Assembly (NCBI GenBank): GCA_902613855.1
Contig: CACMIX010000002.1
Coordinates: 123,998-187,997, forward strand
Direction: 5' to 3'
From: an uncultured Pelagibacteraceae bacterium
Lineage (GTDB): Bacteria > Pseudomonadota > Alphaproteobacteria > Pelagibacterales > Pelagibacteraceae
DNA length: 64,000 nucleotides
The translations under genes were made by a program, and so were the position numbers. This document shows, in pieces, positions 1-64,000 of this stretch. Within the stretch, counting starts at the first letter, position 1, and each line of letters begins with the position of its first letter. Under the pieces are notes generated by a model. It was not told the origin of the DNA. It was given only the letters and a program-made list of their open reading frames with translations, and did no database searches.

Positions 1-570
1 TTCAGTGATAGTTTCATTTGAGGGGAGTAAGTTATTTTTTTTAACATGAATACCCAAAAGAACAGGTTTATTTAATTTGACCGCAACGTTTGATGCTATG
101 TCTATTTCTCTTCCACTTGAAACAACATCTAAATAAAAAAAATCTACATATGGAGCAATAACCTCAGCTTGTTCATAAAAAGCTTTTTCTAATTCTTTGC
201 TATCTCTTTGATCTTCTACATAAGTATCATTTTGACATGGTAAGCTACCAGCAATTAAAACATCTTTTCCAGATTTTTCCTTTGCTTTAATAGATAATAA
301 ACAAGCTTGTTCGTTTATATATACAAAGTCTTTATCAACTTTATTTTGTATTAATCTAATTTTTCTCGCCGAAAAGGTATTTGTAAGTATCACCTCAGAT
401 CCGGCATTTATAAATGATAAGTGTACGTTAACAACCAGATCATGAAATTTTTTATCTAAATTAGCACTAGCGGACCACAACGTGCCTTTAGAAATTAATC
501 CTTTGGCTAATAGCTGTTGCCCCATACCGCCATCCAAAATTCTAATATTTTTAAAAAAATTAGTATCCAT
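1..570 (-). CDS. Homocysteine S-methyltransferase (BHMT-like) family protein, C-terminus beyond the left edge
   Basis: Minus-strand ORF open to the window edge with ATG at 570; translation begins MDTNFFKNIRILDGGMGQQLLAKGL..., then TNTFSARK, typical of the homocysteine S-methyltransferase domain. Confidence 0.8.
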   Translation of the reverse strand, partial: MDTNFFKNIRILDGGMGQQLLAKGLISKGTLWSASANLDKKFHDLVVNVHLSFINAGSEVILTNTFSARKIRLIQNKVDKDFVYINEQACLLSIKAKEKSGKDVLIAGSLPCQNDTYVEDQRDSKELEKAFYEQAEVIAPYVDFFYLDVVSSGREIDIASNVAVKLNKPVLLGIHVKKNNLLPSNETITE

Positions 571-1161
571 TTATTTTTTAAAAATAATTTTTACATTAAA
601 AGAAAATGATCGTCTTTCTCCATTTATGTTAAATGGATATGCAGTGTGCATTAGATAGTTTGGAAATATTATTAAGTCTCCAATTTTTGGAATTAGATTA
701 TAAATACTATTACAAAGAAATGCTTTTTGTCCATTTATAAAGTCAATTGTTCCATTGGTTTTAAGTTTTTTATTTTTAACTAAATTGTTTTTTGTCATAT
801 TTTTTGGCAAAGTTAAATATCCAACCCCAGACAAATCGCCAGTATGATAATGGATAGGGTTATACTCACCTTTAAACTGTCGAACAACCCAAAGATTAAG
901 TATTTTTACTTCTTTTATATTTTTAATTTGTTCATTGGCTAAAAATTTTTTGATATTTATTCTTAGTTCTTTAAATAAATATTTTTTAATAAAATTATTT
1001 GAAATCTTTATTTCATTTTTTATTTGACTCGCTAATTTTGAACTATAATCAATTTTTTTATTATTTGATTTTTTATCAAATTCCTCATTTAGTTTATTTA
1101 TAAACCTTTTAGATATTTTTGTTTTTCCAATAGAGGGACCAAATGGCTTAATATTTTTCAT
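571..1161 (-). CDS. Putative 2OG-Fe(II) oxygenase family protein
   Basis: ORF; NPIHYHTGDLSGVGYLTLP and a later MHTAYPF resemble 2OG-Fe(II) oxygenase metal-site segments. Confidence 0.65.
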   Translation of the reverse strand: MKNIKPFGPSIGKTKISKRFINKLNEEFDKKSNNKKIDYSSKLASQIKNEIKISNNFIKKYLFKELRINIKKFLANEQIKNIKEVKILNLWVVRQFKGEYNPIHYHTGDLSGVGYLTLPKNMTKNNLVKNKKLKTNGTIDFINGQKAFLCNSIYNLIPKIGDLIIFPNYLMHTAYPFNINGERRSFSFNVKIIFKK

Positions 1162-1206
1162 AACTAAATTGATTATATTATAAATCTACAAAATCAATGT
1201 GACGGT

Positions 1207-2220
1207 TTAAAATTTAATAAGCTCAAATTTTTTTGTTTTTAAAGATTTATTTGCTGTTTCAGCCAATATCACTGACATTCTTCCATCTTCAAAATTTGCC
1301 CGTGGTTTAATGTTTTTTTTACAAAGTCTTGCTAAGTCACTTAATTGGTTTTTAAATGCCTCTGAATATCTCTCGATAAAAAAATTTTTAAAAGATCGTT
1401 TACTTCCTGTTGAATTTTTAAAATAGGATGTTGTTTCTAAATCTCTTTGATTTTCAGAAATTACCATCCCTTTACTACCAAATAACTCAACTCTTTGATC
1501 ATAACCAAAACTACAATGCCTTGAATTTGTTATTACACACTGGACACCTTTCCTAGTTTTCATTACCACTGTAGCTAATTCTAAATCTTTTACTTTTTTA
1601 AATTTTTTATCTTTAAAGTATTCACCTGTTGCAAATAAATGCTTAAACTCATCTGAGCCCACATAGTATCTTGCTAAATCAAAGTCATGGATCATCATAT
1701 CCTTAAAAATACCACCAGAATTTTTCAAGTAATCAGTTGAAGGAGGTGCAGGGTCCCGACTGGTAATAATTATTTTTTCTAATTTACCAATTTTTCCATT
1801 AACAAGATTTTTTTTCAAAGAATTATGTCCTGCATCATATCTTCTATTAAAACCAATTTGAATCTTTGGATTGAACTTAGAAAGTTTTTTTTTGTATTCA
1901 TCAATTTTTTTTAAACTTAAATCTAATGGTTTTTCACAGAATACAATTTTTTTATTTCTAACTGCTTTATCAATATAATTTAAATGTGTCTTAGTACTTG
2001 TGGCTATAAAAATACATTTAATGCTCTTATCATTGAATGCAACATTGGGATTATTAATAGGAATTGACTTATATTTTTTTCCTAATTGGTTATTTAAATT
2101 TTTATCAATATCAAATGTATATTTTAAATTGAATTCTGCATGATTAATTAAATTTAAGGCATGCATCTGGCCTATTCTTCCAAGACCAAGTAATGCAATA
2201 TTTATTTGATTTTGACCCAT
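1207..2220 (-). CDS. Gfo/Idh/MocA oxidoreductase, inositol 2-dehydrogenase-like
   Basis: N-terminal GLGRIGQMHALN Rossmann motif, FCEKPLDL (EKP motif), GGIFKDMMIHDFDLARY. Confidence 0.8.
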   Translation of the reverse strand: MGQNQINIALLGLGRIGQMHALNLINHAEFNLKYTFDIDKNLNNQLGKKYKSIPINNPNVAFNDKSIKCIFIATSTKTHLNYIDKAVRNKKIVFCEKPLDLSLKKIDEYKKKLSKFNPKIQIGFNRRYDAGHNSLKKNLVNGKIGKLEKIIITSRDPAPPSTDYLKNSGGIFKDMMIHDFDLARYYVGSDEFKHLFATGEYFKDKKFKKVKDLELATVVMKTRKGVQCVITNSRHCSFGYDQRVELFGSKGMVISENQRDLETTSYFKNSTGSKRSFKNFFIERYSEAFKNQLSDLARLCKKNIKPRANFEDGRMSVILAETANKSLKTKKFELIKF

Positions 2221-3338
2221 CTTTTATTTTTTGATGAAACTTTACAAGCATTTATAAATTTTGCTGTTTCCAATCCCTCATCCTCATTTGGATAAAAATA
2301 TCTTTTTTTTGATTTATTTTTTAAGGAGTCGGCAAATTCTCTATAAATATTTGCAAATGCATCCAAATATCCTTCTGGATGTCCGAATTTTATTCTAGAG
2401 AATTTTTTTGAAAGCTCAGCATTATGAAAACCTCTCTCAAGGTATCTTACTGCGCCCTTGTCTGGATTTAATTTTAGATAATTTGGGTCATTTTGAACCC
2501 ACTCTAAGCTTCCTTTAGAACCAAATACTCTAATTCTAAGACCATAAACTCCACCTTTAGCCATGACGCTTGTCCAAAACATACCTTTTGCACCGTTTGT
2601 AAAATTAATCATTACTTGTGCGTTATCATCCATTTTTATTTTTTTTGAAATTTGTTTAATATCAGCAAAAATTTTTTCTGCTTTTAATCCTGAAATATAT
2701 GTAGCTAAATGGTAAGCATGAGTTCCAATTTCATTAAGAACAGCAGATGCACCGACTATTTTATTATCTATTTTCCATTTTAGTTTTTTTTTGGCATTTC
2801 TTACATTAATTTTTGTTCCACCAGACCAATCCTGGATATATTCAACATTCACATATTCAATTTTTCCAATTTTATCTTTTTCTATTAAAACTTTAGCTTC
2901 TCTAACCATTGGGTAAGCTGAGTAGTTATGAGTTAAAGCATATTTAATTTTTTTATTTGATTTTATTTTTTTATAAAGTTTTTTGGCTTGATCTAGATTA
3001 CCAGCAAATGGTTTATCCGAGATAATATTGATATTTTTTTCAATAAATTTTTCAGCAATAATTTGATGACTTGATGGGGGCGTCATTATCGAGACTACTT
3101 GAATACCATCATTTCTTTTTGACTCTTTCAAAGCCATCTCTTTAAAAGTTGAATAGCATCTATCTTTAGAGATACCTAAAGTTTTTCCAAAGTTAATTGA
3201 TAATTTTGCATTTCTTGAGAATACACCAGCTACTATTTCGTACTTGTCATCAAATCTTGCAGAAATTCGATGGACATGACCTATCCAAGATTTTGGACCT
3301 CCACCAACGATACCTAAGGATAATTTATTTGTATTCAT
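2202..3338 (-). CDS. Gfo/Idh/MocA family oxidoreductase
   Basis: GIVGGGPKSWIGHVHR, NIISDKPFAGNLDQA, NEIGTHAYHLATY; overlaps the downstream gene start by 19 nt. Confidence 0.8.
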   Translation of the reverse strand: MNTNKLSLGIVGGGPKSWIGHVHRISARFDDKYEIVAGVFSRNAKLSINFGKTLGISKDRCYSTFKEMALKESKRNDGIQVVSIMTPPSSHQIIAEKFIEKNINIISDKPFAGNLDQAKKLYKKIKSNKKIKYALTHNYSAYPMVREAKVLIEKDKIGKIEYVNVEYIQDWSGGTKINVRNAKKKLKWKIDNKIVGASAVLNEIGTHAYHLATYISGLKAEKIFADIKQISKKIKMDDNAQVMINFTNGAKGMFWTSVMAKGGVYGLRIRVFGSKGSLEWVQNDPNYLKLNPDKGAVRYLERGFHNAELSKKFSRIKFGHPEGYLDAFANIYREFADSLKNKSKKRYFYPNEDEGLETAKFINACKVSSKNKRWVKIK

Positions 3339-3377
3339 TAGATTATGATTTTATATATCATAACAAATATAAGTATT

Positions 3378-4277
3378 ATGTCAGTAAAATTAGGAATAGC
3401 ACCAATAGCATGGAGCAATGACGACATGCCTGAACTTGGTGGTGAAACACCTTTGGAACAGTGTTTATCAGAAGCAAGTGAAGCAGGTTTTTCTGGAATA
3501 GAGTCTGGAGGGAAATTTCCAAAAAAATCAGAGGAACTCATTCCATTGTTACAAAAATATAAACTAAAGTTATGTTCAGGCTGGTACAGTGCAAATTTGA
3601 GAAAAAATTCTGTAAAGGATGAAATTATATTAATTCAAGAGCAACTAAATCTTTTTCAAGATTGTAAAGCACCATGTATTGTATTTGCTGAAGTGTCAGA
3701 CTCTATTGCTGGAGACCCAAATAGACCCTTATCCAGTAGACCACAAATGAATAAAGATGAATGGAATGAATATTGTAAAAAAATTTCTGAGATGGGAAAA
3801 TATTTAGAAGACCAAGATATGCCTTTAGCTTATCATCATCACATGGGTACAGTTATCGAAACAGAAGATGACACAAAAAGACTGTTAGAAAACACAAGTG
3901 ACCAAGTCAAATTAATACTAGATACTGGTCACATGCTATTTGCCAAAGGTAATTCTGTAAAAATAGCAGAAGATTATAAAGACAGAATAATTCATATACA
4001 CTGTAAGGACATGAGAGAAGATATTTTAAATAAATCCCTTGAAAAAGATTGGAGTTTTAGAAAAGCATTTTTAGAGGGAGCTTTTACAGTACCAGGAGAC
4101 GGATGCATTGATTATAAGCCTTTATTGAAATATTTAAAAAATATTGATTATAAGGGCTGGTTAGTTGTAGAAGCAGAACAAGATCCAGCTAAAGCAAATC
4201 CTTTAGAATATGCAAAAAAAGGTTTCAAATATTTATCTGAGGTGTGTGCAGATATTGATCTTAAAATAGCTTTATAG
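3378..4277 (+). CDS. iolE: Myo-inosose-2 dehydratase (IolE-like TIM-barrel)
   Basis: MSVKLGIAPIAWSNDDMPELGGETPLEQCLSEASEAGFSGIESGGKFPK is IolE-like; ORF-track start at 3345 replaced by the better ATG at 3378. Confidence 0.85.
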   Translation: MSVKLGIAPIAWSNDDMPELGGETPLEQCLSEASEAGFSGIESGGKFPKKSEELIPLLQKYKLKLCSGWYSANLRKNSVKDEIILIQEQLNLFQDCKAPCIVFAEVSDSIAGDPNRPLSSRPQMNKDEWNEYCKKISEMGKYLEDQDMPLAYHHHMGTVIETEDDTKRLLENTSDQVKLILDTGHMLFAKGNSVKIAEDYKDRIIHIHCKDMREDILNKSLEKDWSFRKAFLEGAFTVPGDGCIDYKPLLKYLKNIDYKGWLVVEAEQDPAKANPLEYAKKGFKYLSEVCADIDLKIAL

Positions 4278-5234
4278 TTTTACTTTTTTTGAATTTTCTA
4301 AACTACCGTCAAAAAAATCAAATATATTTTGTATAGTTTCTTTACCCATTCTTGTCATACATTCTTCTGTGAAAGCTGCAGTATGTGGACTCAAAAAAAC
4401 TTTCTTATTTTTTAAAAGAGGATTGTTTTCAGCAGGAGGTTCAGTTTCAAATACATCCAAACCAGCACCAAAGATTAAATTTTCGTTTAAAGCTCTATCT
4501 AAATCAACTTCGTTCACAATACCTCCTCTGGCGGCATTGATTATAATACAATTCTTTTTCATAGATTTAAGTAATTCATAATTAATTATATTTTTTGTTT
4601 CATCATTCAAGGGAATGTGAAGTGACATTACATCCATATCTTTTGATGTTTCGCTTAAATTATCCACTTTTGTACCACCACGTTTTTCTATAAATTCTTT
4701 AGAAACAAAAGGATCAAAAACAAAAACATTCATTTCAAAACCGAGACACCTTTTAATTAAGGCTTGTCCTATTCTACCAAATCCTGCAATTAAAATATTT
4801 TTATTCCATAGTTCTATCGTTTTAGGTAATTTATTTCTTTCATTAAATTTTCCATTTTTTACAGTGTCATCATACATGCTGCCTCTTTTAGAAATATTTA
4901 GAGTCATGAACATTACATGTTCAGCTACCGCCACTGCGTTTGCAGTTGCTGTAATGGCTAAAGTAATATTCTTTTTTTTTGAAACCTCTAAATCGATATT
5001 GTCATATCCAACACCATGTCTTGAAATAATTTTAAGATTATTAGCAGCTTCAATTACTTCCCCACTAAGTTTAGCAGTACGAATTGAAATACCATCGCAG
5101 TCTTTAATTTTTGATTTTAGAAATTCTGTATCGACGTTATCTACAACTTCATATTCAAAATTTGAATTATCTTTTAAAAGGTTGATACCTTCTTCATGAA
5201 TAGGCTGAATAACAAGAATTTTTTTCATATTCAC
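4272..5234 (-). CDS. D-isomer-specific 2-hydroxyacid dehydrogenase (phosphoglycerate dehydrogenase-like)
   Basis: GFGRIGQALIKRC, NAARGGIVNEVDL, GAGLDVFETEPP motifs. Confidence 0.85.
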   Translation of the reverse strand: MNMKKILVIQPIHEEGINLLKDNSNFEYEVVDNVDTEFLKSKIKDCDGISIRTAKLSGEVIEAANNLKIISRHGVGYDNIDLEVSKKKNITLAITATANAVAVAEHVMFMTLNISKRGSMYDDTVKNGKFNERNKLPKTIELWNKNILIAGFGRIGQALIKRCLGFEMNVFVFDPFVSKEFIEKRGGTKVDNLSETSKDMDVMSLHIPLNDETKNIINYELLKSMKKNCIIINAARGGIVNEVDLDRALNENLIFGAGLDVFETEPPAENNPLLKNKKVFLSPHTAAFTEECMTRMGKETIQNIFDFFDGSLENSKKVKL

Positions 5235-5268
5235 TTATACACCTATATTTGTTTTATAAAATATTTAA

Positions 5269-6258
5269 TTAAGAGTTAATTAAATTCGAAAGGTCTCTTT
5301 TATTATTTTTGAAAGTAGGGAGTGGATATTTAAATGCATATTTTCTTGGTATACATTTTTCTTTAGCTTTCTCCCAAAGTGTTAACCACTGTTTAAAATT
5401 TTGAATTTTAATATTATTTTTATTTTTACTTCTAACATAAAAGTTTGGAAGTGGCTCTCTACCAGACGGTTGTCCAGCAACATTATATCTAAGGTCAGCA
5501 CTTATTCTAAAATCATTTGATCTATTTGGTAATGAGCAATGTATTGAATGTTTATGTAAAAGAATAATGTCGCCTACATCCGCTTCTAAAGGGACATGTT
5601 TCATTTTATCTAATAATTTGCTATTTTTTAATTCAACTTGGCCTCTATATCCTGGTATATGATTTAATAATCCCATTTTATTAATTTCTTTGACTGTAAT
5701 CATACAGCCATTTTTTTTTGTAGTTTTAGTAAAAGGTATCCAAACAGTGACCATTTCAGTTAACTTTTGTCCTTTAGAATTTAGAACAGCAGCATCTTGA
5801 TGCCATGGTGTTCTTCCACTCAATCCATCATGCAAAGAATCTTTTGGCAATTTTTTTTCTGGTTGCTTAATTCTTGTATTTTGCACTGGATTAGACATTA
5901 TTTCTTTACCTAAAATCTTTTCAACTACATCTAAAATATTTTTATTTGTAATTAAGTTCCACAGCGATTGAGTGGCAAAATAATCACTTTCTGGTTTTAC
6001 ATGATCTCTAGGTAATCTGGTATTGAAGTATTGATCTAGATCATGAATATTTAATTTTGAAACGTACGAGTATTTTTTTTTAAAATCCAAATTTAAAATT
6101 TTCTGTATATTTTTCTTTCTTGCATATTTTTGAATTAAGCAATCCATCACAAATTCCATATCATTCAAAACTGGTTTAAGATCTTTTTTAAAGTTAAGTA
6201 TATTTTTAACTATTAAATAACCCTGTTCATGTAATTTTTTTTTAAGATTATTTTTCAT
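5269..6258 (-). CDS. Phytanoyl-CoA dioxygenase (PhyH) family protein
   Basis: TPWHQDAAVLNSKG (HxD), VTVWIPFTKTTKKNGCM, distal His and HSIHCSLPNRSNDFRISADLRY. Confidence 0.8.
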   Translation of the reverse strand: MKNNLKKKLHEQGYLIVKNILNFKKDLKPVLNDMEFVMDCLIQKYARKKNIQKILNLDFKKKYSYVSKLNIHDLDQYFNTRLPRDHVKPESDYFATQSLWNLITNKNILDVVEKILGKEIMSNPVQNTRIKQPEKKLPKDSLHDGLSGRTPWHQDAAVLNSKGQKLTEMVTVWIPFTKTTKKNGCMITVKEINKMGLLNHIPGYRGQVELKNSKLLDKMKHVPLEADVGDIILLHKHSIHCSLPNRSNDFRISADLRYNVAGQPSGREPLPNFYVRSKNKNNIKIQNFKQWLTLWEKAKEKCIPRKYAFKYPLPTFKNNKRDLSNLINS

Positions 6259-6288
6259 ATTTAAATTTTATTTTATTACAAAAAAATA

Positions 6289-7158
6289 TCAATATTTAGG
6301 CTCTGAAGTTAAATAGTTTGCGTCATGGAAAGAGGTAAGCATTCTTTTTTTTGAATAAATTATATGTGGATAATATGTAGCATCTTTATATTTCCATATA
6401 ACAGGGGTATTTTGTGCATAACTTCCATAAATAAAAAACCTTTTAGGACAGTTCTTTTCGATAAAACGTTTAACTCCATGATATGAATTTGGAGTTGATT
6501 GAAAAAAAACTACAGTTCCTTTTTTAGGGGTAAATGATTTTACTATTTCAAGCTCACTCATTTTTGGAAATCTTTTAAAACTTTTTCTAATATTTTTTTT
6601 TGCTTTTTTTTTATAAATTGTCAAAGATCCCCCATTTTTTCTTGGAATATCTGTTAAATAAATTAAGAAATTATATAACCTGGTTATATCATCACGATGT
6701 GGTCTTAATCTGTATCCTCCTTTTGAGACTGAGAAATCAATATCCAAATTTACATTTGTGTGTTTGTAGTTTTTACCAAGTAAAGCCTTAAGTTCGATTG
6801 AATTTATCTTTTTTTTTATGGTAAATTTTTTAGTATTAAATAATTTTGGTGGATACAAATTTACCCATGATTGATTTTTAAAATTTTTTTTAAAAATATT
6901 CTCAATTTTATTATAAAACTTTTTACTATTAAATAATTGAAAAAGTTTTTTTGAAATTTTGGATTTATTGATATATTTTTTGAAGTTTTTTGAGCCCTTG
7001 TTAATTCTGCTTCTTCCGCCCATGATTAAATCATCAAACGTTTCAGATGAACTTATTTCTTTAATTAAAGACTCACAAAGATGATTTGAAATTGTGTTGT
7101 TACCAACTAAAATTGGAAAATTACTTTTAAACTTTTTTAATTTTTCAATTCTTAGCAT
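6289..7158 (-). CDS. 2OG-Fe(II) oxygenase superfamily protein
   Basis: RPHRDDITRLYNFLIYLTDIPRKNGGSLTIY ... YHGVKRF (HxD...H). Confidence 0.7.
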   Translation of the reverse strand: MLRIEKLKKFKSNFPILVGNNTISNHLCESLIKEISSSETFDDLIMGGRSRINKGSKNFKKYINKSKISKKLFQLFNSKKFYNKIENIFKKNFKNQSWVNLYPPKLFNTKKFTIKKKINSIELKALLGKNYKHTNVNLDIDFSVSKGGYRLRPHRDDITRLYNFLIYLTDIPRKNGGSLTIYKKKAKKNIRKSFKRFPKMSELEIVKSFTPKKGTVVFFQSTPNSYHGVKRFIEKNCPKRFFIYGSYAQNTPVIWKYKDATYYPHIIYSKKRMLTSFHDANYLTSEPKY

Positions 7159-8103
7159 TTAGCTATACATTCCCTCCTTTACTTTAATCATTTTATACAT
7201 CAGGTCGTTTAAAGGTGTATTAATACCGTGTTTTTTACCCAATTTTGATACCACTCCACTTATAAAGTCAATTTCGGTTTTTCTTTTATATTGCACATCG
7301 AAAGCCATTGAAGATTTATTAGTCTGATTAGAGTCTACAATCTTGTTAAACATAAAAAGACATTCATCCTCTGATACTTCTACACCATCTGCTAGTGCAA
7401 TTTTTCTAGTTTCTAGAATAATTTCCTTTCCAAGTGATCTAGAAATTTTATTTGCAGTATTATTTATATACAAATCAGTGTGATTGAGATCGAAGATGGC
7501 TGAAAGTGGACCTATTGCGGTTAATGCAAATAATTTCATCCACTTTCTCTTCTTAACATCATCTGCTGCAATTGTTTCTAATCCATAAGCTGTAAAAGTA
7601 TCAGCAATATCTTTTACTCTGTCACTCATACCTCCTTCATATTCACCAATCCAAGAGGGCAGAGATGCATGGTTCATAATATGTCCAGGACCTAAAATGT
7701 TTGATGCTTGAGTGGTTGTTCCGCCTAAAACTTTTTCGGTTCCAACTATTTCTTGCATAATTGCCTCGTGACCAAACCCATTTTGAAATGACATGAAGGC
7801 AGTTTTTTCACCAATAATATTTTTTACACTTTTTAAAGCAGGCTCCAATGATGTTGCTTTGCACATTACAATTACTGCATCAACTACACCTACACTTGAA
7901 GGGTCACTTGTAGCTTTGACTTTGATAAATCTGTCGCCACCATGTCCATCCATCTTTAGACCATTTTTATTTATGGTATCTACATGTTCTTTCCAAACAT
8001 CAATCAATGTTACATTTAAACCTTTTTCTGCTAACAAACCTCCAAATAAACAGCCCATAGCACCGGCACCTAGAACACCAACTTTTAAATCTTTATTAAT
8101 CAT
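7159..8103 (-). CDS. 2-dehydropantoate 2-reductase-like (ketopantoate reductase family) protein
   Basis: KVGVLGAGAMGCLFGGLLAEKGLNVTLID nucleotide-binding motif and family-typical C-terminal domain (KRKWMKLFALTAIGPLSAI). Confidence 0.8.
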   Translation of the reverse strand: MINKDLKVGVLGAGAMGCLFGGLLAEKGLNVTLIDVWKEHVDTINKNGLKMDGHGGDRFIKVKATSDPSSVGVVDAVIVMCKATSLEPALKSVKNIIGEKTAFMSFQNGFGHEAIMQEIVGTEKVLGGTTTQASNILGPGHIMNHASLPSWIGEYEGGMSDRVKDIADTFTAYGLETIAADDVKKRKWMKLFALTAIGPLSAIFDLNHTDLYINNTANKISRSLGKEIILETRKIALADGVEVSEDECLFMFNKIVDSNQTNKSSMAFDVQYKRKTEIDFISGVVSKLGKKHGINTPLNDLMYKMIKVKEGMYS

Positions 8104-8190
8104 TTAGACTTTCTTTAAATTAATTTATGTATAGATATTATATATATTATCTATAGACATTATGCAAAATAAAATATAGCTTAATTAGCA

Positions 8191-9159
8191 ATGCAATTAA
8201 ATATTGAAAAATCAAACTTTACAAAATACTCACTAGAAAAAATATCTGAGGCTTTACAAGTTGGATTATCAAATAATTATAAAGTTGTTGAGGTTTCTAT
8301 AGTTGATTGCCCTAATTTAAGAAATTGGGGATGTCCATCCGAAGGTATAAGTGGTAATCAAAAAATTATCGATGTTGGTGGTGAGCCCTACATGCATGAT
8401 CCTAATTTTATAGGAGCTGAGTTTGATTATGAAGAAATTTCAAAAATTATTGGTTCAGAAAAATCATATGCATTAGGTGCTGGTTCAGGTGCTATGTCTT
8501 GTTTAGATGGCCATTGTGGAGAACTGATTATAAATGAAAATTTAATTACATCTGAGTCAAAATCTATAATAGCTCGGGTTGGGATAAATAAAGAGTGTAT
8601 TGCTGAAAAATATACAGCAAGAAAACATGGTGGTTTAGGCAACGTTTTTTATACTGATGGAGTTAAAGGAAAAGTTATCAAAATTAAGATACATGGAAGA
8701 TCTGGTGAGCAGGGCTCTCTTCCTCAAGCTATGAGAAAAGCTTTAAAAGATAATTTAAAAATTGAAAAAAATGAACATTTAGCTTTAGCGGGTGTATTTA
8801 GAATTTTAAATGGAAAAATAAGATCACATGTTCAACCAGATTATTCGGATATTAAGCATGAATATTATGATCCTAAACAGATGAAGTGTGTTAAGGATTT
8901 TTTACAATTTTATGAACCTATCGGGCCAGAACTACAAGGTTATAGTGTTTTGTGGACAGGTGATCCAACAGGTGGAGATCTTAACTTAAGAGAGTCTGGT
9001 GAGCACACCCATTTTCACTCATATACAAAACAAAATATAGCTGGCCACTATCATTTTGATGTAACTCCAGAGGAAATTGAATATGAAGGTTATTTTAATA
9101 CTGCAGAAGAAGTACACAGGGTTAATAATATTTATAAAGAATTGAGTAATAAAAAATAA
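8191..9159 (+). CDS. DUF1907 / C11orf54-like putative Zn-dependent hydrolase
   Basis: VSIVDCPNLRNWG, ALGAGSGAMSCLDGHCGEL, HTHFHSYTKQNIAGHYHFDVTPEEIEYEGYF resemble human C11orf54 (HTHFFSRHGEGGHYHYDTTPDIVEYLGYF). Confidence 0.75.
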   Translation: MQLNIEKSNFTKYSLEKISEALQVGLSNNYKVVEVSIVDCPNLRNWGCPSEGISGNQKIIDVGGEPYMHDPNFIGAEFDYEEISKIIGSEKSYALGAGSGAMSCLDGHCGELIINENLITSESKSIIARVGINKECIAEKYTARKHGGLGNVFYTDGVKGKVIKIKIHGRSGEQGSLPQAMRKALKDNLKIEKNEHLALAGVFRILNGKIRSHVQPDYSDIKHEYYDPKQMKCVKDFLQFYEPIGPELQGYSVLWTGDPTGGDLNLRESGEHTHFHSYTKQNIAGHYHFDVTPEEIEYEGYFNTAEEVHRVNNIYKELSNKK

Positions 9160-9194
9160 TATTAAATTAATATTCTTTGAGATAATATTTTGGA

Positions 9195-9611
9195 ATGAAG
9201 AAACAGTTTAAGTACCCTAAGCATTTTGAGGAACAAAAAAAAATTCCTAAAATTACTCAAAAACGAATTAAATTAGCTGAAATTTCATTAGGGGATTTTG
9301 AAGGTAGATTGGAAAATGAATTACTTAATTGGTTTTCATTAACACCTCAGCATTGGATTATGCTTCACATGGTTATGCTTGCTTATTATAAAAATAAATC
9401 CATAACTAAAAATCAATTATTAAAAGTAATAGAAAAATCCTATTTAACTTCAAATATTTATATTGATACCGCCATCAAAAAAGGTTTTTTCAGAATAATC
9501 AGAAATGAAAAAGATAAGAGATCAATTTTTATATTACCATCTGTAATTACAATAAAAACCTTTGAAGGATTTATTGATAGAAGAGATATTCTTTACAAAG
9601 GTATTAAATGA
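9195..9611 (+). CDS. Small winged-helix, possibly MarR-like, transcriptional regulator
   Basis: HTH-like core and a wing-like RNEKDKRSIFILPS segment; overlaps the next gene by ATGA. Confidence 0.5.
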   Translation: MKKQFKYPKHFEEQKKIPKITQKRIKLAEISLGDFEGRLENELLNWFSLTPQHWIMLHMVMLAYYKNKSITKNQLLKVIEKSYLTSNIYIDTAIKKGFFRIIRNEKDKRSIFILPSVITIKTFEGFIDRRDILYKGIK

Positions 9612-10423
9612 AAAATATTTATACATGGGCAGCTAAACCAGCTAAAAGAACTTTAACTGTTGGAGATTTAAAAACATCAAAAGGAAAAAGAAAATTTACA
9701 CAAGTTACGGCAAATAGTGTTGAGGAAGCTGAGGCAGCTGAAAAAGCAGGTTTTGATATGATTATCTCAAATGCAAAAAATGTAATTTCTGTAAGAGAAG
9801 GTTCAAAAAATTTATTTTTAACTGCAGCTTTAGGATTAAATGAATTTGTGACAGAAGAAGATATTATGCGTGGTGCATTTAAAGCATTAGAAAATGGGGC
9901 AGATGCAGTTATGACACCAAGAAGTATGTATATAGTTGAAATGCTATCTAAAGAAGATGTTCCAGTGATGGGTCATCTAGGTTTAGTACCAAGAAAGTCG
10001 ACTTGGATTGGTGGGTTGCGAGCAGTAGGTAAAACTGCAAATGAAGCGTATGAACTTTTTCAAAAGTTTAAAAGATTAGAAGAAGCTGGTGCATTTTCCG
10101 CAGAATGCGAAGTTATACCAGAAAATGTTATGGGTGAAATTTCAAAGCGTACTGACATAGTTACTGTTTCTTTGGGATCAGGAAAAAATGCTGATGTGAT
10201 GTATTTATTTATGGAAGATATTTGTGGTGATACAAAAAATCCTCCAAGACATTCCAAAGCTTATGGAAATTTATTAAAATTGAGAAATGAAATTAAAAAT
10301 GAAAGAGTAAAAGCTCTAAAAGCTTTTAAAAAAGATTCAATGAATGGAAAATTTCCAGGAAAAAATCAATCATCAAATTTAGAAAAAAAACAATTTGAGG
10401 AATTTTTAGATCAAATAAATTAG
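9608..10423 (+). CDS. Ketopantoate hydroxymethyltransferase (PanB)-superfamily protein, diverged
   Basis: VPVMGHLGLVPRKSTWIGGLRAVGKT and AECEVIPE align to PanB VPVCGHLGLTPQSVNIFGG and LECVPVE. Confidence 0.75.
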   Translation: MKNIYTWAAKPAKRTLTVGDLKTSKGKRKFTQVTANSVEEAEAAEKAGFDMIISNAKNVISVREGSKNLFLTAALGLNEFVTEEDIMRGAFKALENGADAVMTPRSMYIVEMLSKEDVPVMGHLGLVPRKSTWIGGLRAVGKTANEAYELFQKFKRLEEAGAFSAECEVIPENVMGEISKRTDIVTVSLGSGKNADVMYLFMEDICGDTKNPPRHSKAYGNLLKLRNEIKNERVKALKAFKKDSMNGKFPGKNQSSNLEKKQFEEFLDQIN

Positions 10424-11214
10424 TAAGTAGCGTTATCGTCTTTTTTTGATAAAGAGCCCTTCATTTTATCTACGGTAGATTTAGCACCAGCACTTAAAGC
10501 TCTCAAATCAGATGCTATAGTTACAAAATTAAAACCTTTTTCAATCATCTTAGTTGCATACTCTGTAGTACCGTTATGAATTCCTGCAAAAATATTATTT
10601 TTTTTCGCATGTTCCAAGATTCTTAAAATTTCAGAATAAGCTTTTGTAGATTCTGGTCTATCAAAACCAGGCTTTTCACCTATTGCTAAGCTTAAGTCTG
10701 CTGGACCAATATAAATACCATCGACACCTGGTGTAGACATAATCTCATCAAGATTTTCCAAAGATTCTTTTGTTTCTATCATCGCCAGTTTTAATATTTC
10801 TTCATTAGCATGATCTGCATAATCAGCTCCTCCATAAATTAAACCTCTTACTGGGCCAAAACTTCTATAACCATCAGGTGGATACATACATGCTTGAACA
10901 AAATTTTCTGCCTCCTTTTTATTACTCACCATTGGGCATATAATTCCATAACATCCAGCGTCTAAAATTTTCATTATTTGACCTGGTTCGTTCCAATTTA
11001 CTCTTGCTAAAGGAGTTACATCTGTTGTTGATATTGTTTGCATCATTGGTAGTGCATTACTGTAATCTACTAAACCGTGTTGCATATCCACAGTTAATGA
11101 GTCCCAACCTTGATGAGCCATTGCCTCAGCGGATGCAGTGCTAGGAATTGCACACCAACCATTAATGACGGGCTTACCGTCTTTCATCATTTGTTTAATT
11201 TTATTTTTTCTCAC
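10420..11214 (-). CDS. HpcH/HpaI family aldolase
   Basis: WDSLTVDMQHGLVDY, ICPMVSNKKEAENFVQACMYPPDGYRSFGPVRG, MIETKESLENLDEIMSTPGVDGIYIGPADLSL. Confidence 0.9.
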   Translation of the reverse strand: MRKNKIKQMMKDGKPVINGWCAIPSTASAEAMAHQGWDSLTVDMQHGLVDYSNALPMMQTISTTDVTPLARVNWNEPGQIMKILDAGCYGIICPMVSNKKEAENFVQACMYPPDGYRSFGPVRGLIYGGADYADHANEEILKLAMIETKESLENLDEIMSTPGVDGIYIGPADLSLAIGEKPGFDRPESTKAYSEILRILEHAKKNNIFAGIHNGTTEYATKMIEKGFNFVTIASDLRALSAGAKSTVDKMKGSLSKKDDNATY

Positions 11215-11216
11215 AA

Positions 11217-12659
11217 TTAGATTTTTAAACCCATGTGAGTATATTTTACATTTAAATAGTCTTTGATTGCTCCTGAGCCACCTTCACGTCCATAACCAGT
11301 TTGTTTTATTCCTCCAAATGGTGCTTCTGCAAGTGCTACCACGCCTGTATTAACTGCAACACATCCTGTTTCTAATTTTTCAGAACCTATGTGAGCTTTG
11401 TCCATTGAATTTGTATAGAGATAGCTACATAAACCTAGATCGTTATCATTAGCTCTTTCAATAACCTCATCAAAAGTTTTGAATGTTAAAATTGGAACCA
11501 ACGGACCAAAAGGCTCTTCCTTCATAATTGTATAATTATCTTTAACATCATCAAAAACCGTTGGTTCATAATAATACCCTTTATTGAAACCTGCGGGTCT
11601 TTTCCCACCCATTAAAACTTTAGCACCCTCTTTCTTTGTAGTTTCAACTAATTTTTCTATTTCTTCTAATCTCTTTGCAGTGCTTAAAGGTCCTAATTCC
11701 ACACCTTCATCCATACCATTACCAATTTTTAATTTTTTGGCCCTATCTATAAAAGCACTTACAAATTCATCTTTTCTATTTTCTTGAATATAAAATCTGT
11801 TAGGTGAAATACATACTTGGCCATTATTTCTAAATTTACCAGCAATTGCAATGTCAGCTACCTTGTTCATATCCACATCTTCACATACAATGAAAGGAGA
11901 ATGTCCACTTAGCTCCATAGTAACTCTTTGAACTTTGTCAGCAGCTTTTTTTAAAATAATTTTACCTACTCTTGTCGAACCTGTAATTGAAACTTTTTTA
12001 ATTATATCAGACTCCATTAATTCGTTAGATATTTCAGCAGGATCTCCTGATAGAAGATTTACTACTCCATCTGGCACACCAGCTTCTTTACATATATTAA
12101 CTAATTCCATTACAGCACCAGGTGTAATTACATCTGGCTTACAAATAACAGAGCAACCTGCAGCTAAAGAAGTAGAAATTTTTCTAGCAGCTAATACAAT
12201 TGGGAAATTCCAAGGAACTAAAGCAGCTACAACTCCAACTGGCTGATAATAAACATGAACTCTTGTATCTGGAAACCTACTTTGTTGTGTTTGCCCATAA
12301 ATTCTTTTAGTTTCTTCAGCATTCCATTCAAAAATGTCTGCTGCACCTCCAACTTCTCCAACAGCTTCGGCAATAGGTTTTCCTACCTCAAGTGTTAACC
12401 ATTTTGCAAGAACGTCTTTTCTTTCTCTCATTAGATCAGCAATTTTTCTAAGTATATAAGCTCTTTGCCATGGGGCAGTATTTTTCCAAATCTCTAAACC
12501 TTTCTCTGCAGCTTTGAGAGCTTTTTGAACATCTATAGAAGACGCCTTTGATGCTTTTCCAATTACTTCTTCAGTAGCTGGATTTATAACGTCATATGTT
12601 TCTTTTTTTTCAGCTTGTTGCCATTTACCATCAATGAATTGTCCAAAGTTACTATACAT
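11217..12659 (-). CDS. NAD(P)-dependent aldehyde dehydrogenase
   Basis: VPWNFPIVLAARK, VSITGSTRVGK, VTMELSGHSPF, FRNNGQVCISPNRF, EEPFGPLVPI. Confidence 0.9.
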   Translation of the reverse strand: MYSNFGQFIDGKWQQAEKKETYDVINPATEEVIGKASKASSIDVQKALKAAEKGLEIWKNTAPWQRAYILRKIADLMRERKDVLAKWLTLEVGKPIAEAVGEVGGAADIFEWNAEETKRIYGQTQQSRFPDTRVHVYYQPVGVVAALVPWNFPIVLAARKISTSLAAGCSVICKPDVITPGAVMELVNICKEAGVPDGVVNLLSGDPAEISNELMESDIIKKVSITGSTRVGKIILKKAADKVQRVTMELSGHSPFIVCEDVDMNKVADIAIAGKFRNNGQVCISPNRFYIQENRKDEFVSAFIDRAKKLKIGNGMDEGVELGPLSTAKRLEEIEKLVETTKKEGAKVLMGGKRPAGFNKGYYYEPTVFDDVKDNYTIMKEEPFGPLVPILTFKTFDEVIERANDNDLGLCSYLYTNSMDKAHIGSEKLETGCVAVNTGVVALAEAPFGGIKQTGYGREGGSGAIKDYLNVKYTHMGLKI

Positions 12660-12751
12660 AGAATTTATTTTTAAGTTTACTAATCTGGGTTTTTTAATTT
12701 ATAATTTAATTATATATAAACACTATACACAGTTAAAGACAAACTTAGATC

Positions 12752-14596
12752 ATGAAAAAAATTACTCTTACTTGTGCCCATGCAATAGTTAAATATTTAA
12801 TAGCACAAAAAATATTAATTGATGGCAAAAAAGAACCATTATTTCCTGGTGTATTTGGGATATTTGGACATGGAAATGTTGCATGTTTAGGACAAGCTTT
12901 AGAGGAAAATCAAAATGAGCTACCTACTTACAGAGGACATCATGAACAAAATATGGCTCTTACTGGAATAGGTTATGCAAGAGGAAAAAGAAGACAACAA
13001 ATTTTTGTAGCAACTTCATCAGTTGGACCTGGAGCAACAAATATGGTTACAGCTGCAGCAGTTGCAATGAGCAATAGATTACCAATTCTATTTTTACCTG
13101 GAGATACTTATGCAAATAGAATGCCAGATCCAGTTTTACAACAAGTAGAACATTTCAATAATCCTGGAATTACAGCAAACGATGCATTCAAACCAGTGAC
13201 AAGATATTTTGACAGAATAACAAGACCAGAACAAATCATTCAGTCTTTTCCTAATGCAGTTCAAACAATGTTGGATCCTGCTGATTGTGGACCAGCGTGT
13301 ATATCTTTGTGTCAAGATATTCAAGGTCAGACATTTGAATACCCTGAAGAGTTTTTTAAAGAAAGAATTCATTCAATAAGAAGGCCAAGACCAGATGATT
13401 TTCAGATAAAAGAGGCTGCTGAAAAAATCAAAAAATCAAAAAATCCAATTATCATTTCTGGCGGTGGAGTTTTTTATTCTAATGCAATAGAGGAATTAAG
13501 TAATTTTGCAATTAAACACAATATACCAGTTACTCAAACTGTAATGGGTTATTCAACAATGAAAAGAGACCATTCTCACTATGCTGGACAAATTGGAGGC
13601 TTAGGTGGAAAAAATACCAATGACCTTGCTAAAGAAACTGATCTTGCAATTGCCGTTGGAACAAAACTTGCAGATTTTACGACTGGATCTTGGGCAAATT
13701 TTGAAAATGAAAAATTTAAACTTGTTTCTATAAATGTTTCAAGATTTGATGCCAATAAACATTTAGCTCAGGCTATAGTTGGAGATGCTAAAGTTTCATT
13801 AATTGAACTTTCTAAAGCATTAGGAGATTGGAAAGTAGGAGATGAGTGGAATGAAAAATCACAAAGAAAATTAAAAATTTGGAACGAACATATAGATAAA
13901 GAAAGTGCACCAACAAATCAGGAAGTACCAAGCTATGTTCAAGTAATAGGGGCTATTTATAGAAATTCTGAACCAACAGATATTGCGGTAACTGCTGCAG
14001 GTGGTCTTGTAGGTGAGGTAGTTCAAGTTTGGCGACCTAAAGAATTAAATACACATGAAAGTGAATGGGGATTTAGCTGTATGAGTTATGAAATTTCTGG
14101 TGCTTTAGGAATTAAGATGGCTAACCCTGATAAAGAAGTAATTTCTTTTGTAGGTGATGGCTCTTATTTATTAAATAATACTGACATATACTCATCAGTA
14201 ATTACAAAAAATAAACTGATTATAATTGTTTGTGATAATGGAGGTTTCGCAGTTATTAATAGATTACAATTGTTTAAAGGTGGAAAAGAATACAATAACT
14301 TACTAAAGAGCTCAAAAACTCCTGGTTTAGTAGATGTAGATTTTGCAAAACATGCTGAAAGTATGGGGGCAAAATCTGAACATGTAACATCTATTTCTGA
14401 TTTAGAAGAAGCATTTAAAAGAGCCAAAAAATCAGAAGTAACTTATGTAATTTCAATAAAAACTCATGCTTACAAATGGGTAGAGGGTTCAGCTTTTTGG
14501 GACAGCCCAACTTTAGAAATTCCTTCAACAGATGAAAATAAAGAGGCTTTAAAACTTCACAAAGACGGTAAGTCCAAACAAAGACAAGGCATCTAG
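12752..14596 (+). CDS. iolD: 3D-(3,5/4)-trihydroxycyclohexane-1,2-dione hydrolase (IolD-like, ThDP-dependent)
   Basis: FGIFGHGNVACLGQALEE, YRGHHEQNMALTGIGYA, ThDP motif VGDGSYLLNNTDIYSSV. Confidence 0.85.
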   Translation: MKKITLTCAHAIVKYLIAQKILIDGKKEPLFPGVFGIFGHGNVACLGQALEENQNELPTYRGHHEQNMALTGIGYARGKRRQQIFVATSSVGPGATNMVTAAAVAMSNRLPILFLPGDTYANRMPDPVLQQVEHFNNPGITANDAFKPVTRYFDRITRPEQIIQSFPNAVQTMLDPADCGPACISLCQDIQGQTFEYPEEFFKERIHSIRRPRPDDFQIKEAAEKIKKSKNPIIISGGGVFYSNAIEELSNFAIKHNIPVTQTVMGYSTMKRDHSHYAGQIGGLGGKNTNDLAKETDLAIAVGTKLADFTTGSWANFENEKFKLVSINVSRFDANKHLAQAIVGDAKVSLIELSKALGDWKVGDEWNEKSQRKLKIWNEHIDKESAPTNQEVPSYVQVIGAIYRNSEPTDIAVTAAGGLVGEVVQVWRPKELNTHESEWGFSCMSYEISGALGIKMANPDKEVISFVGDGSYLLNNTDIYSSVITKNKLIIIVCDNGGFAVINRLQLFKGGKEYNNLLKSSKTPGLVDVDFAKHAESMGAKSEHVTSISDLEEAFKRAKKSEVTYVISIKTHAYKWVEGSAFWDSPTLEIPSTDENKEALKLHKDGKSKQRQGI

Positions 14597-14603
14597 TTTT
14601 TTA

Positions 14604-15758
14604 ATGAATAAAGTATTTAAGGTTGGTTTGATAGGGTGTGGACATATTGCAGAAACATATTTCAGAGGGCATCAGTATTTTAACAATTTCAAAATTATTG
14701 CTTGTGCAGATATTAATCAAAAAGCTGCAGATAAATGTGCAAAACTATATAATATTAAATCTAAAACAGTTGGAGACCTTCTTAAGGATAAGGAGATCGA
14801 AGTAATTCTAAATCTAACAATACCCCAATCTCATTACACGGTATCTAAAAGAGTTTTAAGTGCAGGCAAACATGTTTATTCAGAAAAACCTTTAGCTACA
14901 TATTTTGAAAAAGGAAAAGAACTGGTTGCTCTAGCAAAAAAAAAGAAACTTTATATTGGTAATGCTCCTGACACTTTTTTAGGTGGAGGAATTCAAAAAG
15001 CAAGAGAGTTGATAGACTCTGACTTAATCGGAGATATAAAACTTGGTAATGCAATTTTTGCCTTTCCAGGTGTAGAGTCATTTCATCCAAAACCCGAGTC
15101 TTGGTATAAAAAAGAGGGTGGGCCGGTAATTGATATGGGACCTTACTTTTTTACAACACTAGTAAATTTACTTGGACCTGCAAAACAAGTACAGGGAAGA
15201 ACATTAACAGCTTTTAAAAAAAGAATTTATGGGGCTGGACCGAAAAAAAATAAATCTTTCAAGGTTGAAACACCTACAACTTATTTAGCAACTATTCAGT
15301 TTCATACAGGAGCAATTATTCAAGTGACATTGTCATTCGACGTCGTAAATCACCAAAGAAATCACATGGAGCTTTATGGAACTAAAGGCTCAATCATAGT
15401 ACCTGATCCAAATATGTTTGGTGGGTCAGTTTATATATCAGTTACTGAGGGAGGTAGATGGGGAGAACATAAAACTGACAAAATGCATTTGGGAAAAATA
15501 AATATCACTTCATCAAGTGGTAGATCTAACGAGTCTCCTACGAACGCTAATTATAGAAGTGTTGGTTTATCTGAAATGCTTTATTCAATTCAGCAAAAAA
15601 AGAAACATAGATGCTCAGGAGAATTATCACTTCATGTTCTTGATATAATTCAATCAACAATGAAAGCAGCTACCACTGGTATACCTCAAAAAATTTTCAC
15701 TAAGTGTGAAAAGCCAAAGAAATTCAGTGAAGAGGAAGTAAAACGTATACTTATTTAA
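14604..15758 (+). CDS. Gfo/Idh/MocA family oxidoreductase
   Basis: KVGLIGCGHIAETYFRG, HVYSEKPLAT, GGPVIDMGPYFFTTLVNLLG. Confidence 0.85.
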   Translation: MNKVFKVGLIGCGHIAETYFRGHQYFNNFKIIACADINQKAADKCAKLYNIKSKTVGDLLKDKEIEVILNLTIPQSHYTVSKRVLSAGKHVYSEKPLATYFEKGKELVALAKKKKLYIGNAPDTFLGGGIQKARELIDSDLIGDIKLGNAIFAFPGVESFHPKPESWYKKEGGPVIDMGPYFFTTLVNLLGPAKQVQGRTLTAFKKRIYGAGPKKNKSFKVETPTTYLATIQFHTGAIIQVTLSFDVVNHQRNHMELYGTKGSIIVPDPNMFGGSVYISVTEGGRWGEHKTDKMHLGKINITSSSGRSNESPTNANYRSVGLSEMLYSIQQKKKHRCSGELSLHVLDIIQSTMKAATTGIPQKIFTKCEKPKKFSEEEVKRILI

Positions 15759-16781
15759 ATGGGAAAACATATTGCCATAGTTGATCCATTTCCAAGAACT
15801 CTAGAATTAATTTTTTCTAAAGATAAATTTAAAATTCTTAAATCAAGGTATGAATTACTTTATGCACCAAAAAATAAAAAAAATTTTTTTTATGAGAAAA
15901 ATATTCACAAAGCTTCATTTATTATAGGCCAACCTGATTTACCAAAAAATCTTTTAATAAAAGCAAAAAAATTGAAAGCAATTATAAATGTTGAAAGTAA
16001 TTTTATTAATAATATGGATTATCAATACTGTTTTAAAAAGGGAATTCACGTTATTGCAACTTCTCCTGTTTTTTCAAAACCAGTTGCCGAAATTGCTCTT
16101 GGAATGACCTTATCTTTGTTAAGAAATATTCATACTGCTCATTTAGATTTTATTAAAGGTAAAGAAAAATATGGATTAGAGAGTAATTTGAAAGCTTCTT
16201 TATTATCCGAAAAGAAAATTGGATTATTAGGTTTTGGAGATCTTGCTAAATCTTTGTATCCATTATTATTGCCATTCACCAAAGATATAAATGTTTATGA
16301 TCCATGGATTCCAAAAATAAAAATTAAAAAGCTAGGATTCAAAAATATGAGTTTAAATAAGATGTTTGAAAATTGTGAGATTATTTATGTACTAGCGACT
16401 GTGACTACAAAAAACAAAAACTTCATAGATAAAAAACTTTTAAATAAGATGAAACCTAATTCCTGTTTTGTATTGATGAGTCGTGCTGCGGTTGTAAATT
16501 TTAAGGATTTGATAAACACAGTGAAAAAAAGAAACATATTTGTTGCAACAGACGTTTTTCCTGAAGAACCAGTGCCAAAAAAAAGTTCTTTAAGAAAAGT
16601 AAAGAATATTTTGTTTTCTGCTCATAGAGCTGGGGCTTTAAAGTCTGCTTTTTTTAATATGGGGGAGATAGTTTTAAAAGATATGAGCTTAATTAGAAAA
16701 AATTTAAAACCTAAATTCTGCAAAACAGCAAATAAGAGGACAGTCAATCTAATAGCCTCAAAACCTGTTGCAATTAATTGA
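15759..16781 (+). CDS. D-isomer-specific 2-hydroxyacid dehydrogenase
   Basis: KIGLLGFGDLAKSLYPLL, SRAAVVNFKDLI, ATDVFPEEPVP; starts right after the upstream stop. Confidence 0.8.
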   Translation: MGKHIAIVDPFPRTLELIFSKDKFKILKSRYELLYAPKNKKNFFYEKNIHKASFIIGQPDLPKNLLIKAKKLKAIINVESNFINNMDYQYCFKKGIHVIATSPVFSKPVAEIALGMTLSLLRNIHTAHLDFIKGKEKYGLESNLKASLLSEKKIGLLGFGDLAKSLYPLLLPFTKDINVYDPWIPKIKIKKLGFKNMSLNKMFENCEIIYVLATVTTKNKNFIDKKLLNKMKPNSCFVLMSRAAVVNFKDLINTVKKRNIFVATDVFPEEPVPKKSSLRKVKNILFSAHRAGALKSAFFNMGEIVLKDMSLIRKNLKPKFCKTANKRTVNLIASKPVAIN

Positions 16782-16803
16782 TTTTTTTATAATTTCGTAA
16801 TTT

Positions 16804-17553
16804 ATGTCAACTTTCCAAAATCCACTATTAGAAGCAAAAGGAATAACTAAATATTTTGGTACAATTACTGCTTTAGAAAATGTTGATTTAAAAGTACATG
16901 CAGGAGAATGTTTAGGTGTAGTTGGAGATAATGGAGCAGGAAAATCAACCCTGATGAAAGTTTTATCAGGCTTATATAAACCTAGTTCAGGTTCATTATA
17001 TTTTCAAGGAAAAGAAGAAATTTTAGAAAGTCCAAAGGACTCACAAAACCTTGGATTAGAAATGGTTTATCAAGACCTTGCTCTAGCTGGAAATTTACCT
17101 ATTGGAGAAAATATTTTTTTAGGAAGAGAGCCAACTAAAAATATTGGTTTCTTAAAATTTTTAGATTTTAATAAAATAAAAGAATTAACAAACGCTCATT
17201 TAGGAAAACTAAAAATAAATGTTAAGAGCGCTGATCAAAAAGTCGAAGAACTTTCTGGAGGTCAAAGACAAGCTGTTGCAATTGCTAGATCAACAGCATT
17301 TAATGCTAAAGTTGTCATCATGGATGAACCAACAGCAGCTCTTGCAATTAAAGAAGTAGGAAAAGTATTAGATCTTATAAATAGCTTAAAAAAAACAGGT
17401 GTTGGGGTTATAGTTATAAGTCATAGAATGGATGACATTTTTTCAGTTTGTGATCGAGTGATGGCGCTATTTCAAGGTACAAATTTTGCAGAGTCTGAAC
17501 TCTCAAATACTTCAAGGGATGAAGTAATTGGATGGATTATGGGTAAAAAATAA
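16804..17553 (+). CDS. Sugar ABC transporter ATP-binding protein (single-domain, Rbs/Frc-type)
   Basis: Walker A GDNGAGKST, signature LSGGQRQAVAIAR, Walker B VVIMDEPTAAL. Confidence 0.9.
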   Translation: MSTFQNPLLEAKGITKYFGTITALENVDLKVHAGECLGVVGDNGAGKSTLMKVLSGLYKPSSGSLYFQGKEEILESPKDSQNLGLEMVYQDLALAGNLPIGENIFLGREPTKNIGFLKFLDFNKIKELTNAHLGKLKINVKSADQKVEELSGGQRQAVAIARSTAFNAKVVIMDEPTAALAIKEVGKVLDLINSLKKTGVGVIVISHRMDDIFSVCDRVMALFQGTNFAESELSNTSRDEVIGWIMGKK

Positions 17554-17554
17554 A

Positions 17555-18568
17555 ATGGAAGAAAAAGATAATAAAAAAGTCAGTCTATATTTAAAATTAA
17601 TGCCCTACATTGAGAAGTATGGTATCCTTTTACTACTTGTACTTATGATACTGGTAATGCATATTTTGCAGCCAGATGTCTTCTTATCATGGAGAAATGT
17701 AACTAACGTTTTCAAACAAATCTCTTGGCAGTCAATGTTAGCTTTAGGGGTGTTCATGGTCATAGTAACTGCTGGTATAGATCTTTCTGTCGGCTCAATA
17801 ATGATGTTGTCACTCATGGTTTTAGCAATAGTTGCAAAAGCAGGAGCACCGTGGTTTATAGTTGTTATAACTCCTCTGATAGCAGGTTTCTTGTGTGGAT
17901 TGTTTAATGGAGCAGGAATTACTTTATTGAGGATGCCCCATCCATTTATAATGACCTTAGGAACACTTTATATTTTTAGAGGGACAGGAAACCTTATATC
18001 TGGTGGAACACCAATTAGTGGTTTCACAGATGAAGTTAGATATCTGGGACATGGTAGAATTGATTTAACGTGGCTTGGATTAGAAAAGTCACAGTATCTA
18101 CCTGTTAGTTTAGTTTTAATTGCAGTTGTGTATGTTATTTTTTGGTTTTTTCTTAATCACAGCAGAACAGGAAAATGGATTTATGCCATAGGTGGAAATC
18201 CAAGTGCTGCTAGAGCATCAGGTATAAATGTAAATAAAATTTTAATCATAGTATATTCACTTTGTGGTTTCTTATCTGGTATTGGAGCATTAATTTTAGC
18301 AGGAAGAACTGACTCTGGTTATCCAAATGCAGGTTTACAATCCGAATTAGATGCTATTGCAGCATGTATTATAGGTGGTGCAAGTTTTTTTGGTGGAAGA
18401 GGAACGGTATTAGGAGTTTTTGCTGGTGTAATGATTATGGGTATTTTGAGAAATGGACTTAATCTAATGGATGTTAGCTCATTTTGGCAACAGGTTTTAA
18501 TTGGGTCAATTATTGTTATAGCTGTTTATATAGATGTCCTTAGAAGAGACCTTGGAACTAGAAAATAA
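17555..18568 (+). CDS. Sugar ABC transporter permease (RbsC-like)
   Basis: ITAGIDLSVGSIMMLSLM, GGNPSAARASGINVNK, multiple TM segments; start refined from 17528 to ATG 17555. Confidence 0.9.
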   Translation: MEEKDNKKVSLYLKLMPYIEKYGILLLLVLMILVMHILQPDVFLSWRNVTNVFKQISWQSMLALGVFMVIVTAGIDLSVGSIMMLSLMVLAIVAKAGAPWFIVVITPLIAGFLCGLFNGAGITLLRMPHPFIMTLGTLYIFRGTGNLISGGTPISGFTDEVRYLGHGRIDLTWLGLEKSQYLPVSLVLIAVVYVIFWFFLNHSRTGKWIYAIGGNPSAARASGINVNKILIIVYSLCGFLSGIGALILAGRTDSGYPNAGLQSELDAIAACIIGGASFFGGRGTVLGVFAGVMIMGILRNGLNLMDVSSFWQQVLIGSIIVIAVYIDVLRRDLGTRK

Positions 18569-18678
18569 TTATAGTTCGTTTTACACGTAAAAGTTGTTTT
18601 GACTTTATAAACAGTTGAATTTTTTCCAAAATTTTTATTTAATTTAGGTTATTCAAATAACAATAGGGGAATAAATAA

Positions 18679-19611
18679 ATGAAAAACTTAACAAAAAAAA
18701 TTGTTGTTCTTTTTACAGCAATATTTTTATCAATTAGTTTAGGTTCAGTTTCTTTTGCTGATGGACATGGTAAAAAAATCTTGTTTAGCATCAAAGGTCC
18801 TGGATCTGGAAATCCTTTCTGGGCATCTGTAACAAAAGGTGCTGAGGAAGAAGCTAAAAAATTAGGAGTTAAATTAATTTTAATTGCACCTCCTCAAGAA
18901 GGTGATGTTCAGGCACAAATAAATCAAGTTGAGGACCAACTTGCTAAAGGTGTTGATGCTCTAGCACTAGCGCCAGGAGATCCAAATGCTTTTGCACCAA
19001 TTGTTGATGATGCAATTAAAAGTGGAGTTCCAGTTGTATTTGTTGACACCAAAGGAATTAACGAAGGTGTAACATTTATTGGAACTAATAATATGAATGG
19101 TGCAGAGTTAGCTGCAAAATTTATATGTGATAAAACTCCAAAAGGTTCAGATGTTGCAATCTTAACTGGTATCGAGTCTCAGTCGACTGCGTTACTTAGA
19201 AGAGATGGTGCAATTAAAGGATTTAAAAATTGTGGTTTAAACATTGTTGCAACCCAAACTGCAGAATGGGATACAGCAAAAGGTAGATCAGTAACAGAAT
19301 CTATAATTTTGAAAAATCCTAACATCAAAGCAATATTTGCTTCTAATGACAACATGGGACTTGGTGCTATGCAAGCTCTTAAAGATGCAGATATGAATGA
19401 TGTAGTAGTTGTTGGATTTGATGCAACTCCAGATGCAGCTACGAGTATCCTTAAAGGTGAAATGACAGCAACAATTGCTCAGTTCTCTTATAACATGGGT
19501 GCTTATGGTGTTAAATATGCACTTGAGTTAGCTAATGGTGGAAGTATTGATATAAATATTGATACAGGTACACAATTAGTAACAACAGAAAACGCTAAAG
19601 ATTTTAAATAA
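18679..19611 (+). CDS. Sugar ABC transporter periplasmic binding protein (RbsB-like)
   Basis: Signal peptide; GSGNPFWASVTKGAEEEAKKLGVKL, VVVGFDATPDAATSILKGEMTATIAQ. Confidence 0.9.
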   Translation: MKNLTKKIVVLFTAIFLSISLGSVSFADGHGKKILFSIKGPGSGNPFWASVTKGAEEEAKKLGVKLILIAPPQEGDVQAQINQVEDQLAKGVDALALAPGDPNAFAPIVDDAIKSGVPVVFVDTKGINEGVTFIGTNNMNGAELAAKFICDKTPKGSDVAILTGIESQSTALLRRDGAIKGFKNCGLNIVATQTAEWDTAKGRSVTESIILKNPNIKAIFASNDNMGLGAMQALKDADMNDVVVVGFDATPDAATSILKGEMTATIAQFSYNMGAYGVKYALELANGGSIDINIDTGTQLVTTENAKDFK

Positions 19612-19632
19612 TCTTTAGAAATAATCAGAATT

Positions 19633-19667
19633 AAAGGGTGGAATTTTTATTCCACCCTTTTTTTTTA
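19633..19667 (+). terminator. Rho-independent terminator after the RbsB-like gene
   Basis: AAAGGGTGGAA-loop-TTCCACCCTTT followed by a T-run. Confidence 0.9.
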
Positions 19668-19684
19668 TGTAATATAATAATTAG

Positions 19685-20146
19685 ATGTTAATTAATATTA
19701 ATCCAATCTTAAGCCCTGAATTACTTTTTCATCTAAGATCCATGGGACATGGAGAAAAAATAATTTTAGCAGACGCAAATTTTCCAGCAAATACGTCTAA
19801 TAATAGGGTAATAAGATTAGATGGTGTAGGCATTAAAGAAGCAGCTTCAGCAATTCTTTCTGTTTTCCCACTTGATAGTTTTATTGTTTCTCAAGGTGGA
19901 TCCCCAGCTTTAAGAATGGAGGTAGATGATAAACCAGAAGAATTAACAGAAACACATAATGAATTTATTGAAGCAGTAAAAAAAGTTTCTGGTGAAAACT
20001 GGAAAGTTGGTTCAATCTCTAGACAAGATTTTTATAAAGAAGCAAAAAAAGCATATTGTATAGTTACGACCACTGATGCGAGACCGTTTGGATGTTTTAT
20101 TTTAACTAAAGGTGTAATTTTACCTGACGGTAAAGTTTGGACATAA
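19685..20146 (+). CDS. RbsD/FucU family sugar mutarotase
   Basis: NPILSPELLFHLRSMGHGEKIILADANFPA is FucU/RbsD-like. Confidence 0.9.
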   Translation: MLININPILSPELLFHLRSMGHGEKIILADANFPANTSNNRVIRLDGVGIKEAASAILSVFPLDSFIVSQGGSPALRMEVDDKPEELTETHNEFIEAVKKVSGENWKVGSISRQDFYKEAKKAYCIVTTTDARPFGCFILTKGVILPDGKVWT

Positions 20147-20157
20147 ATATTTAAACA

Positions 20158-21069
20158 ATGAAATCTATTTGTATTTTTGGAGTTTTTGTTGCTGACCTAT
20201 GTTTTGTGGGGAGTAAAATTCCTATAAAAGGTCAAACAATTTTAGGCAAAAAACATATAGTTGGTCCAGGTGGGAAAGGGTCAAATCAAGCAATTGCAGC
20301 AGCAAGATTAAATGGAGACATAAGTTTTATTACTAAGATGGGCAAAGACAGTCATTCTGAGATGGCTTTTGATCTTTACCAAGAAGCTGGAGTAAAAACC
20401 CATTCAATTATTCAAGATGAGAAACTCTTTACAGGCGTAGCTGGTATTATGATTGATGAGAATGGAAATAATGCAATTAATATTGTTTCTGGAGCAGCAG
20501 AGCATTTGATTAACAGCGATATTGATAATCATATAGAAACTATCAAAAATTCAGAAATATTTCTCACTCAAATGGAAACTCCTGATGAGACAACAATTTA
20601 TGCTTTGAAAAAAGCAAAAGAAAATGGATGTACTACTATTTTAAATCCTGCTCCAGCACGAAAAATTGATGAAGAAAACTTTAAATTAATTGATTTTTTT
20701 ACCCCAAATGAAACTGAAGCAGAGTTTTATTTAAATAAAAAAATTAAAACTGAGTCAGATATTAAAAATGCAGGTCAGGAATTTTTAAAAAAGGGTGTGA
20801 AAAATGTAATAATTACCTTAGGGGAAAAAGGTGTTTATTTTGCAAATAAGGAAGAAAATTTTTTCCTAAATGCTTTTGAATTAAAAGAACCTGTTCTTGA
20901 TACTACAGGCGCAGGTGATGCATTTAATGGTGCCCTAACTGTTAGTTTAGCAAGTAATTTAGATATTAAAGAAGCTTTAATTTTTGCAAATAAAATTGCA
21001 GGAATTTCAACTACAAAATTAGGTGCAGCTGCGTCAATGCCTTTTACAAAAGATTTAGTTAATTATTAA
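20158..21069 (+). CDS. Ribokinase-like PfkB family kinase
   Basis: GPGGKGSNQAIAAARL and DTTGAGDAFNGAL. Confidence 0.9.
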   Translation: MKSICIFGVFVADLCFVGSKIPIKGQTILGKKHIVGPGGKGSNQAIAAARLNGDISFITKMGKDSHSEMAFDLYQEAGVKTHSIIQDEKLFTGVAGIMIDENGNNAINIVSGAAEHLINSDIDNHIETIKNSEIFLTQMETPDETTIYALKKAKENGCTTILNPAPARKIDEENFKLIDFFTPNETEAEFYLNKKIKTESDIKNAGQEFLKKGVKNVIITLGEKGVYFANKEENFFLNAFELKEPVLDTTGAGDAFNGALTVSLASNLDIKEALIFANKIAGISTTKLGAAASMPFTKDLVNY

Positions 21070-21071
21070 TT

Positions 21072-22067
21072 TTAATTTTTTTTATTTTTTGACATAGACA
21101 AAGCAATTTTAAAAGAATTTAAAATTGGATCTATGTTAGCTTCATTTTTACCTGCAATAGCAAATGCAGATCCATGAGCAGTAGTTGTTACTGGTACAGT
21201 TAATCCACCTTGAACCGTTACGCCTCTATCAAAACCAAAAGCTTTAAGACCTGATTGAAGTGCATCATGGTACATACCAACCATACAATCATGATTTTTA
21301 TTTTTATATGCAACAACAAAAGACGTATCACATGGTAGTGGACCATCTACATTGTATCCAAGTTTTTTTGCTTCTTCTATAGCAGGAATAATTTCATCTT
21401 TTTCCTCTGTACCAAATTCAGCATGTGGATTAAGTGCTTGAATTGCTATTCTTGGTTTCTTAACACCATTTAGCTCCATGACTTCGTTGATTAGTTTAAT
21501 CGGTTTCATAATATTTTCTTTTGTAATATGTTGAGCAACTTCTTTAATTGGAATATGGGATGTTACTCTAGCTGTCCAAAAATTATCAATAACATTAAAT
21601 TCACAACAAAAACTATTTACCTCTAGCTTCTCAGCCATTAGCTGTAATTCATCTGAATGTTTATTTCCCCCAAGTTTTAGACTTGTCTTATTCATTGGAG
21701 CAAAATTAATAGCATCAATTTTTTTTTCTTTTGCAAGAGTTAAAGCTAAATCCAAAGCTTCTAAAACACTTTCACCAGATTCTTTAGATGGTTCTGCTAA
21801 TTTGTAGTTGTGATTTTTTCCCTTTGAAATGTCTAAGAAAAATTTATTCGATTTATTAAAATCAATTTGGTCAAAATTTTCAACTATATCTAATTGATGT
21901 GAAAATCCTGTTATACTATTTCCACTTTCAAATACTTGTTTTTCACCAATGACAACTATATTTGCTTTTTTTGTAATATCATCATTTAAAAGTTTTGAGA
22001 CCAGTTCGGGTCCTATACCCGCAGGATCACCAAGAAGTAGTGCAATGTTAGATTTATTTTCAACCAT
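21072..22067 (-). CDS. PdxA family 4-hydroxythreonine-4-phosphate dehydrogenase-like protein (possibly PdxA2-type)
   Basis: LLLGDPAGIGPELVSKLL, MYHDALQSGLKAFGFDRGVTVQGGL, TTAHGSAFAIAGK. Confidence 0.85.
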   Translation of the reverse strand: MVENKSNIALLLGDPAGIGPELVSKLLNDDITKKANIVVIGEKQVFESGNSITGFSHQLDIVENFDQIDFNKSNKFFLDISKGKNHNYKLAEPSKESGESVLEALDLALTLAKEKKIDAINFAPMNKTSLKLGGNKHSDELQLMAEKLEVNSFCCEFNVIDNFWTARVTSHIPIKEVAQHITKENIMKPIKLINEVMELNGVKKPRIAIQALNPHAEFGTEEKDEIIPAIEEAKKLGYNVDGPLPCDTSFVVAYKNKNHDCMVGMYHDALQSGLKAFGFDRGVTVQGGLTVPVTTTAHGSAFAIAGKNEANIDPILNSFKIALSMSKNKKN

Positions 22068-22136
22068 TTTTTCCTTTACGTCTTGTAGCAGATTATGATT
22101 AAATTATTAAATATAAATTAACAATAGAGGGAAATA

Positions 22137-23111
22137 ATGAAAAAAAGTTTTAAATTATTTTTAGCTGCCGCATTTTTGGTAACTGAATTTTTTGTTGTTG
22201 CACTTCCATTAATGATTACATCTGCAAAAGCAGATGGTCACCCGATTCAAGCAGTTACACACGCTGGTTTTGGTGGTGGAACAGATGTAACTACTAGAAT
22301 GATGTTATTAAGAACTAGAAGGTATCTAAAACAAGATATGCAATTAGTTAATAAAAAAGGTGGAGGTGGAGCTGCATCTATGGATTACATGATGACTCTT
22401 CCAGCAGATGGAAATCATACTTTAACTTGGACTACTGGTCATGCTGTATCAATGGCATTAGGTAAAACTAAAGTTAAATTAAGCGATATGCAACCACTTG
22501 CAAGAGGAACTGATGATCCTCAATTATTCGTTGTTAACTGTAAGAACGATATTAAAGATGCCAAAAAGTTTATAAGTGCACAAAAATCAAAATCATTAAA
22601 GTATGGAACAACACACGTTGGTGGTATTGATGATGTAAGTGCTATTGCTTTTACTAAAAAGGGTAAACTTACAGATCCAACAATTGTAGCTTACAAAGGT
22701 GTAGGACCTATTAAAACTAACCTTATCAAAGGAGATATTGATGTAGGTGTTTTAAATTTAGGTGAAGCTGTTACTGAAATAGAAGATGGTACTTTATGTG
22801 TATCAGTTGTCTTAGCTAGTAACAGAATGGAAAAATTAAATAATGTTCCTACGGCTACTGAATTAGGAATTCCAGTTGTTTTATCTACAGTTAGAGGCTT
22901 TGTAACAAGAAAAGGTGTGCCTGCTGATAGAAAAAAACAATTAGAAGATGCAATGATAAAAGCTATGGAGCATAAATATTTCCAAAGTTTTTTAACTGAT
23001 ATTGGTCTTGATTCAACTAGTGTAGTTGGAGCTGATGAGTGGGGTAAGCAAATGGAAGTTATGCTTGCAGAAATGACTGCTCAACTTAAAGCTTTAGGTT
23101 ACATTAAGTAG
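22137..23111 (+). CDS. tctC: Tripartite tricarboxylate transporter substrate-binding protein (TctC-like)
   Basis: Signal peptide; GFGGGTDVTTRMM, NKKGGGGAASMDYM; followed by TctB- and TctA-like genes. Confidence 0.85.
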   Translation: MKKSFKLFLAAAFLVTEFFVVALPLMITSAKADGHPIQAVTHAGFGGGTDVTTRMMLLRTRRYLKQDMQLVNKKGGGGAASMDYMMTLPADGNHTLTWTTGHAVSMALGKTKVKLSDMQPLARGTDDPQLFVVNCKNDIKDAKKFISAQKSKSLKYGTTHVGGIDDVSAIAFTKKGKLTDPTIVAYKGVGPIKTNLIKGDIDVGVLNLGEAVTEIEDGTLCVSVVLASNRMEKLNNVPTATELGIPVVLSTVRGFVTRKGVPADRKKQLEDAMIKAMEHKYFQSFLTDIGLDSTSVVGADEWGKQMEVMLAEMTAQLKALGYIK

Positions 23112-23136
23112 TTTTAATCAAAGTACATTTTTTAAC

Positions 23137-23643
23137 ATGAATAATGTACGAGATAAAAAAAGGGCAAACAAAAGTTTGCCCTTTTTTTTTAGAACAGAAT
23201 TTAAAGTTTTTTTTACAATTATATTAGTTTCAACGATATTATTAATATCCACTTTCTCATTTGATACTGTACCACCTATTTTAAATAGAGGAATTCAACC
23301 TGCTACGTTTCCAAAAGGCTTGCTTGTCTTGATTATAGTACTAACTTCGATTATCTATTATTTATCTTTTAAAAGACCTTGGAAAAAAGAAAAAAATTTA
23401 CCTAAGCCCTTTTTTTTAACAATTATAAGTTTCGTTTTATTTATAATAATTTCAAAAACTTTAGATTTTTTTCTAGCAATCGCAGTACTGTCAGTTTTTG
23501 TTTCTTATTATTGGGGTGAAAGAAGAATTTTTTATTTATTACTAGTAAGTATAATTTTTCCTTTAGTTGTATTTATTTTTTTTGAAATGATTTTAGGATT
23601 AAGATTTCCTCCTGGAATAATCACTAATCTTTATTACTATTAA
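23137..23643 (+). CDS. tctB: Tripartite tricarboxylate transporter TctB-like small membrane subunit
   Basis: Four hydrophobic segments, located between TctC and TctA; start codon uncertain because a terminator-like hairpin lies in the first codons. Confidence 0.75.
   Translation: MNNVRDKKRANKSLPFFFRTEFKVFFTIILVSTILLISTFSFDTVPPILNRGIQPATFPKGLLVLIIVLTSIIYYLSFKRPWKKEKNLPKPFFLTIISFVLFIIISKTLDFFLAIAVLSVFVSYYWGERRIFYLLLVSIIFPLVVFIFFEMILGLRFPPGIITNLYYY
23158..23190 (+). terminator. Terminator-like hairpin overlapping the 5' end of tctB
   Basis: AAAAGGGCAAAC AAAA GTTTGCCCTTTT (12 bp perfect stem) followed by a T-run to 23190. Confidence 0.75.
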
Positions 23644-23644
23644 G

Positions 23645-25123
23645 ATGGATAATTTAATTTTAATGATGGCTCCTTTGTTTAGTTCAAAGCTGTTATTAGT
23701 TTTGTTATTTGGAACTTTGTTTGGATTAGTTTTAGGAGTTCTGCCAGGTTTAGGACCTACGACAGGTGGTGCATTAATATTACCTTTCACTATGACGCTA
23801 GATCCACTTTCTGCAATTATTTTATTAACGTCTATATATTGTGCAGGAACATATGGAGGAGCTATCACTGCCGTACTTATAAATACACCCGGTACTCCAG
23901 CTGCAGCAGCAACATGTTTAGATGGATATCCTTTGGCTCAAAAAGGTGAAGCAGGAAGAGCTTTAGGTATGGCAACGGTTTCAAGCACAGTTGGTGGTAT
24001 ATTTAGTGTAATCGTATTAGTATTTTTTGCGCCAATATTGGCAAATCTTGCGTATGAATTTGGACAACCTGAATATTTTGCTTTAGCAATTTTTGGTTTA
24101 ACAATGTTGGCTTCAATCGGGGACGGTAGTCCAATAAAAAATTTAATAGCAGGAGCTTTTGGAATTTTAATTTCAACAGTCGGTAAAGATTTCATGACAT
24201 CAATAGATAGATTTACTTATGGCATTAATGAGCTTTCAGTAGGCATAGGATTTATACCAGTTGTTGTTGGATTATTTGCCATAAGCGAAATGTTAACTCA
24301 ATCTACATTACTTGATCAAGTATTTAAGAGAGTAGCCTTAAAAGCTGTAAAACTCCCAACTAAAGATGACTATAAAAAAACTTGGAAAACAATTCTTAGA
24401 TCTAGTGGGATTGGATCATTTATAGGAGTATTACCTGCAGAAGGAGGGACTGTAGCATCTTTAATAGGTTATTCAGAAGCAAAAAGATTTTCAAAAAATC
24501 CAGAGGAATTTGGAAAAGGTTCTGTCGAGGGAATTGCAGGAGCAGAGGCTGCAAATAATGCTGCTACAGGTGGTGCTATGGTTCCTACTCTGGCACTTGG
24601 TATTCCTGGTAGTGCAACTACAGCAGTTATTTTGACAGGATTAATAATACATGGTGTTAGACCTGGACCAGATTTATTTAAAGAACAGCCAGAATTCCTT
24701 TATGGAATTTTTGGAGCAATGTTAGTTGCTAATATTCTATTTTTTATATTTGGTTTTTTTGGTGCAAAAATTTTTGCAAGAATCACTCTTGTACCTAATA
24801 AAATTTTGTGGCCAATGATTTTTGCAGTTTCAGTCTGTGGAACTTACTCATTAAGCCAATCCATAATTGATGTTTGGATAATGTTATTTTTTGGTGTACT
24901 TGGTTTTTTTATGAGAAGATATGGTTTTTCTGTTGTTCCAGTTATTATTGGATTAATTTTAGGTGAACTTGTTGAGGGAACTTTGAGACAGTCAATTGTA
25001 ATATTTGATGGGAACTGGCTAATGTTTTTGACTAGACCAATAGCTTTAACATTTTTTATTTTATCTTTAATTGCACTTGCTTTTCCTTTAATAAGATCAA
25101 AAAAAAATAAAAAAATAATATGA
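23645..25123 (+). CDS. tctA: Tripartite tricarboxylate transporter TctA-like permease
   Basis: GLVLGVLPGLGPTTGGALILPFTM, YGGAITAVLINTPGTPAAAATCLDGYPLA. Confidence 0.95.
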   Translation: MDNLILMMAPLFSSKLLLVLLFGTLFGLVLGVLPGLGPTTGGALILPFTMTLDPLSAIILLTSIYCAGTYGGAITAVLINTPGTPAAAATCLDGYPLAQKGEAGRALGMATVSSTVGGIFSVIVLVFFAPILANLAYEFGQPEYFALAIFGLTMLASIGDGSPIKNLIAGAFGILISTVGKDFMTSIDRFTYGINELSVGIGFIPVVVGLFAISEMLTQSTLLDQVFKRVALKAVKLPTKDDYKKTWKTILRSSGIGSFIGVLPAEGGTVASLIGYSEAKRFSKNPEEFGKGSVEGIAGAEAANNAATGGAMVPTLALGIPGSATTAVILTGLIIHGVRPGPDLFKEQPEFLYGIFGAMLVANILFFIFGFFGAKIFARITLVPNKILWPMIFAVSVCGTYSLSQSIIDVWIMLFFGVLGFFMRRYGFSVVPVIIGLILGELVEGTLRQSIVIFDGNWLMFLTRPIALTFFILSLIALAFPLIRSKKNKKII

Positions 25124-25869
25124 TTAAGTTTGATATAGAAAATAGAGTAGCTGTTGTAACTGGTGGGGCCCAAGGATTTGGTTTAGCAATTACAGAAAGA
25201 TTTATAGAATCAGGAGCAACAGTTGTAATTTGGGATATTGATGAAAATGAAGCAAAAAAAGCTTTAGAAAAAGTAAACTCTAAAAATTTATCTTATCAAA
25301 TAGTTGATGTTAGTGATTTTGGTAAGATTAATGAAAAATTAATCGAAATTGAAAGCATGCATGGAAAAATAGATATTTTTATAAATAATGCAGGTGTGGC
25401 AGGAATAAATACTACAGTTGCAGAATACCCAATAGAAGAGTGGAACAAAGTAATTAATTTAAACCTAAATGCAGTTTTTTATTGCTGTAAAGCAGTAGTT
25501 CCTTTCATGGAAAAAAATAATTATGGGAGAATTGTAAACATAGCATCTATAGCTGGAAAAGAAGGTAATCCTAATGCCAGTGCATACAGTACTTCAAAAG
25601 CTGGAGTAATTGGGCTTACTAAATCACTAGGAAAAGAGCTTGCTCAAAAAAATATAGCAGTAAACTGTGTTACTCCTGCAGCAGCAAAAACAAGGATTTT
25701 TGATCAAATGACTGAAGAACATATCAATTATATGCTTTCAAAAATTCCAAGAAATAAGTTTGCAAAAGTTGAGGAATTAGCATCTTTAGTAACATGGTTA
25801 TCTAGTGAAGAAAATTCATTTTCAACAGCTGCCGTTTTTGACTTAAGTGGTGGTAGAGCTACATATTAA
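25120..25869 (+). CDS. Short-chain dehydrogenase/reductase
   Basis: VTGGAQGFG, NNAG, SAYSTSKAGVIGLTKSLGKE (YxxxK). Confidence 0.9.
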   Translation: MIKFDIENRVAVVTGGAQGFGLAITERFIESGATVVIWDIDENEAKKALEKVNSKNLSYQIVDVSDFGKINEKLIEIESMHGKIDIFINNAGVAGINTTVAEYPIEEWNKVINLNLNAVFYCCKAVVPFMEKNNYGRIVNIASIAGKEGNPNASAYSTSKAGVIGLTKSLGKELAQKNIAVNCVTPAAAKTRIFDQMTEEHINYMLSKIPRNKFAKVEELASLVTWLSSEENSFSTAAVFDLSGGRATY

Positions 25870-25871
25870 TT

Positions 25872-26774
25872 ATGCAAATTGGTATCGATGTAGGTGCAAC
25901 AAAAATAGAAAGTGTTGTCTTAGAACAAAATGGTCAAGAGAAACACAGATCTAGAACGTCGTGTCCCAAAGATTATTTATCAATAATTAATGCTATTAAA
26001 GATATCAGTCAAAAATTAGAAAAAGAATTTAAGATGGAATTACCTATAGGGGTATGTCATCCTGGAATACACTCTCCTCAAACAGGCTTGGTAAAAAATG
26101 CACCAAATTGTTATTGGTTAGAAAAAAAACCCTTTCAAAATGATTTACGTAAAGCACTTGGTAAAGAGGTTTTTTGTGAAAATGATGCAAATTGTTTTGC
26201 GTTATCTGAAGCAATAGATGGATCAGGAAAAAATTACAAAATAGTTTATGGTATTATTTTAGGTTCAGGAGCTGGGGGTGGACTTGTAATTGACAAACAA
26301 ATCATAAGTGGTCCAAATGGAGTAGCAGGTGAGTGGGGTCATAATCAAATTCCATATTTTGCAGCAAAAAAAGAAAATTTTGATTCAAACAATGCTAGAG
26401 AGGCTGAGATTGAAAGTTTTATCTCTGGTCTAGGATTAGCTAAAAGATTTAACAAACTTTATGGAAAAAATTTAAAAACAAATGAAATTTTTGAATTAAA
26501 TCGTAAACATGATTTAGATGCAGAAAGATTTATAGATGATTTCAAGGTAAATCTAGCCATGTCTCTTTCAAGTATTATTAATATTTTGGACCCTGATGCC
26601 TTTATATTTGGTGGTGGGGTTTCGAATGAAATTGATTTTTTAAGTGAAGTCGAGTCTATGGTTAAGAAATTTGTTATAGGAAAAGAATACCAAGGGGTTT
26701 TTTTAAAACCTAGATTTGGTGATGCAAGTGGTGTTAGAGGTGCTGCTCGTCTTGGAAGAATCATTGAAAATTAA
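25872..26774 (+). CDS. ROK family sugar kinase
   Basis: IGIDVGATKIESVVL, CENDANCFALSEA, GIILGSGAGGGLVI, GEWGHNQI. Confidence 0.9.
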   Translation: MQIGIDVGATKIESVVLEQNGQEKHRSRTSCPKDYLSIINAIKDISQKLEKEFKMELPIGVCHPGIHSPQTGLVKNAPNCYWLEKKPFQNDLRKALGKEVFCENDANCFALSEAIDGSGKNYKIVYGIILGSGAGGGLVIDKQIISGPNGVAGEWGHNQIPYFAAKKENFDSNNAREAEIESFISGLGLAKRFNKLYGKNLKTNEIFELNRKHDLDAERFIDDFKVNLAMSLSSIINILDPDAFIFGGGVSNEIDFLSEVESMVKKFVIGKEYQGVFLKPRFGDASGVRGAARLGRIIEN

Positions 26775-26963
26775 ACTTTCAATCCTAAATTGAATTACTA
26801 AGTTAGTATTATATTTTTAACCTAAAAAAAGTAATTAAAATTGAAAAAATTAAATATCAACTTTAGGTTGTAATAAATCTTTTTAATTTACTTTATGTAT
26901 GCAATCTACCTATAGTCTCATTTTATATAAAAACGATAAATAACAAAAAAGGGAAGATAAGAT

Positions 26964-28220
26964 ATGAGAAAATTATTAATCGCTTTGATTGCATTTGCAT
27001 TCACATCTACTTCATCTTATGCAGGACCAAAAATTGAGGTATTGCACTGGTGGACTTCAGGTGGTGAGGCAGCTGCTTTAAAAGTTTTAAAAGACGATTT
27101 TGCTGCTAATGGTGGTGAATGGCTAGACATGCCTGTAACAGGTGGTGGTGGAGACGCTGCTAACGTTGCTTTAAAAGCTAGAATTGTTGCTGGTGATCCG
27201 CCGTCTGCTTCACAAATTAAAGGTCCTACAATTCAAGAGTATGACCAAGAAGGTGTAGTTGCTCCATACAACATAGACTCAATTGCTCAATCTGAAGGTT
27301 GGGATAATTTATTAGATCCTATGATTGCTGCAATTCATAAATGTGAAAATAACAGCGGACCTTATTGTGCAGCTCCAGTAAACATTCATAGAATTGACTG
27401 GATGTGGGCGAATAAAGCTGTATTTGACTCAAATGGTATTTCAGTTCCAACTACATGGGATGAATTAAATGCTGCTGCTGATAAGTTACAAGCAGCTGGT
27501 ATAATTCCTTTTGCTCACGGTGGACAAGCTTGGCAAGATGCTACTGTTTTTGAAGCAGTTGCTATGGGTTTAGGTGGAAACAACTACTATAAAAATTGCT
27601 ATGTAGATCTAAAAGAAAGTTGTTTGAGAAGCGAAACTACAGTTAAAGTTTTTGATCAAATGAGAAAGCTACAAGGTTACACTGATGAAGGTAGCCCTGG
27701 AAGAGACTGGAACGTTGCTACTGGTATGGTTATCGAAGGTAAAGCTGGTTTTCAAATTATGGGTGATTGGGCTAAAGGAGAATTTACAGCCGCTGGTAAA
27801 ACACCAGGTGTAGATTATTATTGTGCTGCAACTCCATCAAATAATGGTTACTTGTATAACGTAGATAGTTTTATTTTCTATAAGTCTAGTGATCCAGACA
27901 AACAAGCTGGTCAAAAATTATTGGCTAAACTAATGATGGGTAAAAACTTTCAAAAAGTTTTCAATCTTTACAAAGGTTCAATTCCAGCTCGTCTAGACGT
28001 ATCAATGGATGAATTTGACAAATGTGCAAAAACATCTAATGCAGATATCAAAACTGCAGGTGCAAAAGGTGGACTAGTTCCAAGTTTTGCTCATGGTATG
28101 GCTCAAGGTAATACTATGAAAGCTGCTCTACAAGATATAATCACAGAACACTTTAATTCTGATATGTCTTCAGTAGACGCTGCAAACGCATTAGCTGATT
28201 CTGTTTTAGCTAATATGTAA
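26964..28220 (+). CDS. Carbohydrate ABC transporter substrate-binding protein
   Basis: Signal peptide; IEVLHWWTSGGEAAALKVLKDDF, VPTTWDELNAAADKLQAAGIIPFAHGGQAWQ. Confidence 0.9.
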   Translation: MRKLLIALIAFAFTSTSSYAGPKIEVLHWWTSGGEAAALKVLKDDFAANGGEWLDMPVTGGGGDAANVALKARIVAGDPPSASQIKGPTIQEYDQEGVVAPYNIDSIAQSEGWDNLLDPMIAAIHKCENNSGPYCAAPVNIHRIDWMWANKAVFDSNGISVPTTWDELNAAADKLQAAGIIPFAHGGQAWQDATVFEAVAMGLGGNNYYKNCYVDLKESCLRSETTVKVFDQMRKLQGYTDEGSPGRDWNVATGMVIEGKAGFQIMGDWAKGEFTAAGKTPGVDYYCAATPSNNGYLYNVDSFIFYKSSDPDKQAGQKLLAKLMMGKNFQKVFNLYKGSIPARLDVSMDEFDKCAKTSNADIKTAGAKGGLVPSFAHGMAQGNTMKAALQDIITEHFNSDMSSVDAANALADSVLANM

Positions 28221-28234
28221 TTCATAAAAAATCT

Positions 28235-28268
28235 AAAGGCCACTTTTAACTAAGTGGCCTTTTTTTTA
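28235..28268 (+). terminator. Rho-independent terminator/attenuator between SBP and permease genes
   Basis: AAAGGCCACTT-loop-AAGTGGCCTTT plus T-run. Confidence 0.9.
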
Positions 28269-28287
28269 ATCAAAAAAAATATTTATA

Positions 28288-29163
28288 ATGTTCAAGTGGT
28301 TGGAAAAAAATTTACCAAAAATTGTAATGGCTCCGGCAGTTGGTCTAATTGGTTGGTTTGTTTACGGTTTTGTGCTTTGGACTTTATATATATCATTTAC
28401 AAATTCAAAAATTTTACCAAAATATGAGTTGTGGGGTTTTGGACAATATGAAAAGTTATGGGCTTCAAGAAAATGGCTCATATCGGTAGATAATCTATTA
28501 GTGTTTACAGCTTTATTTTTAATTTTTTGCATTGTTATAGGAATAATTTTAGCAATTTTTTTAGATCAAAAAATTAGAGCCGAGGGTGTCTTAAGAACAA
28601 TTTATTTATATCCAATGGCACTGTCATTTATTGTTACTGGAACTGCTTGGAAATGGATACTAAACCCAACCCTTGGGATCCAGAAAATGTTTATTGATTG
28701 GGGTTTCGAGAACTTTACTTTTGACTGGTTGGTTAATAGGGAAATGGCTATTTACACCATTGTTATAGCAGGTGTATGGCAATCTGCAGGTTTTGTAATG
28801 GCTTTATTTTTAGCTGGATTAAGATCAGTTGAGGATGAAATTGTTAAAGCTGCAAAAATCGATGGGGCTGGGTTATTTACTGTTTATTGGAAAATATTAT
28901 TACCAATGATGAGGCCAGTATTCTTTACAAGTTTTGTGATTTTAGTTCATATATCTATTAAAAGTTATGACTTAATAGTAGCCTTAACTCAGGGTGGGCC
29001 AGGGATATCGACAACAATGCCAGCTTTATTTATGACACAAGCAGCATTTCACAAAAGTCAAGTAGGATTATCTGCAGCTAGTGCAATGATGATGTTTATG
29101 GCTGTGGCTGCTGTAATCATTCCATATTTATATTCAGAACTAAGGAGAGAAAATGCAAGATAA
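28288..29163 (+). CDS. Carbohydrate ABC transporter permease (MalF/UgpA type)
   Basis: EAA-loop-like VKAAKIDGAGLFTVYWKILLPMMRP; multiple TM. Confidence 0.9.
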   Translation: MFKWLEKNLPKIVMAPAVGLIGWFVYGFVLWTLYISFTNSKILPKYELWGFGQYEKLWASRKWLISVDNLLVFTALFLIFCIVIGIILAIFLDQKIRAEGVLRTIYLYPMALSFIVTGTAWKWILNPTLGIQKMFIDWGFENFTFDWLVNREMAIYTIVIAGVWQSAGFVMALFLAGLRSVEDEIVKAAKIDGAGLFTVYWKILLPMMRPVFFTSFVILVHISIKSYDLIVALTQGGPGISTTMPALFMTQAAFHKSQVGLSAASAMMMFMAVAAVIIPYLYSELRRENAR

Positions 29164-30058
29164 CTTACAATCATCTTCTTATAAAGAATTAGAGCAAAAA
29201 TCTAAATATACAAATATTTTTTTAAGATGGTTTTTGTATTTTATTTTAATTCTTTTCGCTTCTTATTTTATTTTCCCTCTATACGTAATGGTTGTCACTT
29301 CACTTAAAACAATGGAAGAAATTCGACAAGGAACACTTTTAACTTGGCCAAGCTCGTTGAATTTCGACTCATGGTTAGTTGCTTGGGGCGGCAGAGGTTA
29401 CGGAGCCGGAGATACTTTTTTAAGACCTTATTTTTGGAATTCAATTAAGATGGTTGTACCTGCTGTATTTTTTTCAACATTTATAGGAGCAATGACTGGT
29501 TATGTTTTAACAAAATGGAGATTTAAAGGAGATCAATGGGTTTTCTTATTTTTATTATTTGGATGTTTTATTCCTTTTCAAGCAATATTACTCCCTATGG
29601 CCAGAACTCTTGGAACTTTAGGAATATCAAATTCAGTTGTAGGTCTTGTATTAGTTCATACGGTTTACGGAATTCCATTTACAACTTTATTTTTTAGAAA
29701 CTATTATATCTCAGTACCTACTGAATTAGTTAAAGCGGCGAGAATAGATGGAGCTGGTTTCTTTAAAATATTTTTCAAAATTTTACTTCCTATTTCAGCA
29801 CCAATTATTGTTGTAACTGTTATTTGGCAATTTACTCAAATATGGAATGACTTTTTGTTTGGATCAACTTTTTCATTTGGGGAGGCAGCACCAATTCAGG
29901 TAGCTCTGAATAATATGGTTTTATCAAGTACAAGTGTTAAAGAGTATAATGTCGATATGGCATCAGCTATAATTGCAGGAATTCCAACACTTATAGTTTA
30001 TGTTTTAGCAGGAAAATATTTTATTAGAGGATTAACTTCAGGAGCTGTGAAAGGATAA
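29153..30058 (+). CDS. Carbohydrate ABC transporter permease (MalG/UgpE type)
   Basis: ELVKAARIDGAGFFKIFFKILLPISAP EAA loop; multiple TM. Confidence 0.9.
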   Translation: MQDNLQSSSYKELEQKSKYTNIFLRWFLYFILILFASYFIFPLYVMVVTSLKTMEEIRQGTLLTWPSSLNFDSWLVAWGGRGYGAGDTFLRPYFWNSIKMVVPAVFFSTFIGAMTGYVLTKWRFKGDQWVFLFLLFGCFIPFQAILLPMARTLGTLGISNSVVGLVLVHTVYGIPFTTLFFRNYYISVPTELVKAARIDGAGFFKIFFKILLPISAPIIVVTVIWQFTQIWNDFLFGSTFSFGEAAPIQVALNNMVLSSTSVKEYNVDMASAIIAGIPTLIVYVLAGKYFIRGLTSGAVKG

Positions 30059-30060
30059 AT

Positions 30061-31155
30061 ATGAAAACTTTAAAAATTGAAGAATTATCAAAAAACTTTG
30101 GAACAACTGAGGTATTAAGAAAAATTAATTTAGAAATTGATGAAGGAAATTTTTTAGTACTACTAGGGCCGTCTGGATGTGGAAAGTCAACCTTACTTAA
30201 TATTATTGCGGGTCTTGAAACTATTAATGAAGGAAATGTTTTTATAGACGACTATAATGTAAGTAAAGTAGAGCCAAAAGATAGAAATATAGCAATGGTT
30301 TTTCAATCTTACGCACTTTATCCGTCGATGAATGTTAAGGAAAATATGATTTTTGGTCTTAAACAAGCCAGAACTTCAAAAGAAAAGATTGCAGACCAAT
30401 TAGAAAAAGTTTCTACATTTTTACAAGTTGATAAATTACTAGAGAGAAAGCCTTCTCAATTATCTGGAGGTCAAAGACAGAGAGTCGCTATTGGTAGAGC
30501 TTTAGTAAGAGAGCCAAGAATATTTTTATTTGATGAACCACTATCTAATTTAGATGCAAAATTGAGAGTTGAGATGAGGCGTGAAATCAAAAAACTTCAC
30601 CAACAGCTAAAAACTACTGTAGTTTATGTTACACACGACCAGACAGAAGCTATGAGCTTAGGAACAAAAATTGCTATAATGAATCACGGTGTCATTCAGC
30701 AAAATGAAACTCCAGAAAATATTTACAATAAACCTAGTAATACTTTTGTAGCGGATTTTATCGGCTCACCTTCTATGAATTTAATTAAAGGCAAATTAAT
30801 TAAAAATTCAAATAATATTTCATTTATAGCTGATGACTCAAGTTTAGAGGTTCCGATTAATAATTATGATTTTAAAGATAATTCAGATTTAAATAATAAA
30901 GAAATATATTTTGGTATCAGACCAGAACATATTTATTTTAAAAAATTGAATGAAGATGACTTTGATATTAATTTACGTGCTGATCTAAGTGAATATATTG
31001 GCCATGAACAAATAGTCACATTAGACTATTCAAATCAAGAAATTTTGGCAAAATTTCCTTCTACAATTAAAATTGAACTTGAAAAAGAAATGAAATTATA
31101 TTTTGATCTAGCTCATATATCTTTATTCGATTTGAAGACGAAGGAAAGAATTTAA
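30061..31155 (+). CDS. Carbohydrate ABC transporter ATPase (MalK/UgpC type)
   Basis: GPSGCGKST, LSGGQRQRVAIGRAL, LFDEPLSNLDAKLR, C-terminal FGIRPEHI. Confidence 0.95.
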   Translation: MKTLKIEELSKNFGTTEVLRKINLEIDEGNFLVLLGPSGCGKSTLLNIIAGLETINEGNVFIDDYNVSKVEPKDRNIAMVFQSYALYPSMNVKENMIFGLKQARTSKEKIADQLEKVSTFLQVDKLLERKPSQLSGGQRQRVAIGRALVREPRIFLFDEPLSNLDAKLRVEMRREIKKLHQQLKTTVVYVTHDQTEAMSLGTKIAIMNHGVIQQNETPENIYNKPSNTFVADFIGSPSMNLIKGKLIKNSNNISFIADDSSLEVPINNYDFKDNSDLNNKEIYFGIRPEHIYFKKLNEDDFDINLRADLSEYIGHEQIVTLDYSNQEILAKFPSTIKIELEKEMKLYFDLAHISLFDLKTKERI

Positions 31156-31157
31156 TT

Positions 31158-31919
31158 ATGAAAGTAGTATATTCAGATTTAAAAAATAAAAGAGTTTTTA
31201 TTTCAGGAGGTAGTTCTGGTATAGGAGCTACAATTGTCGAGCATTTTTGTGAACAAAAAAGTGAAGTTTATTTCATAGACATTGACCTTAAATCATCCAA
31301 GAAATTAATTAAAAAAATAAAAAAAAAGGGATACAGAGTTCCTAAATTCATTGAATGTAATATTTTGGATGTAAAAAAATTACAAAATATTATTAAAGAC
31401 ATCATTTCAAAAAAAGGTGCAATTCATTGTCTAATTAATAGTGCAGCAAATGATGATAGGCACACTACAGAACAGGTTGATGAAAAGTATTGGGAAAATA
31501 GGATGGGAATAAACTTAAAACACTATTTTTTTGCTGCACAAGCAGTTGTAAAGGGTATGAAAAAAATAAAATCAGGATCAATTGTAAATCTAAGTTCAGT
31601 ATCATGGATGTTGGGAGAAGGGGATAAAGTTGTTTATGAAACTGCAAAATCAGCTGTAGTTGGTTTAACAAGATCTTTCGCACAAGAATTTGGAAAATAT
31701 AATATTAGAACTAATTCTGTCATACCAGGTTCAATTGCTACAGAAAGACAGATTAAGCATTGGCTTACTCCTAAATATAAAAAACTTATATTAGATAGCC
31801 AAGCTATCAAAAGACAACTTAAACCAGATGATGTAGCTAGATTAGTTTTATTTTTATCGTCTGATCAATCATCAGGTTGCACGAAACAAAGTTTTGTTGT
31901 TGATGGTGGTATTACTTAA
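31158..31919 (+). CDS. Short-chain dehydrogenase/reductase
   Basis: ISGGSSGIGATIVE, NSAANDDR, VYETAKSAVVGLTRSFAQE. Confidence 0.9.
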   Translation: MKVVYSDLKNKRVFISGGSSGIGATIVEHFCEQKSEVYFIDIDLKSSKKLIKKIKKKGYRVPKFIECNILDVKKLQNIIKDIISKKGAIHCLINSAANDDRHTTEQVDEKYWENRMGINLKHYFFAAQAVVKGMKKIKSGSIVNLSSVSWMLGEGDKVVYETAKSAVVGLTRSFAQEFGKYNIRTNSVIPGSIATERQIKHWLTPKYKKLILDSQAIKRQLKPDDVARLVLFLSSDQSSGCTKQSFVVDGGIT

Positions 31920-31990
31920 TTTAAGTAAGTTTATATAAAGCTAAAAAATATATATTCGGATATTTTATATTACTTAAAATTAACTTAATT

Positions 31991-33025
31991 ATGAAAAAAA
32001 TTAATATATCAATCGTCGGAACAGGTTTAATGGGCCTTCAGCATATAAAGGCAATTTCAAAATCTAAAAAAGCAAATTTACATTCAATTGTTGATATTAG
32101 TGATAATGCAAAAAAACTATCAAATGAGTACAAAATTCCATTATATTCTGATGTATCTTCACTTTTAAAATCAAATCAACTAGATGCTGTAATAGTTGCA
32201 ACTCCAAATCAATTACATGAAAAACATACAATTAGTTTTTTAAAAAAAAAAATACCAGTTCTCTTAGAAAAACCAATCTCAGATAATATTAAATCAGCAA
32301 AAAAAATTATAATTAGCTCAAAGAAAAATAAAACTCCATTATTGATTGGTTATCATCGAAGACACAATGCAATTGTTTCCAAAGTAAAAACAATCATCAG
32401 ATCTGGTAAATTAGGAAATGTTGTTTCTGCCAATGTATTATGTTGGCTTTACAAGCATAAGGAATATTTTAAAGAAAGCTGGAGAACAAGTAGAGGAGGT
32501 GGGCCACTTGGTATAAATTTAGTACATGACATTGATATGATTTGTTACCTACTAGGCTCAATTAGACATGTTCAAGCTTTTACAACTAATAAAAATAGAA
32601 AATTTAAAGTTGAGGACACGGCAACTGTAAATTTAATTTTTGAGTCAGGTGCTTTATGTACATTAAATATTTCTGATACTATTGTTGCTCCTTGGAGCTA
32701 TGAATTAACAGCAGGGGAAAATCCCGCTTATCCTGTCACTAATCAATCTGCATATATGATAGGTGGCACCAAAGGATCAATACAATTTCCAAATTTAAAA
32801 TACTGGTTTTATAAAAAAGAAAGAAGTTGGTGGAATAAAATATTTCTGAAATCTGATATTAAGAAAAAAGATGATAATACATTAGTTAATCAAATTGATC
32901 ATTTTTCAGATGTTGTTTTAAAAAAGGTTAAGCCTAAAGTTAATGGAAATGATGGATTAAATTCTTTAAAAATTTTTGCGGCGATCACAAAGAGTGCAAA
33001 AACTGGTAAAAAAATTAAAATTTAA
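31991..33025 (+). CDS. Gfo/Idh/MocA family oxidoreductase
   Basis: IVGTGLMGLQHIKAI, VLLEKPISDN, GGGPLGINLVHDIDMICYLLG. Confidence 0.85.
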   Translation: MKKINISIVGTGLMGLQHIKAISKSKKANLHSIVDISDNAKKLSNEYKIPLYSDVSSLLKSNQLDAVIVATPNQLHEKHTISFLKKKIPVLLEKPISDNIKSAKKIIISSKKNKTPLLIGYHRRHNAIVSKVKTIIRSGKLGNVVSANVLCWLYKHKEYFKESWRTSRGGGPLGINLVHDIDMICYLLGSIRHVQAFTTNKNRKFKVEDTATVNLIFESGALCTLNISDTIVAPWSYELTAGENPAYPVTNQSAYMIGGTKGSIQFPNLKYWFYKKERSWWNKIFLKSDIKKKDDNTLVNQIDHFSDVVLKKVKPKVNGNDGLNSLKIFAAITKSAKTGKKIKI

Positions 33026-34086
33026 AGATTAGATAAAATAGAATTTGAACATTCAACTGTATTACTTTCACCACCTAAGTCTTTAGTTCTATTTTTTTGA
33101 ACATTTAAAGATTTTTCAATAGCGGATACAATTGAATTTGAAGCTTCTTTTTCACCTAAATAATCAAGCATCATCGCACCTGACCAAATTTGACCAACAG
33201 GATTTGCAATCCCTTTTCCAGCTATATCAGGTGCTGAGCCATGCACTGGTTCAAATAATGATGGATATTTATTTTCAGGATTTATATTCCCTGAAGGAGC
33301 AATTCCTATAGTTCCAGTACATGCTGGACCTAAATCAGATAAAATATCTCCAAATAAATTTGATGCCACAACCACATCAAACCATTCTGGATTAAGAACA
33401 AACCTTGCTGCTAATATATCAATATGAAATTGATCGGTTTCAATTTCAGGATATCTATTTTTCATTTTACTAAAACGCTCATCCCAAAATGGCATTGTTA
33501 TTGAAATGCCATTAGATTTTGTTGCATTAGTTAGTTTTTTTCTCTTTCTTTTTTTTGCTAATTCAAAAGCAAACTCTTGAACTCTATCTATACCGTGAGC
33601 AGACATAATAGTTTCCTGTATTGCTATTTCTCTATCAGTATTCTGATACATTCTGCCACCAACTGATGAATATTCTCCTTCTGTGTTTTCTCTAACAATC
33701 ATCATATCAATATCGCCTGGTTTTTTATTTGCGAGCGGAGGATTTACGCCTGGAAAAAGCTTTACTGGTCTTAAATTTATGTATTGATCAAATTCTCTTC
33801 TAAATTGGAGTAGTGATCCCCATAATGAAATATGATCAGGAACCTGATCTGGCATACCTACTGCGCCAAAAAAAATAGCATTATGTTTACTTAATTTTTC
33901 TTTCCAATCATCAGGTAGCATTTTTCCATGCTTTTCATAATAATCACATGATGCAAAATCATATTCAGTAAAATTAATTTTAAATTGATGTTTTAAGGCT
34001 ACCTCTTTTAAAATTTTAAGACCCTCAGGCACAACTTCTTTACCTATCCCATCTCCTGGTATTGCTGCAATATTATATTCTTTCAT
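33022..34086 (-). CDS. Tartrate / D-malate / isopropylmalate dehydrogenase-like enzyme
   Basis: AAIPGDGIGKEVVPEGLKIL, MIVRENTEGEYSSVGGRMYQ, SNLFGDILSDLGPACTGTIGIAPSGNI, EPVHGSAPDIAGKG. Confidence 0.9.
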   Translation of the reverse strand: MKEYNIAAIPGDGIGKEVVPEGLKILKEVALKHQFKINFTEYDFASCDYYEKHGKMLPDDWKEKLSKHNAIFFGAVGMPDQVPDHISLWGSLLQFRREFDQYINLRPVKLFPGVNPPLANKKPGDIDMMIVRENTEGEYSSVGGRMYQNTDREIAIQETIMSAHGIDRVQEFAFELAKKRKRKKLTNATKSNGISITMPFWDERFSKMKNRYPEIETDQFHIDILAARFVLNPEWFDVVVASNLFGDILSDLGPACTGTIGIAPSGNINPENKYPSLFEPVHGSAPDIAGKGIANPVGQIWSGAMMLDYLGEKEASNSIVSAIEKSLNVQKNRTKDLGGESNTVECSNSILSNL

Positions 34087-34191
34087 AAACGAAGGTTTAT
34101 ACGTTAAATATTTGTTAAATAATATTGTTAAATTATCTTTAAAATTTTAATCATCCATTGTTTTGACATATTTAATTTGTTAACTTTCACT

Positions 34192-34701
34192 ATGAAAAAG
34201 TTGTTTTTTATCTTTTTATTTAGTCTATTTTTTATTTCAAATTCAAATGCAGCTTGTGATGATCCTTTAACAGAGGGTGTAGATTATTCTAATTGTAGAT
34301 TTTCTGATGCACAAGATTTACAAGGAAGCTATTTCCCAAATTCTAATTTGTCTTTTGCAAGTTTTATTCAGGTAAATTTAGACAAAAGCATAATGATGAA
34401 CTCCAATTTATCATTTGGAACATTTCCTGAGTCTACATTTGTAAGAGCTAATCTGTATGAAACAGTTTCTATAGGTGCCAATTTTGAAAAAACAAATTTT
34501 ACAGGTGCTAATTTAACTAGAGTTGATTTTATGGGTGCCACACTAATTGAGGCCAACTTTCAAAATTCAAATTTGATGGAAGCAAACTTTACCTCATCAA
34601 ATATAACCAATGCTAACTTTGATGGTGCTAATTTAATTGGTGCAACTTGGACTAATGGACAAACATGTGGTCAAGAGTCAATTGGAACCTGCAATCAATA
34701 G
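34192..34701 (+). CDS. Secreted pentapeptide-repeat protein
   Basis: Signal peptide MKKLFFIFLFSLFFISNSNA; repeats GANFEKTNFTGANLTRVDFMGATLIEANF...; ATG 34192 preferred over TTG 34177. Confidence 0.85.
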   Translation: MKKLFFIFLFSLFFISNSNAACDDPLTEGVDYSNCRFSDAQDLQGSYFPNSNLSFASFIQVNLDKSIMMNSNLSFGTFPESTFVRANLYETVSIGANFEKTNFTGANLTRVDFMGATLIEANFQNSNLMEANFTSSNITNANFDGANLIGATWTNGQTCGQESIGTCNQ

Positions 34702-34704
34702 TCA

Positions 34705-34988
34705 ATGAGCAGTTCTGTTAAGACTGATAATGTAATATTTAATTTTTTTAAGCAAATTTGTGACGAAAAAGATGATCAAAAATGTGTTGAGCTTGGAAAA
34801 AGCTGGATAAATGCAATGGAAACTAATTTATCTAATATGGAGGCAAATTTAAACGGTGTGATAAATTAAAGCACAAAGATGACATTCAAAGTAATAGAGA
34901 TCATTTAAATAGTTTAAAAAACAAAACTTCCTCTGAGTGGAGAGATTATGCAACTCAATGTATGGTTGAAATACTAAGTCAAAAATAA
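34705..34988 (+). CDS. Small protein split over two frames (zero frame 34705-34869; -1 frame continues to TAA at 34986-34988)
   Basis: MSSSVKTDNVIFNFFKQICDEKDDQKCVELGKSWINAMETNLSNMEANLN, then in the -1 frame RCDKLKHKDDIQSNRDHLNSLKNKTSSEWRDYATQCMVEILSQK; the downstream frame has no plausible start of its own. Confidence 0.5.
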
Positions 34989-35041
34989 AATTAAAAAATT
35001 TTTAAGCTTTTCTTTACAACGTATATGTAATAGAAAATTTA

Positions 35042-35104
35042 CAAGGGGTGTCTTTATAGACTGAGATTATACCCTAAGAACCTGTCCGGTAATTCAGAAA
35101 GGGA
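35042..35104 (+). promoter_or_regulatory. TPP riboswitch (THI box)
   Basis: GGGGTG ... GACTGAGATTATACCC ... GAACCTGTCCGGTAATTCAGAAAGGGA matches the conserved CTGAGA and ACCTGAtCCGGgTAAT cores, immediately upstream of a transporter. Confidence 0.93.
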
Positions 35105-35108
35105 TAAA

Positions 35109-36551
35109 ATGGATAAAACATACTTTATAAGTCAATCATCATCATTAACGTTAGTAATAATTATAAGTTTAATATTTGTAATTTTTGGAATTTATCATTC
35201 AAAAAAATTCCAAGGAATAAATAATTATTTAACCGCGAATAGAAATATTGGTTTGTTTTCACTTACAACAAGTTTGGTTGCATCAGCTTTAGGTGCCTGG
35301 ATTTTATTTGGGCCAGCTTCAGCCTCAACATGGGGTGGTATAGGAGCAGTAATTGGTTATGCATTAGGAACTGGTTTTCCAATGATATTTTTGATTTATT
35401 TAGGAAAAAAAATTAGAACAGACTTTCCTAAAGGATCTTCACTTATTGAATATATGAGACAAAAATTTGGTAAAAGTTTATTTAAATTAATTTTGTTAAT
35501 GACGATTTTTTACATGTTCATTTTTTTATGCGCAGAAGTCACAGCTGTAGCTGTTCTAATTAATTATATTTCTGGAACAGAATTATGGATTACTGCATTG
35601 ATAGTTATTATTTCTACATTAACTTATACTTTGTATGGAGGTTTGAGGGCTTCAATTTTTACAGATAATATTCAGATGTTTGTCATAGCAGTTTTGTTAT
35701 TGATAACAATTTCATACATTAAATTATTTAATGGAAATAATTTTTCTTTTGAGTTTATTGAAAGTAAAAATCCTCAGCTCTTGAGCTCTTCTTATGTACC
35801 AGGCTATACTGCAGGTTTGACTTTTTTTATCGCAGTAGCTGCAACAAATCTATTTCACCAAGGTAATTGGCAAAGAGTTTATGCTGCTAAAAATTATGAA
35901 ACACTTAAAAAAGGATTGATTATTTCTTTTTTAATTATTGTTCCAATAGTATTCCTAATGGGTTTTATAGGCATGGTATCTTTTTCTGTTGATCCAACTA
36001 ATAGACCAGATCTTGGATTTTTTACGTTACTTTTAAAAGAGCAAACTGAATTATTGTCATTATTAATTATCGTACTTGGTTTGGCTTTGACTATTTCCAC
36101 AGTAGATACTTTAGTTAATGCGATATCAAGTCTGTTTGTAGTTGATGGCAAAGCAACTTTTAATTTTGATAAGAAAACCGATTATTTAAAACTTTCTAAA
36201 TATTTCATTATCTGGCTGTCAATTATTGTATTTATTGTTGCTTCAAAAGGATTTGATATTTTATATTTATTTTTGCTAGCAGATTTATTTTGTTGTGCTT
36301 TTGTTTTAACTGTTTTTTATAGTTTCTATAATAAGAGAATTAACGAAAAGATTGCTTACATTTCCATAATAGCTGGGTTAATTGCAGGATTTTTAATGTT
36401 TCCTTTTCCAGATTTTTCTAAAAGTTTATTGGTAGGAGTGTTGGTACCAACAGAAGCATTTAGCCCTTTTGTTTCTCAATCTTTATTATTTTTATCTTTT
36501 TTAATTGCAACTTTTTTACCAGCTGTGATTTTAAAAATAAAAAAATTGTAA
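35109..36551 (+). CDS. thiV: SSS-family transporter, putative thiamin-precursor (HMP) transporter ThiV
   Basis: Sodium:solute symporter-like multi-TM protein directly after a TPP riboswitch, the arrangement described for SAR11 thiV. Confidence 0.8.
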   Translation: MDKTYFISQSSSLTLVIIISLIFVIFGIYHSKKFQGINNYLTANRNIGLFSLTTSLVASALGAWILFGPASASTWGGIGAVIGYALGTGFPMIFLIYLGKKIRTDFPKGSSLIEYMRQKFGKSLFKLILLMTIFYMFIFLCAEVTAVAVLINYISGTELWITALIVIISTLTYTLYGGLRASIFTDNIQMFVIAVLLLITISYIKLFNGNNFSFEFIESKNPQLLSSSYVPGYTAGLTFFIAVAATNLFHQGNWQRVYAAKNYETLKKGLIISFLIIVPIVFLMGFIGMVSFSVDPTNRPDLGFFTLLLKEQTELLSLLIIVLGLALTISTVDTLVNAISSLFVVDGKATFNFDKKTDYLKLSKYFIIWLSIIVFIVASKGFDILYLFLLADLFCCAFVLTVFYSFYNKRINEKIAYISIIAGLIAGFLMFPFPDFSKSLLVGVLVPTEAFSPFVSQSLLFLSFLIATFLPAVILKIKKL

Positions 36552-36554
36552 TTA

Positions 36555-36944
36555 CTAAATTGAGGATTTTATAGCTTCATAAAGTAAGTCTTTGGTAGTT
36601 TCTCCAAGACTTCTATACACTTCTTCTTTATTTTTAAAAATTATAAGAGTTGTTTGATATTGAACATTAAATAAATCAGCTACGTTTCTGTTTGTTACAT
36701 CAAAAGAAAAATATTCAATATTATCAAACTTTATGTCATTTAATTTACCATCATTTTTTGCTTTATTTAAAATTTTCATTTGTCCTGCGCAAGATGAACA
36801 GTACTTAATCCAAGAACTAATTATAATAACTTTCCCTTCAGATTGAGCCTTATTAAACAGCTTTTGGTCAAAAGTTGTTTCCTTTTCCATAGCATTGGCA
36901 TTCAGTGTAAATAAAAACAAAAAAGAGATTAAAAATTTTTTCAT
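36555..36944 (-). CDS. Thioredoxin-fold secreted protein
   Basis: Signal peptide; WIKYCSSCAGQMKILNKAK (CxxC), LFNVQYQTTLIIFKNKEEV. Confidence 0.75.
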   Translation of the reverse strand: MKKFLISFLFLFTLNANAMEKETTFDQKLFNKAQSEGKVIIISSWIKYCSSCAGQMKILNKAKNDGKLNDIKFDNIEYFSFDVTNRNVADLFNVQYQTTLIIFKNKEEVYRSLGETTKDLLYEAIKSSI

Positions 36945-37011
36945 AATGATAAATTACAACAAATTAAAATTTATTGTAATCCCACAAATTGTCTCTATAT
37001 AACTTATCTAA

Positions 37012-37947
37012 ATGTCAACTAATCAAATCACAATTAAAGATTTATCAAAGGTTTATGACAATGGATTTGAAGCTTTAAAAAAAATTAATTTAGATATTAA
37101 AAAAGGTGAAATTATCGCTCTTCTAGGACCAAATGGTGCTGGTAAGACAACTTTAATTAGTATTATCTGTGGTATCGTAACGCCTTCATCAGGAAAAGTA
37201 ACTGTTGAAGATTTTGATATTATTGATGACTATAGGGAAACCCGTTCAAGAATTGGATTAGTTCCTCAAGAACTAACATTAGAATTATTTGAAACAGTTT
37301 TTAATAATGTTTCATATTCAAGAGGGTTAAATGGAAAAAAACCAAATCCAAAACATATTGAAAAAATTTTAAAAGATCTAAGTATGTGGGATAAAAAAGA
37401 TTTAAGACTTAGACAGCTATCTGGTGGTATGAAGCGAAGAGTTTTAATTGCTAAGGCCTTATCTCATGAACCTTCAATATTATTTTTGGATGAGCCAACA
37501 GCAGGGGTAGATGTTGAGCTGAGAAGAGATATGTGGAAAGTGGTTGAGGATTTGAGAAAAACTGGAGTTACAATCATCTTAACAACTCATTATATTGAAG
37601 AAGCTGAAGCAATTGCTGATAGAGTAGCTGTAATTAATCAAGGAGAGATTATTGTTATTGATAAGACAGATGAATTGTTAAAAAAAATGGGTCATAAAAA
37701 ATTAACTATAAATCTTCAAAATGAGCTAAATAAAGTGCCTGATAGCTTAGAGCCATATAATTTAGAAATAGGAAGTGATAAAAAATCAGTTAATTATACT
37801 TATAATGTTAACGCAGAAAGTACTGGTATAACTAATTTGTTAAAAGATTTAAAGGATGCAGGTTTGAAACTCCAAGATCTTAAAACAGAACAAACTACAT
37901 TAGAGAAAATATTTGTGAGTTTAGTTAAGGAGAATAATGAAATTTAA
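37012..37947 (+). CDS. ABC-2 type transporter ATP-binding protein
   Basis: [42 protein letters not shown]. Confidence 0.95.
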
Positions 37948-38704
37948 TTATTACGCATTTAGAGCAATGTATCTTCATGAAATGGATCGTTTCAAAAGAA
38001 CATTGATGCAATCTTTATTCTCACCAGTTCTCTCAACTTCATTATACTTTATTGTTTTTGGATCAGTTATAGGTGGTTATGTTGAGAAAATTGATGGTAT
38101 CAGCTATGGATCTTTCATAGTTCCAGGTTTATTAATGCTTACATTGTTAACTCAATCAATAAGTAACACTTCGTTTGGTATTTTTTTTCCAAAATTTAAT
38201 GGTACAATGTATGAAATTCTTGCAGCACCTATTTCAACATTTGAAATTGTATTAGCATTTGTTGGTGCTGGTGCGACCAAAACATTACTTGTCGGTGTAG
38301 TAATTTTTTTAACAGCTACTTTTTTTGTAGAAGTTCAAGTTATGTATCCATTGTTAATGATTTTTTTATTAGTATTAGTTGCTTTTACATTTGCTTTATT
38401 TGGTTTTTTAATTGGCTTAATGAGCTCAAATTTTGAACAAATGTCAATTGTTCCAACTCTAGTGATAACACCAATGGTTTTTTTAGGTGGAAGTTTATAT
38501 TCTTTAGATATGCTACCAGAATTTTGGCAGACAGTTACTTATTTCAACCCAGTAGTATATTTAATCAATGGTTTGCGATTTGCATTTTATGGAGTTTCTG
38601 ACTTTAATATATGGATTAGTGTCAGTCTAATGGTTCTATTTTTAGTAATATGTGTAACTGTAGTGTCTGTGCTGCTTAAAAAAGGTTACAAAATTAAAAC
38701 TTAA
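37937..38704 (+). CDS. ABC-2 type transporter permease
   Basis: Six hydrophobic segments, ABC-2 architecture, overlaps the ATPase gene. Confidence 0.9.
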
Positions 38705-39840
38705 TTACTAGCTATTTTCTTTTTTGGATCAAAAAAAGGTTTTTCTACTATTATAGCTTCAAAATTACCTTTATTGGTGTTTACTTCAAGACTAGTTCCA
38801 ATTTCTGAATTTTCAATATTTATCATTGCAAGTGCAATATTTTTTTTTAATCTTGGTGAATATACAGCAGATGTTACTTTTCCAATTTTATTGTTATCTT
38901 TTTTTATAGACCAGAAAGTTGTGTTAGGCCCAGATAGTGGTTCACAATTAATCTCTAAACCAACTTGTTTTCTTTTTATACCATCAGCTTTGATTTTTTT
39001 TAGAGCTGCCTTTCCAATAAATTCAATATCACTGTCCAGAGATACCAAACGATCTAAACCTAATTCAAATGGGTTAGTATTAATATCAGCATCAGCATGA
39101 TAGGAAAGCATTCCACCTTCAATTCTTCTTATTGAAGAAGTATGGCCAGGCTGAAGACCATATTCTTTTCCAGCATTCATTATTTTTTCATATAGATCGT
39201 TTCCTTTAGAACCATCTCTTAAAAATAATTCGTAACCAAACTCACTAGACCAGCCCGTTCTAGAAACAATTAATGGTATGCCATCTAAATCATATTTCTT
39301 AAACCAATAATATTTAAGATCTTTAATACTTTCTCCAAAAAGTTTTATCATAATGTCTTTTGATGTAGGTCCTTGTAGCTGTAATGGTGAAACATCAGGT
39401 TCTGTTATATTAACATTCAGTCCTGAATTAACTGCAACACCTTGAGCCCACAATAAAACATCACTATCTGCGAGTGAAAGCCAAAAATGATTTTCAGCTA
39501 ATCTCAATAAAACTGGGTCATTCAATATTCCACCATCATTGTTGGTGATTAAAACATATTTACATTGACCAATTGCTACATTTGAAAGATTTCTTGGTGT
39601 AAGTAGTTGAGTAAATTTAAAAGCATCTGGTCCTGTAATTTCAACCTGTCTTTCAACTGCAACGTCACAAAGTATTGATTTTTCAATCAAGTTCCAAAAG
39701 TTCTGTTCAGGGTTACCAAAATCTCTTGGTATATACATGTGATTATAGACAGAAAAACCAGTTGCACCCCATTTCACAGTTGAATCAAAGTATGGAGATT
39801 TTCTAATTTGTGTACCAAAGCCAAAGTTTTTATTTGTCAT
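38701..39840 (-). CDS. dmdA: Dimethylsulfoniopropionate demethylase (DmdA, GcvT family)
   Basis: N-terminus GFGTQIRKSPYFDSTVKWGATGFSVYNHMYIPRDFGNPEQNFW and overall length match remembered SAR11 DmdA features; GcvT fold. Confidence 0.85.
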   Translation of the reverse strand: MTNKNFGFGTQIRKSPYFDSTVKWGATGFSVYNHMYIPRDFGNPEQNFWNLIEKSILCDVAVERQVEITGPDAFKFTQLLTPRNLSNVAIGQCKYVLITNNDGGILNDPVLLRLAENHFWLSLADSDVLLWAQGVAVNSGLNVNITEPDVSPLQLQGPTSKDIMIKLFGESIKDLKYYWFKKYDLDGIPLIVSRTGWSSEFGYELFLRDGSKGNDLYEKIMNAGKEYGLQPGHTSSIRRIEGGMLSYHADADINTNPFELGLDRLVSLDSDIEFIGKAALKKIKADGIKRKQVGLEINCEPLSGPNTTFWSIKKDNNKIGKVTSAVYSPRLKKNIALAMINIENSEIGTSLEVNTNKGNFEAIIVEKPFFDPKKKIASN

Positions 39841-39891
39841 TTTCGAAAAGGCTTAACAGATGGAGTGAATTTTGCAAAGAAATTCAAAAGG

Positions 39892-39917
39892 TTTATAGCC
39901 CAATTAAGGGCTATAAA
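39892..39917 (-). terminator. Possible terminator downstream of aceA
   Basis: TTTATAGCCC AATTAA GGGCTATAAA perfect 10-bp stem in the aceA-dmdA gap; no strong T-run on the minus strand. Confidence 0.45.
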
Positions 39918-39942
39918 AAATTGAGAGGGGGTTATTAATTTT

Positions 39943-41217
39943 TTAAAATTGTTCTGACTCAGTTGAGCCAGCCATCGCAGTAGTTGAACTTTGTCCACTG
40001 CTTATAGTATTAGAAACTGCATCAAAATAAGATGTTCCAACTTCACGTTGATGCTTTACGCTAGTATAACCATCTTTTTCTCTAGCAAATTCTTGTTGTT
40101 GGATTTTAGAATAAGCAGTCATACCTTCTTTTTTATATTTTTCTGCAAGTTCGAAAATAGCAATATTTTGAGTATGAAATCCAGCCAATGTTATAAACTG
40201 AAATTTGTATCCCATTTTAGCAATTTCTTTTTGGAAAGAAGCTATTTCATCATCATTTAAATGTTTTTTCCAATTAAATGAAGGAGAACAATTATAAGCT
40301 AGAAGTTTTCCAGGATATTTTTCATGAATAGCATCTGCAAATTTTTTAGCTTCCTCCAAATTTGGAGTGGCTGTTTCACACCATATCAAATCTGCATAAG
40401 GAGCATATGCAAGTCCTCGAGAAATTGCTTGTTCAATTCCATCTTTTACATAAAAGAAACCTTCAGGAGATCTTTCGCCTGTTAAAAAAGGTTTATCATT
40501 TTCATCGAAATCATTTGTAATTAATTTTGCTGCATTAGCATCTGTTCTTGCTAAAATGATTAGAGGTACCTCTGCAATATCTGCTGCAAGTCTTGCTGCC
40601 TTTAAATTTTTAACCATTGTTCCAGTTGGTACTAAAACTTTACCACCCATATGGCCACATTTTTTTTCACTTGCTAATTGATCCTCAAAATGAACACCAG
40701 CTGCTCCAGCTTTAATAAATTTTTTAGTTAGTTCGAAAACATTTAATGGTCCACCAAAACCAGCTTCTCCATCTGCAATGATTGGAAGCATATAATCTGT
40801 TCTGTCTTTTGCTTGCATATCTCCATCTTGCATTTCCATGTGTTGAATTTGATCTGCTCTTACAAGTGAGTTATTCATTGACTCAACTAATTTTGGAGCA
40901 CTATCATAAGGATATAGTGATTGATCTGGATACATTTCACCTGCAGTATTCGCATCCGCAGCAACTTGCCATCCACTTAAATAAATTGCTTTTAAACCTG
41001 CTTTAGCATGTTGTACTGCCTGATTACCTGAGAGAGAACCAAGTGTGTTAACATATGCTTCTGAATTTAATAATTTCCAAAGTTTTTGTGATTGATTTTT
41101 GCATAAAGAATATTCTATTTTAATTGAGCCCCTTAATCTTTCGACCTCTTCATCCGTATAGTCACGCTTTATTCCTGCAAATCTTTTAAGGTCGTATGAG
41201 ATTTTTTCTGCACTCAT
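39943..41217 (-). CDS. aceA: Isocitrate lyase
   Basis: [49 protein letters not shown] (KKCGH signature). Confidence 0.97.
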
Positions 41218-41265
41218 TATTATCCTTTAGTTAAATTTTAATGAAAAATGAAAAAGTAGATTGAA

Positions 41266-41427
41266 TTAATTATTATCGTTTGAAGTTTCGATAAGATCAT
41301 TCATTCCACTTGAACCCCAATCACAGTGATCATCTCTCATGTAGATCCCTCTACTATTATGATGATCTAAGTCTTCTTTTCTGATGATTTGAGCTTCATT
41401 TTCAGTGTTTTTGATTTTTTTGTTCAT
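41266..41427 (-). CDS. Small protein of unknown function upstream of aceA
   Basis: 53-aa ORF MNKKIKNTENEAQIIRKEDLDHHNSRGIYMRDDHCDWGSSGMNDLIETSNDNN; start refined to 41427. Confidence 0.45.
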   Translation of the reverse strand: MNKKIKNTENEAQIIRKEDLDHHNSRGIYMRDDHCDWGSSGMNDLIETSNDNN

Positions 41428-41444
41428 GTAAACCTTATAATTTA

Positions 41445-41535
41445 CTAAATTTACAAATTCCACAAAAAACGACAAAAAGCTTGTAAATGCAATAAAAAAA
41501 TTGTAAAAAGAAATTTACAAAATTTACAAAAAGTA
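41445..41535. promoter_or_regulatory. Cluster of TTTACAA/TTGTAAA half-sites in the aceA-regulator divergent region
   Basis: ATTTACAAAT, CTTGTAAATG, ATTGTAAAAA, AATTTACAAAATTTACAAAAA within about 90 bp. Confidence 0.5.
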
Positions 41536-41537
41536 AA

Positions 41538-42974
41538 ATGAGTCAAATAGATTTAAAAATAGGCCCTAAAATCAAGGCATTTCGTAGACAATTAGGCCTT
41601 CAAGCGAATAAGTTAGCTGAAGATTTAAGTATTTCTCCTAGTTATTTAAATCTAATAGAGAGTGGTAAAAGAAAAATCGATGGCGATTTGCTTTTAAATG
41701 TTTGTGAGAAATTAAATATTCAATTATCAGATCTTACATCAAAAACAGATATTAATCTTCAAAACACAATTTCTGAAATTCTAGACGATAATTTATTTGA
41801 GGATTTGGATATCTTGGGACCAGAGGTAAAAGATTTGGTTAGCACAAACCCTAAAATTGGAAAAGCAATAGTCAGATTAGGAGATATTTTAAAGAAAAAA
41901 GATCATGAATTAATAAATAAGATTGAGACACTTTCTGGAAAAATAGTAGACAACAGAAAAAATTCTTTTCCAGGTGAAGTAATCTCCGATTTTTTACAAG
42001 ATAATAAAAATTATTTTCCAAAATTAGAGGAATTTGCGAATAATGTTTTTGAAAAAATTCAGAAAAACAATCGAACTAGATATATTTCTTTATGTGAATA
42101 TTTGAATACAGAATATTCCATAACAGTAAAAGATGTTATACCTGATGAGAAAAAACCTTTTTCAAAAATATATAAAAAAAATAAAAAAGAACTTCTTTTA
42201 AGTGATTATAGTTCATTAGAAACTAAAAAATTACATGCTGCTGCTCAAATAGCTCAAGAGGGAGCAAATAAAGAAATAGATAATTATTTATCAGGATTTA
42301 ATTTTCCATCTGAAGAGTCTAAAAAATTAACAAAAGTTGCTTTATTAAATTATTGTGCAGCTGCAATTTTAATGCCTTATAAATTATTTCACACTGAATG
42401 TAAAAAACTCAAATATGATCTAGAATTATTACAAAATACGTTTGCAACATCTTTTGAACAAGTTGCGCATCGAGTAACATGTTTGCAAGATCCAAAACTT
42501 CCTGGAATTCCATTTCACTTTTTAAGAGTGGATATGGCTGGTAATATTTCTAAAAGGTTTTCATTATCAGGAATTGATATTCCAAGATATGGTGGAGCTT
42601 GCCCAAGATGGAATGTTTATTCAGCATTTACAAGACCTGGAGTAATTCAAGCTGCGGTTAGTAAAATGAACAATGGTGAAAAATATGTTTGTATTGCGAG
42701 AACTGTAGAAAAAGGTATTGGAAGATTTGGACAAGCTAAAAGTGTTTTATCAATTGGTCTTGGTTGTGAAGCGAAATATGCAAAAGATTTTGTTTATACA
42801 GAAAACGTAAATATAAATGATAAATCTTCAGAAATACCAATTGGTGTGTCCTGCAGAACATGTGACAGATTGGATTGTTCACAAAGAGCTTTTCCACCTT
42901 TACATAAAAAATTTGATGTAGACTTAAATTCTAGAGGAGTTTCAGTTTATGTTAGTGATAGTAATTCTAAATAA
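41538..42974 (+). CDS. RamB/ScfR-like transcriptional regulator (XRE HTH plus ImmA-like/DUF2083 C-terminus)
   Basis: KIKAFRRQLGLQANKLAEDLSISPSYLNLIESGKRKIDGDLLL HTH; C-terminal CRTCDRLDCSQRAFPP. Confidence 0.85.
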   Translation: MSQIDLKIGPKIKAFRRQLGLQANKLAEDLSISPSYLNLIESGKRKIDGDLLLNVCEKLNIQLSDLTSKTDINLQNTISEILDDNLFEDLDILGPEVKDLVSTNPKIGKAIVRLGDILKKKDHELINKIETLSGKIVDNRKNSFPGEVISDFLQDNKNYFPKLEEFANNVFEKIQKNNRTRYISLCEYLNTEYSITVKDVIPDEKKPFSKIYKKNKKELLLSDYSSLETKKLHAAAQIAQEGANKEIDNYLSGFNFPSEESKKLTKVALLNYCAAAILMPYKLFHTECKKLKYDLELLQNTFATSFEQVAHRVTCLQDPKLPGIPFHFLRVDMAGNISKRFSLSGIDIPRYGGACPRWNVYSAFTRPGVIQAAVSKMNNGEKYVCIARTVEKGIGRFGQAKSVLSIGLGCEAKYAKDFVYTENVNINDKSSEIPIGVSCRTCDRLDCSQRAFPPLHKKFDVDLNSRGVSVYVSDSNSK

Positions 42975-43138
42975 TGATAAAGTTTATAATCCCAGCTGTT
43001 ATAGTTTTCTTAATTGTTTTATTTTGGGAAAAAATTACGGAATTTGCTGAAAAAAAATTAAATATTAAACTTAATTATATTGTTGTTAGTTCCATAATAG
43101 TATTTATAGCAGTTGTTCTTTTACTCTTAAATTACTAG
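42974..43138 (+). CDS. Small two-TM membrane protein
   Basis: MIKFIIPAVIVFLIVLFWEKITEFAEKKLNIKLNYIVVSSIIVFIAVVLLLLNY, coupled TAATG to the upstream stop; absent from the ORF track. Confidence 0.5.
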   Translation: MIKFIIPAVIVFLIVLFWEKITEFAEKKLNIKLNYIVVSSIIVFIAVVLLLLNY

Positions 43139-43143
43139 AGCGA

Positions 43144-43413
43144 ATGTCAAAAATTGATCTTTCAAAATATAAAATAGATGAATCTGATGGGGTTTTTACC
43201 TTTAAAAATGAAAATACAACATTAGGCTTTGTAAGATTTAACAGTATTGGTGAAGTCGAATATATCTTTGTAAATCCATTATTTAGAAAGCAAGGTTTGG
43301 CTACAAAATTATTAAAACTAGTAAAAGACAAAACAAGAAAAGAAATCACACTTCAAGAACCTATAAGTCCTCTAGGATCAAAACTATTAAATTCATTAAA
43401 GAGATGGAAATAA
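43144..43413 (+). CDS. Small GNAT-like acetyltransferase
   Basis: NSIGEVEYIFVNPLFRKQGLATKLLKLV resembles the GNAT acetyl-CoA binding motif (RxxGxA). Confidence 0.6.
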   Translation: MSKIDLSKYKIDESDGVFTFKNENTTLGFVRFNSIGEVEYIFVNPLFRKQGLATKLLKLVKDKTRKEITLQEPISPLGSKLLNSLKRWK

Positions 43414-44147
43414 ACCTCTTATTTTTTTTTACTGTTGTTCCTGCAATAATTTTATTTGGTATAGCTAAATCTGGTCTAGGTGGATCTATAGCACTTATTT
43501 CAATTCCTTTAATGACCATTTCTATGTCTTTAACAACAGCACTAGGAATTATTTTACCTATCTTGATATTTTCAGACTTTATAGCAACATATAAGTATAG
43601 AAAAGAATTTGATTTAGAAACTTTAAAATTAATAGTTCCTTTTGCAGCTATTGGTATAATTATTGGATCATTTACCTTTTCATATTTTTCTGAGGAATTA
43701 CTAAAATTTATAATTGGCTTGATGGGATTTTTGTTTGCAGGGCATTATTTCTTTTTTAAAAAAAATAAAGAAGCAAAGTCAGAAAAAAATTTATTAAAAG
43801 GAGGAATTTGTTCAACTGTAGCAGGTTTTACTAGTTTCAGTGTTCATGCGGGTGGTACACCGACCAGTATTTATTTACTTCCTTTGAGAATGAAAAAAGA
43901 AATTTATGTTGGAACTAGAATTATTTTTTTTACTTTTGTAAATTTAATTAAACTTCCTCTTTATATTAATTTATCGATGATGAACTTTGAAACTTTCAAA
44001 CAATCATTAATTTTGTTTCCTGTTGCACTTATTGGAATTTTAATTGGTTATCAACTCCTAAAGATAATTGAAGAAAAATTATTTTATAATATTTTGTATG
44101 CTTTAATTTTCGTAACTAGTTCAAAGTTAATTTTTGACTTTTTATAA
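43404..44147 (+). CDS. TauE/SafE family sulfite exporter-like permease
   Basis: KSGLGGSIALISIPLMTISMSLTTALGIILPILIFSDFIATYKYRKEFD; multi-TM. Confidence 0.8.
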   Translation: MEINLLFFFTVVPAIILFGIAKSGLGGSIALISIPLMTISMSLTTALGIILPILIFSDFIATYKYRKEFDLETLKLIVPFAAIGIIIGSFTFSYFSEELLKFIIGLMGFLFAGHYFFFKKNKEAKSEKNLLKGGICSTVAGFTSFSVHAGGTPTSIYLLPLRMKKEIYVGTRIIFFTFVNLIKLPLYINLSMMNFETFKQSLILFPVALIGILIGYQLLKIIEEKLFYNILYALIFVTSSKLIFDFL

Positions 44148-44166
44148 ATATATATTCTTAAAAAGA

Positions 44167-46701
44167 TTATTGATTTCTTATAAGCGGATAGATTTTAGGA
44201 TTTAGATATCTTAAATTGGTAATTAAAATCAACATTAAAGTAATGAACCCAATTGAAAAACCTAAATAAATTAAAACTTTAAAGTCAAACTGCCAAACTA
44301 GTTCAAATATATTTTCCATAATAAATTTAGACCCTATAACTGCAAAAAATGTTGCAATTAAAATCACAGACATAAAAATAATTATGAATTCAATTAAGGA
44401 TGAGAAAATAATTTGTTTTTTTGAAAAACCCAAGATTTTAAAAACTAGATTTTGATACTCCTTAATTTTTCCCTGAACCATAATTGCACTTGATATTACA
44501 ATTAAACCAATAATAATTGTCACAGCAGAAATTAAAGTAACAGCAATGAATACCTTGTTTAAAACTGCAGTTACTTTTAGGAGATAATCTGCAATTTTAA
44601 TCATGGATAAACTTGGCATTATCTCCAACATTTCTGTCTCATCAAATTTATCAGAATTAAATTTTGCGGTTGCTAAGTATTCATGTGGAATTTCCTTTGC
44701 AAATTGGGGGTTAAAGAGCATTGCAAAATTAATACTTAGATCACGGTAATCTACTTCTCTAAAATTAATTACTTCTCCATCAATCTCTCTTCCATAAATG
44801 TTCAAAGTAAAAATATCACCTAATTGAATATTAAAATCTTTTGCAACTTTAGCATCCAGCGATATTTGTAACTGATTTGGTTTGGATAAATCCCACCATT
44901 CACCCTCTAAGATTGGATTATCTTTTGGAATATCCTCTACCCATGATGATCTTCGTTCACTTCCAATTACCCAATAACTATCATTATCAGGTTTGATGAA
45001 TGTATTAGGATCAACTCCATTAATTTTTGCAATACCAGATGATACCATTGGAACTATTTCAATGTTTGCATCTTTATCCATATTTAAAATACCTTGCTCA
45101 AATTTTTCGCGCTCTCCTTTTTGAATGCCAACAAAAAAATAATCAGGTGCAATATCAGGGATCGATTTAGCTATTTCTCTTTGAAAGTTAGTACCCACTA
45201 AAGCCAGAGTTAACAATAATGTAACTCCTAAACCTAGAGACATTACAGTAATAGGAGTAATACTTTTTGTTTGAGTAATATTTTTAATTGAAACTTTTAG
45301 TGAAACAATTGAACTTGATTTAAATTTTTTTAGAAAAAAAATAATTAATTTTGAAAGTAAGAAAAAAACTATTAAACACACAAAAAAAGCTACAAAATAT
45401 CCCAAACTATATGTTGGCCGTTCAGATCCAATTGTAAATAATAAAATTAAAGTAGATAACAAAATAAAACTTACAGCGACTGATTTTTTTGAATAATAAA
45501 ATTGTAAATTTTGAAATACATTCCTAAACAAATTTGAAGCTTTTACTTGATCAATAGAACTTATTGTTGGTATAGAAAAAATTATAAGGACTAGCAATCC
45601 AACTAAAAATATTTTAAAAAAATTCAAAAAAGAAAATACTGGATAAACGTTTAATCCTAAACCATCAGACAAGTATTTATCTGCTATTGGAACAATTAAA
45701 AAACTAGACCCATAGGAAATAACAGTAATAACAAACAGTAAAATAAATAATTGTAGATAATAAAGTGTTTTTATGTTTCCAGAATAAAATCCAACTGCTT
45801 TTCTGACAGCAATTGACATGTTATTTTGATTGATAAAAGACAACAAAGTGTTTGCAATTCCAATTCCTGCAATCAACATTGCACTTATAGATACAAGAGA
45901 TAAAAATTGAGAAAAATTGTTAATAATTCTTTTAATACCACTTGCTGAATTTTCAGGGTATCTAAGTTTTACTTTTTGATCGTTTTTGAAAATATTTTCG
46001 ATTTTTCTTTCTATTTGTTCTTGATCATCATCATTATTAAATTTTACTTTATATTCATAATTTAAAAAACTTCCTATTCCATTTAGTTTTAATATTTCTA
46101 AAGTTTGTTTGCCAGCTAGGGCCCAATCACCAAATGCAACAAATCCACTTACATCTGGTACTGATTTAATAATTCCAATGACAGTAAAGTTTTGGTCTTG
46201 AACTTTAACTTGCTCGTTAATCTTTATATTAAGTGTCTTTGATAAACTTTCGTTAATTAAAATTGTATTTGGCTCTGTTTGTATTCTTTCATAAGCGTCG
46301 ATCGGTTCATAATCAACTTCACCATAAAGTGGATATTTTTCATCCACAGTTTTAATTCTTGTAAATAAAGATTTATTTTTTTCTCTTCCAGTTGTTGAGA
46401 GCATCGTGCTAAATTCAATCATTTGCGATACTGTTGCAAACTCTTTGACTTGATTTACTAAATCCAAGTTTCCTTGATTACGATTGTAATCAATCTCTAA
46501 ATCTCCTCCTAATAATGCTTTGGCATTATCATTTAATTCTTTTTTCAAACTATCTTCGATTGTGAAAATAGCACTTAGAATAAAAAGACTAATAAACAGA
46601 GTTATAATAATGCTTGAGATTTTATTATAGTTTCTACTTAAATCTTTTAGAGCATATTTAAGTATTAGATTAAATTCTGAAGAATTATTTGATTTTTCCA
46701 T
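44167..46701 (-). CDS. FtsX-like ABC transporter permease (YbbP/LolC-E type)
   Basis: Large protein with two FtsX-like TM blocks; start refined to [10 protein letters not shown] at 46701. Confidence 0.85.
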   Translation of the reverse strand: MEKSNNSSEFNLILKYALKDLSRNYNKISSIIITLFISLFILSAIFTIEDSLKKELNDNAKALLGGDLEIDYNRNQGNLDLVNQVKEFATVSQMIEFSTMLSTTGREKNKSLFTRIKTVDEKYPLYGEVDYEPIDAYERIQTEPNTILINESLSKTLNIKINEQVKVQDQNFTVIGIIKSVPDVSGFVAFGDWALAGKQTLEILKLNGIGSFLNYEYKVKFNNDDDQEQIERKIENIFKNDQKVKLRYPENSASGIKRIINNFSQFLSLVSISAMLIAGIGIANTLLSFINQNNMSIAVRKAVGFYSGNIKTLYYLQLFILLFVITVISYGSSFLIVPIADKYLSDGLGLNVYPVFSFLNFFKIFLVGLLVLIIFSIPTISSIDQVKASNLFRNVFQNLQFYYSKKSVAVSFILLSTLILLFTIGSERPTYSLGYFVAFFVCLIVFFLLSKLIIFFLKKFKSSSIVSLKVSIKNITQTKSITPITVMSLGLGVTLLLTLALVGTNFQREIAKSIPDIAPDYFFVGIQKGEREKFEQGILNMDKDANIEIVPMVSSGIAKINGVDPNTFIKPDNDSYWVIGSERRSSWVEDIPKDNPILEGEWWDLSKPNQLQISLDAKVAKDFNIQLGDIFTLNIYGREIDGEVINFREVDYRDLSINFAMLFNPQFAKEIPHEYLATAKFNSDKFDETEMLEIMPSLSMIKIADYLLKVTAVLNKVFIAVTLISAVTIIIGLIVISSAIMVQGKIKEYQNLVFKILGFSKKQIIFSSLIEFIIIFMSVILIATFFAVIGSKFIMENIFELVWQFDFKVLIYLGFSIGFITLMLILITNLRYLNPKIYPLIRNQ

Positions 46702-47350
46702 CTTTAATTTTAATTTTTCTTTTTGCTTTGTCCGCAAGTTTGGGGTCATGAGTTACCATAATTAAGGAAGAACCTTCTTCTTTCACATATTTAAACAATA
46801 TATTCGAAATCAATGTAGAGTTTTCAGTATCTAAATTACCAGTTGGTTCATCAGCTAAAATCAATTCAGGTTTCATAGCGATTGCTCTTGCTATGGCTAC
46901 TCTTTGCTGTTCCCCACCGGATAGTTGACTTGGAAGATTATTAAAACGATGTTTTAAACCAAAACGATCCAATAGAGTCTTCGCCTCTTTTTCAGGATTT
47001 TTAAAATTATTTAGTTCAAGTGTTAAAGCAACATTTTCAACTGCAGTATAATTTGGTATTAAATAAAAAGATTGAAATACAATTCCAATATTTTTTTTTC
47101 TAATTTCTGACACTTCATCCTCATTAAGGCTTGTAATTTCTTGATTTTGAAAAATAATCTTTCCAGAGGTTGGCTTCTCTAATCCACCAACAAGCATTAT
47201 TAAACTGGTTTTTCCTGAACCACTCTCTCCTACAACGGAAACTGTTTCTTTTTTCTTAATATTTAAATCTACATTCTTTAAAACACTGATATTATCTTTA
47301 CCAGTTTGGTATTTGAGATTTATTTTTTTTAATTTAAGAAGAGAAGACAT
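46685..47350 (-). CDS. ABC transporter ATP-binding protein (YbbA/LolD type)
   Basis: [43 protein letters not shown]; start refined to 47350. Confidence 0.9.
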
Positions 47351-47963
47351 GAATAAAAGTTTGTTTACAAAAATTCTGATAATCTTTCTAGTGCACATAA
47401 AAGCAAGTGCAATAGAAAAGGTAATATTATTTGGAGACAGTCTGATGGCTGGTTATGGTTTACCTAAAGAACATCATTTATCCTTAGTTTTAGAGAATAA
47501 TTTAAAAAAAGATGGATTTAATATTCAAGTTATAAATGGAAGTGTTTCAGGCAGTACATCTTCGGGTGGATTAAATAGGGCAGAGTGGAGTTTATCAGAT
47601 CCAGGGATAGATCTTATCATTTTAGGAATGGGTGCAAATGATATGCTTAGAGGAATTCAACCAGATGAAACAAAAAAAAATTTAGAACAAATTATAGAAA
47701 TTGCAAAAAAGAAAGAAATAGAAATAATTTTAGCTGGCATGATTGCTCCAACAACACATGGAATAAAATATAAGAAAGACTTTGATGCTATTTATCCAAA
47801 ATTATCCAAGAAACATAATTTACAATTTATACCTTTTCTTTTAGAGGGTGTGGCACTTAACCCAAGTTTAAATCAACAAGACGGAATACATCCTAACCAA
47901 CAAGGAACAATAAAAATAAGTGAAAATATTCAAAAAAGTATTATTGCTATTTTAGATAAATAA
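47349..47963 (+). CDS. tesA: Arylesterase / acyl-CoA thioesterase I (TesA-like SGNH hydrolase)
   Basis: VILFGDSLMAGYGLP, GMGANDMLRG, DGIHPNQQG; adjacent to YbbA/YbbP-like genes. Confidence 0.88.
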   Translation: MNKSLFTKILIIFLVHIKASAIEKVILFGDSLMAGYGLPKEHHLSLVLENNLKKDGFNIQVINGSVSGSTSSGGLNRAEWSLSDPGIDLIILGMGANDMLRGIQPDETKKNLEQIIEIAKKKEIEIILAGMIAPTTHGIKYKKDFDAIYPKLSKKHNLQFIPFLLEGVALNPSLNQQDGIHPNQQGTIKISENIQKSIIAILDK

Positions 47964-48017
47964 AAATTTAAATTTATAATTTTATAAATTTATCATTTAC
48001 TATTAATTTATATTTAT

Positions 48018-49016
48018 ATGTATAAAGTACCCTATCATCATTTACCAGACGGCACTTTCAGAAACCCTCTAGGTTCCCCTAAAGTTGATCGAAATTTTAA
48101 ATGGTCTTTTAAAGTATTTAATAAAGAAAAAAAGAAACTCAATATGACTGTTCCAAAGGATCATGTTGTAGATAAGGAACAAGTATTAGCTGATATCAAA
48201 AAATATAAAGATGGGGATTATATTGGATGGATAGGGCACGCAACTTTTTTGATTAAATTAGGGAATACAACAATTATAACTGACCCTGTTTTTTCTAAAA
48301 ATGCAGGTCCGTTAATATTTGGACCAAAAAGATTTACTGAACCAGCTTTAAATTTAAAAGAAATACCTCCTGTAGATATTTTTTTACTAACTCATAATCA
48401 TTATGATCATCAAGATATGACTACAATCAGAAGATTCCCTTTCAAAAATACCAAAGTAATGGCTCCTTTAAAGCTAGGTAAGTATTTTGAAAAAAATGGA
48501 TATAGCGATGTTAATGAGATGGATTGGTATGAAGAAATCATAATTAATGAAAAAATGAAAATAACATTTCTTCCAGCAGTCCATTGGTCTAAAAGAAGTT
48601 TAATGGATACTAATAAATCTTTATGGGGAAATTTTTTAATTGAATATGATGGAAAAAAAATTTTGTTTGCTTGTGATACTGGAGTTGGAAATATTTATAA
48701 AGAGATTGGTGAAAAATACGGTCCAATAGATATTAATATTATAAATATAGGAGCGTATAATTTTTATCCATTAACGCCATATAAAGATAAATCAGCTTAT
48801 CACACCAATCCTGAAGAAGCTCTTGAGATCTCTAGAGATTTAAAAAGTAAAAAAGTAATTGGTATGCACTGGGGCACTTTTGTATTATCGTTGGAACCAA
48901 TTATGGAACCAAGAGACAGATTTAGAGATAATGCAGAAAAATATGGCTTTAAAAAAGATGATGCAATTATTTTCAAAATTGGCCAAATAACACCACTAAA
49001 TGAAATTTTAAAATAA
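48018..49016 (+). CDS. MBL-fold metallohydrolase (NAPE-PLD/RomA-like)
   Basis: WIGHATFLIKLGNTTIITDPVF, LLTHNHYDHQD, ACDTGVGN, GMHWGTF. Confidence 0.88.
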   Translation: MYKVPYHHLPDGTFRNPLGSPKVDRNFKWSFKVFNKEKKKLNMTVPKDHVVDKEQVLADIKKYKDGDYIGWIGHATFLIKLGNTTIITDPVFSKNAGPLIFGPKRFTEPALNLKEIPPVDIFLLTHNHYDHQDMTTIRRFPFKNTKVMAPLKLGKYFEKNGYSDVNEMDWYEEIIINEKMKITFLPAVHWSKRSLMDTNKSLWGNFLIEYDGKKILFACDTGVGNIYKEIGEKYGPIDINIINIGAYNFYPLTPYKDKSAYHTNPEEALEISRDLKSKKVIGMHWGTFVLSLEPIMEPRDRFRDNAEKYGFKKDDAIIFKIGQITPLNEILK

Positions 49017-49022
49017 TATTTT

Positions 49023-49475
49023 ATGAAATATTTTATTTTGATAATAATTTTTTTATTTACTAACAATGTTCAGGCAAAAAATATTAATATTTCAGTAAAA
49101 ACAGACTTAGATCTTAATTGTAAGTTTGAAAAAGTTATTATTAAAAACACCGAACATAACTTCGTTTCTTTTACAAATGATCAAGTTGAAAGAGAAAATC
49201 TTAAAAGTTTAAAAATAATAGCAAAAAACCCTGATATTTTAGTAATAAAAAATTTATCAAAATTTGTTAATAAGATTAATTTGGAAGTTCAAATATCAAA
49301 TAAAGATATAATTTTGATACAGGCTTTTGATCAAGAGAGAAATTATTCTGAATCTGCAGTCTACACTAGAAGTACTGGAGAATTGATCCATGAAATTACT
49401 AGAAAAATAAACTCTGATGAAAAAGAGAAAGATATTTCATTTTATAGTTGTAAAAAAAACAACCAAGACACTTAA
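49023..49475 (+). CDS. Hypothetical secreted protein
   Basis: ORF with signal peptide MKYFILIIIFLFTNNVQA. Confidence 0.55.
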   Translation: MKYFILIIIFLFTNNVQAKNINISVKTDLDLNCKFEKVIIKNTEHNFVSFTNDQVERENLKSLKIIAKNPDILVIKNLSKFVNKINLEVQISNKDIILIQAFDQERNYSESAVYTRSTGELIHEITRKINSDEKEKDISFYSCKKNNQDT

Positions 49476-49515
49476 GACCAAAGACTCTAAATCCTTTTTT
49501 TGGTAATATTAAAAT

Positions 49516-50064
49516 ATGAAGAGGCTATTTTTAATATTGGTATTTTATTTATTTTCGCAGATAAGCTCTTTTTCAAACGAAAGAGATGTAAGACTTAACC
49601 AATTATTCAATGAGTTAAAGGCCAATAAGTCAAAAGTATCATCTATTGTTGAACAGGAAATATGGAAAATTTGGAGCACTCATCCAACCGATGCAAAACT
49701 TACCACAAAGTTAGAGGAAGGTTCTCAGTTTGTAAGAGACCAACAATTTTTTAAAGCTATAGAAATCTTTACAGAAGTTATAAATTTTGATCAAAATTGG
49801 GCCGAGGCATGGAATAAAAGAGCAACAGTTTTTTATTTGATAGGAGAATTCAAAAAATCTCAAGATGATATTGATAAAGTTTTAGCAATAGAAGCAAGAC
49901 ATTTTGGTGCTTTGGCAGGACAAGGTTTGGTAAATATACAATTGAAAAATTATGAAAAAGCAATTCTTAGTTATGAACAAGCAAAAGAGATACATCCATC
50001 AATGCAATCTCCAGAGATCATGATAAGACAAATAGAAGAATTAATTAAACAACAATCAATATAA
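49516..50064 (+). CDS. TPR-repeat secreted protein
   Basis: AIEIFTEVINFDQNWAEAWNKRATVFYLIGEFKKSQDDIDKVLAIEARHFGALAGQGLV. Confidence 0.8.
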   Translation: MKRLFLILVFYLFSQISSFSNERDVRLNQLFNELKANKSKVSSIVEQEIWKIWSTHPTDAKLTTKLEEGSQFVRDQQFFKAIEIFTEVINFDQNWAEAWNKRATVFYLIGEFKKSQDDIDKVLAIEARHFGALAGQGLVNIQLKNYEKAILSYEQAKEIHPSMQSPEIMIRQIEELIKQQSI

Positions 50065-50690
50065 TGTGCGGAAGGTATGTTGTTAAAAATCCAGTTACTA
50101 AAACTTCTTCTTTAGTAAAATCTGCTATTCAAGTTGAGGATACAGAAAATTATAACGCTCATCCTTATCAAAAACTTCCAGTTATAAAAAAATATAAAAA
50201 CGGTAACACTTTAGAGGCTTTAAAGTGGGGATTAGTCCCTAGTTGGGCTAAAGACAAAGAATTTAAAGCATTGATTAATGCAAGATTAGAGACAATCGAT
50301 GAAAAGGTTTCATTTAAAAAACTGATTAAAAATTATCGATGCGTTGCTGTTGCAGATGGTTTTTATGAATGGAAGAGGGAAGAGAATGAAAAAACTCCTC
50401 ATTATTTTGTTAGAAAAGATTGTAATGTAATTTATTTTGCTGGTATTTTTGAACAAGATCAATTTTGTTTAATTACAGAAGAAGCAAAAGAAAATATTAA
50501 AGAAATTCATCACCGTCAGCCAGTAATTCTTAATCAAGCAGATGTTAATCGTTACTTAAATTTAGAGCTACAGGGCTCAGCATTTTTGAATGAACGTAAA
50601 GTTCCTGATCTTGTATTTCATGAGGTTTCAAAGGATGTTAATAAACCAACAAATAATACAGCCTCATTGATTCAAAAGATTTCTAATTAA
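50064..50690 (+). CDS. SOS response-associated peptidase (YedK/HMCES/SRAP family)
   Basis: MCGRYV start (Cys2), WGLVPSWAKD, NARLETI, GFYEWKR, HHRQPVIL. Confidence 0.95.
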   Translation: MCGRYVVKNPVTKTSSLVKSAIQVEDTENYNAHPYQKLPVIKKYKNGNTLEALKWGLVPSWAKDKEFKALINARLETIDEKVSFKKLIKNYRCVAVADGFYEWKREENEKTPHYFVRKDCNVIYFAGIFEQDQFCLITEEAKENIKEIHHRQPVILNQADVNRYLNLELQGSAFLNERKVPDLVFHEVSKDVNKPTNNTASLIQKISN

Positions 50691-50693
50691 ATC

Positions 50694-52211
50694 TTACTTC
50701 TTTTTATGCTTTTTAAATGAAAATTTTTTAGGTCTTTGTCTTTTTTTAAATTTTTTTCTTCCTTTAAAAAAGGATCTTTTATCGTTTTTTTCAACTACAT
50801 CATCTGTTTTTTTGCCAAAATATTTTGGATTATTGGTAAAGCCAAAAGATTTTTTCTTGTCCTTAAATTTTGATTTTTTATCTTCATCTTTTTTAAAAAA
50901 TTTCTTTTTGCCTTTAAAATTAGATTTATTGATATTTTCCTTTTTGAAAAATTTTTTCTTTTCTCTAAAATCAGGTTTTTTATCATCATCTCTTTTAAAG
51001 AACTTCTTTTTATCTCTGAAGTTACCTTTTTTGTTATCATTAAATTTTCTTCTTTTGTTAAATGGAGCCTTACCTTTTTTACCACCCTTAAAACTTTTCT
51101 TTTGACTTCTATCTCTTTGAGGTGGTTTGTAATTTGGATCTATTAATTTACTTATAGAATTCCACATGGATCGATCACTTAGAGTTAAAAAGGTCAAAGC
51201 GGAACCTTCTTTACCAGCTCTACCGGTTCGTCCTACTCGATGAACATAATCCTCTGGAACTTGTGGTAGATCATAATTAATAACATGTTTGATCACTGGG
51301 ATATCTAATCCCCGTGCTGCAACATCGGTTGCAATTAGGATACGACTATGTCCGTTTCTAAATCCATTGATAACTCTGTCTCGTTTACTTTGTCTTAAGT
51401 TTCCATGAATAGCATCAGCTTTATGACCATCATATTTAAGTCTTTTAACTATTTTATCTGCACCATGTTTAGTTTTAACAAATACTAAAATAGACCCACT
51501 TCTCTCTACAAGTTGATTGATTAATTCATGATATTTTTTATCCTGCGAAACTTCAAATGTTTCCTGTTTAATTTTATCAATAGGAGTTGATAAAGATCCA
51601 ACAGATATTCTTTCAGGATTATTTAAATACCTTTGAGATATTTTTAAGATGTTGTTTGGAAGCGTTGCTGAAAATAATAATGTTTGATGTTCTTTTGGAA
51701 CAAAATTTAAAATCTGCTCTATTTGAGGAGTAAATCCCATATCAAGCATTCGATCAGTCTCATCTAAAACTAAATAATTAACTTTAGATAAATCTAAACT
51801 TTTTCTCTTTAAATGATCATTAATTCTTCCAGGGGTTCCAACAATTATCCTTGCACGTTTGCCTAACTTTCTAAGTTGCTTTTGCATACTCTCACCACCA
51901 ATTAAAAGAGCATTACCAATTCCTATTTCTCTAACATTTAATTTTAAAACAGTTGCCATTACTTGTGTTGCAAGTTCTCTTGTAGGACAAACAATTAAAG
52001 CCATTGCCTGCTTATCTTTAATTAATTTATTAATCATTGGGACGGTGAAGGCTAAAGTTTTACCCGTTCCGGTTTGAGCGGTTCCTAAAATGTCTCTACC
52101 TTCAAGACTTATTGGAATTGATTGACTTTGAATTGGAGTAGGAGTTTTAAATTCAGCAAGTTCAATTGACTTTTTAAGCTTATTTTCGATTTGTAGATCT
52201 GAGAAATTCAT
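50694..52211 (-). CDS. DEAD-box RNA helicase (RhlE-like) with Lys/Phe-rich repetitive C-terminus
   Basis: TAQTGTGKT, PTRELA, DETD box, SATLP, HRVGRTGRAG; C-terminal repeats xFRxKKKFFKxDxDKKx. Confidence 0.95.
   Translation of the reverse strand: MNFSDLQIENKLKKSIELAEFKTPTPIQSQSIPISLEGRDILGTAQTGTGKTLAFTVPMINKLIKDKQAMALIVCPTRELATQVMATVLKLNVREIGIGNALLIGGESMQKQLRKLGKRARIIVGTPGRINDHLKRKSLDLSKVNYLVLDETDRMLDMGFTPQIEQILNFVPKEHQTLLFSATLPNNILKISQRYLNNPERISVGSLSTPIDKIKQETFEVSQDKKYHELINQLVERSGSILVFVKTKHGADKIVKRLKYDGHKADAIHGNLRQSKRDRVINGFRNGHSRILIATDVAARGLDIPVIKHVINYDLPQVPEDYVHRVGRTGRAGKEGSALTFLTLSDRSMWNSISKLIDPNYKPPQRDRSQKKSFKGGKKGKAPFNKRRKFNDNKKGNFRDKKKFFKRDDDKKPDFREKKKFFKKENINKSNFKGKKKFFKKDEDKKSKFKDKKKSFGFTNNPKYFGKKTDDVVEKNDKRSFFKGRKKFKKRQRPKKFSFKKHKKK
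50830..51050. repeat. In-frame tandem repeat encoding a ~17-aa basic unit in the DEAD-box helicase tail
   Basis: NFRDKKKFFKRDDDKKP / DFREKKKFFKKENINKS / NFKGKKKFFKKDEDKKS / KFKDKKKSFG. Confidence 0.75.
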
Positions 52212-52297
52212 TAGGATAGGGAAAGGTATATATTAAGTATTTATGAAGAATCCTTATATCTTTTTAAACCAAATACAATGAATAGTTTGATCAAGAA

Positions 52298-52783
52298 TTA
52301 ATCTCTAAAGTTTACAAAATCTATTGGAAGACCTATATCAATGGATTTTATGGCATTCATTGCTTCTTGAAGGTCATCTTTCTTTTTACCATCCACTCTT
52401 AATTCTTCACCTTGAATTTTAATTTGTATTTTTAGCTTAAGCTTCTTTATATCAGCAATAACTTTTTTAGCATTTTCCTGACTAATTCCTTCTTTTAACT
52501 CACTGACTTGTCTAATCGATCCCTCTGAAGCACCTTCAGAGCTTTTAACCTCTGATACTCTTGGATCTACTTTTCTTCTAACTAAATGGGTTTGCAGCAA
52601 TTCATTTACCTGTTTTAATTTTAATTCATCAGGTGCAGTAGTTGTAATCGTTTTGTCTTTTCGCTCAATTGTAATTTGAAGTCCTTTAAAATCATATCGA
52701 TTACCAATTTCTCTTAAACAATTAGCTAAAGCGTTATCAAATTCTTGGTAATTAATTTTACTTATTACATCAAAAGACGGCAT
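52298..52783 (-). CDS. yajQ: YajQ family (UPF0234) nucleotide-binding protein
   Basis: MPSFDVISKINYQEFDNALANCLREIGNRYDFKG. Confidence 0.95.
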   Translation of the reverse strand: MPSFDVISKINYQEFDNALANCLREIGNRYDFKGLQITIERKDKTITTTAPDELKLKQVNELLQTHLVRRKVDPRVSEVKSSEGASEGSIRQVSELKEGISQENAKKVIADIKKLKLKIQIKIQGEELRVDGKKKDDLQEAMNAIKSIDIGLPIDFVNFRD

Positions 52784-52863
52784 GATTTATTTATATAATA
52801 ATTAAAGTTGAGTTTATATATATTAAAAAAAGAAAATGTGAATAACAACGTACACAAAAATTG

Positions 52864-53010
52864 TTATCGAGTAAGAGGCAGAGGTTTTTTATCTTTTTTA
52901 CTTTTTACTTCATTTTTTTTATCACAGTATCTCTTAAAAGCATAAGCTGCTGATACACCACCAATTAGCATAAATTTTAATATCTTTAATTTAATGAGTG
53001 TTTTAATCAT
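52864..53010 (-). CDS. Small membrane-associated protein
   Basis: 48-aa ORF MIKTLIKLKILKFMLIGGVSAAYAFKRYCDKKNEVKSKKDKKPLPLTR, not in the ORF track. Confidence 0.35.
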   Translation of the reverse strand: MIKTLIKLKILKFMLIGGVSAAYAFKRYCDKKNEVKSKKDKKPLPLTR

Positions 53011-53012
53011 GA

Positions 53013-53216
53013 TTAAATATCAAACTTTTCTAATAAGAAGTGAATTACTAAATTGTAGAGAAATACAAAACAAGAAATATAGAATAGAAAAATTACTCCT
53101 TTAGAATTAAAGATGTATCCAGTTGAAGTTAAAAGCACAATGAATAAGCTAATTGATAAAGCAAGCTTTGATTGTGATTTTTTCTTTAAGTGAGATTTAA
53201 AAATATCTTCTTTCAT
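53013..53216 (-). CDS. Small two-TM protein of unknown function
   Basis: 67-aa ORF with two hydrophobic segments, start right after spacer. Confidence 0.5.
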   Translation of the reverse strand: MKEDIFKSHLKKKSQSKLALSISLFIVLLTSTGYIFNSKGVIFLFYISCFVFLYNLVIHFLLEKFDI

Positions 53217-53339
53217 TAATGTGATGATAATTAATAAAGATATTTATTCATCGTTAATTTTGTCCCACTTAGATATACACCCTTAATTTTTTAACATTTT
53301 TTACACCACCTCATAAATAAAACAAGTTTGTAGCAAATT

Positions 53340-53521
53340 TTAAACATACACTAATGATTTAGTGTGAGAATGCATTGGATTTCATTCCTTTTCTCACGTT
53401 TACGTTTCCTTTCATTGTCATCCTTGTTACGCAGACCACTTGATAGGAAAAGGAGTGGAACCATTACCAATTACAAATTATTAACTCATAAACCCCCAAC
53501 TAATAATAGGAGTTCCGATAT
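53340..53521 (+). promoter_or_regulatory. Candidate structured leader / ncRNA upstream of the unknown four-gene cassette
   Basis: Overlapping hairpins ACACTAA-TGAT-TTAGTGT (53348-53365) and GTGAG...CTCAC (53364-53397), plus TCCTTTTC/GAAAAGGA (53386-53393/53447-53454); AGGAG before ATG 53522. Confidence 0.3.
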
Positions 53522-53707
53522 ATGGAAATAGACCGTGTTTGTAAGTACTGTCACGTCAGTGCTTACGTTGCATACGATAATTGCGATCCCGTCTACAAAA
53601 AAACATTCAAATTCGAAGTAAGCCCAGGTGCACATAACAGCTTAGTCTGGGAAAAAATAATCAAAATCTTTAGGAACAATGGATTTAAAGTGGAGCTAAA
53701 ATCATGA
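53522..53707 (+). CDS. Hypothetical small protein with a CxxC pair
   Basis: MEIDRVCKYCHVSAYVAYDNCDPVYKKTF...; good SD; ATGA overlap with the next gene. Confidence 0.6.
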   Translation: MEIDRVCKYCHVSAYVAYDNCDPVYKKTFKFEVSPGAHNSLVWEKIIKIFRNNGFKVELKS

Positions 53708-54267
53708 GGCAACTATTACTTATTTTATCGGTTCATTTGTTTCTTTTTTTAGTTTTATTTGCTTACCATGCTCAAGCAGGAGAGGAAGAGTGGACTATAG
53801 ATAGACTTGAAACATTATCCTACGCCCGTGTAAGCGGTGAGGTTACCCATGGAGACAATCTTAACTTTTGGATAAGGACACAGGATAATTGTGAAACAGT
53901 TTATAATACATTTACAGTTTATACTTATGAGAAACCAGGGGACATTAAACAATTATTAAACAAGAATATTCCAATTAAAATAAATGGGGCTGAGATTACC
54001 GCATCAGTTCAAGATATAGCGCCGTTTTTAATGGGTTACCGCGTTCATCTTAGTTTAGGCTCTTATCCTATTAAGGAATATATTTATTTTCTAAAAAAAT
54101 TTTATGATGAGTTTCAAAAATATGAGATTGAAATTGTCGATGGACTAAATTTTACAGCAGCTAAATATTTTGATATTCGTTCTAATAACTGGAAATTAGA
54201 TAAACTTGTCCCATCAGTACTAGAAGCTAATAAGCTTTGTAGAGAATTTTCACACAAAAAATTATGA
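53704..54267 (+). CDS. Hypothetical secreted protein
   Basis: Signal peptide MRQLLLILSVHLFLFLVLFAYHAQA; ATGA overlaps at both ends. Confidence 0.65.
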   Translation: MRQLLLILSVHLFLFLVLFAYHAQAGEEEWTIDRLETLSYARVSGEVTHGDNLNFWIRTQDNCETVYNTFTVYTYEKPGDIKQLLNKNIPIKINGAEITASVQDIAPFLMGYRVHLSLGSYPIKEYIYFLKKFYDEFQKYEIEIVDGLNFTAAKYFDIRSNNWKLDKLVPSVLEANKLCREFSHKKL

Positions 54268-54461
54268 TAAATGACATTTTTAACTGGTGTGTGCGAGTTC
54301 TTGAAATTATGGCCGTATATACCGGAATGTCATATGAGTTAATTAACATCCTTATTTTTGTAATTTTACAACCACTATTAATAATTATATTTTTTTATTT
54401 GTGGCTAAGAGAGAGACATAAAAAAAGAGAAATTAGTGACTTTTATGATTTTCACAAATGA
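54264..54461 (+). CDS. Hypothetical small single-TM protein
   Basis: YELINILIFVILQPLLIIIFFYLWLRERHKKRE; ATGA overlaps at both ends. Confidence 0.6.
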   Translation: MINDIFNWCVRVLEIMAVYTGMSYELINILIFVILQPLLIIIFFYLWLRERHKKREISDFYDFHK

Positions 54462-54835
54462 GAAAATTAATTATTTTATTTTTACTTTTTTGGCCTAATT
54501 TTGCTTATGCTGATCAAGGTTTGAAAATATCATGTCTCAATTTAAAATCAGCATTATTTGGTAGAAAATATAAGCCCTTAAATTTTATGGTGGAAGCAAC
54601 TGCTTTTCACTATTTTGACGATCAAAAAGGTAAATTTCAAACTATCAAAACCAGTGAATTAGACACAGGTGAAGATTATTTTACTGCTAGATTTGAAGAT
54701 TATGAGTTAGGATTTCAGATAATTTTATTTGATGGTGAAGAAAAACCTCGAATGACTATGTCTAAATATGATTTTAAGAATAATAAATTTTTAGAACATT
54801 ATGCATGTACGGTCATCTATGCGTACATTGATTAA
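54458..54835 (+). CDS. Hypothetical secreted protein
   Basis: Signal peptide MRKLIILFLLFWPNFAYA; ATGA overlap with upstream gene. Confidence 0.6.
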   Translation: MRKLIILFLLFWPNFAYADQGLKISCLNLKSALFGRKYKPLNFMVEATAFHYFDDQKGKFQTIKTSELDTGEDYFTARFEDYELGFQIILFDGEEKPRMTMSKYDFKNNKFLEHYACTVIYAYID

Positions 54836-54891
54836 TTTAAGTCAACATCATTCCAGCTAATAGAAAAGCTAGTTCAATAGCAATTATGGCT

Positions 54892-55497
54892 TCAAGCATT
54901 TTTAAACTCGAACAGTTTTAATGATATAAAATCTCGTCTAGATATTTTCTTTTTTAATTTTGGTATTCTAACTTTTAAAGATCGAATAAACTTTAAATAT
55001 TCAAATAATCTTAGAGTAGAAACAGTCTTTCTTACAACTGCAGCAATACATAAGCCTACTAAAAAACTAAGCAATGAAATACCCATTGCTTTAACTGTTA
55101 AAGCAAATGCACTCACACTTGCACCTCCTTTAATAATACCCCATTTAAGATTTCTCATTTCTTGTTTATTAGTTGATTGATTATATCGATAAGCGAGGAC
55201 CACTATAGAGGTTATAGTTCCAATTGGATCACCATGAACAAAGCTAGAGGCTAAAGCCCCAGATGCTATTTCAGAAAATTCTTCTTTATGTCTTTTCTTC
55301 CAATTAAAAAATAATGCAAGTGGACCTATAGAACCTGCAAGCAGTTCATTAAATTCTACGTGCTTGATGTCCTCAACCCATTTTTGAGGCACTTTAATTG
55401 CCTCATTGAATTGATCATAAATTATTGTGTATGATTTTGAGTAAGTTGAGTGAACTAAGCTGGATAATATATTTAGACTGTAAAAGCTTTTATTCAT
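54892..55497 (-). CDS. Hypothetical membrane-associated protein
   Basis: 201-aa ORF with hydrophobic segment ALTVKAMGISLLSFLVGLCIAAVV; divergent from 55533. Confidence 0.5.
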   Translation of the reverse strand: MNKSFYSLNILSSLVHSTYSKSYTIIYDQFNEAIKVPQKWVEDIKHVEFNELLAGSIGPLALFFNWKKRHKEEFSEIASGALASSFVHGDPIGTITSIVVLAYRYNQSTNKQEMRNLKWGIIKGGASVSAFALTVKAMGISLLSFLVGLCIAAVVRKTVSTLRLFEYLKFIRSLKVRIPKLKKKISRRDFISLKLFEFKNA

Positions 55498-55532
55498 AAA
55501 GTGTTAATATATAAATAGATTGAAGCATAAAA

Positions 55533-57428
55533 ATGTCAAACACAGAAAGATTATTTCCAATAGGAATATTGGAAAAAAGTAAGAGTAAAGAGCTAATACC
55601 TAATTTTGAAAAAGGAGAGTTTTATTTAGCAGATTACTTAAATAAAAAATTACCTAAAGAATGGAATATTTATACACGTCCTGAGTTAAAAGCTCGCTGG
55701 GGTTCAAATCAAAATAAAAAAACACCAGACATAGTAATTGCACATCCCCAAGAAGGTATAATGATATTTGAAGTTAAAAATTGGAATATTTCAAACTTTT
55801 TTGTAGATGAGATAAGAACAAAAAACGCAAAACCAAGATTAGATATTTATCAAAAAAGTTTAAATGAAAAAACTGGCCAAACAAGAAGATCCGGAAATTT
55901 AAATCCTATTGAACAAGCAGAAGGATATCTATGGAGAATGAGAAATAGTATTCATGAAATTTTAGAGGAAATATATGAAAATAACAATAAAAGACACTTA
56001 ATTCATTGTGGGGTCTATTTTCATAATCCACATTCAACTGAGGAAGCAAGAAAATTTGTAAGATTTGAAAACTACGTCAATCCAGATAGATGCTCTGTTT
56101 TTGCTAAAGATTATTTAGATCAGGATGTAGAAATAGATAAAATTGTTCCATTAATTAATAATAAATTTAAAATCAAATCTAATAAAAATTGGATAAATTT
56201 ATTTTCCAACTGGATATCACCACCATTACACAGGCAAGAAAAACAATTTAGAACATCAATTAATGATTTAGATAATAATCAAAAAAAATTTGTTGAATCT
56301 AAACCAAATGTAATTCAAAAAATTTCAGGAGTAGCTGGTAGTGGCAAGACAACAATAGCAGCTTTAAGAGCTGCGATATCTGCCAGTAACAAAAAAAAAG
56401 TACTTGTTTTGTGCTACAATATTACAATAAAAAATTTTTTAATTGATGAAGTAAACAAAACAATTTACCCCCAAAATGAGTTAATTGATTTTTTTCATTT
56501 CCATGATTTTTGTAAAGCATATAGAGAAAATAATAATATTACTTATCAAACAGAAATTTTAAGTGAAGAGAGTGATGATAATTCTATCGAGGAAATCAAA
56601 AAACACAAAAATCAAAATAAAGATAATTCAATTAATTACGATGTAATAATCATTGATGAGGGACAAGATTTTAAAAAAAATTGGTATGAATTAATTAAAA
56701 ATTTTTTAAAACCAAATGGGGAAATTTTAATTGCTCTAGATCAAAAGCAAAATATTTATAATAGAGAAAAAAAAACATCACTGAAGGGTATTGGTGGAGG
56801 TCGGTGGGGTATACTTAAAAAAAGCTATAGATTATTAAATCCACACATAGAGCTTGCAAATAAATTTTCTGAAAAATTTTTTCTTGATGTAAATGAAGAA
56901 AATGAAGATCCAAAAATAGAATTAGACAAAAATAATCAATTTAAATTACCATTCAAAGCAGAACCAGCTTCCTTCTGGCTAAATATTTTGAATGATAATG
57001 ATCTAAATGACAGTGTTGTTGGAATACTTAAAGATTTATTTGATAAAAAAGTAAGCCCTTCTGATATTGCAATTTTAGTTACTAATCATGAGCAAGGGCG
57101 AGCATTAAAGCAAGTCATTCTTGAAAATTATGAAAATATAAAAATCATGGATATTTTTGAAAAATTAGATGTAAGACAGAGACAGCAAAAAATTTTATTT
57201 AAAGTTCATAGTGATAAATTGAAAATGGCAACTATTGCAAGTTTTAAGGGCTGGGATAGAAGAAATATTATAATAATTACAGACAAAACATCTAATATAG
57301 AAAAAAATAATGCAAGAATGGATTTTGAGTTTTACACATCTATAACTAGAGTTAGAGAAAAAGTTTTCGTTTTAAATCGTAATAAGCGATATGAAGACTT
57401 TTTAGATGATAATTTTGAGATATATTGA
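55533..57428 (+). CDS. NERD-domain nuclease-like protein fused to a UvrD/SF1-like helicase
   Basis: N-terminal TPDIVIAHPQEGIMIFEVKNW (NERD-like D...ExK), GVAGSGKTTIAALRA Walker A, VIIIDEGQDF Walker B, FEFYTSITRVREKVFVL. Confidence 0.85.
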   Translation: MSNTERLFPIGILEKSKSKELIPNFEKGEFYLADYLNKKLPKEWNIYTRPELKARWGSNQNKKTPDIVIAHPQEGIMIFEVKNWNISNFFVDEIRTKNAKPRLDIYQKSLNEKTGQTRRSGNLNPIEQAEGYLWRMRNSIHEILEEIYENNNKRHLIHCGVYFHNPHSTEEARKFVRFENYVNPDRCSVFAKDYLDQDVEIDKIVPLINNKFKIKSNKNWINLFSNWISPPLHRQEKQFRTSINDLDNNQKKFVESKPNVIQKISGVAGSGKTTIAALRAAISASNKKKVLVLCYNITIKNFLIDEVNKTIYPQNELIDFFHFHDFCKAYRENNNITYQTEILSEESDDNSIEEIKKHKNQNKDNSINYDVIIIDEGQDFKKNWYELIKNFLKPNGEILIALDQKQNIYNREKKTSLKGIGGGRWGILKKSYRLLNPHIELANKFSEKFFLDVNEENEDPKIELDKNNQFKLPFKAEPASFWLNILNDNDLNDSVVGILKDLFDKKVSPSDIAILVTNHEQGRALKQVILENYENIKIMDIFEKLDVRQRQQKILFKVHSDKLKMATIASFKGWDRRNIIIITDKTSNIEKNNARMDFEFYTSITRVREKVFVLNRNKRYEDFLDDNFEIY

Positions 57429-57504
57429 TGATAGATAAAATAAACTATCTATTATATTAAGAAATAGATTTCATAAAACAAAATTATAATAAAGAAAGGA
57501 TATT

Positions 57505-57708
57505 ATGGCATCTTATATTGAACATTCACTTGTAGTTTTATCTTCTGTAATTAAAAGAAAATACAATGATGATAATTTGTATAATATTATTAGAAAATTA
57601 GCATCTACATGTACAGATGCAGGCTTTCCAGGAGAAGATGGATTTGGAGGTAATCATAAATCTAATAAAGTTATAGCTGAAATTACCAAGGAAATAGAAA
57701 AATTATAA
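57505..57708 (+). CDS. Small protein of unknown function upstream of the methyltransferase
   Basis: 67-aa ORF MASYIEHSLVVLSSVIKRKYNDDNLYNIIRKLASTCTDAGFPGEDGFGGNHKSNK... Confidence 0.5.
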   Translation: MASYIEHSLVVLSSVIKRKYNDDNLYNIIRKLASTCTDAGFPGEDGFGGNHKSNKVIAEITKEIEKL

Positions 57709-57718
57709 AAATATTTTA

Positions 57719-58561
57719 ATGAAAAAATTTGAAATTTTAAATTTAGATAGATTAGAATTTTTAAAAAAAATTGAGAAAAATAAGGTTCAGTTGATCATTA
57801 CATCGCCACCATATAACATTGGTAAAGACTATGAAAAGAAACTACCTTTTAAAAAATACCTTGAAGAGCAAAAAAAAACTTTAAAAGAATGTTACAGAGT
57901 TTTGTCAAATAAAGGCAGTCTATGTTGGCAAGTAGGAAGTAGTTTTGAAGATAATGTGTTGATTCCCTTAGACATTTATATTTACAATATTTGTAAAAGC
58001 TTGGGTTTTAAACTTAGAAATAGAATAATATGGCACTTTGAGCACGGCCTACATTCTTATAAAAAATTTTCAGGAAGATATGAAACTATATTGTGGTTTA
58101 CAAAAAGTGATAACTATTATTTTGATTTTGATGAAATTAGAATCCCACAAAAATATCCAGGCAAATTAGGTTATAAAGGAAAAAATAAAGGAAAATATAC
58201 AGGACACAAAATGGGAAAAAACCCATCTGATGTATGGATATTTCCTAATGTAAAAAGTAATCACAAAGAAAAAACAATACACCCATGTCAGTTTCCAATA
58301 GAACTTGCTGAAAGATTAATTTTGTCAATGAGTAAGAAGAATGATCTAGTTATTGATCCATATGCTGGTGTTGGTACTACTTTGCTAGCAGCTGTAAAAA
58401 ATAATAGACTATCCAAAGGTTCGGACATCATGAAAAAATACACAGATATTGCTAATAAAAGATTTAAATTACTTATTAAAGGAAAACTTCCCTACAGAGA
58501 TAGAAATCAAGCAATTCAAAAAGTTAAGGGAAATTCTAAATTATATTTTAGGGATGATTAG
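57719..58561 (+). CDS. DNA methyltransferase (beta-class N4-cytosine/N6-adenine type)
   Basis: Motif IV LIITSPPYNIGKDYEK near the N-terminus and motif I VIDPYAGVGTTLLAA near the C-terminus; KTIHPCQFPIELAERLI. Confidence 0.92.
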   Translation: MKKFEILNLDRLEFLKKIEKNKVQLIITSPPYNIGKDYEKKLPFKKYLEEQKKTLKECYRVLSNKGSLCWQVGSSFEDNVLIPLDIYIYNICKSLGFKLRNRIIWHFEHGLHSYKKFSGRYETILWFTKSDNYYFDFDEIRIPQKYPGKLGYKGKNKGKYTGHKMGKNPSDVWIFPNVKSNHKEKTIHPCQFPIELAERLILSMSKKNDLVIDPYAGVGTTLLAAVKNNRLSKGSDIMKKYTDIANKRFKLLIKGKLPYRDRNQAIQKVKGNSKLYFRDD

Positions 58562-59388
58562 TTTGTTTTAACTGAATAATTAATTTTAATACTTTCCCAC
58601 TGTTCGCCTTCATTACTTATTTCTTGAAATCTTAAAACTCTCAACTTTAATTCCTTATATTCAATTATTATAGGTTTTGGGTCTTCTTGTATCCAAAGAT
58701 GAATAAAATAATTAGTTTTTTCTGAAGAAGCACATTTCCATTCGTTTTTAGTTAAAAAGAAAATACCTCTTTTATCTTTAGAGGATTTAGCTTCAATAAA
58801 AATATTATTTTTATACTTATCAAAAGATTTTATATCGTAACCTAATTTATTATCCCAAAAACCATCCCAAGTTGGTTTTAAATTAATTTTTAAATTTTTT
58901 AATTTTTTTTTTTCAAATTCTAAACTTTTTTTTTCTCCACTTCTACCAGACTCAATTTTTTTTTTATCAATAAGCGATCTAGCAAAATCGATTAAATCAT
59001 CCCACCAATTAATTATTTCATCATCTGGATCATCCTCTGAAATAGATGTTAAATTTGCATAATCTAGTATTTGATTAAAATCTCCACTTAATCTTTCAAA
59101 AAAATGTGTTGGCCCATAAGGTAATGCTAAGAGAGAGTTTGGCTTATTTTTTTTAAAAAATTTACAAATTATTTCTCTTAAAATTTTTTGTTTGTTCTTC
59201 TCATCATTTTCTTTTTTATAATCTTGAAATATTTCTTTTCCTAGATTGTCGCACAATAATTTACCAGAGAGGTAATCAACTGATGAAAAATAGTAATCAT
59301 TAAAATTTTTTGGTTCATTTACGATTTGTGTGTTTTCAGATATAAAAATTGCAGCATCAAAAGAACTTTTAGTAATATCACTTATCAT
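58558..59388 (-). CDS. DUF3883-like protein with predicted PD-(D/E)xK-type nuclease C-terminus
   Basis: LGYDIKSFDKYKNNIFIEAKSSKDKRGIFFLTKNEWKCA resembles DUF3883 (GxDI...ExK). Confidence 0.7.
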   Translation of the reverse strand: MISDITKSSFDAAIFISENTQIVNEPKNFNDYYFSSVDYLSGKLLCDNLGKEIFQDYKKENDEKNKQKILREIICKFFKKNKPNSLLALPYGPTHFFERLSGDFNQILDYANLTSISEDDPDDEIINWWDDLIDFARSLIDKKKIESGRSGEKKSLEFEKKKLKNLKINLKPTWDGFWDNKLGYDIKSFDKYKNNIFIEAKSSKDKRGIFFLTKNEWKCASSEKTNYFIHLWIQEDPKPIIIEYKELKLRVLRFQEISNEGEQWESIKINYSVKTN

Positions 59389-61259
59389 TAAGATTTGATC
59401 AAATCTTCCATCATAGATTTTATATCTTCAAGTGTAATATTCTCATCTATTGGCATTAATCCCTCGGTCTCATCAAGAGCCATTTTTATTAAATTTGGAT
59501 CGTTCAATAGTTGCCCCATATAATCAATTTTACGCTCAAGATTAGATTTAATTGCAAATTCTATATTTCTTAAATTTTGAGGAATGGCACTCTGTAAAAT
59601 ATAAATATTTTTTTGATCATTGTTTCCCAATCTACAAATCCTATCAATGGATTGAAGATATAAATCGGCCTGAAAGCTTCTATCTAAATATATTGCATCG
59701 TGACAAACATGGTGAAGACTTATTCCTTCGGCACATGAAGCATAATTTGCAACAAGAACTTTACAATCTGAGTTCTTATCTTTAAATTTTTTTATATTAT
59801 ATTTTCTTGTATTTTCTTCTTCTTCAGAACCAGTTTCTACTCCTCCATGGATATAAACAGCGTTTAAATCTTTAAGATAATATTTTCCAATATGTTCAAT
59901 ATTGTTTCTAAAATAACTCCATATAACTGTTTTTTTTCCTTCTTTAGCAAGACTTCTGGCTTTATCACATGCCCATTTTATTTTTGGAGATCCTCCAGAA
60001 TTTTCTTCCTCTTGAAGCTGAAGATGTATTTTACTTGCCATATCATCACCAAAATAAAATTCTCCATTTTCGATCATTCTATGTGTTAGCAGAATAGGAT
60101 TACTGGATATCATGATCAGTCTTACGATTGATTTTCTTACATCCCTTAAATTCTCTTTGTTAATTTTATTAACATTTCCATATTTATGTAAAAACTTTGT
60201 CATCACAGAAGCGTACAACTCTAGTTGGGGCTTAGACATTTCAACATTTGTAGGAATTATATTTGGATCAGGTAAATTTAATTGTTTTTTTGTAGTCCTT
60301 ACCCAAAATTTTTTTTCAGGATCACCCCCAAAAGGAAAAAGAAATTTAAATTGTGTATTTTTATCCTCAGGTTTGTTTGGAACTGGTGTTCCTGTAAGAA
60401 TATCTTTTCTCACAAATGGTAGGGTAGATATTTCTTTTGCTGCATTAGATCTCTCAGCACCTTCAGTTTTTATTTTATGACTTTCATCTAAAACTACATG
60501 AACATTATTATTGGGATCATATACAAAATTTGAAATCAACCCTGTTACATTAATCAATTTTTCATAATTAATAATAAAATTTCTATTTTGTGAAAAAAGC
60601 AATTTTTCCTTTATTTGATCGTAAGAGCCTTTCAGTTCAGTGATTCCTTCTTTTCTTAACTGACAATCTTCAGTGAGCGAGTCTTCAAGTCCTTCTTCCC
60701 ATGCTAAAAAAGCATTTTTTGGACTTACAACAAATAAGCTATTAGCTTTAAAATTTTCATTTTGTCTTAATAGCAAATGAATAGCTATCGTTACTGCAGT
60801 TTTTCCTGATCCCTGTACAGAAAAGTTTGCCCCATGTCTTTTTTTAAGTAAATTACTTATGTTTTCAATTTGGTAGTCTTTTAAATCAAGTTTAAAGCCT
60901 AATTTGCTTAAATCTTTGATTTCAGCATTTTTAATTTTATATTTACTATCTTCCTCTAAAGGATCTCCAGATTTAATTAAATCTGTAACAAATTTTTTAC
61001 TTTCCTCAGTATAATTTACATTAAAATTATAGGTTTTTTTATAATCACTTAGCACATTTAGAAATTGCAAGTAAGCTGTCCATTGAACTAATATACTGTT
61101 TTCTGTTTCCTCTTCAAAGTCTGAGCCTTGATATTGTCTCAAAGACTCACTCATTTGTCCCCATGCACTTTTATGAGTTTTCTTGAAATTTTTAGATAAT
61201 GAAATTTTACAAACAGGTATTTTATTTATTTTAGTTAATGAAATATTTAGAGATTCCAA
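59388..61259 (-). CDS. SNF2-family (SF2) helicase/translocase
   Basis: SVQGSGKTAVTIAIHLLL, VHVVLDESHKIK (DESH), DILTGTPVPN, SIDRICRLGNNDQKNIYIL. Confidence 0.9.
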   Translation of the reverse strand: MESLNISLTKINKIPVCKISLSKNFKKTHKSAWGQMSESLRQYQGSDFEEETENSILVQWTAYLQFLNVLSDYKKTYNFNVNYTEESKKFVTDLIKSGDPLEEDSKYKIKNAEIKDLSKLGFKLDLKDYQIENISNLLKKRHGANFSVQGSGKTAVTIAIHLLLRQNENFKANSLFVVSPKNAFLAWEEGLEDSLTEDCQLRKEGITELKGSYDQIKEKLLFSQNRNFIINYEKLINVTGLISNFVYDPNNNVHVVLDESHKIKTEGAERSNAAKEISTLPFVRKDILTGTPVPNKPEDKNTQFKFLFPFGGDPEKKFWVRTTKKQLNLPDPNIIPTNVEMSKPQLELYASVMTKFLHKYGNVNKINKENLRDVRKSIVRLIMISSNPILLTHRMIENGEFYFGDDMASKIHLQLQEEENSGGSPKIKWACDKARSLAKEGKKTVIWSYFRNNIEHIGKYYLKDLNAVYIHGGVETGSEEEENTRKYNIKKFKDKNSDCKVLVANYASCAEGISLHHVCHDAIYLDRSFQADLYLQSIDRICRLGNNDQKNIYILQSAIPQNLRNIEFAIKSNLERKIDYMGQLLNDPNLIKMALDETEGLMPIDENITLEDIKSMMEDLIKS

Positions 61260-61261
61260 AA

Positions 61262-62578
61262 TTATTTTTCTAATTTATTAACTATTCTTTCAGTTTTTTT
61301 TACAACTTTTTTTAGATTACTAAGAATTGAACCTCTATCACTTGGAGGCAATGATGCAGATTCTAACTTAGTAATTTTAAGCAAAATATCGTTAGATGCT
61401 CTTAGCGCTGCTGCATCTTCTTTTTTAAAATTTAATTCTTCCCTTATTTCATTTATTAACTCAGGTTTAATTTTTTTTGTTGGAATTTTTTGAATAACAC
61501 TCAATTCATATTGAGAAGGGATTTTGCCAGCTATGATATCTTCTGGATTATCTGAAATATTTTTTTCTTCTTTACTTGGCTTTAAATGAAATCTAGCCTT
61601 AAGATAATCATAAACATCTTTTAGGTTTTTTCTATTTTGAAAATCTATGCAAAATTCATATGCTCGTTTTCCTAAGTTACGGGAATTTAAAGAAACTATT
61701 CTTGCTATTTTAAATATTAGCTCTCTTTCAATTGCATCTTTTGTTTTATATGCTTTTTTTCTTGTTTCTTCCCAAATTTGTTGCTGATTCATAATCAAAT
61801 CATAATGTCTAGGTTTTCCGTAATCTTCCTCTAGACATTTATCAATTTCCTCAATCAATTTATAAGACGATTCTACCCAGTCTTGAGTTTTATCCATCGT
61901 AACAGATATCCATTTAAAATCTTTTTTTAGAACATCTTTTTGTCTTTGAATTTTTTTAATTAAAGATATCCAATCATAATCTTGTTTTAATTCTTTTTTG
62001 ATCTGATAATAGCTTTCTGTTACCTCTATATCTTCTGCAGTAAGATGTTCTTGAATAACTGCTGCAGGGATGTATTGAAATTTCTCAAATTTTTTTTTAT
62101 TAGATTCATAAAGTTCTCTTACTGATGATAATCTTCTATTGCCATTAATTACCATTCCTTTAATATCAACAAGGATAGGTTGATCTTCTCTAAATTCTGC
62201 TCTTTTTTTTAATTCATCAAATATATTTTGTTTATGTGAACCATAACCCATTGCCTGATTAATTAAGAGTGTATGTTGAATTTTTTGTTGGTTATTATTT
62301 TCCAGATTATTCGAGAAAAAATTTTCCGGTTTGTTATTGTTGTATATCCACTCGCTCTGCATAGATTGAGTTCTTCCGTTGTTTAAATGATAAATTGGTA
62401 AATCAATGGGTAAATTGACTATAGGACATTTTTTAAACCTTCCTTTTATATAAAATTCACTTTCATGTTTATGCTCACTTTTTTTCCACTTAGTAATATG
62501 AGCTCTAATACTTTTTTCTCTGATGTCTTGCTGCTGAACTTTTACTTTATATTTGAATTGTAGATCTTCTCTAATCAT
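61262..62578 (-). CDS. ParB-like nuclease/CTPase-fold domain protein
   Basis: QPILVDIKGMVINGNRRLSSVRELYES resembles ParB box II (GERRxRA-like); AAVIQEHLTAEDIEV. Confidence 0.7.
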   Translation of the reverse strand: MIREDLQFKYKVKVQQQDIREKSIRAHITKWKKSEHKHESEFYIKGRFKKCPIVNLPIDLPIYHLNNGRTQSMQSEWIYNNNKPENFFSNNLENNNQQKIQHTLLINQAMGYGSHKQNIFDELKKRAEFREDQPILVDIKGMVINGNRRLSSVRELYESNKKKFEKFQYIPAAVIQEHLTAEDIEVTESYYQIKKELKQDYDWISLIKKIQRQKDVLKKDFKWISVTMDKTQDWVESSYKLIEEIDKCLEEDYGKPRHYDLIMNQQQIWEETRKKAYKTKDAIERELIFKIARIVSLNSRNLGKRAYEFCIDFQNRKNLKDVYDYLKARFHLKPSKEEKNISDNPEDIIAGKIPSQYELSVIQKIPTKKIKPELINEIREELNFKKEDAAALRASNDILLKITKLESASLPPSDRGSILSNLKKVVKKTERIVNKLEK

Positions 62579-62618
62579 AATTATATTTTCATATTATTGA
62601 GATATTTTAATATAAATT

Positions 62619-64000
62619 TCAATTAATTTTGTAATTTTCACTTAGTTGTCTTCTTAAATCCATTATTTCTAGCATACTAATTCCTATATTTTTTGGCATT
62701 TTGCTATAGTTTTCATTAATATTTAAATTCATATCGTAGGAATTTTTAATTTTTTCATTTAATTCTTCAGGATCAAACCTTTCTTTTGACAAATATTTTT
62801 TTTTGAATATCCAATTATTTTCTTTAGATATAATTTTAACCAGCGTGTCATAGTAAAAATTGGAATTCTCATAATCAAATTCTTGATTAAGATTTTCTCT
62901 AATATAACTTATTGTTATATATTTAAAATTTTCTAATAAATTTTTTATATAATTAATAACTTTTTCTTTATCACAACTTTTAAGAGCTTCTTTCAAATTT
63001 AAATAAGAGCCAGGATTAATTTTGAATATTTGAGCTTCTTCAACTAGTTCATCCAAATGTATCTCTAGAGGTAATTGTTCTGTAGTTTTTTGCAATTCAT
63101 TGTTAAGATAATCGGTAGTAATTTCAAAATTGTTTTTTTCAATAATATTTTTTATTTTAATCTTTAAGGGAATAACTTTTATATTTTTATTTAATCCAAT
63201 TGTGTTTGTACCTGATCTTCCAAGGTGATAAAGGCCTTTTTCTTTACCAAATATTTTAATTATAGCTCTCAAGTTATAAAAATTTAAATTGTCAAACTCA
63301 CCTGTTTCTAAAATTTTTTTATAAATATGTTCAAGGTCACTTTGTTCTAAATTTAACTCTTTTAATATTTCAATTGTTTTTGATATTAGATGTTCTCTAT
63401 TTTTAATTTCTAACAATAGGTATTTAATTAATCTATGTTTTCCTTTATCTATTAGATAAATATTTGGATTATATTCCATTGAAAAGGATGTGTCATAAAC
63501 TTCCCTAGTTTCATCCCAAATATTATTTGAGAAGGAATTATTTCCTATTTTTCTAACCTCTTTCCAATGCAATCCATCCGGATAATCTAACAAAATATGT
63601 GAAACTTCCTCATATTTTTTCATCTTAATTGGATAAACTTTATTTTCATGAATTTTAATTAATTCTTTTTCACTCATAAAATTTAATGCAGCTTTAGATG
63701 TAAATTCATCGTATCCAAAACCATCACTTATTACTTTGATAAAAGTTTCAATATCTTTTCCAGATGGTGTGTATAAAAAAATTTCTTTTAATCGTACTAA
63801 ATTAAATTTTTTAAGTTCTCTCTCTGGAGTAGAAAAATAATTTTTATCAACTCCACAATAATTTTCGATAAACTCAGTAAGCTTATCATTGGTGATATCA
63901 TTAACTCCTATTGCAGTATCAGTAAAAAATTTATCTAAAGTAGGAAATAATTTATGAAAACTAATTGATTTATACTTGGTGAAATAATCTATTAAAGAAT
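62619..64000 (-). CDS. Large protein with possible repeated HTH-like modules, N-terminus beyond the right edge
   Basis: Frame is open from 62619 to the window end (my reading adds SLIDYFTKYKSISFHKLFPTLDKFF...LNF upstream of the track ATG at 63677); contains LLDYPDGLHWKEVRKIG and KIFGKEKGLYHLGRSGT. Confidence 0.6.
   Translation of the reverse strand, partial: SLIDYFTKYKSISFHKLFPTLDKFFTDTAIGVNDITNDKLTEFIENYCGVDKNYFSTPERELKKFNLVRLKEIFLYTPSGKDIETFIKVISDGFGYDEFTSKAALNFMSEKELIKIHENKVYPIKMKKYEEVSHILLDYPDGLHWKEVRKIGNNSFSNNIWDETREVYDTSFSMEYNPNIYLIDKGKHRLIKYLLLEIKNREHLISKTIEILKELNLEQSDLEHIYKKILETGEFDNLNFYNLRAIIKIFGKEKGLYHLGRSGTNTIGLNKNIKVIPLKIKIKNIIEKNNFEITTDYLNNELQKTTEQLPLEIHLDELVEEAQIFKINPGSYLNLKEALKSCDKEKVINYIKNLLENFKYITISYIRENLNQEFDYENSNFYYDTLVKIISKENNWIFKKKYLSKERFDPEELNEKIKNSYDMNLNINENYSKMPKNIGISMLEIMDLRRQLSENYKIN

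What the first reader, a model, noticed from the sequence alone, without database searches (positions are those of the whole stretch)
57505..64000. Candidate undescribed defence locus: HTH-like / ParB-like / SNF2 / DUF3883-nuclease operon convergent with a DNA methyltransferase
Four minus-strand genes sit almost end to end (62619-64000+, 61262-62578, 59388-61259, 58558-59388) and encode an HTH-like protein, a ParB-fold protein (INGNRRLSSVRE), an SNF2 translocase (GSGKT, DESHK, QSIDRICRLG) and a predicted PD-(D/E)xK DUF3883 nuclease (GYDIKS..EAKSS). They meet a beta-class DNA methyltransferase (TSPPYN...DPYAGVGTT) tail to tail. Methyltransferase, translocase and nuclease together suggest self/non-self discrimination. 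No specificity subunit, DUF1998, PglX/Z, PLD or UvrD partner is visible, so I cannot match it to type I-III R-M, DISARM, BREX, Druantia or Zorya from memory. The ParB-like component is the unusual part. Domain calls are from motifs; defence function is inference.
Basis: partly seen in the sequence, partly recalled or inferred. Interest (0 to 1): 0.85.

Follow-up and report, generated by a model that had tools for sequence, protein, structure and literature searches.

The report
Motor-driven restriction system using dead enzymes
This bacterial gene cluster looks like an undescribed kind of restriction-modification immune system: a DNA-tagging enzyme marks the cell's own DNA, and a separate motor-plus-cutter machine attacks unmarked DNA, in related copies apparently guided by ordinary restriction enzymes that have lost the ability to cut.

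Summary
One correction: gene A is cut by the contig end, so it cannot be read further. The four minus-strand genes form a tight operon: A (HTH-like), B (ParB-like), C (SNF2), D (DUF3883 nuclease). It meets a BglII/BstYI-type methyltransferase (M) tail to tail.

B-C-D is a real, conserved, mobile module. Thirteen of 14 loci found with B also carry C, and 12 carry D. Eleven weak ParB control hits carry neither. PADLOC names no system for it. D keeps its D..ExK residues in 14 of 14 copies. In seven other loci a methyltransferase of the same class sits directly beside B-C-D, in different gene orders.

The new finding came from relatives. Where a type II restriction-enzyme homologue accompanies the ParB-SNF2 pair, it has lost its catalytic residues or domain while standalone relatives keep them. 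This happened in three unrelated families: BglII-like, a C5-methyltransferase-linked family, and Sau3AI. The cutter is then DUF3883, or a PLD domain fused to SNF2.

Best reading: an ATP-dependent restriction-modification system with a recognition subunit (often a dead restriction enzyme), a ParB clamp, an SNF2 motor and a separate nuclease. The window's own recognition subunit is uncertain. No function was tested.

The parts
57719..58561 (+). M: beta-class DNA methyltransferase (SPPY ... DPYAGVGT); closest plasmid relatives are partners of BglII/BstYI-family restriction enzymes
   Evidence: Pfam N6_N4_Mtase 8.5e-57; 50-53% identity to MTases next to BglII/BstYI REases in Spirosoma, Sphingobium, Acinetobacter; motifs checked
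58558..59388 (-). D: DUF3883/NOV_C PD-(D/E)xK nuclease, D185, E199, K201 of the protein
   Evidence: Pfam NOV_C 3.2e-13; D..ExK plus upstream G and E invariant in 14/14 family members
59388..61259 (-). C: SNF2-family ATPase (motifs GSGKT, DESH, TGTP, QSIDRICRLG)
   Evidence: Pfam SNF2 2.3e-15, Helicase_C 3.7e-8; motifs kept in 16/16 homologues
61262..62578 (-). B: ParB-like protein (INGNRR motif, followed by HTH-like region)
   Evidence: family profile matches ParB/Spo0J structures, E 7e-4; family-specific profile separates module loci from ordinary ParB
62619..63998 (-). A: C-terminal part of a large HTH-type protein, 5' end beyond the contig; proposed recognition subunit
   Evidence: tblastn to E. 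coli/Salmonella IncHI1 plasmid 'sigma factor-like HTH' protein, 5e-13; pairwise E 2e-22 over aa 464-796 of 816; same operon position as the dead REases in relatives
57456..57456 (.). left edge of the swapped cassette: DNA identity to a sibling genome ends here
   Evidence: 93% identity to G1116 over window 54849-57456, none beyond

Best explanation
An ATP-dependent, multi-subunit restriction-modification system. M methylates a specific, probably short palindromic site and so marks the cell's own DNA. A recognition subunit encoded upstream of B binds the unmethylated site: a catalytically dead type II restriction enzyme in several relatives, probably the HTH protein A in the window. B, a ParB-like clamp, loads at or near that site and couples it to C, an SNF2 motor that moves or remodels DNA. 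D, the DUF3883 nuclease, cuts the unmarked invading DNA. Shown by sequence: gene content, operon structure, conservation of M, C and D catalytic residues, loss of catalytic residues in the associated restriction-enzyme homologues. Inferred: site recognition, clamp loading, translocation, cleavage, phage defence.
For: (1) Conserved module: loci found by B alone carry C in 13/14 and D in 12/14, against 0/11 of weak ParB hits. (2) A beta-class MTase abuts B-C-D in eight loci including the window, with several gene orders: M-B-C-D (G056, G704), M-REase-B-C-D (Paracoccus, G444, G684), B-C-D-M (G566, G712), convergent (window); in G712 it is a distant family. (3) Four further plasmids (REase-like A-B-C-D) carry one C5-MTase family, 57-73% identical to each other. 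(4) Dead enzymes: BglII-like A' lost D and E (EVQ to QLQ) against 3/3 standalone enzymes that keep them; the C5-linked family lost D and E (HDY..IELK to TVY..IIQK) in 4/4 against 6/6 standalone that keep them; Sau3AI homologues in two ParB-SNF2 loci keep only the C-terminal half, without the N-terminal ExK-bearing half. (5) A nuclease is supplied elsewhere: DUF3883 with intact residues 14/14, PLD fused to SNF2 (HxK seen), or type III Res. (6) The cassette is swapped for another R-M system in a sibling genome.
Against: No functional data. In the window itself no dead restriction enzyme is present; A is truncated, its informative homology is to one plasmid protein that is not beside B-C, and no homologue was found in 240 class-mate genomes. 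G056, G704 and G566 show no recognition subunit beside B, so recognition could lie in B or M. In type III loci the Res protein already has a motor and nuclease, so ParB-SNF2 may do something other than translocate for cutting. M proteins paired with B-C-D do not form one clade, so partnership is loose. The DUF3883 model was useless (pLDDT 38.7) and the ParB model did not finish.
Confidence: 0.62

Rival explanations
1. Two neighbours, not one system: M is a solitary or type II methyltransferase, and A-B-C-D is a separate defence or DNA-maintenance module that only shares the defence island.
For: In the window M is on the other strand; M relatives also live with BglII-type REases or other genes; the Streptomyces locus shows no MTase in the annotated neighbourhood; MTase class varies between loci.
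Against: A beta-class MTase abuts B-C-D in eight loci in several orders, and all four C5-type loci carry one MTase family that elsewhere partners the live version of the same REase.
Confidence: 0.15
2. The dead restriction enzymes are decoys or regulators: they occupy sites to temper a live restriction enzyme, or sense it, and B-C-D repairs or processes the DNA rather than restricting.
For: Rhizobium carries both a live REase and the dead copy with B-C-D; three loci also carry Vsr repair endonucleases nearby.
Against: In Kozakia the live enzyme is split into two reading frames while A-B-C-D is intact; no live BglII-type enzyme was seen beside the module in Paracoccus or G684; D is an intact nuclease in all.
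Confidence: 0.1
3. A modification-dependent (type IV-like) or anti-competitor system: the recognition subunit binds methylated or foreign-modified sites.
For: Enterococcus lactis has A-B-C next to McrBC genes; ParB-like and SNF2 parts occur in DNA-modification systems such as Dpd (from memory).
Against: A cognate-family MTase co-resident with A-B-C-D would then direct attack on its own genome.
Confidence: 0.08
4. Plasmid or chromosome partition accessory (true ParB function).
For: B is ParB-like and several loci are on plasmids.
Against: The family profile separates it from ordinary ParB loci, which carry no C or D; the window copy is on a 188-kb contig of a 1.2-Mb genome, inside a cassette swapped for an R-M system; no ParA partner in the operon.
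Confidence: 0.03

Closest known systems
Type I / III / ISP ATP-dependent R-M
   Same: methylation as self mark, SF2-family motor, PD-(D/E)xK-type nuclease, separate recognition function
   Different: no HsdS or Mod-Res here; recognition appears to come from type II enzymes that lost catalysis, or an HTH protein; an extra ParB-like component; motor and nuclease are separate genes
MORC / paraMORC R-M operons (Iyer, Abhiman and Aravind 2008, PMC2292703)
   Same: SNF2-family helicase with DNA methylases, Vsr and restriction-fold nucleases; also laterally mobile
   Different: defined by GHKL ATPases; a search of that text for ParB found none. The sibling genome has a GHKL-ATPase/helicase/C5-MTase cassette of this general type at the same place
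SNF2-DUF3883 fusions in R-M operons of the Ava_2192 HEPN group (Anantharaman 2013, PMC3710099)
   Same: DUF3883 already proposed there as a restriction-endonuclease domain working with SNF2
   Different: no ParB-like partner and no dead type II enzyme described in the passages read
Type II R-M of the BglII/BstYI family
   Same: the methyltransferase family, and in Paracoccus, G444 and G684 the REase family (PF09195)
   Different: the REase homologue lacks its catalytic D and E and is about 40-50 residues shorter; cutting is reassigned
PADLOC candidate PDC-S36, PD-T4-1, TmtA
   Same: share the NOV_C nuclease domain
   Different: match limited largely to that domain; no B or A counterpart

Membership tests
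Restriction-modification in general | DNA methyltransferase linked to a nuclease | tested here: met
   beta-class MTase abutting B-C-D in eight loci; C5 MTase on the same plasmid in four more
Restriction-modification in general | methylation protects against cleavage | not testable with these tools
   needs bench work
Type II R-M (BglII/BstYI) | catalytically competent cognate REase beside the MTase | tested here: not met
   none beside M in the window; the homologue in Paracoccus, G444, G684 has lost D and E
Type I R-M | HsdS specificity subunit and HsdM | tested here: not met
   no such Pfam, NCBIfam or PADLOC hit in the five genes
Type III R-M | Mod plus Res subunits | tested here: not met
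   absent in the window; but the B-C pair rides on Mod-Res in Lactococcus and E. faecium plasmids
MORC R-M | GHKL (MORC) ATPase in the operon | tested here: not met
   none in the window operon; only a divergent neighbour in G566
DISARM, BREX, Zorya, Druantia, Dpd | their signature genes other than a generic SNF2 helicase | tested here: not met
   PADLOC: only C matches, through the SNF2 domain
ParB/Srx superfamily (B) | ParB N-terminal domain similarity with GxRR-type motif | tested here: met
   profile hit to Spo0J/ParB structures E 7e-4; GNRR in 14 of 16 aligned copies, variants (NANRR, GNTR) in two
DUF3883/NOV_C nuclease (D) | D..ExK active-site residues | tested here: met
   14/14

The most novel reading that the evidence does not exclude
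An undescribed class of R-M in which type II restriction enzymes were converted, at least three times independently, into non-cutting specificity subunits of a shared ParB-SNF2 motor that works with exchangeable nucleases (DUF3883, PLD, type III Res).
Probability: 0.55. Interest if true: 0.9.

Novelty: new variant of a known kind. Interest (0 to 1): 0.82.

Why it matters
If right, it shows how ordinary cut-at-site type II enzymes can be turned into the recognition part of a motor-driven restriction machine, which bears on the open question of how type I- and III-like systems arose. It gives ParB-like proteins a proposed role in immunity and predicts DNA specificity for each locus from the MTase beside it, so the model is directly testable. 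It also explains a set of 'hypothetical' genes next to R-M systems on plasmids of Alphaproteobacteria, Lactobacillales and Bacillales.

Tried and rejected
Two scans of the GTDB contig collection with single proteins found no relative, probably because the family is too divergent for exact peptide patterns; whole-genome and plasmid searches worked. Phage records hold no B relative. The AlphaFold model of D from one sequence was too poor to use (pLDDT 38.7); the model of B did not finish; no fold search was run. NERD-UvrD helicase (55533-57428; PADLOC NERD+UvrD 2.1e-62) was considered as a sixth component and rejected: a sibling genome has it at 93% DNA identity without the module. I first thought M was not part of the system, because the four C5-type plasmids lack it; the Paracoccus, G056, G566, G684, G704 and G712 loci reversed that. 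An attempt to show that window A and the Enterococcus A proteins are full-length homologues failed: only the sigma-region-4 HTH is shared between the profiles. Literature searches for ParB + SNF2 + R-M, DUF3883, dead REase homologues and type III + ParB + SNF2 found no description of this module, but that library lacks most subscription journals and all bioRxiv preprints.

Full report
Observation. The five genes are real and lie where stated. The operon is tight: B and C are 2 nt apart, C and D overlap in TAATG, and D and M overlap by their stop codons. The window ends where its contig ends (C2, 187,997 bases, in a 1.21-Mb assembly), so gene A is incomplete for technical reasons.

Domains. M is a beta-class methyltransferase, C an SNF2 ATPase, D a NOV_C/DUF3883 protein. 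B is a diverged ParB: Pfam gives only E 1e-3, but a ten-sequence profile finds ParB and Spo0J structures at 7e-4. A has no useful Pfam match; its one informative homologue is a large 'sigma factor-like HTH' protein on E. coli and Salmonella IncHI1 plasmids. PADLOC names no system.

The module is conserved. Searching plasmids with B alone returned five alphaproteobacterial plasmids, and all five have upstream gene - ParB - SNF2 - DUF3883 in this order. Genome searches added more. Using profiles on all reading frames, loci found by B carry C in 13 of 14 cases and D in 12 of 14; one of the two without D ends at a contig edge. Eleven weak ParB hits from the same searches serve as a control: none has C or D nearby. 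B is rare: 14 of 386 sampled genomes of the class had any hit, about half of them strong.

The methyltransferase belongs to it. Its closest plasmid relatives partner BglII/BstYI-family restriction enzymes. A beta-class MTase also abuts B-C-D in Paracoccus, G444, G684, G704, G056, G566 and G712, either before or after the other genes; in G712 it is a more distant family. The window's convergent arrangement is one more order. The MTases paired with B-C-D do not form one clade, so the module has probably changed partners.

Dead restriction enzymes. In Paracoccus, G444 and G684 a 154-aa gene between M and B matches PF09195 (Endonuc-BglII), at 1.5e-5 and 9.6e-7 for the two copies scanned. Against three standalone enzymes of the family it has lost the catalytic D and E (D..EVQ becomes ..QLQ) (G444 checked). 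In the four plasmids Azospirillum, Rhizobium, Mesorhizobium and Kozakia the upstream gene belongs to one family, whose Azospirillum copy matches a PADLOC type II REase model (1.4e-18). Standalone relatives of it lie directly after a C5 methyltransferase. All six of those, including a second copy inside the Rhizobium locus, keep D and (E/D)xK; all four module copies have V and IxK, while other invariant positions are shared. The C5 methyltransferases of the four loci belong to the same family as those of the standalone pairs (57-74% identity). In Kozakia the live copy is split in two frames while the dead one is intact with B-C-D. A third family appeared late: in Priestia and Lactiplantibacillus the SNF2 protein carries an N-terminal PLD nuclease domain (Pfam in Priestia; HxK motif seen in Priestia and in Lactiplantibacillus), ParB lies upstream, and a Sau3AI homologue lies beside it. 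It aligns only with the C-terminal half of a standalone Sau3AI enzyme and lacks the N-terminal half with the PDFPEAGVELK motif. That the C-terminal half of Sau3AI is the non-cutting effector domain is from memory of its published structure.

Nuclease supply. D keeps its active-site residues in 14 of 14 copies and C its motifs in 16 of 16. In Priestia, where the PLD domain is fused to SNF2, no D was found. In Lactococcus lactis and Enterococcus faecium the ParB-SNF2 pair overlaps the end of a type III Mod-Res operon, again without D, Res carrying its own endonuclease domain. This fits one active nuclease per locus, but is a pattern seen in few loci, not a law.

Mechanism. The simplest reading is division of labour: M marks self; a recognition protein finds unmarked sites; the ParB-like protein acts as a loading clamp; SNF2 supplies motion; D cuts. 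The dead enzymes are the strongest argument, because three unrelated families lost catalysis in the same gene context. In the window the recognition role most likely falls to A, which has the same operon position and an HTH relative; the Priestia Sau3AI-like protein also matches, in its C-terminal half, an Enterococcus casseliflavus 'sigma factor-like HTH' protein, which hints that the two kinds of recognition subunit share a part. This is inference. Loci without any such gene (G056, G704, G566) leave room for recognition by B or M.

Mobility. A sibling genome (G1116) is 93% identical up to window position 57456, just past the NERD-UvrD helicase, and then carries a GHKL-like ATPase, a large helicase-like protein and two C5 methyltransferases instead. 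That cassette resembles the MORC R-M operons of Iyer and colleagues 2008, by inspection of sequence only. The site is therefore a likely defence exchange point, and NERD-UvrD is flank.

Known or new. Pieces are known: DUF3883 as a REase domain fused to SNF2 (PMC3710099), SNF2 in MORC R-M operons (PMC2292703). I found no description of ParB-SNF2-DUF3883, nor of dead type II enzymes as its companions, within the limits of the library. It works like an ATP-dependent R-M system, but fails the defining tests of types I, II and III, so I file it as a new variant of R-M.

Noticed in passing
L094:3374-6497, L097:3374-6497, L093:4338-7503: ParB-SNF2 pair overlapping the 3' end of type III Mod-Res operons in Lactococcus, Enterococcus faecium and (probably) Lactiplantibacillus plasmids; no separate nuclease. 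Why a type III system would need a second motor is unexplained.
   Followed up: partly
window 55533-57428: NERD-UvrD helicase (PADLOC NERD+UvrD, 2.1e-62), probably a defence gene of its own and conserved in a sibling genome.
   Followed up: partly
L092:4382-12097: Sibling genome carries a GHKL-like ATPase, a large helicase-like protein and two C5 methyltransferases at the place where the window has M-D-C-B-A.
   Followed up: partly
L041:8612-15082: E. coli/Salmonella IncHI1 plasmids: 816-aa sigma-like HTH protein (relative of window A), then an AAA_13-type ATPase and a DUF4145 protein; possibly the same recognition part with another effector.
   Followed up: no
L026:1924-7599 and L027:1956-10664: Enterococcus plasmids (SNF2 hits in about 51 records): large sigma-like HTH protein - ParB - SNF2; in E. 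lactis followed by McrB/McrC-like genes, in E. faecalis by transposase reading frames.
   Followed up: partly
L014:13070-14017: IS481 transposase gene sits between SNF2 and DUF3883 in the Mesorhizobium plasmid, so that copy of D may be uncoupled or truncated.
   Followed up: no
L016:6460-8028 (G160): The one strong B homologue without C or D, in an ordinary-looking neighbourhood.
   Followed up: no
L073:7062-8327 and L074:6280-7650: Weak ParB hits that also match the beta-class MTase profile: apparent ParB-methyltransferase fusions, overlapping or abutting a second MTase reading frame.
   Followed up: no
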